Source of the DNA: a virus
Reading direction: 5' to 3' (one strand)
Length of the DNA: 37,062 bases
IMG/VR virus record: IMGVR_UViG_3300046680_000296
Location: 1 to 37,062 of that record
Positions 1 to 37,062 of the stretch are shown in pieces. A model generated the notes under the pieces. The model worked only from the letters and a program-made list of their open reading frames with translations. It was not told where the DNA came from and did not search any database. Every line of letters starts with the position of its first letter. The first letter of the stretch is position 1. A program made the position numbers and the translations under genes.

Positions 1-3
1 CCA

Positions 4-1602
4 ATGCTGACTGTTTCCCCGCCTGTTGGCTCCAACCCGGCCAGCCAACATAACTTGCGCTACCTGATGGCCCTGAAACGCCAGCAGGCAGCGCTCTTTG
101 CGCGCGACAGGCTACTCAGATTTGGCCAGTTGCTGAGACCGGATCCGGACCATGCCGACGATCCCGGCTTCTCGCTCTACCAGGCCGCGAGACACCACGA
201 AGTCATCGCCGCCGCGCTCGAAGAGGTCGAGGCGGGCCGGATCAAGCGCCTGATCGTCAATTGCCCACCGCGTCATGGCAAATCCGAATTAACCTCTCGC
301 CTGTTTCCCGCCTGGTTCATCGGTCGGCATCCGACTTCCTCTCTGATATTGGCGACTTACAATGAAAAATTCTCCTGGGATTTCGGCCGCGAAGTTCGGC
401 AAATCATCGAAGACCCCATCTACGGCCAAATCTTCCCCGGCATCGAGCTTACCTCAGCCTCCGTCGATCGCGTCGAAACCACCGACAACGGCAAGCTCTT
501 CTTCGTCGGGCGTGGCGGCTCTATTACAGGACGCGGCGCAATTGGGCTCATCCTCGATGACCCCATCAAGGACCGCGTCGAAGCCGATTCTCCGACTACC
601 CGCAACAAGCTCTGGACCTGGTACACCCAGGTCATCAAATCCCGGCTTCTCACCTCGAAAGGCTGGATCGTAATCATCCAGACCCGCTGGCACGAGGACG
701 ACCTTGTCGGCAGGCTCACCGATCCGACCAATGTCCACTACAACGAGGCCGAGGCTCGTAAATGGCGCATTATCGATCTGCCCGCTCTCGCTCGGGAGAA
801 TGATCCGATCGGGCGCAAACCAGGACAGGCTCTGTGGCCGGCGCGCTTTCCCAAATCCTACCTCGAAGAGATGCGTGAGGGCGATTCGCGTGGATTTCAG
901 GCGCTCTACCAGGGCTCGCCGACGCCGGAGAAGGGGCACTTCTTCGATGGAGACCGGATCAAGCTCTACCATAAGCAGAGCGACCTTCCCGCCAAGGAGA
1001 CCCTGCGGTTCTACGCGGCAAGCGACCACGCCGTCTCCACCCGTCAGGACGCCGACAAGACCTGCATGGGCGTGGTCGGCATCGATCCAGATGACAATAT
1101 CTGGCTGATGCCCGAGCTGGTCTGGGGCCGCTATCCGACCGATCGGATTGTCGAATTGATGATCGACATGATGGCCAAGTACAAGCCGGTGTTCTGGTGG
1201 GCGGAGAAGGGGCATATCAGTAAGTCCATCGGGCCATTCCTGCGCAAACGCATGCTCGAACGCCAGACATTCGCGGCCGTCTATGAAATGACGCCCTCGA
1301 CCGACAAGCAGTCCAGGGCTCAGGCCATCCAGGCTCGTATCAGCATGGGCAAGGTCTATATGCCCAGTTTCGCGCCCTGGTGGGGCGAGGCTCGCAACGA
1401 ACTCCTGAAATTTCCCTTCGGCACCCACGATGACTTCGTGGATTTCCTGAGCTGGATCGGCATCGGTCTGGTATTGCAGGTGCCGAGGGCTCCGCGCAAG
1501 TCCGAGAGCAAGGCGCCGAAAGTGGGCACCCTCGGCTGGCTCAAGGACGAGTCCAAGCGCCAGAAGCGCGAGGAACAAGCTGTCAAGAATGGAGGCTGGT
1601 AG
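4..1602 (+). CDS. terL: terminase large subunit (TerL)
   Basis: ATP-driven DNA packaging motor and headful/cos nuclease that docks on the portal. The 532-residue protein has a Walker A motif PRHGKS at residues 89-94, a Walker B LILDD at 182-186 and a coupling-type segment QTRWHEDD near 226-233. A C-terminal RNase H-like nuclease begins with AASDHA at 338-343 and has a late acidic GTHDDFVD segment. Length is typical of podovirus and siphovirus TerL. The ATG lies at the window edge, so its ribosome site is not visible and an upstream start cannot be excluded. The portal gene starts 2 bases after its stop. No small terminase gene was recognised anywhere in the window. Confidence 0.95.
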   Translation: MLTVSPPVGSNPASQHNLRYLMALKRQQAALFARDRLLRFGQLLRPDPDHADDPGFSLYQAARHHEVIAAALEEVEAGRIKRLIVNCPPRHGKSELTSRLFPAWFIGRHPTSSLILATYNEKFSWDFGREVRQIIEDPIYGQIFPGIELTSASVDRVETTDNGKLFFVGRGGSITGRGAIGLILDDPIKDRVEADSPTTRNKLWTWYTQVIKSRLLTSKGWIVIIQTRWHEDDLVGRLTDPTNVHYNEAEARKWRIIDLPALARENDPIGRKPGQALWPARFPKSYLEEMREGDSRGFQALYQGSPTPEKGHFFDGDRIKLYHKQSDLPAKETLRFYAASDHAVSTRQDADKTCMGVVGIDPDDNIWLMPELVWGRYPTDRIVELMIDMMAKYKPVFWWAEKGHISKSIGPFLRKRMLERQTFAAVYEMTPSTDKQSRAQAIQARISMGKVYMPSFAPWWGEARNELLKFPFGTHDDFVDFLSWIGIGLVLQVPRAPRKSESKAPKVGTLGWLKDESKRQKREEQAVKNGGW

Positions 1603-1604
1603 AA

Positions 1605-4313
1605 ATGGCCAATTTCGGTACCCCGCCTTCAGGTCCGACCGTGACGCCTGACGAGCCCGATGTAGCTGGCATGCCGGACGAGGCCGATCCGGGTCTTGTC
1701 GATGCCCTCAGCCAGCCCACCAGGCCCGGCAAGGTGGTCTCCCGCGAGGCTCCGGAGCCCGACGAGAAGCGCGCCGCCCTGGTCAAGTCGATCACTTCGA
1801 TGATTAAACAGGCCAAGACGCACTGGGATAAGACCTTCCGCAAGATGGAGATGCATCAGAAGTTCGCGGCCGGCATCCAGTGGCCGCAAGAGACCAAGAT
1901 CGAGGCTTTCAACGACGACAAGAACGATCTCTACATCGCGAATATCACTCTCAGGCATATCCAGCAGCGCGTGGCTGTCACTTATGCCAAGAACCCCAAG
2001 GCCGTGGCCAAGAGGCGCCACCGGCTGTTGGCGACGGTCTGGGACGGCTCGATGCAGACGCTGTCACAAGCGACAGCGATCCTCCAGCAGGCCGACCAGG
2101 CTCAGAAGATGATCCAGGCCGGCGTGATGATGGGATTGGCTTCTGCGGCCTCCGGGGTGCCGATTTCGGCAATTCCGCTCGCTCTTGGAGCCCGGGGCGC
2201 CCCCGGCATCGTTCCGACCGAGCCCGGCACCTCTTCCGGTGTCGCGGCAGCCGCCGCTGGAGTTCCAGGGGGCGATGGCGGGCCATCTTCGCCTGGCCCG
2301 GGCTTGCCTCCAGGAGGGCCTCCGGGTGCCCCTGCGCCCGGAGGTTCCCCCATGCCGGGCATGCCTCAGAGCCCGCTGCCGGGCCACTTGCCACCTCATG
2401 GCATGCCGCCTCCGAATGGTCAGATGATGCCGCCGCCTCCCGGTATCCCGTCCCCCGGTGGCGCTCCCCCAGACGCCACCGCGTCGATGGGGCCACCGGG
2501 ACCGGGTCCTGGCCCAGCGCCCTCTCCGCTGGGCCAGAATCCGATGATCCCGGGCATGCCGAACATGCCCGATCCGCAGATGATCGCCGACGCCACCGCG
2601 ATCGTCCAGGACGCGCAATCGGTGAAGGCGACGATCGATCAGCTCAACAAGATCGGTAAGACCCTCGAACTTCTTTATGAGTACGAGATCGATGAACAGC
2701 AGCAGCCGTTCAAGTCGATGATGAAGATGACTGTCCGCAGAGCCGCGACCTCTGGCGTGGGTTGGATCAAGCTTGGCTTCCAGCGCGTCATGCAGCCGTC
2801 CCCCAACAAGGACTCGCGTATCGCCGATATCCAGGCCCAGCTCGAACTCACCAGGCGCATCTCTGCCGACCTCGCTGACGATGACGCCGATCTCGATGAC
2901 GCCGAAGCCGAACAGCTTCGCCTCACCATGGCCTCTATCAGCAAGGAACAGGACGTCGTCATTCGCGAGGGCCTGATGTTCTCGTGGCCCAAGCCCACGG
3001 CGATCATCCCCGATCCGCGCGTGATCCAGCTTCGCGACTTCCTTGGAGCCTCATGGGTAGCCGAGGAGTATTGTCTCACGCCTAACGAGGTCCAGGAGAC
3101 TTACGGTGTTGACGTCGAATCCTCCTACACCTCTTACACCCGCACCGATACCGGCACCGACTACGAACGCGCCTATGTCGAATGGCAATCGGGTATCAAG
3201 GGCGCCGATGACGCTGGAATTTCCAAGGGAGATTCCGGAAATTGCCTTGTCTGGGAGTTTTATAACAAGCGGGACGGTCTGGTTTATGTCCTATGCGACG
3301 GATGGAAGGATTTCCTTAGAGAGCCTGCCGCCCCAGAGACTTATACCGACCGATTCTGGCCCTGGTTCCTCGTCGCCTTCAACGAGTGCGACGGCACCGC
3401 CTATCCCCAGTCTGACGTCAATCTTGTCAAGCCCATGCAGCTTGAGCTTAACCGATCTCGCCAAGGTCTGCGTGAGCATCGTTTCGCCAACAGGCCCAAG
3501 ACCGCCTACGCCGAGGGCGCTCTTTCGCCGGAAGATGTGCAAGCCTTCCAGACGCATCCGGTCAACGCGCTGATCGCGGTCTCCGGGCTCCAGCCCGGTC
3601 AGGATATCAACCAGTTGATCTCTGGCGTGAAAGGTGTCCCCGTCGATCCCAACCTCTATGAAGTCAATCCGATCTTCCAGGATCTCCTGCGCGTGATTGG
3701 CGATCAGCAGACCGATCTCGGTGGCATGTCCAACTCGACCGCGACGGAGACCAATATCGCGGCTTCCGCCAAGGCCGACGCCCAGGGCTCGGCTTCCGAC
3801 GATCTTGACGACACTCTCACCGCTCTCGCCCGGGCCGCGAGCCAGATCCTTCTTCTTAATGTTTCTGCGGATACCGTGAAGGAAATCGTCGGTCCCGGCG
3901 CCGTCTGGCCCGAACTGACCAAGGCGCAAGTGGCGAAAGATATCTATCTCGACGTCGAGGCGGGCTCTTCCGGCAGGCCGAACCAGGCCCAGGAACTTCA
4001 GAACTTCGAGCGCCTCGCCCCGATTCTGATGCAGATCCCGGGCATCACGCCGACCTGGATGGCCAAGCAGGCGATCGGTCGCCTGGACGACGATATCGAC
4101 GTCTCCGAGGCGGTCTCCGATGGAGCCCCGAGTATCCTCCAGATGAATGGCGTCCAGCCAGGCATGTCCCAGGCCCCTGGCGGGCCAAATCCAGCGCTCC
4201 AGGGCGCCGCCGGCCCACAAGGCGCTACCGGAGCCCCAGGGCCTCCGGCGCCGAGCCCGTCAGCGCCTAGTGTAATGCAGGCTCAACCATCCCAGAATGG
4301 ACTGCCGAACTGA
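1605..4313 (+). CDS. portal protein with Pro/Gly-rich insertion
   Basis: Twelve-fold head-to-tail connector ring through which DNA is packaged and ejected. The assignment rests on position directly after TerL, a length of 902 residues and a C-terminal segment rich in Asn, Thr, Ala and Asp (SNSTATETNIAASAKADAQG) typical of podovirus portals. The protein has an unusual low-complexity insertion at about residues 196-323 (positions 2190-2573), rich in Pro, Gly and Met with collagen-like GxP triplets. A second Pro/Gly/Gln-rich tail covers roughly the last 45 residues. Without the insertion the core is about 770 residues, close to P22-class portals. The start overlaps the terminase region closely, suggesting translational coupling. 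Confidence 0.88.
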   Translation: MANFGTPPSGPTVTPDEPDVAGMPDEADPGLVDALSQPTRPGKVVSREAPEPDEKRAALVKSITSMIKQAKTHWDKTFRKMEMHQKFAAGIQWPQETKIEAFNDDKNDLYIANITLRHIQQRVAVTYAKNPKAVAKRRHRLLATVWDGSMQTLSQATAILQQADQAQKMIQAGVMMGLASAASGVPISAIPLALGARGAPGIVPTEPGTSSGVAAAAAGVPGGDGGPSSPGPGLPPGGPPGAPAPGGSPMPGMPQSPLPGHLPPHGMPPPNGQMMPPPPGIPSPGGAPPDATASMGPPGPGPGPAPSPLGQNPMIPGMPNMPDPQMIADATAIVQDAQSVKATIDQLNKIGKTLELLYEYEIDEQQQPFKSMMKMTVRRAATSGVGWIKLGFQRVMQPSPNKDSRIADIQAQLELTRRISADLADDDADLDDAEAEQLRLTMASISKEQDVVIREGLMFSWPKPTAIIPDPRVIQLRDFLGASWVAEEYCLTPNEVQETYGVDVESSYTSYTRTDTGTDYERAYVEWQSGIKGADDAGISKGDSGNCLVWEFYNKRDGLVYVLCDGWKDFLREPAAPETYTDRFWPWFLVAFNECDGTAYPQSDVNLVKPMQLELNRSRQGLREHRFANRPKTAYAEGALSPEDVQAFQTHPVNALIAVSGLQPGQDINQLISGVKGVPVDPNLYEVNPIFQDLLRVIGDQQTDLGGMSNSTATETNIAASAKADAQGSASDDLDDTLTALARAASQILLLNVSADTVKEIVGPGAVWPELTKAQVAKDIYLDVEAGSSGRPNQAQELQNFERLAPILMQIPGITPTWMAKQAIGRLDDDIDVSEAVSDGAPSILQMNGVQPGMSQAPGGPNPALQGAAGPQGATGAPGPPAPSPSAPSVMQAQPSQNGLPN

Positions 4314-4350
4314 TCTGTGCCTATAAATCGACAGGAGAGCCCAAGTCCCA

Positions 4351-5433
4351 ATGGCACCAACCTCTGACCTTAATGCCTCCGAGAACTTCGATGGACCCTC
4401 CAGCCAAGCGCCGGAGACTTCATCGCCTGCCGTGGAGACCACGCCAAGCGCGCCCTCCCCGGAGCCTTCCAGTACCCCATCTACCGAAGTCAAGCCGGGA
4501 GAAGCCAAGGAAACCCTCCTCGACGCCGTCCTCAAGGTGGTTCCGACCACGCCCGAGGAAGACGTCCTGGGCAGGTCCAAGGACGCGGACCCGGACGCGA
4601 AGCCCGAAACCGAGGATCAGGCTGGCAAGAAACCAGACGAGCCCGAGGACACCACAACTGACGAGGACGACGAGAAAGCCGCTGCCGAAGCAGCTAATCC
4701 CGCCACTCGAAAGAAGATCAACAAGCTGCTGAAGCAGCGGCACGAGCTTCGCAACGAAGTTGCGTCTCTCAGGCCGACTGCCCAGATCGGCGGCGAACTC
4801 CAGACGTTCGCGACCACAAATGACCTGTCGGGTGATGACATCATCATGACCCTGAACATGGCAGCCGCCCTCCGGAGAGGCGACTATCATTCGTTCTACC
4901 AGGCCGTGGCTCCGTTCGTTCGCAAGGCTCAGGAATATCTCGGGGTAGTACTTCCCGAAGATCTGAACCAGCGCGTCCAGCAGGGGCATATGACGTCCCA
5001 GGCTGCTGCGGAGTTCGCACGGACCCGCTTCGACAAGGAGCTGGCCGATGCGCGAGTCCAGGATTCCCAGATTGCCCAGAGCAATTCGGGGCTCCAGGCT
5101 CTGCAAGCCGATATCCAGCGTGGTGTCACCGCTCTCGAAGGTAGATTTGCCGCGAGCGACCCCGACTATAAGGCAAAGGCCGGCCAAGTTCGCCGGATGG
5201 CGCAAGCCCTGCTGTTCGAGCATGGCGGTAAGATCTCTTCGTTGCAGGAGGCCATGGACATCACCAGGGCCGCCTATGCCGAAGTCAACAAGACCTTCCG
5301 CCAGCTCCAGCCAGCACCGCGTGCGACCAATCCAGTGCCCAATGGCTATGGTACATCGCCTGCCGTTCGTCGCGAGCCCACGACCTTGATGGAAGCGGCC
5401 CTCCAGGGCCTGGCGGCTTCGCGGCGCGGCTAA
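4351..5433 (+). CDS. capsid scaffold/assembly protein
   Basis: Probable internal scaffold that guides procapsid assembly. The assignment comes from its place between portal and major capsid genes and from composition: an acidic, Pro/Ser/Thr-rich first third, a Lys/Glu coiled-coil stretch near residues 125-150 (KKINKLLKQRHELRNEV), helical middle parts and a basic C terminus, as in podovirus scaffolds. It is 360 residues long. A GGAG ribosome site lies about 15 bases before the ATG. No protease motif was recognised, so maturation would rely on scaffold exit rather than cleavage by this protein. Function is inferred mainly from synteny. Confidence 0.75.
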   Translation: MAPTSDLNASENFDGPSSQAPETSSPAVETTPSAPSPEPSSTPSTEVKPGEAKETLLDAVLKVVPTTPEEDVLGRSKDADPDAKPETEDQAGKKPDEPEDTTTDEDDEKAAAEAANPATRKKINKLLKQRHELRNEVASLRPTAQIGGELQTFATTNDLSGDDIIMTLNMAAALRRGDYHSFYQAVAPFVRKAQEYLGVVLPEDLNQRVQQGHMTSQAAAEFARTRFDKELADARVQDSQIAQSNSGLQALQADIQRGVTALEGRFAASDPDYKAKAGQVRRMAQALLFEHGGKISSLQEAMDITRAAYAEVNKTFRQLQPAPRATNPVPNGYGTSPAVRREPTTLMEAALQGLAASRRG

Positions 5434-5446
5434 CGGGAGCATCCCG
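5434..5446 (+). promoter_or_regulatory. RBS hairpin abutting capsid start codon
   Basis: CGGGA (5434-5438) and TCCCG (5442-5446) are perfect complements around a 3-base loop. They include the GGGAG ribosome site and end at the base before the capsid ATG. This could limit ribosome access, but the stem is short and may be chance in GC-rich DNA. Confidence 0.4.
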
Positions 5447-6562
5447 ATGGCTTTCACAGCCGGGGAAATCCAGAACATCGCCAATGCGGCACTGGATTTC
5501 TACCTCAATAAGGGCGACCAGTTTCGCCAGACTATCCAATCGCGCCCTTTATGGGACAAACTAAGTGCGAAGAAGAAATTCTTCCCTGGTGGCAAGGGCA
5601 ATATTTCTCTTGCCGTCTCTGGAGCCTTCGGCGACGGCTCTGGAAACGACGTGGTCAAGGGTTACACCCACAACGATACGGTCGTCTTCTACACAGCGGC
5701 CAACATCAAGCGGGCGGCCTACCCCTGGCGCGAACATCATCTGGGTATCACCCTTACCCATACCGAGCTGAAAATCGATGGCATCTCCGTCGTAGATCCA
5801 GGCTCGAACGGCGAGAAGACCTCCAACCACTCCGGTCGTGAAATGACCGTGCTGGTTGGCCTCCTGGAAGACAAGCTCTTCGATCTTGGTGAAAACTACG
5901 CCAGAGGCATGAATAAGCTTGCCTATGGCGACGGCACAGCAGACCCGAAGGCCATGGCCGGGCTCGGATTGCTGGTGGCTGACGACCCATCCGTGGGCGT
6001 TGTGGGCGGTCTAGACCGCGCCAACGCGGCTTACACATGGTGGCGTAACAGAGCCTACACCGCTGCATTCGGAGCGAAAGTCACCGGCACTCCTGCCCTC
6101 TCGGCATGGGGTGGTGGTCCCATTACTTCCGACGTGGCGGACGGCGGCGCTCTTCTCACTGCCTTGCAGACGATGAAGCGCCAATTGACCAGGTACGGGG
6201 GTGAGCCGGATACCTTCGTCGCGGGCTCTGACTTCATAGCCGCGATGGAGAAGGAGATCCGGGCCAACGGCAACTACTCCATGACTGGCTTCACCAAGAA
6301 CCAGGACGGCAGCATGGGCGATATGTATTTCGCGGGCTCGGAGATCGTCTACGATCCGACCCTCGATGACCTCGCCCATTCGAAGCGGGCCTATTGGCTC
6401 GATCTCAAGAAGATCGGGCTGATGCCGATGGAAGACGAGTGGATGCACCAGCATACCCCGGCGCGTCCGGCGAACCAGTTTATAATGAACCGCTCAATTA
6501 CGTCAACCATGCAAATGGTTGGAAAGCAATTCAATTCCAGCGCTGTGATTGACATTGCTTGA
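5447..6562 (+). CDS. major capsid protein
   Basis: Shell-forming capsid protein, 371 residues, immediately after the scaffold gene. The sequence shows an N-terminal helix, a glycine-rich loop (PGGKGNISLAVSGAFGDGSG) around residues 47-66, then mixed beta/alpha content and a C-terminal NQFIMNRSITSTMQ segment, consistent with an HK97-fold phage capsid. No N-terminal prohead domain needing cleavage is evident. Third positions are strongly G/C, as expected for a high-expression gene. The ATG follows a GGGAG ribosome site that is itself held in a small hairpin. A strong inverted repeat follows the stop codon. Confidence 0.87.
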   Translation: MAFTAGEIQNIANAALDFYLNKGDQFRQTIQSRPLWDKLSAKKKFFPGGKGNISLAVSGAFGDGSGNDVVKGYTHNDTVVFYTAANIKRAAYPWREHHLGITLTHTELKIDGISVVDPGSNGEKTSNHSGREMTVLVGLLEDKLFDLGENYARGMNKLAYGDGTADPKAMAGLGLLVADDPSVGVVGGLDRANAAYTWWRNRAYTAAFGAKVTGTPALSAWGGGPITSDVADGGALLTALQTMKRQLTRYGGEPDTFVAGSDFIAAMEKEIRANGNYSMTGFTKNQDGSMGDMYFAGSEIVYDPTLDDLAHSKRAYWLDLKKIGLMPMEDEWMHQHTPARPANQFIMNRSITSTMQMVGKQFNSSAVIDIA

Positions 6563-6575
6563 TAAACTGAATAAA

Positions 6576-6601
6576 CTAGGGGCTCTGAAAGGAGCCCCTA
6601 G
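6576..6601 (+). terminator. 10-bp hairpin after capsid gene, abutting HNH start codon
   Basis: CTAGGGGCTC (6576-6585) and GAGCCCCTAG (6592-6601) form a perfect 10-bp stem with loop TGAAAG. It starts 13 bases after the capsid stop codon and ends at the base before the next ATG. There is no real T-run after it, so it may attenuate or protect the capsid message rather than terminate classically. The GGAG ribosome site of the next gene (6591-6594) is in the loop edge and 3' arm, so the hairpin should also hide that site. Confidence 0.7.
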
Positions 6602-7201
6602 ATGTTTAAATGCAAAGTCTGTTCTAGAGAGTTTGAAGACGCAATGCGCGCCGGATCAAACCTTACTTGCAAGCCTTGTAAAGCCACTTACCTCAAGGAG
6701 TGGCGAGAACGTAATCCCGGTTATATGAAGGCCCATAACGACCGGTATAACAAAGTTCACCGAGACGAGATTCGCTTACGGCAGTCGGTTTATTATTCAG
6801 ATCCTGAAAATCAGGCAAAGGCGAAGGCTCGAAATAAAGTTCGCTGGGAGACCAAGCGTGCAGAAATCGAAGCTTGGGAAGCGGTCAATAAAGCGAAGCG
6901 GCAACGCCAACGTCGGCAGCGCCACAATGAGCGAATGCAAACTGACGCGATCTACGCGGCTAAACACCGGGCATTTGTACGGGAGACCAAGCGGTTGCGA
7001 GACGTTATCCGAACCTCGCAGCTTGCTCGATACTTTAAGATTGAGATTGACGCTTTCTACGCCAACTGTCCTCCAGGACATGAGGTAGATCATATCGAGC
7101 CCTTGCTGCGATCGGACGCCATGGGGCTCCATGTTCCATGGAATTTGCAGTACCTTCGCAAGCGCGACAATCGGGTCAAGGGAAACAGGGAGTTATCGTG
7201 A
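6602..7201 (+). CDS. HNH homing-type endonuclease (zinc finger + HNH)
   Basis: Probable free-standing homing endonuclease. The N terminus carries two CxxC pairs (CKVC near residues 4-7, CKPC near 23-26) in a zinc-finger layout. The middle is a very basic Arg/Lys/Gln helix. The C terminus has an HNH signature: HEVDHIEPLL, then VPWNLQYL, then KRDNRVKGN. The gene is visibly lower in GC than its neighbours and sits between the capsid gene and a conserved-looking head gene, as expected for an inserted mobile gene. Its stop overlaps the next start as TGATG. The ribosome site is buried in the upstream hairpin. Confidence 0.85.
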   Translation: MFKCKVCSREFEDAMRAGSNLTCKPCKATYLKEWRERNPGYMKAHNDRYNKVHRDEIRLRQSVYYSDPENQAKAKARNKVRWETKRAEIEAWEAVNKAKRQRQRRQRHNERMQTDAIYAAKHRAFVRETKRLRDVIRTSQLARYFKIEIDAFYANCPPGHEVDHIEPLLRSDAMGLHVPWNLQYLRKRDNRVKGNRELS

Positions 7202-7758
7202 TGCACTTCTGCACCGCTAAGGTCGCCATTGCCGGCGACGATCAGCAGGTGGTCCACCGTAACCACTACAGCCCGATTTCCTGGCCCGAGATTGAAGTCC
7301 TGCTCGTCCTGCATGGCGACGGCGCGGTCGGCGAAATCATCCCCTTCGTGGACGTCGAGTTCACGGCTCGCGAGGAGCGCGACCGGCTCGATCGCATCTA
7401 TGGCGAAGACGTGGTTTCCAAGGGCGATTCCAATCGCGCCGCCGTCTATCCGGGGCGCAATCCCAACATGAACATGCTGGCGCCGAGTTTCACCCGCGCG
7501 GTCGGCACGCGCTGGAAGAACCCGATCTCGGGCAGGATGGAGATCGTCACTGAAGATGGTTCCGACGTGCTTCCCAACACGCCGCTCACGCGGGATTCGC
7601 GCCAACCGACGATGGTGCAGATGGTGTCAGTCCCGGCGCAGGTCTCCAGCCCGATGGAGGTAGTCGGCGATCCGCGTCCCGCGACGGTGGAGCCTCCTCG
7701 CAGCAAGGGCTCCAGGTCCCAGAAGTATAACGACGATTCCGATACGCCCTTCGCCTGA
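7201..7758 (+). CDS. head-associated protein of unknown function
   Basis: 185 residues, starting MHFCTAKVAIAG, with a Pro/Ser-rich C terminus. I do not recognise a family. An ATG in the same frame 63 bases upstream would lie inside the HNH gene. The ATG at 7201 is preferred because it overlaps the HNH stop and follows a GGGAG ribosome site near 7189 that lies within the end of the HNH gene. Its place between capsid and head-tail adaptor genes suggests a role in head completion or decoration. Confidence 0.72.
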   Translation: MHFCTAKVAIAGDDQQVVHRNHYSPISWPEIEVLLVLHGDGAVGEIIPFVDVEFTAREERDRLDRIYGEDVVSKGDSNRAAVYPGRNPNMNMLAPSFTRAVGTRWKNPISGRMEIVTEDGSDVLPNTPLTRDSRQPTMVQMVSVPAQVSSPMEVVGDPRPATVEPPRSKGSRSQKYNDDSDTPFA

Positions 7759-7773
7759 CCCAGGAGAGCCCCC

Positions 7774-8466
7774 ATGGCGACCGACACGCTCTCGAACATG
7801 GTGCGAAACCTCAAATCCGAAATTGGGGCCGCGCTGTCGATCGCCCAGGGCCAGAACCAGCTCAGTACGCTCCAGTACCTGTTGCAGCGCACTCAGATCG
7901 AGCTATGGACGGCCTTCACCTGGCCCGACCTCAAGGTCCGCGTCAACACACCAACGGCTGCCGGGCAGTACAAATATCCCTACACGCCGGCCATGGGCTT
8001 CGATCAGATCCGCGAGACCTGGTGGGCTCAGGCCAATTCCTCGGAATGGACCGAGGTCGGTTATGGCATCGCCGAATACATGATCAGGGGTGATGACACC
8101 AATTCGATGGCTGGCGACCCCGTGCAGTTCTGGGACGTGGCGGATACCGCGAACTTTCGAGTGTGGCCCACTCCAGCGAGCGTTGGCTATGTGCGTTTCA
8201 TCGGCAACAAGGCTCTGGCGCCCTTCATCCTCGATACCGACGTCAGCACCATTGATTCCACCGTGATCACCATGTTCGCGGGTGCCGAACTTCTCGCTCG
8301 GGCCAAGGCGGCGGACGCCCAGACCAAGCTCCAGAAGGCGCAGAGGCACCTGCTGAAGCTGCTCGGCAACAAGACTTCGGCCAAGAACAAGGTCTCGACC
8401 CTGGGAGGCTTCGCCGGCAGGCCGAGACCGACTCCATACCTTGATTTTTTACCTACGTTTAACTAG
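7774..8466 (+). CDS. head-tail adaptor (T7 gp11 / P22 gp4-like)
   Basis: Likely the adaptor ring that joins portal to tail. The 230-residue protein has an N-terminal helical region with LLQRTQIELWTAFTWPDL near residues 35-52, matching the helix-then-Trp/Pro pattern of gp11/gp4-type adaptors. A beta-rich middle and a C-terminal helical, Lys/Ala-rich segment follow. It starts after a good AGGAGAG ribosome site. Position after the capsid genes and before the tail hub matches podovirus gene order. The exact family is inferred, since no catalytic motif exists to check. Confidence 0.72.
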   Translation: MATDTLSNMVRNLKSEIGAALSIAQGQNQLSTLQYLLQRTQIELWTAFTWPDLKVRVNTPTAAGQYKYPYTPAMGFDQIRETWWAQANSSEWTEVGYGIAEYMIRGDDTNSMAGDPVQFWDVADTANFRVWPTPASVGYVRFIGNKALAPFILDTDVSTIDSTVITMFAGAELLARAKAADAQTKLQKAQRHLLKLLGNKTSAKNKVSTLGGFAGRPRPTPYLDFLPTFN

Positions 8467-8475
8467 AAATAGCCG

Positions 8476-8934
8476 ATGGAAAATTGGCTCCCCCTACCGG
8501 GCTTTGAAGGTCGCTATGAAGTCAGTGACCTCGGGCGTGTTAAGTCTCTTCCAAGCGGTCGCATTCTCGGGCAAGCATCCACTGCTGGCTATCGTGCTGT
8601 GAATCTCCGGCATGGGAAATTTCGACAACCCGCTTGTGTCCATCGGCTCGTCATGCGGGCTTTCGTCGGGCTGCCGCCGCCAAAGCACGAGGTTCGCCAT
8701 CTCGATGGAGACCGGGCGAACAACGTTCTCTCGAACCTGCGCTATGGCACTCGATCTGAGAACTGTATTGATATGATTGCGCATGGCCGCAGTCGAAATA
8801 AGATGAGCCCGGATACCGCTAGAGCCATATTGGCGTGGCCGCGAGGAAAACGCGGGCTCTACGCAGCATTTCCAGAAGTAACTTGGCCTACTATAGATGC
8901 TATTCGCAGCCGTTATATATGGAAACATCTATGA
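8476..8934 (+). CDS. NUMOD4-HNH homing-type endonuclease
   Basis: 152 residues with two recognisable parts. NUMOD4 is at about residues 3-30 (WLPLPGFEGRYEVSDLGRVKS). An HNH_3-type core follows, with VHRLVMRAFVG, then HEVRHLDGDRANN and LSNLRYGTRSEN near residues 56-96. The C terminus may form a DNA-binding helix-turn-helix (WPTIDAIRSRYIWKHL). Known relatives are free-standing or intron homing endonucleases. It starts 9 bases after the adaptor stop with no convincing ribosome site, and separates two tail genes. The capsid-side HNH gene is of a different subfamily, so they were probably acquired independently. Confidence 0.88.
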   Translation: MENWLPLPGFEGRYEVSDLGRVKSLPSGRILGQASTAGYRAVNLRHGKFRQPACVHRLVMRAFVGLPPPKHEVRHLDGDRANNVLSNLRYGTRSENCIDMIAHGRSRNKMSPDTARAILAWPRGKRGLYAAFPEVTWPTIDAIRSRYIWKHL

Positions 8935-8950
8935 CGGAGGTATCATAGTA

Positions 8951-10351
8951 ATGTACTTCATGATCGACAATTTCGCGGCGGGGCTCGATACGCGCAAGTC
9001 GGCTCTGACTTCGCCGCCGGGGGTGCTGACCTCGCTGATCAACGCCACCGTCACACCCGGAGGCGAAATCAGGAAGCGCATGGCCTTCACCAAGGTGGCC
9101 ACGCTCACCGGGACATTCGGCCTCGCCGGCACTGAAAGCGTCCTGCATTTCTTCACCCGCAACGTCGCTCCGGGTGGAGGGCTCCCGGCCAACATCGCTG
9201 GAACCGCCGCGATCTACGACAGGATTCCGAACGCCAGCGCCACCCTCAAGCAGACCGATTACGACAACTACGATGGTAATATCTATCTGGTCTGCCAGGA
9301 CACCGCGCTCACCGGCAACGCCGCCAATCCGCACTACTACGCCAACGTCGCCACCGACGCGGCGGGGAAGGGCTTCTATATCAAGACCTACCAGTCCAAG
9401 GTCTATGGCGTGGCCGGGAAATACCTCAATTACAGCACCGCCAACGACCCGACCAACTGGACCACGGGCACGGGCGCTGGCTTCCACAACCTTGCGAAAG
9501 AGGACTCCAAATCGGAGGTGCTGACTTCGCTGGAAGTCTATTACGACAAGATGGCGATCTTCTCGACCGAAGCGGCCCAGCTCTGGACCGTCGATCCTGA
9601 TCCCAACCAGACCGTCTACGATCAGCTCCTCAGAGGCGCGGGCACGGTCGCGCCAAGATCGGCACTCCAGTACGGCTCTGGAGACGTCTTATATCTCTCG
9701 ACCTCCGGCATCCGCTCCCTGAAGGCTCGTGACGCCTCGAACTCGGCGGCGGTCTCCGATATCGGCTCACCCGTGGATGGTATTATTCGTAATATCGTCC
9801 GCACCAACGGCCAAGCCTACGCTAACGCGGCGGTCGCGCTGCTGGAGCCCGTCGTAGGACGATTCTGGATGGTGTTTCCGACCCAGATCCTGGTCTTATC
9901 CTACTTCCCGGGACCGAAGATCACCGCCTGGAGCCTCTACACCCTGCCGTTCACGGTGGATTACGCCGACACCTGCAATAACCGCATCTGGCTGCGCTCG
10001 GGCGATGACCTCTACCTCTATGGCGGCCCATCCAACACGGACCTCGACAATTGCGGCGTCTCCGTGATCATGCCCTATCTCGATGGCGGCAAGCCCGGGC
10101 ACAAGAAGCAGTTCATGGCTGTTGACGCTACTGTCTCGGGTAACTGGACCATGAAGGTCTCCTACGACTTCGCCAACCCCAACAACGAGGAGACCGTCGC
10201 CACCCTGTCGGCACCGACCTGGAACGACGGCACTTGTGAACTCGCCGGCTACGGCTCCCATGTCTCGCTACGCATGTACAACAACGACGCCGGAGACGCC
10301 GTGCTCTCGAACATGGCCATCCATTTCAACATGGCCGAGGATGAAGATTAA
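8951..10351 (+). CDS. tail hub/nozzle protein (P22 gp10 / T7 gp12-like)
   Basis: A 466-residue beta-rich protein with repeated short strands, including DKMAIFSTEAAQLWTVDPDP, YGSGDVLYLSTSGI and WMVFPTQILVLSYFPG. These resemble the beta-propeller-like tail hub of P22 (gp10, similar length) or the nozzle of T7. Start choice: a GGAGG at 8936-8940 lies 10 bases before the ATG at 8951; an upstream in-frame ATG would fall inside the HNH gene. The last 11 bases overlap the next gene. It would form the tube through which DNA leaves. The family match is by pattern, not alignment. Confidence 0.7.
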   Translation: MYFMIDNFAAGLDTRKSALTSPPGVLTSLINATVTPGGEIRKRMAFTKVATLTGTFGLAGTESVLHFFTRNVAPGGGLPANIAGTAAIYDRIPNASATLKQTDYDNYDGNIYLVCQDTALTGNAANPHYYANVATDAAGKGFYIKTYQSKVYGVAGKYLNYSTANDPTNWTTGTGAGFHNLAKEDSKSEVLTSLEVYYDKMAIFSTEAAQLWTVDPDPNQTVYDQLLRGAGTVAPRSALQYGSGDVLYLSTSGIRSLKARDASNSAAVSDIGSPVDGIIRNIVRTNGQAYANAAVALLEPVVGRFWMVFPTQILVLSYFPGPKITAWSLYTLPFTVDYADTCNNRIWLRSGDDLYLYGGPSNTDLDNCGVSVIMPYLDGGKPGHKKQFMAVDATVSGNWTMKVSYDFANPNNEETVATLSAPTWNDGTCELAGYGSHVSLRMYNNDAGDAVLSNMAIHFNMAEDED

Positions 10352-10877
10352 GGAGCCCAGTTTCGAGGAGATCTACCATGTCGCCAAGCACTTACGACCG
10401 GAGGACAGAACTGAGCTTGCCCTCACCCGGCCTGACATGGACCCGCTCATGCTCGCCATTGACGCCTGGTTGGCCGAATACGCCTGGGTGGCGCTTACCG
10501 GTGACGGCGAGCCCGCCATGGTGTTCGGCTGGCACCGCTTTCAGGGCGTGGCAGCCCAGCTCTGGGCCTTCGCTACCGATCGGGACCGCGCTGTCCTGGC
10601 TGGTGTGACAAAGCACATCATAAGGGTTATTGTGCCCGCGTTTCCAGCTCTGGGAATCATCAGGACTTTCTGCTTCATCCAGCCCGAGAACCACCGTTTC
10701 ATCCGCTGGCTGACATTCTTGGGCCTGGAGCCCGAGGCCACCATCTCCGATCTTGGCGCGGGGCGACAGGGATCATTGATCCTGTACGCGAGGAGCCACG
10801 ATGCTGGAGACCATTCATCACAGAGCCGTAGCCAAGAGCCTGCACAACCTCGACATTGTGCTGGCGGGCTCCAGTGA
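10341..10877 (+). CDS. T7 gp13-like / DUF2833 acyltransferase-fold protein
   Basis: 178 residues. It begins MKIKEPSFEEIYHVAKHLRPEDR and has the pattern PAMVFGWHRF, then QLWAFATD, then a late GIIRTFCFIQPENHRFIRWLTFLGLEPE. That is the layout of the T7 gp13 / DUF2833 family with a degenerate GNAT fold. Known relatives sit between tail and internal-core genes and are needed for morphogenesis; this gene occupies the same place. Start: ATG at 10341 within the end of the upstream gene. It overlaps the next gene by 77 bases in another frame. Confidence 0.72.
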   Translation: MKIKEPSFEEIYHVAKHLRPEDRTELALTRPDMDPLMLAIDAWLAEYAWVALTGDGEPAMVFGWHRFQGVAAQLWAFATDRDRAVLAGVTKHIIRVIVPAFPALGIIRTFCFIQPENHRFIRWLTFLGLEPEATISDLGAGRQGSLILYARSHDAGDHSSQSRSQEPAQPRHCAGGLQ

Positions 10878-11307
10878 TACCGACGAGCTGGACGAACTCT
10901 TTCAGCGCTTCTTCGCCGAGGCCGGTTATGCCTCCAGGGGCATCGTCTACAGCTCCGACAAAGCCCGAGCCTGGATCCACGAAGCCATCAGCTTCTGCCA
11001 TTGCCCCCATATCATCGCCCGCATCGACAACAAGATCGTCGGAGTGCTGTCCTACAGCCTCGATGACACCTTCTGTGAGAAGCCGATCGCGGTGATGCAC
11101 GTCTTCTATGTCGTACCCGAACATCGCAAATCGGCCCTGGGCCGGATGCTGCTTCAGTTCGCGCTAGACCTCGCCACGACCGTCGATGAGGCTTGCGCTT
11201 TCCACGCGCCGGTCGCTTCGGAAGTGGGCGACGTGGCGAGCCTGGTCAATCTGTTTCAGAAGGCCGGGTTCACGGCCGTCGGCTTCATTGCCGGCAAAGC
11301 ACTCTAG
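10801..11307 (+). CDS. GNAT-family acetyltransferase
   Basis: 168 residues. The core GNAT motif A appears as MHVFYVVPEHRKSALGRMLLQFAL at about residues 100-123 (R/Q-x-x-G-x-G/A pocket partly degenerate: HRKSALG). Earlier strands fit the fold (IARIDNKIVGVLSYSL). It would transfer an acyl group from acyl-CoA to an unknown amine substrate, or have become structural. GAGGAG lies just before the ATG, supporting this start despite the 77-base overlap with the upstream gene. Two acyltransferase-fold genes in tandem in the virion module is notable. Confidence 0.78.
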   Translation: MLETIHHRAVAKSLHNLDIVLAGSSDTDELDELFQRFFAEAGYASRGIVYSSDKARAWIHEAISFCHCPHIIARIDNKIVGVLSYSLDDTFCEKPIAVMHVFYVVPEHRKSALGRMLLQFALDLATTVDEACAFHAPVASEVGDVASLVNLFQKAGFTAVGFIAGKAL

Positions 11308-11316
11308 GAGGCTAAA

Positions 11317-12423
11317 TTGGGCGGTAAGAGTGGAGCCAGCGACCAGGCCGCAGCGCAACAGAATGCCCAGCAGCAAGATGCCGCCAACGCCAGAGCCCAG
11401 GAGCAAGCTCGGCAGGATCGCATCAACACCAGCATGGGCAACATCAGGAACGCCTTCGAGGGCTCGCCAGTGATGGCGAACAAGTCCCAGGCTTTCGACT
11501 GGGGCAACTGGGGCAAGCAGACCTCACAGTTCGGGGATTATTCCAAGGCCGGCGGCCAGATCGATGGGACGCAGGTGCCGGGAATGCCCGCCGGCTACAC
11601 CTACAAGGTCATTCCGGGTACGGGCGGCGCCACCACGGTCGCCGCGCCCGGGCAGGCCGGAGGCCCGGCAGCAACGGGCTCCACGCCCTACGCCAACACC
11701 GTAGGCAACGCCGGTATGCGCGCGGCGGGCAATGTCAGCACCAACCCCAACCAGCCCAATTATACCAATAGTGCGGCGTCTCCAGGGATTGCCGGCATGG
11801 GCGGCGGGACTACCACGACAGCGGGGACCCCAACCAGCTATGGCATCGTCGGCCCGGACGGCAAGGTCTACAAGCAGGGTGACGCCCTGAGCTACAACAC
11901 CAGTGTGGACACCGGTCAGCGCACGGGCGGCTTCGGCGATGATTTCTACAACAAGCAGAAGCAGGCTGTGCTGGACTACTACACTCCCCAGGTGAACGAC
12001 CAGTACCAGAAGGCTCGCGACCAGACACTCTTTGCTGAGGCCAGGGCGGGCTCCCTGGGCTCCCGGGTCTCGACCCTCAACACTGCCGACCTCGCCAAGC
12101 AGTATGGCGTCAACATGGCTGACGTTCGCAACAAGGCGGACCAGGCTGCCGCCAACGAGCGCGCCAATGTCGCGGCGACGAGATCCAAGCTGGAATCGCA
12201 GGCTCTGGCCGGCGAAGACCCCGACACCGCCGCCAGTCAGGCCGTCAACGCCAGCCGGAATATCTCGCTGGATCAGCCCAGTACCTCGGCCCTGGGCAAC
12301 ATCTTCCAGCTCGCCACCATCGGCGGCGCCAATGTGCTCAAGGGCTACAACAACGCGAAACTGGCGAACAGCTTCAGCAGTGACGGTAGCCTGCCGACTT
12401 CGTCCGGTCGTCCTATTAGCTAA
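11317..12423 (+). CDS. internal virion/ejection protein, TTG start
   Basis: 368 residues starting at TTG (MGGKSGASDQ). The start is supported by a perfect AGGAGG at 11306-11311, 5 bases upstream. The N terminus is a Gln/Ala-rich helix (AAAQQNAQQQDAANARAQEQ). The middle is Gly/Thr/Pro/Asn-rich, and residues about 205-315 form an Ala/Arg/Gln-rich helix. I do not recognise a named family. Composition and position just before the gp14-like gene suggest a structural protein packed in the head or tail. It is not a typical tail fibre: no trimeric beta-helix or collar repeat is evident. Confidence 0.68.
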   Translation: MGGKSGASDQAAAQQNAQQQDAANARAQEQARQDRINTSMGNIRNAFEGSPVMANKSQAFDWGNWGKQTSQFGDYSKAGGQIDGTQVPGMPAGYTYKVIPGTGGATTVAAPGQAGGPAATGSTPYANTVGNAGMRAAGNVSTNPNQPNYTNSAASPGIAGMGGGTTTTAGTPTSYGIVGPDGKVYKQGDALSYNTSVDTGQRTGGFGDDFYNKQKQAVLDYYTPQVNDQYQKARDQTLFAEARAGSLGSRVSTLNTADLAKQYGVNMADVRNKADQAAANERANVAATRSKLESQALAGEDPDTAASQAVNASRNISLDQPSTSALGNIFQLATIGGANVLKGYNNAKLANSFSSDGSLPTSSGRPIS

Positions 12424-12434
12424 GGAGCCTTGAG

Positions 12435-13271
12435 ATGTGCGACCCGACCGTCCTTGCCGTTGCCAGCACCGTCGCGGGTATCGCCGGGCAGGGCTATAAC
12501 ATGTATTCCCAGAATCAGGCTCAGAACGAGCAGACCAAGGCGTACAATTCCTGGCAACAGCAAGAGCAGCGCAACAAGCAGCTCGAAGCCCAGCGCCAGG
12601 ACGAATTGCGCCAGAAGTCCAGCGCCGCTGTCGATCAGGCCACCACGGATCTCGGAGCCCAGAACACCCAGGCGGCCCAGGCTGACGAGCAGGCGCGGCT
12701 CAATGCCTATCTCAAGGGCCAAGGTCCGGCCTCGACCTCGACGCCACTGGCGACCGATCCGAAGGCTCCCACTTCGGTCGCCGACATGGCCCTCTCCGGC
12801 GAATACAAGGGCGGCCCGAGCATGATTGGCGACCAGTTCGAGACCGAACTGGCGAAACAACTCCACAATGCCAACGCCAGCGTCTCTCAACGTATTGGAG
12901 CCATGGCCACCCTCGGCTCCTATGGCGGCTCCTTCGGCGGCATCGATAATCGCAACGCCGGTATTCTGGCGAAGTCAGGCTCGGCCATCGACGTCGCCAA
13001 CAATCTGCGCAAGGCTTCGCTTGGCGCGTTCGGCACCGAGCAGGCTGTCAACCCGTTGCAGATCGGTTACACGCCTTCGCCCGTGGGAGATCTCTCCAGC
13101 ATGGCCCTGGGCTTCGGTTCGCAGGGGCTCGGCAAGATGTTCGCGGGCTCGGCTACCACGCCTACGGGCAAGGCAACCACGGCACCGAAGATCGTTGGGC
13201 CGAACCTGCCGGCGCCCGCGATCAATGGCAACATCAATTACGGCGTGGGCGGCGGCGCCTACCTCTATTAA
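12435..13271 (+). CDS. internal virion protein, T7 gp14-like
   Basis: 278 residues beginning MCDPTVLAVASTVAGIAGQGYN and followed by a long Gln/Ala/Glu helix at residues 26-100. This closely mimics T7 gp14, which starts MCW, has a hydrophobic first helix and then Gln/Ala-rich coiled coil. Gp14-type proteins are ejected first and form a channel in the outer membrane. An AAGGAG ribosome site lies before the ATG. The C-terminal third is Gly/Pro/Thr-rich. Location within the internal-protein cluster supports the role. Confidence 0.75.
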   Translation: MCDPTVLAVASTVAGIAGQGYNMYSQNQAQNEQTKAYNSWQQQEQRNKQLEAQRQDELRQKSSAAVDQATTDLGAQNTQAAQADEQARLNAYLKGQGPASTSTPLATDPKAPTSVADMALSGEYKGGPSMIGDQFETELAKQLHNANASVSQRIGAMATLGSYGGSFGGIDNRNAGILAKSGSAIDVANNLRKASLGAFGTEQAVNPLQIGYTPSPVGDLSSMALGFGSQGLGKMFAGSATTPTGKATTAPKIVGPNLPAPAINGNINYGVGGGAYLY

Positions 13272-13283
13272 GGACATGCCCTG

Positions 13284-15530
13284 ATGGCTTCCATCGGCCT
13301 CAAGATCAACGACAGCTCGGGCTCGGGGATCAGCTCCGGCGTGGCCGACGTGTTCGCCAAGGCTCTGTTTGGCGATCCCGAAGCCGCCGCCAAGGTGGCG
13401 TTGGCCAAGGCTCAGATCGCGAACTACGGGGCTTCCACCAGCAAGACGCTCTCCGATATAGACGTCAACAAGGCCCAGATTTCGAACTTCGCCGAGAACC
13501 AGCGCAAGCTTCAGGCCGAAGAAGGAAACCTGAACTCTTCGGCTGCCAAGTCTCAGAGCGAGATGAAGATCGCCCAGGAGAAGCAGGACGCTCTTAATGC
13601 TGGAGCCCAGCCGCTGGCTGATATCTATACCTCGCAGCTCAACGCCCCCAAGCCGGTGATGACGCCACGGCCTCCGGAGATGATGGGGCGCATGCCCGAT
13701 CTCGCCGTGGTCGATCCGGTGGCGCAATCGCGCTACGACGCCGCCAAGGCCGGCGCGCTGCCGCTGGCTCGCGCCACCCTGCTCAATTCCGGCACCGATC
13801 CGGCGGGACAGATGGGCAAGTTCGAAGGCCAGGCCGGGCTCTTGACGCCAGATCCGAGTGGAAATCTACGACCCTCGGAGACCCTCTACACCGGAACAGT
13901 TCCGACCAAGGACACGGTCGGAGCCGTTGGAGACACTGCCGGCACGGCCGCCAATATCGCCATCGAGCAGAACAAGCCCCAGTCTGCCCAGATCGTTGAG
14001 GACAAGGCTGGCAACAGATATCAGCTCATCAAGGGCGCTGATAACCGGGTCACGGCGGTGCCGATTCCGGGTATGGCGCCAGCAGTCGCCGATCCGACCA
14101 GCGATGCCGAAGTCCAGAAGCGGATCGACAACATCAACTCGATACTCCGCAACAATCCCAACCCTGATATCACGCCGGACCAGGCGGCGCAGTACGCCAC
14201 CGATATCAACAGGCGCATCGGCACCGAAACCCTTACCAAGGTCGATGATAAGGGGAACGAAGTATCCTATGAAACCTACAAAGCCTTGCCCCAGGGCACG
14301 GCCAGGCCCGAGGACGTCTGGAACCTCGCCGGCAAGCACAATCAGCAGACGCAGGCGCAACCCACGGCTCAACCCACGGCGCAGACCGTAGGCGGGCAGA
14401 CACTCGGGGCTCCCGTGCCGATCACGCGCAGCTCCACGCCCTTGCCGGACGTGCCCACTGCCGCCGTGCGCCAGGCTTCGATGCCGGTGCCGGTGCAGAT
14501 GTTCGATCCCGCGACCGCCGGGGCGCCAACCCCTGGTGCCGCCGGGGCTCCGCCCGCCAATCCGTGGCCCCTGGTTCCGAGCATTCCGGGCGTGGTGCCG
14601 CCTTCGGGCTCGCTCCTGCCGGTGGCTCCGACCGCGCTCACGCCACCTCCCGCAGCGCAAGCCGCGCCGGCCGCGCCAGTGGTGCCGCCTGTGCAAACCA
14701 ACGAACGCATCACCAAGGTGAAGCCAGCCGACGCCTCGCTCAACGCCGAGTTCGCCTCTAAATCCCGTGGCTTCGCCATTCGCATGGCTGATGCCGTGCC
14801 CTTCTTCGTGGGTATCAAGCCTGAGAATATTCCGAGTGTCATAAGCACTATCGCGAACATACCGGGCGACAGTATCCCCCTCGACCTGATCCTGCATAAG
14901 TTCGATAAGGACCCCGCCGCCAAGACTTATGTCCAGAAGGCTCTGGCAGCGGCGTTCCCAGGATTGCGCTTTGACTCTGGCGCCGCCATCAGCAGGGAGG
15001 AAATCTCTTCAGCCCTGGCCACCGAAATTCCGATGCCCGGCGACGACCAGCGCACCATCGATGCCAAGACTTCGGCGATGGCCGCTCATCTCAGAGGTAT
15101 CCTCGGCACGGGTTATGGCTTGAACTCCGACGCCTATAACAACTTTAAGGATACCCTTAGGGGCCGGGGTTACGATCTCGATTACCATGACACTTCGAAG
15201 GCTACCGATGTCGTCTTCGATCAGAATACCGGAGCCGTCAAGTCCAGCGCGCCCGGATCGGGCGTGCCGGTCACGGCGCCCCCGCCGCCAGCGGCAGCAC
15301 CGATCGCAACGCCAGCGAACACGCCAGTAGCGCCAGCCAGCCCGACCGCGCCAGCAGCGCCGGCCACGCCAGTGACGTCATCGGCGGCGCCACCAGTAGC
15401 GCCTGCTGCGCCCGCTGCGCCCGCTGCGCCCGCTGCGCCCCCGACGGTGTCTGTAAACCCGAAGACCGGCAATAAAATTTCTGCCAAGCATAAAGCTTTG
15501 TTCGATGAACTCGGCATAGAGGCTCCCTAG
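13284..15530 (+). CDS. internal virion/ejection protein, Pro/Ala-rich
   Basis: 748 residues. A helical N terminus (residues 1-115, Ala/Lys/Gln-rich) is followed by mixed sequence and a Pro/Ala/Thr linker near residues 350-480. A folded-looking part at about 480-650 contains FAIRMADAVPFFVGIKPENIP. A second extreme Pro/Ala linker at about 655-730 includes four perfect 9-base DNA repeats. I do not recognise a family. By place it corresponds to T7 gp15, which forms part of the periplasmic ejection tunnel. A weak AGGA ribosome site precedes the ATG. Confidence 0.7.
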   Translation: MASIGLKINDSSGSGISSGVADVFAKALFGDPEAAAKVALAKAQIANYGASTSKTLSDIDVNKAQISNFAENQRKLQAEEGNLNSSAAKSQSEMKIAQEKQDALNAGAQPLADIYTSQLNAPKPVMTPRPPEMMGRMPDLAVVDPVAQSRYDAAKAGALPLARATLLNSGTDPAGQMGKFEGQAGLLTPDPSGNLRPSETLYTGTVPTKDTVGAVGDTAGTAANIAIEQNKPQSAQIVEDKAGNRYQLIKGADNRVTAVPIPGMAPAVADPTSDAEVQKRIDNINSILRNNPNPDITPDQAAQYATDINRRIGTETLTKVDDKGNEVSYETYKALPQGTARPEDVWNLAGKHNQQTQAQPTAQPTAQTVGGQTLGAPVPITRSSTPLPDVPTAAVRQASMPVPVQMFDPATAGAPTPGAAGAPPANPWPLVPSIPGVVPPSGSLLPVAPTALTPPPAAQAAPAAPVVPPVQTNERITKVKPADASLNAEFASKSRGFAIRMADAVPFFVGIKPENIPSVISTIANIPGDSIPLDLILHKFDKDPAAKTYVQKALAAAFPGLRFDSGAAISREEISSALATEIPMPGDDQRTIDAKTSAMAAHLRGILGTGYGLNSDAYNNFKDTLRGRGYDLDYHDTSKATDVVFDQNTGAVKSSAPGSGVPVTAPPPPAAAPIATPANTPVAPASPTAPAAPATPVTSSAAPPVAPAAPAAPAAPAAPPTVSVNPKTGNKISAKHKALFDELGIEAP
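15405..15440 (+). repeat. four tandem 9-bp repeats
   Basis: GCTGCGCCC is repeated perfectly four times in frame, coding for Ala-Ala-Pro units at the C-terminal linker of the upstream internal virion protein. Degenerate Pro/Ala codons extend the tract to about 15285. It may vary in copy number by slippage. Confidence 0.9.
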
Positions 15531-15532
15531 CC

Positions 15533-17725
15533 ATGTCAGCCTACGACAACTACATGACGGCCGCGCAAGAGGCTCGGGACCGGGGTGACAAGGCCGCCGC
15601 CGGAAACTTCCTGGCTCTGGCCAAGCAAGCCTATGACCCCGCCAAGGATGGGGCTTCCGACGAGCCCCAGGCTCCCGCCCAGATCCATGGCGGGGGCCTG
15701 GGGCTCGCCCAGGACCAGGATCAGGGGCAGACACCAGGCCAGGGAGGCTCCAGCACCACGCCCACGGCACCGGTCCAGGTTCCGGCTTTCGGCAAGCAGC
15801 AAGCAGTTGACCAGGCTGTCAACACTGGAGCCACGCCACAGACGCATTTCTACACTGGCGCCGAGGAGTTCGCCAAGGGCGTGCCGCAAGGGGCTCTATC
15901 GGTCGGCGACATGCCGCATGATTTCGTCAGCATGGCCGACACGGCTCAGGCTGCCGCCCGCAACTGGTGGACCAACGCGGGCCATCCGTCAGAAGACCTC
16001 AGTCTTGGCGCTGGTGACTACGTTCCCGCGCTCGGCTGGGCCGACAAATACGCCAAGGCCGTGCCGGTGACGCCAGGCTACGAGGGCTATCGCGAGGCCG
16101 GCGACACCACTGGGAACTTCCTCACCACCGAGGCTCTGACTGGCGGCTTCGGGGGCGCGATCTCCGGAATCCGCGCTGGCACCAAAGCTGCCGATATCGC
16201 GCTTAATGTCGGCAAGAACGTCCTGACGCGCGGCGGCAAAGGCGCCCTTGGCACCATCGGCGGGGGCTATGTCGGCGAGAAGGGCGGCGACCTGGTCGGC
16301 ATGCCCGAGGAAGGCAAGGTATTTGGCCAGCTTGTTGGCGGCGGCGCACCAGCGATTGTCGAGAACAGAGCCGGCGTCAACGCCATCAAGAACTGGTCCG
16401 AGGACGACACCGTGGCCCGCGCCGCAGCCTTCAAGCGGCTCGGTATCAAGCCCAGCATCGGCGCCATCGGCAACGACGCCGCCCGCAATGAAGTCGCGAC
16501 TTCGATAAGCCAGCGCATTCCCTTCGTCGGTGGCGCCGATCCGAAGGAGAGTTTCCAGCAGCAGATGGCCGGGCTCAACCAGAAGAGCCTGGAGAGCCGT
16601 GACGCCGTGCGAGGCACCACGGCTCCGCTCACCGACACCAGCGTCGGCGCCACCGGAGCCCAGGCGCAGGTCGCGGCCAGCGCTGCCGATCGAGCCGCGA
16701 CGGCACGGCGTGACGCGATATTTGGACAGATCGATCCACGTATGGATACTGACCCTAAGTTGGACGCCAGCGGCACGCTTGGGGCTCTCAACGTCGCCAT
16801 CAAGGGCTCCCAAGGCGACACCGCGAAGATGCTCGTCAAAGCCCGAGACTCCTTGATAGAGGCCGCGAACAAGTCCGGCTGGGGACCGGCCAGAGCTGGT
16901 GGAATGCGTCCGCCCTTGACCCTGACGCCCGATCGGATGCGCAAGTGGAACAGCGATCTCAAGAACATACGCGGAGACGACCCCAATCAGGGGCTGCTGG
17001 AGCGCGAACTCAATCCGATTGTCACGCAGGCAACGGCCGACCAGGCTAACCACTTCGCCAAGGTCGGCGGCGATCCCCGTGATTTCTACGCCGCCAACGA
17101 AGCCGCCCGGCCCGTCTATGACGACAAGGCCGTGGCCGAGACTGTTCTCGGCACCGAGCCCGCCACCAACCAGGCTCGGTCCTTCGATCAGGTTGCCTCG
17201 CCCAAGAACCTTCAGAACCCCGAGCGCATCGCTTCTCTTGGCCGGCAGGCTCCAGCCGAGACCAACCAACTCAAGGGCATGCTGATCCAGCGTGGCTTCA
17301 TCGATTCCAAGACTGGCCAGGTCTCGCCCAAGACCGGCGAATGGTGGAACTCCCTGCCCGAGGACCAGAGAGTCAATCTTACCAACAACGACCCGGTCAC
17401 GCGGCAGCAGATGGATGACATTGCCCTGGTCTCCAAGGGAATGAAGATGCCGAGTAACCCATCCATATTCGGGATGCCGGGCGCTGCCGACTATGTGCGA
17501 AGCACCCTGGTTGGCGGGGCCACGCATTTCATTCCCGGCCTCGGCGGCGTGATCGCGCCGCTGGTAACGGGCGGTCTCACCATGGGCTATCCCGCCCTGA
17601 AGAGCCTGCTTGGCAGTGGCGGCGCGGCTCTCAACGCCATGAAGACCGGCGCCGCCCGCTCCACGGCCTCGACCCTGGCGGCTGCTGCCTCTTCGGCGCG
17701 GCAAGCCCAGAAGCCGGGACAATAG
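15533..17725 (+). CDS. large internal virion/DNA-ejection protein
   Basis: 730 residues, in the place of T7 gp16. The N terminus is helical (YDNYMTAAQEARDRGDKAAAGNF), then a Gln/Gly linker at about residues 45-85, then a mixed domain. Gly/Ala-rich weakly hydrophobic stretches occur near residues 205-280 and 645-700 (GGATHFIPGLGGVIAPLVTGG), which could insert into the inner membrane during ejection. There is no transglycosylase motif; that activity is carried by the separate lysozyme gene 4 bases downstream. No ribosome site is evident; coupling to the upstream stop (2 bases away) is likely. Confidence 0.7.
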   Translation: MSAYDNYMTAAQEARDRGDKAAAGNFLALAKQAYDPAKDGASDEPQAPAQIHGGGLGLAQDQDQGQTPGQGGSSTTPTAPVQVPAFGKQQAVDQAVNTGATPQTHFYTGAEEFAKGVPQGALSVGDMPHDFVSMADTAQAAARNWWTNAGHPSEDLSLGAGDYVPALGWADKYAKAVPVTPGYEGYREAGDTTGNFLTTEALTGGFGGAISGIRAGTKAADIALNVGKNVLTRGGKGALGTIGGGYVGEKGGDLVGMPEEGKVFGQLVGGGAPAIVENRAGVNAIKNWSEDDTVARAAAFKRLGIKPSIGAIGNDAARNEVATSISQRIPFVGGADPKESFQQQMAGLNQKSLESRDAVRGTTAPLTDTSVGATGAQAQVAASAADRAATARRDAIFGQIDPRMDTDPKLDASGTLGALNVAIKGSQGDTAKMLVKARDSLIEAANKSGWGPARAGGMRPPLTLTPDRMRKWNSDLKNIRGDDPNQGLLERELNPIVTQATADQANHFAKVGGDPRDFYAANEAARPVYDDKAVAETVLGTEPATNQARSFDQVASPKNLQNPERIASLGRQAPAETNQLKGMLIQRGFIDSKTGQVSPKTGEWWNSLPEDQRVNLTNNDPVTRQQMDDIALVSKGMKMPSNPSIFGMPGAADYVRSTLVGGATHFIPGLGGVIAPLVTGGLTMGYPALKSLLGSGGAALNAMKTGAARSTASTLAAAASSARQAQKPGQ

Positions 17726-17728
17726 ATC

Positions 17729-18589
17729 ATGCCCGACACCCGCCAACTCGTCTTCGACATGTTCCGCAGCCTCGGGGTCTCGCCCCAGGCGGCGTTGGGA
17801 GCGATGTACTCGTTAGGAGGCGAGAGCGGCGCCGGCTTCAACCCGAAGTCCTATAACCCCAACGACCCGGGCGGCAGCATTGGCATTGGCCAGTGGAACC
17901 AGACCCGTAGGGCGGGCCTGGAAGCTCTGGCAGGGCGCATGGGGCTCCGGGCGGACGATCCCGTCGCCCAGGTCGCGTTTCTCAAGCAGGAACTCACAGG
18001 CCCTTACAGCGGCGTGCTGGGTATGCTCAAGCAGACCAACGACACCAACGCCGCCGCCCATATCTGGACCAAGGACTACGAGGCTCCAAGGGTCGATAAC
18101 TCCGAGCAGCGAATAGCCGGCGGGCACAATGTCGGTTCGCTCGATGCCCAGGGGAATTTCGTCCTCGGGTCTCCAGGAGGCATGGTCAACACGGGCTCCA
18201 GCGCCGCGCCGTCCCAGACCACGGCAGCCTTGCTGTCCAATGCCGCCGAGCCCCTGACGCTCGCCGACTACACTGGCAAGGCCCAGACCCAACCCGTGCT
18301 GGCAACGCCCAAGGTGCAGTCAGCCGGGCTCAGTCCCTCGGCGGTCGATGCCCAGAGCGCCCAAGATAAACAATCCCAGGCGGCCCTGATGGCCTCGATG
18401 GCGCAGCTTCCCTCGGCGAGGCCCGCTCCTCAGATGGCACAAGCGCAGATACCCTTGTCGCCTCTGGGAGCCCAGCCCGGAGCCCCACCCGGGGCTCCAC
18501 CGGGCCAGCTCGCGGATCTCTTCAAGGTTGCTGATATTGGCCAGGCGCCCCAGCTCAAGCGCCCTGGGGCTCAGAGGATCATAGGCTGA
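17729..18589 (+). CDS. phage tail lysozyme (virion-associated muramidase)
   Basis: Cleaves peptidoglycan glycan chains. Residues 1-130 match the phage tail lysozyme family (Phage_lysozyme2): ALGAMYSLGGESGAGFNP places the catalytic Glu at residue 32, and GIGQWNQTRRAGL (52-64) is the second hallmark. Residues 145-286 are a linker and tail. The tail ends LADLFKVADIGQAPQLKR, which recurs almost identically at the end of the next gene's product. Following the internal virion proteins, it is probably carried in the particle to open the wall for DNA entry, though a late endolysin role cannot be excluded. No signal peptide or membrane segment is seen. Its stop overlaps the next ATG. Confidence 0.88.
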   Translation: MPDTRQLVFDMFRSLGVSPQAALGAMYSLGGESGAGFNPKSYNPNDPGGSIGIGQWNQTRRAGLEALAGRMGLRADDPVAQVAFLKQELTGPYSGVLGMLKQTNDTNAAAHIWTKDYEAPRVDNSEQRIAGGHNVGSLDAQGNFVLGSPGGMVNTGSSAAPSQTTAALLSNAAEPLTLADYTGKAQTQPVLATPKVQSAGLSPSAVDAQSAQDKQSQAALMASMAQLPSARPAPQMAQAQIPLSPLGAQPGAPPGAPPGQLADLFKVADIGQAPQLKRPGAQRIIG

Positions 18590-19515
18590 TGCCGATCGTT
18601 CAAGGCCCAGGCTTCAACTCCGGAGGCGTCGATACCAGGCTCCTCGATATCCTCAGCTCGGCCGCCGCGAGCATGCCGGGCGGCTGGACCATCAAGGAGA
18701 TCTCGGGCAAGCGCGAGGGAGACCCGCGTTTCCATGGCCAAGGGCTGGCGACCGATATCCAGTTGGTGGACCCGAGTGGCAAGGCCATCCCGAACTACCA
18801 GAGCGCCGAAGGCTACAACGCCTATCAGAACTTCGCGCATCAGGCCCGCGCCATCCAGATGCAGAAATACCCCGAGCTGGGGAATGCCTTCCGCTGGGGC
18901 GGTTACTTCTGGAACGGCGGCCCAGGCAACTACGGCAACGCCGATCTGATGCACTTCGATCTTGGTGGCGATCGCGTCGGCATGGGCGGGGGCTCGTGGG
19001 AGGGCGGGCCTTCAGCGCAGATGCGCGCGGCCTACAAGCTAGGCCCTGGTGGCGGCATGACGGGCGTCACCGCGCCAACCCCGGCCGCAGGGGCGGCAGG
19101 AGCCCCGGCGCCAGACCAGAATACGATGGCGGGCATGATGGCGGCGGCTGCCGCCAACGATCCCATGACCAGCCTGGCGGACTCGATGGGCGCTGCGGGC
19201 TCTGCCACCAAGGGCAACGCCGCCCAGACTGGCTATAATCAACAGGCTCTGGACATGGAGAGCATGCAGGACCGGCAGGCTCAGGCCAATCTCACGGCCT
19301 CGATGGGCCAGGCTTACCCGGCATCGCCAGCGGCGCAGGAGCTTGGAGCCCGCTACCAGCAGGCGAAGATGGCCGGAGGCCCCACCGAAGGCGGAGCCCC
19401 GCTCGCCGATCTCTTCAAGCTGAAGGACATGGGCCAGGCCAAGCAACTACGAAGAGCCTCCTCGGGCATCGCCGGCATTCAGCCGGCGTCACCCTTCGGC
19501 GGGGGTACATCGTAA
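18589..19515 (+). CDS. M15-like peptidoglycan peptidase
   Basis: 308 residues. The N-terminal 130 residues have the zinc-ligand pattern of M15 (VanY/L-Ala-D-Glu peptidase-like) enzymes: FHGQGLATDIQL gives His49 and Asp56, and LMHFDLGG gives His122. Such enzymes cut peptide stems of peptidoglycan. The remainder is a Gly/Ala/Met/Gln-rich linker, then the same C-terminal module as the upstream lysozyme (QDRQAQANLTASM, then LADLFKLKDMGQAKQLRR). The pair probably acts together at the cell wall. Start overlaps the upstream stop as TGATG. The last 37 bases overlap the opposing gene. Confidence 0.8.
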   Translation: MPIVQGPGFNSGGVDTRLLDILSSAAASMPGGWTIKEISGKREGDPRFHGQGLATDIQLVDPSGKAIPNYQSAEGYNAYQNFAHQARAIQMQKYPELGNAFRWGGYFWNGGPGNYGNADLMHFDLGGDRVGMGGGSWEGGPSAQMRAAYKLGPGGGMTGVTAPTPAAGAAGAPAPDQNTMAGMMAAAAANDPMTSLADSMGAAGSATKGNAAQTGYNQQALDMESMQDRQAQANLTASMGQAYPASPAAQELGARYQQAKMAGGPTEGGAPLADLFKLKDMGQAKQLRRASSGIAGIQPASPFGGGTS

Positions 19516-19886
19516 TCGAAGCAGCCTTCGTTGATGGCCCGGGTCAGGCGGTTGTTCACTTGGTTGAGGACGTTGTTGCGAATCATGTGCTGGCCCTCGT
19601 GCGCAATGGCGCCGTCGAGTTCCTGCATGGCGGCCACCATCAGGTGCATGCAAGCCGAGCCCAGCACCAGCGTGCCGATTTCCATCGCCAGGAACGACTT
19701 CAATACCTCGGAGTCCACCAGGCCGCTGACGTCGGTCAGAGACCGATCGACCTTGTCCCAGGCGTGCGCGATCAGGTCCTGCATGATCTTGCGCTTGCGC
19801 GGATCGGGGCCGGTATGCCACTCGGGATCTTTCAACTGCCCGCGCAGGATGGCTTCAATTCGGGCTCGGGTCTTATGCTCTCCCAT
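19479..19886 (-). CDS. hypothetical protein, last gene of leftward block
   Basis: 135 residues (MGEHKTRARIEAILRGQLKD...). A mildly hydrophobic stretch LAMEIGTLVLGSACMHLMVAAM lies near residues 67-88 and the protein is mostly helical. No family was recognised. The start at 19886 is chosen because AAGGAGG sits 8 bases upstream on this strand; an in-frame GTG at 19928 lacks such a site. The 3' end overlaps the peptidase gene tail to tail by 37 bases, marking the convergence point of the two transcription directions. Confidence 0.68.
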   Translation of the reverse strand: MGEHKTRARIEAILRGQLKDPEWHTGPDPRKRKIMQDLIAHAWDKVDRSLTDVSGLVDSEVLKSFLAMEIGTLVLGSACMHLMVAAMQELDGAIAHEGQHMIRNNVLNQVNNRLTRAINEGCFDYDVPPPKGDAG

Positions 19887-19957
19887 TGAGGGGGCCTCCT
19901 TTAAGTTGGGTGCGGTAACGGCAGTCACGGACGAAGCACGAACAGACGGGGAGTGAA

Positions 19958-20059
19958 TCAGGAAGGTGGACGACGGTTCTTGAACCAGCGCCCGAGCGCA
20001 ATGCCGACCAGGGTAATGATTACGAAGTAGATGCCGAACCAGAATAGGAACTCGGACAT
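19958..20059 (-). CDS. 33-residue single-pass membrane protein
   Basis: Translates as MSEFLFWFGIYFVIITLVGI followed by ALGRWFKNRRPPS. One membrane segment at about residues 4-24 is followed by a basic cytoplasmic-type tail. A GGGGA ribosome site lies about 8 bases upstream. It sits between two leftward genes with small gaps. Tiny membrane proteins like this can be holins, antiholins or host-takeover peptides; nothing decides among them. Confidence 0.6.
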   Translation of the reverse strand: MSEFLFWFGIYFVIITLVGIALGRWFKNRRPPS

Positions 20060-20088
20060 CGAAATCCCCGTAAAAATTTTTTCAGAAA

Positions 20089-20826
20089 TTAAGTTTCCAG
20101 ATCGTTTTCGACAGCATGACAGAGGAAATCGCAAGCTGGCTGAACTGGATCAGTGGTTGGATAATCCAACGGTATTTCGTCAATGAACGCCCGTTTAGAG
20201 TTTATGCGAGTTAAGCGCACCCCAAGGCGTCGAGATAATTCGACCATGCGCCCGAACTCCATAGGGAAATTCTGGCGAACCAGAGCCCAGTAGGACGCCG
20301 AGGTCGCCTTGACACAAGGAATGCAATTATTGGTGTGAAACCCCATGGCATACATCGACGGAAGCTCGATGCCGGCACCCTGTACCAGTGCTAGACACGC
20401 TGCCTTGGTAAGACTTTTCTCGATCAGAGGCGTGCGAATGGTCATCTCGGGATAGTTGTCACGCAAGCGATCAGCGCGAACCACGTCCTTGGCGTCAGCG
20501 GTATAACCGAAGACATGAATGTCGTCTGGCCGCTGCCAGGCCAGCCGTGGCATCAACTTAAGCTCGACAGTGCAGGGTGCGCCACTGATGCCAGCCAGAT
20601 ACTTCCTTCGCTCGAACACATCCCAAGTGTCTGTATAGGTATCCGATCGCAAGTGCTCGATCTTCTGGCCAAACCAGGCTTCACATTCAGTCAGAAACCC
20701 CCAGTTATCGATGTGCTCAGAACCAGTTTCGCAATAGGCGATCTCCAACTCTGTCTCAGCGAGCATGAGCTTGGTGGCAACCGCGCTGGCAACGCCGCAG
20801 GAGAACCAGGATACCGTGCGTCTCAT
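20089..20826 (-). CDS. PAPS reductase-like / adenine nucleotide alpha-hydrolase superfamily protein
   Basis: 245 residues. An N-terminal PP-loop variant SCGVAS (residues 9-14) replaces the usual SGGxDS, as in many phage 'PAPS reductase' genes. It is followed by YCETGSEH, a GYTADAKD segment and a late NCIPCVKAT with a CxxC pair. The fold binds ATP or PAPS and relatives act in sulfate reduction, tRNA thiolation or DNA phosphorothioation (DndC). The substrate here is unknown. Start ATG overlaps the stop of the methyltransferase-like gene (ATGA), so the two are probably co-translated. Confidence 0.8.
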   Translation of the reverse strand: MRRTVSWFSCGVASAVATKLMLAETELEIAYCETGSEHIDNWGFLTECEAWFGQKIEHLRSDTYTDTWDVFERRKYLAGISGAPCTVELKLMPRLAWQRPDDIHVFGYTADAKDVVRADRLRDNYPEMTIRTPLIEKSLTKAACLALVQGAGIELPSMYAMGFHTNNCIPCVKATSASYWALVRQNFPMEFGRMVELSRRLGVRLTRINSKRAFIDEIPLDYPTTDPVQPACDFLCHAVENDLET

Positions 20827-21395
20827 GTCTCGACTCCAGCGTAGCGAATGATGGGCGGGCCATTCCAGTTCCAGTCCCAGATGAACCAGGAGAAGTTCTC
20901 ACTCGGGCTGCCGACAGAGCCCTCGATCCACCTTATTCGATCGACCAGGACGACGGTGCCGGCGAAGGTGGCGCTCCCCCCGAACAAATGCCTGCGAGAC
21001 TTGGCGTGATCGAAATCGCTCTTCAGCAGCGCACAAACTTGCCCGCCATTGGCATAGGTAAGGATGAGGGCATGCTCGATGAACTTCACGGCCGTTCGTC
21101 CCCGATCGTCGCCATAGGGTGGATTACAAACCACGGCCACGTCACCGCCCACGGGCAGACGCTGCACTGACAGAAAGTCATGCACGGAACACAGACCAGG
21201 GAGGGGTCTGATATCGTTGCTCCAGACGGCTCGGCCGGAGGCCAGGAGGGCTCTGACCATCTTGCCGTTACCGGCTGCCGGCTCGTAAACTGTGCGAACC
21301 ACGTCATACACGCCAAGTAGCGCCATCGTGACCCAGGCTGGCGTCTCATAGCGATCGTCCTCGATGCGTTCGTAACCAGAATTTCGCTGGCTCAT
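20823..21395 (-). CDS. Rossmann-fold (DNA) methyltransferase-like protein
   Basis: 190 residues. Motif I is YEPAAGNG (residues 37-44, SAM binding), an acidic SNDI follows at 59-62, and catalytic motif IV is NPPYG at 91-95, the amino-methyltransferase (adenine-N6 or cytosine-N4) signature. The protein is short and no separate target recognition domain is evident, so either it recognises a short motif or it is a specialised phage subfamily. It lies between a tiny membrane gene and the PAPS-reductase-like gene, overlapping both by 4 bases. Confidence 0.75.
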   Translation of the reverse strand: MSQRNSGYERIEDDRYETPAWVTMALLGVYDVVRTVYEPAAGNGKMVRALLASGRAVWSNDIRPLPGLCSVHDFLSVQRLPVGGDVAVVCNPPYGDDRGRTAVKFIEHALILTYANGGQVCALLKSDFDHAKSRRHLFGGSATFAGTVVLVDRIRWIEGSVGSPSENFSWFIWDWNWNGPPIIRYAGVET

Positions 21396-21514
21396 GGTGG
21401 GGGTGTCGGCATCGCTGACAACACCAGGGTCCAGAAGATCAGCACGAGCAGGACCCCGGTGACGAGCCCGGCGATCATCGCAATGGCGTTCTCGACCGGG
21501 TTATGCTTTGTCAT
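21392..21514 (-). CDS. 40-residue single-pass membrane protein
   Basis: Begins MTKHNPVENAIAMIAGLVTG, continues VLLVLIFWTLVLSAMPTPPP. One clear membrane segment spans about residues 12-34. Start at 21514 lies inside the end of the upstream gene, and the stop overlaps the methyltransferase start (ATGA). This tight nesting supports a real gene. No clear ribosome site, so coupling is likely. Function unknown; a holin-like or host-interaction role is possible. Confidence 0.6.
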   Translation of the reverse strand: MTKHNPVENAIAMIAGLVTGVLLVLIFWTLVLSAMPTPPP

Positions 21515-21872
21515 TGGGCAGCACGGGTTCAGCCCAGACCTTCCCGGCTTTAAATCCGGCTCTATAGGCTTGCGCAACGGCCTCGACACTCTGTCTCGTG
21601 TTCTTAACAAGATCGACAACATCCGCGATCATCGAGGCTTGATCAGCCCATTCGTCAGAGCCGCCTAAGAGAAGGCTGATTTCCTGAAGCGCCGCTTCAG
21701 CCCGACCACGCTTCCTCTCCTCCTCATCCAGCACCATGCGCGCCACAGCCATACGTTCGCTCAGAGCCTTGCGCTTGTCGGAATAGTAATTGGCGTAGCC
21801 GCCTTTCGAGACCGTGCTGCCGATCTCGACCAGCAGGTCATCGAGCAATTGCTCGTCAGTCATCTCGGTCAT
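21501..21872 (-). CDS. hypothetical helical protein
   Basis: 123 residues, acidic N terminus (MTEMTDEQLLDDLLVEIG), then charged helices with Glu/Arg-rich EEERKRGRAEAALQEISLLL near residues 50-69. No family recognised. Overlaps the upstream 66-residue gene by 17 bases and the downstream membrane gene by 14 bases, so it is part of one compact leftward operon. Confidence 0.65.
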   Translation of the reverse strand: MTEMTDEQLLDDLLVEIGSTVSKGGYANYYSDKRKALSERMAVARMVLDEEERKRGRAEAALQEISLLLGGSDEWADQASMIADVVDLVKNTRQSVEAVAQAYRAGFKAGKVWAEPVLPNDKA

Positions 21873-22056
21873 CTTTGGCTTCCTTCGGCTGCGGGCCTTC
21901 GATTGCCTCGATCAAGCCTTCGTCTTCGGTAAGACCGCGTTGATTTGGGCAATCTTCGAAGATTGCTGACATCGGCAAATTTGGCGTGCCACATAACCGG
22001 CAGGTACCGATGAAGGGACTGCCCTTGGGTGAGGTGCGTTCAAGATTGTGTTTCAT
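21856..22056 (-). CDS. small zinc-ribbon-like protein
   Basis: 66 residues. CRLCGTPN and a later Cys (FEDCPN) resemble an incomplete zinc ribbon; the rest is acidic. An AGGAG ribosome site precedes the ATG. It is the first gene of the leftward run that ends at 19479, directly divergent from the His-rich cargo gene. Function unknown. Confidence 0.62.
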   Translation of the reverse strand: MKHNLERTSPKGSPFIGTCRLCGTPNLPMSAIFEDCPNQRGLTEDEGLIEAIEGPQPKEAKDDRDD

Positions 22057-22108
22057 TGTGGCGTCTCCTGCCTACCTCTTATGCGCAGTCCGGGCTCTGG
22101 CGCCCGCG

Positions 22109-22117
22109 TGATATAAT
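22109..22117 (+). promoter_or_regulatory. extended -10 promoter for cargo gene
   Basis: TGATATAAT gives a TG-N extended -10 with a perfect TATAAT at 22112-22117. No good -35 is seen, as is common for extended -10 promoters. A start near 22124 would give a leader of about 25 bases containing GAGAGG at 22136-22141, 8 bases before the ATG at 22150. Confidence 0.65.
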
Positions 22118-22149
22118 CGAACGATGAAGCGCCTTGAGAGGCCACTCCG

Positions 22150-22800
22150 ATGAAGACCGCACTACTCGCCGCCGGTACCCTGCTGGTGCTGGCTTTACCC
22201 GCCACAGCCGCGCAACAGTCCTGCGCCTGGCGCCTCTTGCCGTTCGAGGTACGACAATGCTTTCCGCTCGTTTCTGGACCCTTCGATCCGGTAGACAACG
22301 ACATTGGTACCAGCAATGGAGACTTCGGCGGGCGACGAGACAGCAGCAGCTCGAACTCGAACGGCTCAACGCCGAGATCGCCGCAGAGCACGCCGAGCGT
22401 CAGCGCGTCTCCGACTACCTCCAGCGCATCAACATCACCGGGGGCGCCTTCCTCGACGCCGACAACTACCGTTAGCAATACCGGCACGCCCACCCAGCAG
22501 GGCGCTCCAGGAGGCTCAGGGACGCCACCGGGAGGCGGTGATAACGGCGGGGGCGGCGTGATCAACCCCACTGGTGGAGGCGATGGCAACGGCACGGGCG
22601 GGCCTCCTGACGGCGGTGGTGATGGTGACGGCAATCACCAGCATCATGACCATCACCATGATCATGACGGGCACCACGACCATGATTCGCATGGCCACAA
22701 GCATGAGCACGAGGGGCATGGGCATGACCATGGCGACCATGACCGGCACGATCATGATCAGCATGACGACGATAATCGCTCGCATGGTCATCAGCATTGA
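22150..22800 (+). CDS. exported His-rich putative metal-binding protein (cargo gene)
   Basis: 216 residues. The signal peptide is MKTALLAAGTLLVLALPATAA, with likely cleavage after the ALPATA region. The mature part has two early Cys, a Ser/Thr/Pro stretch (about residues 70-125), a Gly/Pro/Asp stretch (125-160) and a C terminus of alternating His with Asp/Gly: 24 His in the last 55 residues. Such tracts bind Zn, Ni or Cu; function in the periplasm or outside is inference. It is a lone rightward gene among leftward genes, with its own promoter and ribosome site, the hallmark of a moron-type cargo gene. The middle third contains a second open frame with better codon statistics. Confidence 0.65.
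   Translation: MKTALLAAGTLLVLALPATAAQQSCAWRLLPFEVRQCFPLVSGPFDPVDNDIGTSNGDFGGRRDSSSSNSNGSTPRSPQSTPSVSASPTTSSASTSPGAPSSTPTTTVSNTGTPTQQGAPGGSGTPPGGGDNGGGGVINPTGGGDGNGTGGPPDGGGDGDGNHQHHDHHHDHDGHHDHDSHGHKHEHEGHGHDHGDHDRHDHDQHDDDNRSHGHQH
22257..22475 (+). CDS. embedded coiled-coil protein in an alternative frame
   Basis: 72 residues, in the +2 frame relative to the His-rich gene and wholly inside it. A GAGG ribosome site at 22246-22249 precedes the ATG by about 7 bases. The product has a basic Arg/Trp-rich N terminus and an ideal coiled coil (TRQQQLELERLNAEIAAEHA) near residues 28-55, ending in NITGGAFLDADNYR. Third codon positions over the coiled-coil part are almost all G or C, better than in the containing frame, which reads Ser/Thr/Pro low complexity here. 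There is no membrane segment, so a classical Rz/Rz1 spanin pair is not supported. Confidence 0.55.
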   Translation: MLSARFWTLRSGRQRHWYQQWRLRRATRQQQLELERLNAEIAAEHAERQRVSDYLQRINITGGAFLDADNYR

Positions 22801-22818
22801 TCCTTGATTGTCGGGGGC

Positions 22819-23181
22819 TCAGGGCTCATCTTTACCCGGCCCCTTGGGCTTGGGCAGTGCCCGATGCTGTGCGGCTTCGGGCTTGCGGGCGTCTCTTGCA
22901 ACAGGAGGCGCCCGCTTCCGCGACAGTGCATCAAGCACCTTCTCCACCCGTCGCTTGATGGCGTTGGCCTCTTCCTCGGGGCAGCCCATGGCGATCAGCT
23001 CCATGGTGTAACGGGAGATGATCTCGTCGCCACCAAGATGGTAGACCGTCGGCAGGGTCTTCACGTAAGCGCGCAGGCCGGCTTTCAGGCCAACCAGCGT
23101 AACCTCTGCCGCGTCCGGAAACTCGGCCTCATAGGCGACGACAGCCGCCTTGAGCCCACGCTGGTTAAGTTTGCGAGACAT
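22819..23181 (-). CDS. hypothetical protein
   Basis: 120 residues, MSRKLNQRGLKAAVVAYEAE. A segment MELIAMGCPEEEANAIKRRVEKVLDAL near residues 60-86 is helical and the C terminus is a basic Pro/Lys tail. No family recognised. The start at 23181 is chosen over an ATG 96 bases upstream because it gives the usual short overlap (17 bases) with the preceding gene instead of a long one. Confidence 0.62.
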   Translation of the reverse strand: MSRKLNQRGLKAAVVAYEAEFPDAAEVTLVGLKAGLRAYVKTLPTVYHLGGDEIISRYTMELIAMGCPEEEANAIKRRVEKVLDALSRKRAPPVARDARKPEAAQHRALPKPKGPGKDEP

Positions 23182-23488
23182 CGTCCGCCACCTTGCGAAC
23201 GCGATCGACATTGAGATGATCGACGTAGTCCTTGGCGAACTCGGCCGCGAAGGCTCGGTAAGCGATACCATCGACATGGTTGTCCGGATGGCCCGGATCG
23301 GTGGCCCGGCGCGCGTCCTTCACCGACTCCAGGATGATCGCAACCTCGTAAGCGGAGACCTCGCGGTCAAGCTTGAAACTGGCGATCGCGGCGGCTCGGG
23401 GGAAACTGTTCTCGGAGCCCGTGTCATAGCGCTCGCCGCGCTCGGAGATGGTGCGCGCGACTTCCTGTAGAATCTGCCGATGGTCCAT
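23165..23488 (-). CDS. DUF6378-family protein
   Basis: 107 residues. The arrangement ERGERYDTGSENSF, then REVSAYEVAIILESVKDARRA, then PDNHVDGIAYRAF matches the DUF6378 phage family, which is small, helical and resembles MazG-type nucleotide pyrophosphohydrolase pieces. Enzymatic activity is not established. It follows the ssDNA-binding gene after a 125-base structured gap. Confidence 0.7.
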   Translation of the reverse strand: MDHRQILQEVARTISERGERYDTGSENSFPRAAAIASFKLDREVSAYEVAIILESVKDARRATDPGHPDNHVDGIAYRAFAAEFAKDYVDHLNVDRVRKVADDVSQT

Positions 23489-23516
23489 TAGATATCCTTG
23501 TGCGGGGGTGCGAGGA

Positions 23517-23598
23517 AAGTGGACGTCCAGCGCCGATGCTGGCGTTTAGCTCCTAAGAGCTATAGGCCGTCCTGTGTTACCAGCAGGACCATCCACCC
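23517..23598 (-). ncRNA. cloverleaf-like (tRNA-like) structured element
   Basis: On the leftward strand, an outer 7-bp stem (23592-23598 with 23517-23523, two G-T pairs at its end) encloses three hairpins. These are 23569-23589 (6-bp stem, 9-base loop containing GGTA), 23547-23562 (6-bp stem TAGCTC/GAGCTA, 4-base loop) and 23527-23542 (5-bp stem CCAGC/GCTGG, 6-base loop). Total length is 82 bases and two bases separate the outer stem from the first arm, as in tRNA. The T-loop consensus, a 7-base anticodon loop and CCA are missing, so it is not a normal tRNA. It lies between the DUF2815 and DUF6378 genes. Confidence 0.4.
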
Positions 23599-23613
23599 GT
23601 AGGCTCCCCTCAA

Positions 23614-24150
23614 TCAACCGAAGGGCGCGTCTTCGTCTTCCTCGACGGCGTCGAACGCCTTGGAGGCGGCAACACGACCGTCGATGCGGGGCGCGTCGGA
23701 CTTGACGATCTGAATATTATTGAGCCCGAAGGATACGCCCTTCTTGCCCGAGTTCGTCCACGCGAACGGCGTGACCTGAGCCCGCACGACCTGGCCGGCG
23801 TAAACCTGCGAGGGATCGAGCACGTCCTGAAGGCGCGCGTCAACCACACCGGGTTTCTGCTTGGACCAGGGATTGATGTACATCACGCCATCATCGTAGC
23901 CGACATAGTCCTTCTCGCTTGCATCGCGAAACGGCATCGCCACGGTATTCATCTTGACGTCCTGCCCGAACTTGGCACGGGCAGCCTCGATGCAGGCGTT
24001 CTGCATCGCCTTGTATTCCTTGCTCTTCTGCTCGGAAACCCCGAACAGGAGCGAGCAGGAGAACACCGGATCGCCATTCTCGGAGCGAGCTTTCGGCGTG
24101 AACAAGGTCGGGAAAGAAATAGTCGCGTAGGGGGTAACGAGAGCAGTCAT
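23614..24150 (-). CDS. DUF2815 single-stranded DNA-binding protein
   Basis: 178 residues. The pattern ATISFPTLFTPKA, then FSCSLLFGVSEQKSKEYKAM and GVMYINPWSKQKPGVVDA is typical of DUF2815 (T7 gp2.5-like OB fold). The acidic C-terminal tail EEDEDAPFG is the feature by which phage SSBs recruit partner enzymes. It would coat ssDNA during replication and recombination. Its leader shares a duplicated segment with the leader of the DUF2800 gene that precedes it in the operon. Confidence 0.85.
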   Translation of the reverse strand: MTALVTPYATISFPTLFTPKARSENGDPVFSCSLLFGVSEQKSKEYKAMQNACIEAARAKFGQDVKMNTVAMPFRDASEKDYVGYDDGVMYINPWSKQKPGVVDARLQDVLDPSQVYAGQVVRAQVTPFAWTNSGKKGVSFGLNNIQIVKSDAPRIDGRVAASKAFDAVEEDEDAPFG

Positions 24151-24268
24151 GGTCCTGGTTCCTTGTTGAGTCTAATTACGTTTCAAAGCTTGTCTTTCGA
24201 CAAAATCAATTAAACACACTTTGAGGGTCAGTTGCAATAGCTGGGCGAGAATTATTTTCTTCCACCAG
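24148..24268 (-). repeat. duplicated gene-end + leader segment, copy A
   Basis: Diverged direct repeat of 25328-25440. It covers the last roughly 20 codons of the DUF2800 gene, its stop, a small TTGTC-GAAA-GACAA hairpin and the leader of the DUF2815 gene. Shared runs include CGACAAAATCAATTA and GAGAATTATT (plus strand). The encoded ends also match: LVEENNSRPAIA here, LVEDNNSRPTLA in copy B. Confidence 0.8.
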
Positions 24269-25330
24269 CGTGGTGCCGGAAGACTCCTTGGCCACGAACG
24301 GATCGAGCGTGTCGAGATCGACGCCGTGCTTCTTCATGACCTTCTCCAGCACGCCGAGAGTTTCAACTCTCGTTACCTCGTCCCAGGGAATGCCCTTCTG
24401 GATCACGGCGTTCAGAGCCCCGATCTCGTTGATGATCTTGCGCACGGCGCGTTTCGCCACGAGCTTCCAGCCGGGCACCTTGTGGCCATTGTCGATACGG
24501 CCGGAGACTTCGGCGCGCACTTTCACGACCCAAGCGTTGATCAGTTCCGCGTGGCTGAGGATATCCCCCAGCTCGGCATCGCTGAAACCCGTGGGGCTCG
24601 GCGGCGCGGTGCCGAACGCGACCCTTGCCTTGTCCATCGCCAGATCGGCGAAGGCTCTGCACTCGCCGGCCCTGACGCACCAGCGACAATGTTCGCCAGT
24701 GTTCTCGGTGGTATCGTTCGCCGCGAGCCGGTCCATGGCCGGATGGAGAACGTCGGTCTCCCATCGCACGAGATCAGGATAGTCCATGGCGTGGATGCCG
24801 ATGCCACCGATGCGAGGCTGCACCACCTTGAGCACGACCTCCTTGACCTCGGCGAACGGTCCCAGTTCGTTGATCACGCCGAGCGCGTAAATCTTGAGCT
24901 GAGAGCTATCCGGCGAGACCGGCACGCCCTGGCCATATTTGAAATCGGTGATCTTCAGCACGGGCTCTTGGAAAGCATAGTGGTCAACAGTGCCGAACAC
25001 GTCCTCACCGTCATGGACGATGCCAACCCGGGCCTCGATGCCCACGGCCGAGGCACCCTTGGCCGCGACAGTGCATTCGGTGACATAGGTCTGCACCGCC
25101 TGGAGCATTTCCTCGGTGACTTCGATCTGATCGCCCTCAACCAGGATCTTCTGCCCTAACACATAAGTGTTCTGGCCCTTGAGCCTCATTTCCGCAAGCG
25201 TATGGGCAGCCGAGCCTTCTCTTGTGTAAGGCGTGCTCTTCCTGACCTTGCCCCGGGCCAGCGTGACTGAGGCAGGGCAATTGATCCAGATACTGGACGA
25301 CGAGGGGGATGCGTCAGCATGGGCGTTCAT
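24206..25330 (-). CDS. DUF2800 / Cas4-RecB-like PD-(D/E)XK nuclease with Fe-S cysteines
   Basis: 374 residues. Nuclease motifs are visible: REGSAAH (Glu39, His43), GTVDHY (113-118, Asp116), ITDFKYG (Asp129, Lys131) and SQLKIYALG (Gln144, Tyr148). Four Cys that could bind an Fe-S cluster as in Cas4/AddB are Cys18 and Cys215, Cys218, Cys224 (EHCRWCVRAGEC). The family processes DNA ends as an exonuclease and is normally linked to DUF2815 and a phage PolA, as here. The start is preceded by a leader homologous to that of its downstream neighbour. Confidence 0.88.
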   Translation of the reverse strand: MNAHADASPSSSSIWINCPASVTLARGKVRKSTPYTREGSAAHTLAEMRLKGQNTYVLGQKILVEGDQIEVTEEMLQAVQTYVTECTVAAKGASAVGIEARVGIVHDGEDVFGTVDHYAFQEPVLKITDFKYGQGVPVSPDSSQLKIYALGVINELGPFAEVKEVVLKVVQPRIGGIGIHAMDYPDLVRWETDVLHPAMDRLAANDTTENTGEHCRWCVRAGECRAFADLAMDKARVAFGTAPPSPTGFSDAELGDILSHAELINAWVVKVRAEVSGRIDNGHKVPGWKLVAKRAVRKIINEIGALNAVIQKGIPWDEVTRVETLGVLEKVMKKHGVDLDTLDPFVAKESSGTTLVEENNSRPAIATDPQSVFN

Positions 25331-25440
25331 GATTTCGGTTCTTCTCTAATACGGTTCAGCCTTGTCTTGCGACAAAATCAATTAGACACGATCGGAACGC
25401 CGATTGCAAGTGTCGGCCGAGAATTATTATCCTCGACCAG
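25328..25440 (-). repeat. duplicated gene-end + leader segment, copy B
   Basis: Partner of 24148-24268. It covers the last codons and stop of the 81-residue gene, a TTGTC-GCAA-GACAA hairpin and the DUF2800 leader. The hairpin loop differs from copy A but stays GNRA (GCAA versus GAAA) while the stem is unchanged. Confidence 0.8.
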
Positions 25441-25623
25441 TCGTCCCGATGGCGTTCTGACCATGGGTGTGGGGCCGTCAGAGACGTTCGAGTACGGAGC
25501 CCGCCTCGTGGAGCTGGCCATGTACTCGATGGCGTCCGTGGGGGCTTCGAGGGCTCTGGTGAGGTCGTGAATTTCGTCCCAGTTAACCAGGGGGATGATA
25601 GGATCATCAGGCATAGCTTTCAC
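25378..25623 (-). CDS. 81-residue hypothetical protein with DUF2800-like C terminus
   Basis: MKAMPDDPIIPLVNWDEIHD... A helical N-terminal half is followed by a Pro/Arg linker. The last 20 residues, LVEDNNSRPTLAIGVPIVSN, are clearly related to the end of the downstream DUF2800 nuclease (LVEENNSRPAIATDPQSVFN). The rest is unrelated, so the shared tail came by duplication or recombination of a gene end. Start overlaps the upstream stop by 4 bases. Function unknown. Confidence 0.65.
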   Translation of the reverse strand: MKAMPDDPIIPLVNWDEIHDLTRALEAPTDAIEYMASSTRRAPYSNVSDGPTPMVRTPSGRLVEDNNSRPTLAIGVPIVSN

Positions 25624-26222
25624 TCCATGGTTGCGAGGGCGTCCGAGATCTGGGCGAAGTTCTCCTCTGGCACGGCGCCGAACGCCTTGGCGCCACCACC
25701 GAGATCGTTGAGGATCTTCATCACTTCCTTCTTCCTGTTATCATTATAGAGCGCCTGGAGTTTGGCGACACAACGCACCTTGCGCGCGGCCGGCGTCTCC
25801 TCGTTCAGAGCCCCGGGCGCCTCGTCCTTGCTGATCTTGGTGGCGCCGACGCCCTTCTTCCTGGTCGTGCCGATCTTGGTGACAGTGGCGGTCGCCTTGG
25901 TCTCTGCTTCCTCGATGGCCTCCTCGGCCTCGGCTGCCGGCGACTCGGGCTCCGGCATTTCGGGCTCGGCACCGTTGGCCTCGTCGGGAATGATGTTGAT
26001 CCTGGGCTCCCCTGGCCTGGCGTCACGCGCCTTGTTCTTGACCACGACCGTCAAATTCTGAGGCAAGAGTTTCGCCTTGAGTTCTGCGAGCATCTCCTCG
26101 ATCGAGCGCTCCTCGGCCGGCGCATTCTGCCCGAGCCCGTAAGCCTTGGTCTTGGCCAGCTCGATGATCGAGCTGCTGAGTTCGTCGGCGCTCTCGGCAG
26201 TGATGGTAAGAGTCACGTTCAT
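25620..26222 (-). CDS. hypothetical three-part protein with acidic linker
   Basis: 200 residues: an N-terminal domain (MNVTLTITAESADELSSSII), an acidic Glu/Pro/Ala linker at about residues 80-110, a short basic piece (TTRKKGVGATKISK) and a C-terminal helical domain (CVAKLQALYNDNRKKEVMKI ... LNDLGGGAKAFGAVPE). The C-terminal layout occurs in phage replication-region proteins whose role is unknown. An AAGGAAACC ribosome-like site precedes the ATG. Confidence 0.65.
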   Translation of the reverse strand: MNVTLTITAESADELSSSIIELAKTKAYGLGQNAPAEERSIEEMLAELKAKLLPQNLTVVVKNKARDARPGEPRINIIPDEANGAEPEMPEPESPAAEAEEAIEEAETKATATVTKIGTTRKKGVGATKISKDEAPGALNEETPAARKVRCVAKLQALYNDNRKKEVMKILNDLGGGAKAFGAVPEENFAQISDALATME

Positions 26223-26275
26223 GTCACGGTTTCCTTGGTTTCAAATCGTCGTACAAATTTTTCAATTTTTTAAGT

Positions 26276-27640
26276 TCAGCCGAATAGATCGCTGAAATCC
26301 TGGGTGCGCCGCAGCAAGATGTCTTGCACGCGATCATCGAAGGTCTCGTTCGCGGTCATGAACCAGACTTGCACTGCCGACTTCTGGCCGATCCTATGGA
26401 TCCTTGATGCCGCCTGGACATTGTCGCCCGGATTGGTGGAGGGCTCGACCATGAAGACGTCGGAGACCTCGAATTTAGGGCCTACAAGCGTCAGGGAAGT
26501 GCCAGCAGCCTGAGTCTGGCCGACGAACACCCGATTGGCGCTCTTGGTGAGAAAGGCGTCCACGGCCTCCTCACGCTTGCTCTGGCTATCGCGGCCGTCG
26601 ATCTTGACCGGGCTGTACTCGGCCATGGCCAACACCAATTGGTCGATCACGCTCTGATGGTGCGCGAACACCACGACCTTGCGGTGGGTGTTATCGAGGA
26701 CTTCCATGATGGCCTCGACACAGCCGGGCACCTTCGCCACCCCGGTGGCCTGGCGAATGCTGGCGATATGGGCGTCCATGCCCTTGAGAATACCCAAGAC
26801 CTCGTCGTCACTGGAGCCCGGCGGAATCAGCTTGGTCCAAGCCGCCAATTTGGCCGAGACCGGCACCGGGAAGATATCGAACTTCATGTCGGGAAGTTCT
26901 TTCAGAGCGTCTCTCTTGCGTAGGCGAATCATGAATGGCGCCATCCTGGCCTTGAGTTCATCGACGTTCTTGGAGCCCTCGATCGTCTCGATCATGCGGG
27001 TGCTCTGCGCCTTGGGGTCGTAGATGCTCTTGGTGACTTTCTCGCAGTAGCGAGCCTCGAACTCGTGCTGCTCCATCACGCGCCCGTCCTTCATACGAAT
27101 GCAGTCGGGCCAGAACGTTCTCAACACGGGATAGAGTTCCCCCGCGTGATTGGGCGCGGGCGTGCCGGACATGGGCAAGGGCCAACCCAACAGTGGGTGC
27201 ATGCGCTTGAGGATGCTCTTGGTGCGGATCGCCGCAGGGTTCTTGAGCGCGTGCGCCTCGTCCAGCACCGTCATCTGGAACGGGTTGTTCTCCGATAATT
27301 TCTTGATCGCGGCGACATAGTCGTAGCCGCCGTTCTTGGACTGGGAGACGAGCCCATAAGATAGGATGGCGATGCAATCGCCCTTGAGCCTCTGGACGTC
27401 CGCGAAGGTCTTGATCAGCACCACGGGCGGCGACTTCGGCCATTCGGCCGCCAGCTCGCGAGCCCACACCAAGCGCCCTATCGCAGGACAAATAATCAGC
27501 AGGCGCTTGACGCCTCGGCGCCTGGCCACGCTGATGGCCATGCGGGTCTTGCCGAGCCCCATTTCGAAGGCGAGATAGCTGGGCTCTGTCGCGCGCATGA
27601 TGCGGCGAACGGCGTCTTCCTGGAATGCGTAAAGCGTCAC
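26276..27640 (-). CDS. SNF2-family DEAD/H helicase (SMARCAL1-like)
   Basis: 454-residue superfamily 2 ATPase. Walker A is MGLGKTR (residues 27-33), motif II DEAH (127-130), motif III SGTPAPN (158-164), and motif VI QAASRIHRIGQ (409-419), the SNF2 signature. Phage members of this family probably remodel or anneal branched DNA during replication; they lack chromatin-targeting domains, and so does this one. Start overlaps the stop of the RuvC-like gene (ATGA), giving a helicase-resolvase pair. Confidence 0.9.
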   Translation of the reverse strand: MTLYAFQEDAVRRIMRATEPSYLAFEMGLGKTRMAISVARRRGVKRLLIICPAIGRLVWARELAAEWPKSPPVVLIKTFADVQRLKGDCIAILSYGLVSQSKNGGYDYVAAIKKLSENNPFQMTVLDEAHALKNPAAIRTKSILKRMHPLLGWPLPMSGTPAPNHAGELYPVLRTFWPDCIRMKDGRVMEQHEFEARYCEKVTKSIYDPKAQSTRMIETIEGSKNVDELKARMAPFMIRLRKRDALKELPDMKFDIFPVPVSAKLAAWTKLIPPGSSDDEVLGILKGMDAHIASIRQATGVAKVPGCVEAIMEVLDNTHRKVVVFAHHQSVIDQLVLAMAEYSPVKIDGRDSQSKREEAVDAFLTKSANRVFVGQTQAAGTSLTLVGPKFEVSDVFMVEPSTNPGDNVQAASRIHRIGQKSAVQVWFMTANETFDDRVQDILLRRTQDFSDLFG

Positions 27641-28092
27641 TTGAAGGTCTCTTGATAATACAGTGCGAGCAGGAGGGCTTCCGCCCGGTTATGATCTTTC
27701 TTGAGCCGCAAGTCGGTATTCGGAAACATGGCGATCGCCCGAGCCCGGGATTTCTCGGCATCGGAGTTGAGCCCGAAATGCTTCTTCCACTTGCTGGCTG
27801 CGACTTCATGCAGGGGGATATGCAGGCTCTGGACCACGCCTCTCAGCATTCCCACTCCTACCCCGAAGCGAAAGGCGCTACTGACTCCCTGTTTCGGCAT
27901 TGCCCCAACAGTCTCGATGATGGCGACGTCAGGCAGGTGCGTCAGCAGAATCCGGCAGAATCCGTCAGCGTCCACCTGCTTGTTGGCCACTGGTACATTG
28001 GCGCACTCCAACACGTTATCGAAGGGCTCCTCAGTGTTGATCAGCGCATACGCCGCCGAGATCGAGCCAGGATCAATTCCGAGGATCTTCAT
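27637..28092 (-). CDS. RuvC-like Holliday junction resolvase
   Basis: 151 residues. It starts MKILGIDPGS with Asp7 as first metal ligand; Glu60 lies in VAIIETVGAMP; the final KKDHNRAEALLLA supplies Asp133 and Glu138. A VAASKWKKHFG segment holds basic residues usual in RuvC. It would cut four-way junctions before packaging. It is the partner of the downstream SNF2 helicase with a 4-base overlap and also overlaps the upstream HTH gene by 4 bases. Confidence 0.88.
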   Translation of the reverse strand: MKILGIDPGSISAAYALINTEEPFDNVLECANVPVANKQVDADGFCRILLTHLPDVAIIETVGAMPKQGVSSAFRFGVGVGMLRGVVQSLHIPLHEVAASKWKKHFGLNSDAEKSRARAIAMFPNTDLRLKKDHNRAEALLLALYYQETFK

Positions 28093-28397
28093 AATGCCCC
28101 CCTGGGCTTTCTGACGTTACGCGGTTGCTTGACTTGCACGCCTCGTATGAGCGTGCGGATATCGCTAATGGCACCGATGGAGACCGCGTACATCAGCAGG
28201 ATCGGCACCCATCGCCCGGGCACCGAGTTTCTCGTTCTCCAGCCGCGAATCACGCTCTTGGTCGGGGCGTCGAAACCGAAATCCACAATCAGATTATGGA
28301 CTTCGGTGTCGTTGCCCACGGCCGCTATGAGTTCGCGGTACTTGTAGACAGGATAGTTGCGCTTATAGATCGGCGGTTGATTTGGGCTCTGCGGCAT
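28089..28397 (-). CDS. small HTH (Cro/'carph-isopro'-like) DNA-binding protein
   Basis: 102 residues. YRELIAAVGNDTEVHNLIVD then SVIRGWRTRNSVPGRWVPIL resembles the small phage Cro-like family in which a W-x-R-x-x-(I/V)-P motif ends the recognition helix. A role as transcriptional regulator of the leftward operon is inference. Start at 28397 is set by a GGAGGAG ribosome site inside a hairpin; upstream in-frame ATGs have none. It is the first gene after a promoter-like sequence. Confidence 0.6.
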   Translation of the reverse strand: MPQSPNQPPIYKRNYPVYKYRELIAAVGNDTEVHNLIVDFGFDAPTKSVIRGWRTRNSVPGRWVPILLMYAVSIGAISDIRTLIRGVQVKQPRNVRKPRGAL

Positions 28398-28417
28398 GGG
28401 GGAAATTCTCCTCCCCC
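28398..28417 (-). promoter_or_regulatory. start-codon-abutting hairpin carrying the RBS
   Basis: GGGGGA and TCCCCC form a 6-bp stem with the GGAG ribosome site in the 8-base loop. The stem ends at the base before the ATG of the HTH gene. The predicted transcript start at about 28414 falls inside the 5' arm, so messages begun here would lack part of the hairpin while read-through messages would keep it. Confidence 0.5.
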
Positions 28418-28420
28418 GTG

Positions 28421-28448
28421 GATATAACACCCTATACGACAAAATCAA
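28421..28448 (-). promoter_or_regulatory. sigma70-like promoter of the leftward replication operon
   Basis: TTGATT (28443-28448), a 16-base spacer and TATATC (28421-28426), read leftward. It overlaps the stop codon of the tiny lipoprotein gene. The -35 is part of TTGATTTTGTCG, also present in both duplicated leaders. Confidence 0.5.
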
Positions 28449-28528
28449 CAATTCCAATCGTCGTGATGGTGATGATGGCCACAGCCGCAAATGATCGCGA
28501 TCAGCAGCACGAGCAGAAAGAAGTGCAT
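28445..28528 (-). CDS. 27-residue His-rich lipoprotein
   Basis: The product begins MHFFLLVLLIAIICGCGHHH and ends HHDDWNC. A hydrophobic signal is followed by a lipobox-like I-C-G-C with Cys16 as lipid site. The mature lipopeptide would be about 12 residues with five consecutive His. GGAGG lies 7-8 bases before the ATG, and the start overlaps the upstream stop as TGATG, so it is very likely translated. Function unknown; metal binding or a minimal spanin-like role are guesses. Confidence 0.62.
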   Translation of the reverse strand: MHFFLLVLLIAIICGCGHHHHHDDWNC

Positions 28529-28728
28529 CACTGGCCTCCTGTCAGGAAATGGCTGATGTAGGCGAGCAAGGTGAGCCCACCGAAGAAGCCGACAATGATG
28601 ATGGTCTCCTCCTTCCAGGTGGACTTTACCCATGGCGGCATGCTGCGGTTCCGGGTCCTCTGTTTCTTGTGAGAGCCCGCGCAGACCATGAGCGCGAGCA
28701 CGAACAGGGTGATCATCCAGGGAGACAT
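28528..28728 (-). CDS. 66-residue two-pass membrane protein
   Basis: Membrane segment 1 is at residues 4-18 (WMITLFVLALMVCAG), a basic loop (HKKQRTRNRS) follows, and segment 2 is at about 42-60 (ETIIIVGFFGGLTLLAYISH). GGAGGATAG precedes the ATG. Coupled by overlap to the tiny lipoprotein gene. Size and topology suit a holin or antiholin, but its place in the early-type operon argues for caution. Confidence 0.65.
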   Translation of the reverse strand: MSPWMITLFVLALMVCAGSHKKQRTRNRSMPPWVKSTWKEETIIIVGFFGGLTLLAYISHFLTGGQ

Positions 28729-28731
28729 GGC

Positions 28732-28998
28732 TTAACTATCCTCCGGCTCGTTAGAGACCGCGTCCGACAGGAGTTCGAGCAAAGCCTGGACCTTGTTCAG
28801 CTCCGCGTTCGCGCGCTCCAGCACGCGCTGGGCGGCGCGCAACTGGCTCTTGGAGAGTTTCAAGAGATCGCTCGCCGCGTGCGCGCCGGAAGCAAGATGC
28901 TCATCGATGAGTCCGAGCAGCCGGTGAGACGATTCGATTTCCCTGTCTACGTGCGCCTGGGTCACAGCGATCGAGAGAAGGCGATTAGGCTTGGACAT
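28732..28998 (-). CDS. hypothetical coiled-coil protein
   Basis: 88 residues, almost entirely helical, with Leu heptads in LLKLSKSQLRAAQRVLERAN at about residues 45-64. No family recognised. Four bases separate its stop from the next ATG, so it is co-transcribed with the membrane protein pair. Confidence 0.62.
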   Translation of the reverse strand: MSKPNRLLSIAVTQAHVDREIESSHRLLGLIDEHLASGAHAASDLLKLSKSQLRAAQRVLERANAELNKVQALLELLSDAVSNEPEDS

Positions 28999-29009
28999 GC
29001 GCGGGCTCC

Positions 29010-30389
29010 TTACTTGACGACGTTGGGGATCTTGGGCGGAGCGCTACGTTCCGCCCAACGATCCGGATGGTTTGCCATGGCGTTGCCGATATTCCAGAGC
29101 GCGAGCCCGAATACCGGATTGGCCGCCGAAGGCCAGATCGAAAGCCGGCGCCAGGTATAGCCGCGAGTCACGACCTTGGGCTCGGACAGCGTCAACTGCC
29201 GATCGAGCAAGTCGAAGAAGCTGTAAGCCGAGAAGACGTGCCTAAATATTTCCGGAGTCTCAGAACCCTTCTTGTAGATCACCTGTCCGCAGACGATGAT
29301 GTCGTCCTCGAATTGCGGCGCGTAATGCGCATCCGGCGAAGGCGCACGACCATACTTCGTATAAGTCTCCAACGGCCCGAAGGCGCTCAGGTCCGGTCCC
29401 GGCAGGGTGTGCTCCATTACCCGAGCCGACACCGGAACCGGTGCCGAAATCGCTGGAGCCCCCTTCAATTCCCGCCACAGCCGCAAAGCCGCATGCGAAG
29501 CATCATAGGGCTTATCGGCCTTCAAGCGCTTGTCGATCTCGGCCAGCACGGACAAGTCACCAAGCAAGGCATTCAAGCCGGAAACGGTCTCCGGATAGTT
29601 TCGCGCGGTGACAAAGCCACGAGGCAGATCCGGAAAGAACATCGCGCAACCAAATTCCGGATTCTGCTGATGCCCAGCACCAGCAACGCCCGTACGCAAC
29701 TCGGCTGCCATGCGCTTGATAGCGGCAACCCCGCCGCCAGGCTTGCTCGCCAGCTTGGTCAGCACCGCCAGAGCCCTGCCGCCCTTGGGCATGAAGCCCT
29801 TGACCAGGAGCCCGTCCGCGTTGTGCTTGCCCATAATCGCGGCAAGCTTGAGTGGCCGGCCACCGATTGGTATCGCCGGAGCCGGAACCGAACCAAGATG
29901 TCCGATCGAATCGTCAATTTCAGATTTCTCGACCGTGGTTTCTGGCGGACTGGGTATATCCGTCGGGTTCGTCAATGACGAACCTGACGGATTATTCGAC
30001 GGATCATCAACTGGATGGTCCATCTCGGCTTCGGCATTGTAGTTCTTCGGCTTGATATTTCTATGCGCCAGGATTTCCGGAAGCTTTCCCTTTACCATGT
30101 CTCGGAGCCTCCCCTTTACGTCGAGAACCTCATTCAAGACTTCAGGATAATGACCGATCTCGATTAGCGCAGCTCGGTCGTCATTACTAAAATGTCCGCA
30201 ACCATTCTCGACCAGCCAGATGCTGAATTTCATATCGCTTGGAATCAGAGCCCGAGCTTCAGCCATCAACAGGGCGCAAGAACGCGCTGCCTGCAACCAT
30301 TCCTCCGCGTGATAGCTCGCGAGGTCGCTGGATTTCTTCAACTCGAACGCGATCACGCTGAGTCTATTCGTCGTAATGTTCATATTCAT
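29010..30389 (-). CDS. hypothetical protein with DUF3102-like N terminus
   Basis: 459 residues. The first 75 (YHAEEWLQAARSCALLMAEA ... SDMKFSIWLVENGCGH) resemble the DUF3102 phage pattern in which Ala/Leu helices precede F-x-x-W-L-x-x-x-x-G. A Pro/Ser/Asn/Asp linker follows at about 115-160. The remainder has mixed content with no known catalytic motif. Two close ATG codons exist (30389, 30383). Function unknown. Confidence 0.6.
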   Translation of the reverse strand: MNMNITTNRLSVIAFELKKSSDLASYHAEEWLQAARSCALLMAEARALIPSDMKFSIWLVENGCGHFSNDDRAALIEIGHYPEVLNEVLDVKGRLRDMVKGKLPEILAHRNIKPKNYNAEAEMDHPVDDPSNNPSGSSLTNPTDIPSPPETTVEKSEIDDSIGHLGSVPAPAIPIGGRPLKLAAIMGKHNADGLLVKGFMPKGGRALAVLTKLASKPGGGVAAIKRMAAELRTGVAGAGHQQNPEFGCAMFFPDLPRGFVTARNYPETVSGLNALLGDLSVLAEIDKRLKADKPYDASHAALRLWRELKGAPAISAPVPVSARVMEHTLPGPDLSAFGPLETYTKYGRAPSPDAHYAPQFEDDIIVCGQVIYKKGSETPEIFRHVFSAYSFFDLLDRQLTLSEPKVVTRGYTWRRLSIWPSAANPVFGLALWNIGNAMANHPDRWAERSAPPKIPNVVK

Positions 30390-30412
30390 GATTTGTCTTC
30401 AGCGCGCTAGGA

Positions 30413-30442
30413 CTGCCGGGCGAGCGTGAGCCCGCCCGGCAG
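30413..30442 (-). terminator. 10-bp GC-rich hairpin between two leftward genes
   Basis: CTGCCGGGCG and CGCCCGGCAG form a perfect stem with a 10-base loop, 6 bases past the stop of the ParB-like gene. No T-run follows, so it may be a partial terminator or an RNA-stability element that separates expression of the two genes. Confidence 0.5.
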
Positions 30443-30448
30443 TTCCGC

Positions 30449-31444
30449 TTACGCCGCCTCCTGAGTGTCAGCGGTCGCCACCGGATGGTAATCCGGCAGT
30501 TCTTCCTTGGTGGCGTTCCAGTTCAGGCGCCCGATGCTCATCGAGCGATCCCACAGGCTCGCGGCCTTGAGGCCAAGGGCCAGCTTCTCGCGGGACGAGA
30601 GCTTGTCCTTCTTCTTCTCGGCGTAGGCGGACTTCATCAGTTTACGCGACAGCTCCACGGTGGGAGCCTCGGGGTAAGTGGCGACGCCCTGTTGCACCGA
30701 AGCGATGAAGCCGACGACACGATCCGAGGTCCAACCGCCCAGGAGCATCAACAACGCATACTGCGTCGCCAGAGCCTGAGACATTGAGGGCTCCGAGATA
30801 TTGCGCGTCGAATTGCGCCCGATCTCGACCGATTGCCCCACGACTTCACGGTTCTGCTGTACCCAACGCTCCAGTTTAGGATCATCGATATACGGCTTGG
30901 TCTTGTGGTCGCGCTCGAACATATAAGCGAACACGATCTTGGCCGTGGTTGCGACGATATTGGCGTCAGCGACACCGAGCATGGTCAACGCCTCGCCCAA
31001 GGTACGACCCTTGGCGCGATCAATCGCGTCAATGGCATCCTTGTCGAAATCGTTGAAGACCATCAACGGAATCTTGGTACCCGACAGGGCGCAAGCCGCG
31101 ACGCGGTGCTGACCATCGGCGAGATTACCGTCAGGGTAAAACGCGATACCCTGGTGGTGCATCTTGAAAGCCCCACGCTGAATCATCTCACGCATTCCAT
31201 AAGCCTTGGAAATCGTGAAATTCCGGTTGAGCGGATTGTGGAAGGTATAGAGCACCGCCGCAGTGCCCGGGCTCAGTACGATGGCCCGCGCCGGCTGTCC
31301 GGAGACCCCGAGCGCAGTGGCCTCGGCCACTTCTGTCGGTGTTGCCTTGGCCGCTAGAGCTGCGATTTCGGCATTGAACTCTTGCAGAGCCTTGGAAGGC
31401 CCGCTGCCGTCACCGTCAGTTTCGATCTTAACTTCGTTATTCAT
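30449..31444 (-). CDS. ParB/sulfiredoxin-like domain protein
   Basis: 331 residues. The segment GIAFYPDGNLADGQHRVAAC at about residues 99-118 carries the G-x-x-x-D-G-Q/H-H-R motif of ParB-like domains that bind or hydrolyse nucleotides. The rest is helical, with a Lys/Arg-rich stretch near residue 275 (KKKDKLSSREKLALG). There is no ParA partner, so partitioning is unlikely; phage copies of this domain are usually in early regions and of unknown role. A Gly/Asp/Ser-rich N terminus precedes the domain. Confidence 0.75.
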   Translation of the reverse strand: MNNEVKIETDGDGSGPSKALQEFNAEIAALAAKATPTEVAEATALGVSGQPARAIVLSPGTAAVLYTFHNPLNRNFTISKAYGMREMIQRGAFKMHHQGIAFYPDGNLADGQHRVAACALSGTKIPLMVFNDFDKDAIDAIDRAKGRTLGEALTMLGVADANIVATTAKIVFAYMFERDHKTKPYIDDPKLERWVQQNREVVGQSVEIGRNSTRNISEPSMSQALATQYALLMLLGGWTSDRVVGFIASVQQGVATYPEAPTVELSRKLMKSAYAEKKKDKLSSREKLALGLKAASLWDRSMSIGRLNWNATKEELPDYHPVATADTQEAA

Positions 31445-31491
31445 GGCAGTCTTTCGTTAGGATTCCCCCTTTAAACCAACATTGGCAGGAG

Positions 31492-31511
31492 GTCGGGCGA
31501 TATGCCCCGAC
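31492..31511. promoter_or_regulatory. hairpin in the leader of the ParB-like gene
   Basis: GTCGGG (31492-31497) and CCCGAC (31506-31511) pair around an 8-base loop in the 101-base gap 31445-31545. The rest of that gap has no recognised gene. Confidence 0.35.
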
Positions 31512-31545
31512 TGCGCTCCCTATGAGGGGGCGCACGCGGCGAATA

Positions 31546-31686
31546 TCAGTTCAACGATTGGAAAGGGTTGGCGCGACCGAGGTAGCGCAAGCGTCTCAAG
31601 ACGCGACGGCGGCGCATGCGCCGGTAAATGAGCCGGAGGTTCCGGCGCTCGATAAGATCCCAGTAGTCGTATTCGACGGCGGACAT
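31546..31686 (-). CDS. 46-residue basic protein
   Basis: MSAVEYDYWDLIERRNLRLI followed by an Arg-rich helix (RRMRRRRVLRRLRYLGRANP). Third codon positions are strongly G/C on this strand and poorly so on the other, supporting it over the opposing open frame. A purine-rich GGAAGAGAG lies upstream. It is the first gene leftward from the divergent control region and may bind nucleic acid or a host protein. Confidence 0.55.
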   Translation of the reverse strand: MSAVEYDYWDLIERRNLRLIYRRMRRRRVLRRLRYLGRANPFQSLN

Positions 31687-31717
31687 TTCATTTTCTCTCT
31701 TCCATGCGCCGAAGCGC

Positions 31718-31763
31718 TTTGCTATATCATGGGAGCCAGTCCCGATAACGGATTGATAGCAAA
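31718..31763. promoter_or_regulatory. inverted repeat in divergent promoter region
   Basis: TTTGCTAT (31718-31725) and ATAGCAAA (31756-31763) are perfect 8-bp inverted repeats 30 bases apart. They lie in the 96-base gap between the first leftward gene and the ribbon-helix-helix gene, and are a plausible operator for that regulator. Confidence 0.5.
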
Positions 31764-31782
31764 CCATAGGAGAAGATGTCAA

Positions 31783-32010
31783 GTGACACAGCAGACAAAT
31801 TTGCGATTGAGCCTGAAATGGCGGCAGGCGCTGGTGGATATCGCCGAGATGGATAGGCGTACCCTGGCTGCCGAAGTGGAGTGGCTGATCGACAACGAAT
31901 TGATTCGACGCGAGATGTCGCGGCCGGCACCCCAGCCCCGACATTTGCCCGGATCCTCTCGCGTGAGCGCGGACATTAACTATGGCGCGAAGGGGCCATC
32001 GCGGAAATGA
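31783..32010 (+). CDS. ribbon-helix-helix (Arc/MetJ-like) regulator
   Basis: 75 residues from a GTG start. TQQTNLRLSLKWRQALVDIA then EMDRRTLAAEVEWLIDNELI has the strand, helix A, turn, helix B order of ribbon-helix-helix repressors. AGGAG at 31768-31772 supports the GTG; the frame stays open further upstream but that part has poor codon statistics and is antisense to a better gene. It overlaps the polymerase start (ATGA). A dimer would bind inverted or direct repeats such as those just upstream, suggesting autoregulation. Confidence 0.72.
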   Translation: MTQQTNLRLSLKWRQALVDIAEMDRRTLAAEVEWLIDNELIRREMSRPAPQPRHLPGSSRVSADINYGAKGPSRK

Positions 32011-34070
32011 GAGTATTATCGATCGATCTGGAGACCTGTAGCGAAGCCGATCTGAAGAAGGTCGGCACGTCCCGGTACTCCAAGGACCCCTCGACCTTCG
32101 TCACGGTATTCGCCTGGGCCTTCGACCAAGACCCGGTGTGCTCGATCACGAGCCCACGCGGGATCTCGGCCCATCACGAGCTGCCGGGTGAGGTCTATCA
32201 CCATCTCCATAATGGTGGGCTCATCGCGGCCTGGAATGCGTGGTTCGAGTATTGTCTGATTTCCAATACCCTGGGCATCCCGCTCAAGCCGGAACAGATG
32301 ACTTGCTCGATGCAGAGAGCCCTCTACGCCGGGCTCCCGGCCGCGCTTGGCGATGCCGGCACCGCCCTGGGTCTTCCGGCGTCGCTCCAGAAGGACAAGA
32401 CCGCCCATGGCTTGATGCTTAAGTGCGCCAAGCCCAAGTCGATCGACCCCTTCGGCGAGCGCACTTATACGACGGATGATTCATTTGCGCTGACAGCGCT
32501 TGCCGGCTACTGCAAGCAGGACGTGGTGGCCGAGCGCGCGGTCGCGTGCCGGCTGCCGCAGTTGCCCCCTATGGAGCAACGCATCTCGATCCTCGATCGC
32601 AAGAGCAATGCTCGCGGCATCAGGATCGATCTCGATCTGATTCCGAAGATGATGGACATCGCCAAGGTCGAAGTCATCAGGCTCAACGTGATGGCGGGGG
32701 CTCTCACCAATGGCGCGGTTTCCTCTCCCGGCACCCAATCCAAGCGAGTGCTGGACTGGATGGAAGCCCAGGGCGTGACGCTCGCCAACACCAAGAAGCA
32801 GACTGTCGCCGAGACCATCGACACGGCCGAGGACGCCGGGCTGCCGGGCTCCGTGGTCCAGCTCCTACAGATCCGACGCGAGGTCGCCAAGTCGTCCCTG
32901 GCCAAGCTTAAGACCATGCTGGGCGCGGTCGAGTCGGACGAGAAGATCCGTGGCACCATCGCTTACTACGGAGCCTCCAGGACGGGAAGATTCGCTGGGC
33001 GCATCATCCAGCCCCAGAACTTCCCGAGGCCGTCAGGCGAGCCCGAGCTGGCGATAGAGGGCATTCTACAAGGCATGGACGCGGACGGGCTCAGGATCAT
33101 CCACGGGCCACCATTGGGCGTGCTCTCTTCGTGCCTTCGAGGGACGATGATCCCCTCGTCCGGCAAGGTGTTCATCTCCTTCGATCTCTCCCAGATCGAG
33201 GCAAGGGTGATCGCCTGGCTCTGCGACCAGCTCGATCTGCTGGCGGTGTTCGAGCGCGGAGACGACGTCTACCAATACACGGCCGACAAGCTTGGCCTCC
33301 CGACACGACAGGCGGGAAAGGCCACGGTGCTCGGGCTCGGATTTGGCCAAGGGCACAAGCATTTCGTGGAGTTCGCGCACAACTACAATGTCGAGATCTC
33401 GCTCGATGAGAGCAAGGTGATCGTCAACGACTGGAGAGCCGCCAATCCCAATATCGTGCAAGGCTGGTACGGGCTCCAGACGGCCGCGCATGAGCTGGTG
33501 GAGCAGTGGCATCTCACTCGCGCCGGCACGCATAGTCGGAAGGTCCTGGGCGATCGCATAGAGGTCGTGGTCGGCACCACGAGGGAAGGTGATCCCACCC
33601 TTGCCTTAACGCTGCCGGCGGGCCGTAGGCTCTACTACAGAAACCCGAGGCTCGAAATGCTCCCGGTGAAGCGGGCTCTAGTCGATCCGAATGGCGACCC
33701 GGTGCTCGATGACAAGGGCGAGCCGATGGAGGAGATCATCTACAAGAAGGGGTTGGTGTTCGATGGCGTCGATCAGAAGACCAACAAATGGGGGCCAGTT
33801 CGTACTTGGGGCTCGAAGCTGATGGAGAACTGTGTACAGGCGATCGCCCGTGACGTGATCATCGAAGCGGCCGTGCGCATCGATGACCTCAAGATCGCGG
33901 ATCTGGTGTTCTCGGTACACGACGAGCTTGTCTTCGAAGTGGACGAGCCCCAGAAGTTCGAAGCCTATCTGGCCATCCGGCAGGAGGTCCTGCGCGTGCC
34001 GGACTGGGCCGAGGGCCTACCGATCGCGGCTGAGGGCTCCATCCTGCTTGAGAGGTACGGTAAGGGCTAG
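32007..34070 (+). CDS. family A DNA polymerase with 3'-5' exonuclease
   Basis: Replicative polymerase, 687 residues. The N-terminal exonuclease begins MRVLSIDLET (Asp7, Glu9). Polymerase motif A is SFDLSQIEARV near residue 391, motif B is RQAGKATVLGLGFGQG (Lys present; the usual Tyr is Phe), and motif C is VHDELVFEVD near 637. The size and motif B form match the PolA found with DUF2800/DUF2815 modules in other phages rather than T7 gp5. The start overlaps the upstream regulator stop by 4 bases. Confidence 0.93.
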   Translation: MRVLSIDLETCSEADLKKVGTSRYSKDPSTFVTVFAWAFDQDPVCSITSPRGISAHHELPGEVYHHLHNGGLIAAWNAWFEYCLISNTLGIPLKPEQMTCSMQRALYAGLPAALGDAGTALGLPASLQKDKTAHGLMLKCAKPKSIDPFGERTYTTDDSFALTALAGYCKQDVVAERAVACRLPQLPPMEQRISILDRKSNARGIRIDLDLIPKMMDIAKVEVIRLNVMAGALTNGAVSSPGTQSKRVLDWMEAQGVTLANTKKQTVAETIDTAEDAGLPGSVVQLLQIRREVAKSSLAKLKTMLGAVESDEKIRGTIAYYGASRTGRFAGRIIQPQNFPRPSGEPELAIEGILQGMDADGLRIIHGPPLGVLSSCLRGTMIPSSGKVFISFDLSQIEARVIAWLCDQLDLLAVFERGDDVYQYTADKLGLPTRQAGKATVLGLGFGQGHKHFVEFAHNYNVEISLDESKVIVNDWRAANPNIVQGWYGLQTAAHELVEQWHLTRAGTHSRKVLGDRIEVVVGTTREGDPTLALTLPAGRRLYYRNPRLEMLPVKRALVDPNGDPVLDDKGEPMEEIIYKKGLVFDGVDQKTNKWGPVRTWGSKLMENCVQAIARDVIIEAAVRIDDLKIADLVFSVHDELVFEVDEPQKFEAYLAIRQEVLRVPDWAEGLPIAAEGSILLERYGKG

Positions 34071-34100
34071 ACTCGCCTCCCCGTACCCGGCTAACAATAC

Positions 34101-34139
34101 GGGCGGTGCGATGCGCTGCAAACGCATTCGGCACCGCCC
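34101..34139 (+). terminator. long hairpin downstream of the polymerase gene
   Basis: GGGCGGTGC (34101-34109) pairs with GCACCGCCC (34131-34139), and GATGCG with CGCATT inside it, making about 15 bp with a small bulge. TTAAAC follows rather than a T-run. An alternative hairpin, CCCGTA (34080-34085) with TACGGG (34098-34103), touches its 5' edge. It sits in the 120-base gap between the polymerase gene and the next gene, which otherwise shows nothing recognisable. Confidence 0.5.
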
Positions 34140-34190
34140 TTAAACACTGTCCACCCCTGCGAACTCTCACATCCAACAAGGAGACCCATT

Positions 34191-34532
34191 GTGTCTGAAC
34201 GTCAACGTAGTGCTAAAGCCCCCGCAAAGCAAGACTCCCTCAAGGGCCAAGCCTTCCATTCCCTATACCCTGATGGTCGGGCAAACTACCAAGGGGAGTT
34301 CGTCAAGGATCTCGGCGGCGGGCTCTATCTCGTCCAATACTATAGCTGGTGGGATGGCGGCCCAACGAACCAAGAAATACTGCCTGTTACAGAGTTCGCG
34401 CGCCGGCACCCGGATGGCAAGCCAGTTTACGCGCTCTACGCCACGATGGACGACGCGGAGTATGCCTATCAACATGGCATGAACAATCTGCGGGACCACT
34501 CCAAGGACTCATTCTTTCGTGATGAGACTTGA
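34191..34532 (+). CDS. hypothetical protein, GTG start
   Basis: 113 residues from GTG (MSERQRSAKAPAKQDSLKGQ). AAGGAG 7 bases upstream decides the start. The body is aromatic-rich (GGGLYLVQYYSWWDGGPTNQ), suggesting a small beta fold. No family recognised. It ends at the start of the primase-polymerase gene, so it may assist replication. Confidence 0.65.
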   Translation: MSERQRSAKAPAKQDSLKGQAFHSLYPDGRANYQGEFVKDLGGGLYLVQYYSWWDGGPTNQEILPVTEFARRHPDGKPVYALYATMDDAEYAYQHGMNNLRDHSKDSFFRDET

Positions 34533-34534
34533 AG

Positions 34535-35758
34535 ATGAGCCGGGTCCAGCACTCCCGGCACGCGGGCCTGCATGAGCGGGCTCTCGCCGCCGGCTATAGC
34601 CACAACCAGCTTCCGGTCGTGCCTCCGGACGCCAAGACTTCTCTGGTATCGCCAGGGAAGACCCCAGGCGTGCGCTCGAAGGGCGGGACGTGGTCGGGCT
34701 TCCTCGACTGGCAGAAGGAACAGGAGACCACGCCACAACAGGCGGGGCTCTATGACTCGTGGGGTGCCGGCCTCGGCTTCCTGGGCGGCGTCAACGGGCT
34801 GCTCGGGCTTGATCTGGATATCACCGAGCCCACCTTGCTGGCGGCGGTCAAGAGCTTCTTCTATGGCCTCCTGCCGCTCGATCAATGGGGCACCATCCCC
34901 GAGCGCGGCGTCGATCATCCCGAGCATATCAAGACGCTGCTGATGATGCGCGTGGTTGACGAGACCGGCACTCCCATCCCGCTTCCGTCCAGCTACGATG
35001 TGGGCTTCAGGCTCGCCGATGGTACGCCCAACCTGGTGCAGTTGATCGCCACCGGGCGTTATTTCAACGCCTATGGCACCCACCCGGATCGCAAGGCTCC
35101 TTACGTCTGGAGCCTCGATGTTCTGGACCTCGGGCTCGACAATCTGCCCAAGGTCGAGATCTCCACCATCAAGGCATTCCTGGCCGGGCTCCCGGAGATC
35201 CTGCTGGCCCATGGCGCCAGCATTGGCTCAACCAGCACCCCTACCCAGATCCATCGCGGTTCCAAGGCGCCGCCGATGCCGAACGCGCAACTGCTGGAGA
35301 TCCTGGATCATGTTCCGAACTCGCATCTGTTGTTCGATCACTATGACAAGTGGATCGACTTCGGCCAGAACCTCAAGGGCGCGGCGCGGGAGCCCAACGA
35401 TCCTGCGCTGGCTGAACGGTTCGTCACCTGGTGCCAGGCTCGCACCGGGCCATTCGGTGGCGGCCCGTCCAAGGACCCATTGGACACCTGGAACTCGTTC
35501 GAACCCGAGAGGGCGCACGCGGGTTCGTTTCGCAATCTCGTCGCCCACATCATGCGGCACCCGAAGCCAGACGATCCGGATTTCAGGCAGAAGGAGATCT
35601 GGGCCTGCGACTTTGATGCTTACAACCTGGTGCATCCGATTGAGCCCGAGCCTCCTGCCTTCACAACCGTGGAGCCCAAGTCCGGCACTCCGAGAACATT
35701 CAACCAGCTCGTCAATGAGCTGGGCAAGCTTTGCCCATCCGATCCCGACTACAACTAG
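34535..35758 (+). CDS. primase-polymerase (PrimPol) with PriCT-2-like domain
   Basis: 407 residues. Catalytic GLLGLDLDIT places Asp93 and Asp95 (D-x-D), and ATGRYFNAYGTHP near residues 174-186 carries the His of archaeo-eukaryotic PrimPol enzymes. Residues about 250-310 (LLEILDHVPNSHLLFDHYDK, then WIDFGQNLKGA) match the PriCT-2 domain that follows PrimPol in phage and plasmid primases. It would make primers at the origin. Start: ATG 34535; a TTG 6 bases upstream, overlapping the previous stop, is possible. The RepA-like helicase follows after 11 bases. Confidence 0.88.
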   Translation: MSRVQHSRHAGLHERALAAGYSHNQLPVVPPDAKTSLVSPGKTPGVRSKGGTWSGFLDWQKEQETTPQQAGLYDSWGAGLGFLGGVNGLLGLDLDITEPTLLAAVKSFFYGLLPLDQWGTIPERGVDHPEHIKTLLMMRVVDETGTPIPLPSSYDVGFRLADGTPNLVQLIATGRYFNAYGTHPDRKAPYVWSLDVLDLGLDNLPKVEISTIKAFLAGLPEILLAHGASIGSTSTPTQIHRGSKAPPMPNAQLLEILDHVPNSHLLFDHYDKWIDFGQNLKGAAREPNDPALAERFVTWCQARTGPFGGGPSKDPLDTWNSFEPERAHAGSFRNLVAHIMRHPKPDDPDFRQKEIWACDFDAYNLVHPIEPEPPAFTTVEPKSGTPRTFNQLVNELGKLCPSDPDYN

Positions 35759-35769
35759 GAGCCCGTATC

Positions 35770-37014
35770 ATGGCCATCGAACGCTACGTCTACGACCCCA
35801 GCCCCATCCTTGTGCACCCCATCGTCGTCGGTCCCCTGATGCGCGGCACGGTCTCGCTTTGTGTCGCGATGCCCGGCGTCGGCAAGTCCACCTGGGCGCA
35901 GGCTGCGGCCGTGGCCATTGCTTACGGCCGGGCGGACATCATCGGCGAGAGCCAGACGGCCGCGCCCCTGTGGCCCGGAGACGTGGTGATCTGCTACGCG
36001 GAGGATCACGCGCGCATCATCCGCAAGAAGATCGGCGTGATCGAGGAGCATTATAAGCTCCAGTCTCCAAGCCACGACATCGGGCTCTATTCGATGGTGA
36101 ACCAGAAGCTGTTCAGGCTCGGTCCCAACAACCAGGTGGAGTTCACGGGTCAGCAATTCCTGGAGGACATCATTGCCTGGAGACGCAGCGCGGACGTCTC
36201 CCTGATCGTGATCGACACGCTCTCGGCCTGCCTGGGCGGCATCAATGAATCCAACGCCGAGCAGATGCAGGCGGTGATGGACCATTTCACCACGATCGCC
36301 AAGGCCGCGTTCTGTTCCGTCCTCCTGATTCATCACGCCTCGAAGGTGGCTGCTGGCGCCAACGACAGCCTTAATCTCTACGCCGGCCGGGGCTCCAGTG
36401 TTGTCCCCGCGTCGGTGCGCTCGGTGTTCACGCTCGCTCGTCTTAGCAAGCAGGAAGCAGAGCGGGCTCGCGAAGCTGGCTGTAATCCCAGACCCTTCGT
36501 GAAGGTGGAGACCGTCAAGGCTTCATACTCGGACCCGACTACCTGGCAGCCGCGCTGGTTTCAGCTTTCAGGTGTGGACGTTCCTTCTTACGATAAACGC
36601 GACAAATCCAATCATATAATGTCGCTCGCTTTGCTGGAGACACAAGGGGCTCCAACCTGGTATGCGCCGACTTCTGCGGTGTCTAATCAGAGCCCAGTGA
36701 GCGCCTTCGGTGATCCTAAATCCATGGCTCGCAGAGTGTGGCCTGACCTCGATAAAGCGTTTCGTGCCGGCCCGGTGTGGGTACTCAATACGACGCCGAG
36801 GGACAAGAAGACCACTAACGCGAAAGAGATCTGCGGGCTCTCCGCTGCGGAGATGAAAACGGTGTTCGAGGTACTGGAGAAGTGGGGAATGGTCCGGATG
36901 CCGAACAAGGAGAAGAAGGAAATATTTCGGGTTGCAGGGGCAAAGTTGCCTGAAATTGAACCGGAGTTGGACCAGAGTTCGACCGGAGTTGAGACCGAAG
37001 TTGAACCGGAGTAG
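35770..37014 (+). CDS. RepA-like (AAA_25) replicative helicase
   Basis: 415-residue RecA-fold hexameric helicase. Walker A is AMPGVGKST (residues 33-41), then VICYAEDHARII, Walker B LIVIDTLSA near 146-154 and a sensor segment VLLIHHASK. The C terminus (AKEICGLSAAEMKTVFEVLEKW) is a winged-helix-like segment. It is paired with a PrimPol, as in RSF1010-type and phage replication systems. Start: ATG 35770 with GGAG at 35757-35761 region. The final 18 codons are an acidic Glu/Pro/Thr tail that coincides with an 11-bp iteron array continuing past the stop. Confidence 0.9.
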   Translation: MAIERYVYDPSPILVHPIVVGPLMRGTVSLCVAMPGVGKSTWAQAAAVAIAYGRADIIGESQTAAPLWPGDVVICYAEDHARIIRKKIGVIEEHYKLQSPSHDIGLYSMVNQKLFRLGPNNQVEFTGQQFLEDIIAWRRSADVSLIVIDTLSACLGGINESNAEQMQAVMDHFTTIAKAAFCSVLLIHHASKVAAGANDSLNLYAGRGSSVVPASVRSVFTLARLSKQEAERAREAGCNPRPFVKVETVKASYSDPTTWQPRWFQLSGVDVPSYDKRDKSNHIMSLALLETQGAPTWYAPTSAVSNQSPVSAFGDPKSMARRVWPDLDKAFRAGPVWVLNTTPRDKKTTNAKEICGLSAAEMKTVFEVLEKWGMVRMPNKEKKEIFRVAGAKLPEIEPELDQSSTGVETEVEPE

Positions 37015-37061
37015 GACCGGAGTTTGGACAAGGGGACGACCGGAGTTTGGACCCCCCTTAA
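36960..37061 (+). repeat. iteron-like array, 11/12-bp period
   Basis: Units near ACCGGAGTT start at 36960, 36971, 36982, 36994, 37005, 37016 and 37039, with a degenerate unit at 37028 and a C-rich one at 37051. The spacing is 11 or 12 bases, about one helical turn. A 15-base perfect copy, GACCGGAGTTTGGAC, occurs at 37015-37029 and 37038-37052. The array spans the helicase stop codon at 37014. It may be an origin, a packaging site or a regulator-binding array. Confidence 0.85.
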
Positions 37062-37062
37062 A

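Follow-up and report, generated by a model that had tools for sequence, protein, structure and literature searches.

A helically phased iteron array at the 3' end of a RepA-like helicase gene, a candidate phage replication origin

Replication module and iteron array at the end of the window

The viral DNA analyzed here (the window, all 37,062 nucleotides of the stretch taken from IMG/VR record IMGVR_UViG_3300046680_000296) begins with the gene of a terminase large subunit (TerL) and ends in a co-directional polymerase-PrimPol-helicase module, at the 3' end of which sits an array of short direct repeats (Table 1). The PrimPol gene overlaps the helicase gene, and the two proteins are fused in relatives. 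An in-frame ATG (MAIERY) offers a possible alternative start for the helicase. The best fold match of the helicase in the PDB was RSF1010 RepA (1olo/1g8y/1nlf, E about 1e-13), and the RepA-fold hexameric helicase predicted by the top match (E 1.6e-13) is what an RSF1010-like replicon would encode. In the helicase structure predicted by AlphaFold2 (mean pLDDT 65), the RecA-type core is followed by helices at residues 329 to 346, 364 to 368 and 372 to 384 and by strands at residues 388 to 392 and 397 to 400, with a local pLDDT of roughly 50 to 80. This C-terminal extension (residues 329 to 400) appears winged-helix-like at moderate confidence, with no fold match of its own. A RepC-like iteron-binding protein had no match among the window proteins scanned; about 10 kb of the genome lie outside the window.

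Table 1. Position and basis of the features discussed in the text
Feature	Position	Strand	Basis or remark
Terminase large subunit, query for finding relatives	4..1602	+	in complete relatives, does not adjoin the array
DNA polymerase of the replication module	32007..34070	+	PHROG 17, E 2e-92
AEP-type primase-polymerase (PrimPol)	34529..35758	+	weak Prim-Pol/PriCT-2 matches
RepA-like hexameric helicase (AAA_25, RecA fold)	35731..37014	+	Pfam PF13481, E 3e-23
Helicase C-terminal extension, helix-helix-helix-strand-strand, winged-helix-like; presumed iteron-binding domain	36715..36930	+	AlphaFold2
Iteron array, 7 units of ACCGGAGTT (0-1 mismatch)	36960..37047	+	word search, sliding scan
Last unit and TTGGACCCCCCTTAAA: presumed left hairpin arm and loop, cut by the contig end	37039..37062	+	inferred from relatives

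The units of the array start at 36960, 36971, 36982, 36994, 37005, 37016 and 37039, all of them on the plus strand. The original prediction had described seven copies with at most one mismatch, recurring every 11 to 12 bases. All seven were found again, and the spacing was confirmed (11, 11, 12, 11 and 11 bp) save for the last step, which measures 23 bp, or two turns. Indeed, the autocorrelation of the array had its maxima at lags 11 to 12 and 22 to 23. Several short direct repeats with such a regular, near-helical spacing (11 to 12 and 23 bp) are found at iteron origins; as at these origins, a candidate initiator gene adjoins the array, the RepA-like helicase gene running into the units. The additional degenerate units proposed at 36949, 37028 and 37051 matched the unit at 5/9, 4/9 and 5/9 bases, respectively, which is no better than chance.

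Units 1 to 5 are contained in the helicase frame or span its end, and units 6 and 7 follow its TAG stop codon (37012 to 37014), confirming that the array continues past the gene, and all three codon frames are occupied. The 11-bp period, the use of all frames and the run past the stop together indicate a constraint at the DNA level and not a protein repeat, as had been proposed.

The array is genuine, lies far beyond chance and is unique in the window. When sliding 128-bp segments were ranked by the copy number of their commonest 9-mer, it came first with 7 copies versus 5 for the next best one, and dinucleotide shuffles (n = 500) of the last 128 nt gave a maximum of 3 copies, a value that shuffled whole windows likewise never exceeded. 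Outside the array, seven more matches to ACCGGAGTT (at most one mismatch) are scattered through the window, where whole-window shuffles led us to expect 6.7. The contig ends 15 bp past the last unit, and one iteron set is visible. The GC skew of the window, proposed as a check for an origin near the array, gave no clear signal.

Arrays beside related helicases and distance to the terminase

Searches of viral and genome contigs yielded no close relative of either the helicase or the polymerase of the window. The pattern ACCGGAGTTN1-4ACCGGAGTT retrieved 18 matches from viral contigs, mainly 12-bp coding repeats, none of which lay beside a close helicase relative. The relatives recovered through TerL came from IMG/VR and phage records and included long contigs and complete genomes of 44 to 49 kb. 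Where these had a recognizable helicase homologue, it was located roughly 10 to 15 kb upstream of terL, and in the closest TerL relative (84% identity) lysis and structural genes lie directly upstream of terL. The original prediction had considered that the array might be a packaging (pac/cos) site, in keeping with a TerL gene that begins at position 4 of the window. Since the helicase and terL are this far apart in full-length relatives, such a reading has no basis: the array is not at or near the terminase genes, and none of 47 relatives had a cluster of ACCGGAGTT units at its terL locus. We thus rejected it. Judged from these genomes, the window is a genome fragment and its array is not at the terminase.

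The DNA at the helicase stop contained arrays in 6/6 homologues from the terL relatives (L051 to L056), two of them weak, each with a different unit and with shuffle controls that reached 4 to 6 copies. Rhizobium phage RHph_N65 (L052) harbors 12 copies of GGCGGAGAT 3' of its helicase gene, and L054, L056 and L053 carry TCCTCACCT (8 copies), CGGGAAACT (8 copies) and TGCACCACA (6 copies) at this place. The weak arrays consist of CGTAATAAG (5 copies, L055) and GACCGGCGC/ACTGGCGCA (L051). Among more distant helicase homologues, 4/11 had an array, one of them (BcepGomr) marginal, a share that is only approximate since these phages were picked by hand from BLAST lists. Nine copies of GGCGGAAGT lie beside the helicase gene of EBPR siphovirus 5 (L075), 16 of GCGTGACAA beside that of RHph_X2_25 and 8 of TGGTTCACA beside that of Alteromonas PB15; L090, whose helicase is related to that of RHph_N65, has 10 copies of TACGGAAGT. 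By the same test, no array was present in Baka, ctyzp037, Vibrio 1.076, Shagrat, OSmaximus, Eleri and Yen281. The expectation that relatives would share phased units was thus borne out in the homologues from the terL relatives and failed in seven of the 11 distant ones, indicating that the feature is confined to part of the family.

The arrays of the relatives are built from a phage-private 9-bp unit at 10- to 12-bp spacing, and the same-strand spacings pooled from 14 origins peak at 10 to 12 bp. Closer helicases have closer units, as in the related trio of RHph_N65 (GGCGGAGAT), EBPR siphovirus 5 (GGCGGAAGT) and L090 (TACGGAAGT), whose helicases are 39 to 52% identical. The core CGGAR is common to the words of this trio and to the window word, which may be chance. 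In the window and in the relatives alike, the array lies directly downstream of the helicase gene and its units are element specific, as in SaPI/PICI-type origins. As far as sequence comparison goes, the same architecture 3' of homologous helicases supports the predicted replication origin.

The position of these arrays bears on two further explanations. Short phased direct repeats are, by general knowledge, also typical of cooperative regulators, and with the sequence downstream of the array missing, the repeats could form an operator for a phage repressor (e.g., of the ribbon-helix-helix or HTH type) controlling genes past the contig end or the replication operon. We consider this unlikely, since the array is at the 3' end of the module, away from the promoter, the scattered copies of ACCGGAGTT are at chance level, and the arrays of relatives track the helicase 3' end with units that diverge along with the helicase. 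A partition centromere of an extrachromosomal prophage, with ParR/parC-like iterons, would also look similar, parC sites being generally known as arrays of 10- to 12-bp direct repeats bound by ribbon-helix-helix proteins. However, ParA, ParM and ParR family matches were absent among the window proteins scanned (part of the ORFs of an incomplete genome), and the location of the array follows the helicase gene in many phages; we judged a centromere very unlikely.

Closing hairpin and second box

Several arrays of the relatives close in a hairpin with C-run/G-run stems, an AT-rich loop and opposed units on its flanks. Its sequence is ACCCCCTATATAGGGG in L052, CCCCTTTAGGGG in L079 and L083, GGGACCCC...GGGGTCCC in L053 and L055, TGGTTCACACACCTTATAGGTGTGAACCA in PB15, CCCCACACCCCTTTAGGGGTGGGG in RHph_X2_25 and CCCCTCTCCCCTTTAGGGGAGGGG in BcepGomr, and hairpins are present also in L051, L054, L056 and L080. 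At the end of the window stands ACCGGAGTTTGGACCCCCCTTAAA, which is what the left arm and loop of such a hairpin would look like. The segment ACCCCCCTTAAA at 37051 is presumably better read as the left arm of an array-closing hairpin than as a degenerate unit. By comparison with the relatives, this hairpin would be completed beyond the contig end, where an arm with a G-run and a ACCGGAGTT unit in inverted orientation are predicted soon after CCCCCCTTAAA. Hairpins exceeded shuffles in 7/14 array-positive loci and also in 3/7 array-negative loci, and we thus rejected the hairpin as a universal feature; given this distribution, the hairpin reading is suggestive only.

As with the window, the 3' end of the helicase gene is about where two further IMG/VR contigs of this family (L091 and L093) terminate, perhaps because assemblies fail at the repeats or at the hairpin of the origin.

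Many of the arrays of these phages contain a second box, STAAGTNNTTGAAATCATT, the reverse complement of which resembles the IHF consensus. A search of viral contigs by STAAGTNNTTGAAATCATT alone, blind to helicases, found arrays at 25/117 sites compared to 1/230 control windows. Similarly, arrays were present at 14/93 sites in GTDB genomes versus 0/90 controls, and a helicase match accompanied 11/14 of these array-bearing sites versus 2/79 of the others. Most other genome copies of STAAGTNNTTGAAATCATT are outside arrays, and about 22 adjoin tRNA genes (ARAGORN). The box was rejected as present in the window, the best matches in the last 160 nt scoring far below the motif; being absent from the visible window, it supports the origin class and not the window array directly.

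These controls also speak to a neutral, functionless expansion of tandem repeats at the gene end. Slippage generates tandem repeats and gene ends tolerate them, as is generally known, but in distant phages, arrays that are independent of one another share this spacing and this location, against the 1/230 and 0/90 control windows elsewhere. Neutral expansion is thus very unlikely.

In many Alpha- and Betaproteobacteria, the 19-mer STAAGTCATTGAAATCATT, frequent in these phage origins, also directly abuts the 3' ends of tRNA genes, an arrangement like that of integration sites (L214 to L310 from GTDB genomes, e.g., L253 at 4748, L227 and L249). It occurs in 97 stretches versus about 4 expected by a rough estimate, and it may be a strong IHF site serving both origins and att sites. 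Several contigs of the Burkholderiales MAG LF-bin-172 (L233, L236, L252, L280 and L283) carry STAAGTCATTGAAATCATT in the nearly identical context GTAAGTCATTGAAATCATTGCATGTCGCATGATCCTTCGCTTTTCG, possibly as a multi-copy element. On L208 (8248 to 11334), an iteron array of GTTTTGGGC together with the STAAGTNNTTGAAATCATT box follows a 1028-aa DUF927 protein, and the layout may thus extend to other replication proteins. L177, a viral-contig helicase with an array, is 100% identical to the copy in the Fulvimarina manganoxydans genome (L270), which makes this species its likely host.

Proposed origin and known systems

We propose, with a probability of about 0.78, that the array is the initiator-binding part of a phage replication origin and is bound by the C terminus of the phage's own helicase. 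From the binding step onward, the mechanism is drawn by analogy with SaPI Rep, SCCmec Cch2 and pRN1. The RepA-like helicase would bind the phased 9-bp units via its C-terminal winged-helix-like domain. With a spacing of 11 bp, every unit would lie on the same side of the double helix, so that several subunits of the helicase, making up one or two hexamers, could assemble on the array. The helicase would then unwind the DNA, most likely in the AT-rich/hairpin stretch beyond the units; there PrimPol, whose gene precedes that of the helicase, would prime synthesis by the phage DNA polymerase, and the locus would act as an origin.

It seems to us an even bet that this locus belongs to a widespread class of origins at the 3' end of RepA-fold helicase genes, characterized by a private 9-bp word, its reading by the helicase tail, a box, a hairpin and a recognition code. 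This class may occur in phages and prophages with a PrimPol and a RepA-fold helicase, many of them in Alphaproteobacteria, and its layout may often include a GC-rich hairpin that closes the array and, in between the iterons, a shared IHF-like box (STAAGTNNTTGAAATCATT). In such a class, iteron words would vary along with the binding domains, and each array paired with its helicase tail could amount to a readable recognition code.

Iteron origins next to the initiator gene are already known. The literature searched yielded no report on origins of phages with RepA-like helicases and direct repeats, and no description of a phage family with private words in which a RepA-fold helicase with a candidate DNA-binding tail of its own is combined with an AEP PrimPol. 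The origins of most environmental phages are unmapped, and a rule that a private iteron array is to be expected where the RepA/PrimPol helicase gene ends would make many of them predictable from sequence. With each helicase tail paired to its own DNA word, recognition would be directly testable, and self-recognizing origins of the SaPI/SCCmec style would be linked to a different helicase superfamily. SaPI Rep itself is not known to be a helicase of the RepA/DnaB type with a RecA fold.

The proposed origin resembles that of SCCmec, where the C-terminal domain of Cch2 was found by experiment to bind direct repeats that immediately follow its own gene, and where, in the Cch2/CCPol-MP system, primase start sites map to the origin and polymerase and priming functions share an operon (PMC7581432). 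However, the iterons of Cch2 are 5 nt long and the enzyme unwinds DNA in the 3'-to-5' direction, whereas the window helicase matches RSF1010 RepA and the PrimPol is AEP-like. SaPI Rep is likewise described as binding repeats downstream of its own gene via its C-terminal domain (PMC7581432), and in the SaPI/PICI rep-ori, as described, the C-terminal domain of the initiator helicase reads element-specific iterons directly downstream of its own gene (PMC7581432, PMC6092414). PICI origins differ in that two iteron sets flank an AT-rich region (PMC6092414), compared to one visible set in the window. In addition, the relatives of the window phage, unlike PICI origins, often end in a GC-rich hairpin.

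The oriV of RSF1010 (IncQ) is described as involving the RepA helicase, the RepB' primase, RepC on the iterons and the ssiA/ssiB stem-loops (PMC4234260). The helicase fold, a separate primase, iterons and stem-loops are points of similarity, but RSF1010 uses a separate RepC on its iterons, whereas the candidate binder in the window would be the modeled C-terminal extension of the helicase. The P4 alpha protein, cited in PMC4234260, also binds origin repeats through the winged-helix domain of a primase-helicase, although its primase domain is of the bacterial type (TOPRIM). Finally, pRN1 and Bordetella phage BIP-1 differ in having SF3 helicases and a large stem-loop without iterons, but like the window phage they combine an AEP primase, a helicase and a C-terminal winged helix, and their stem-loop is located directly 3' of the primase-helicase gene, where experiments showed it to be essential for pRN1 replication (PMC4234260).
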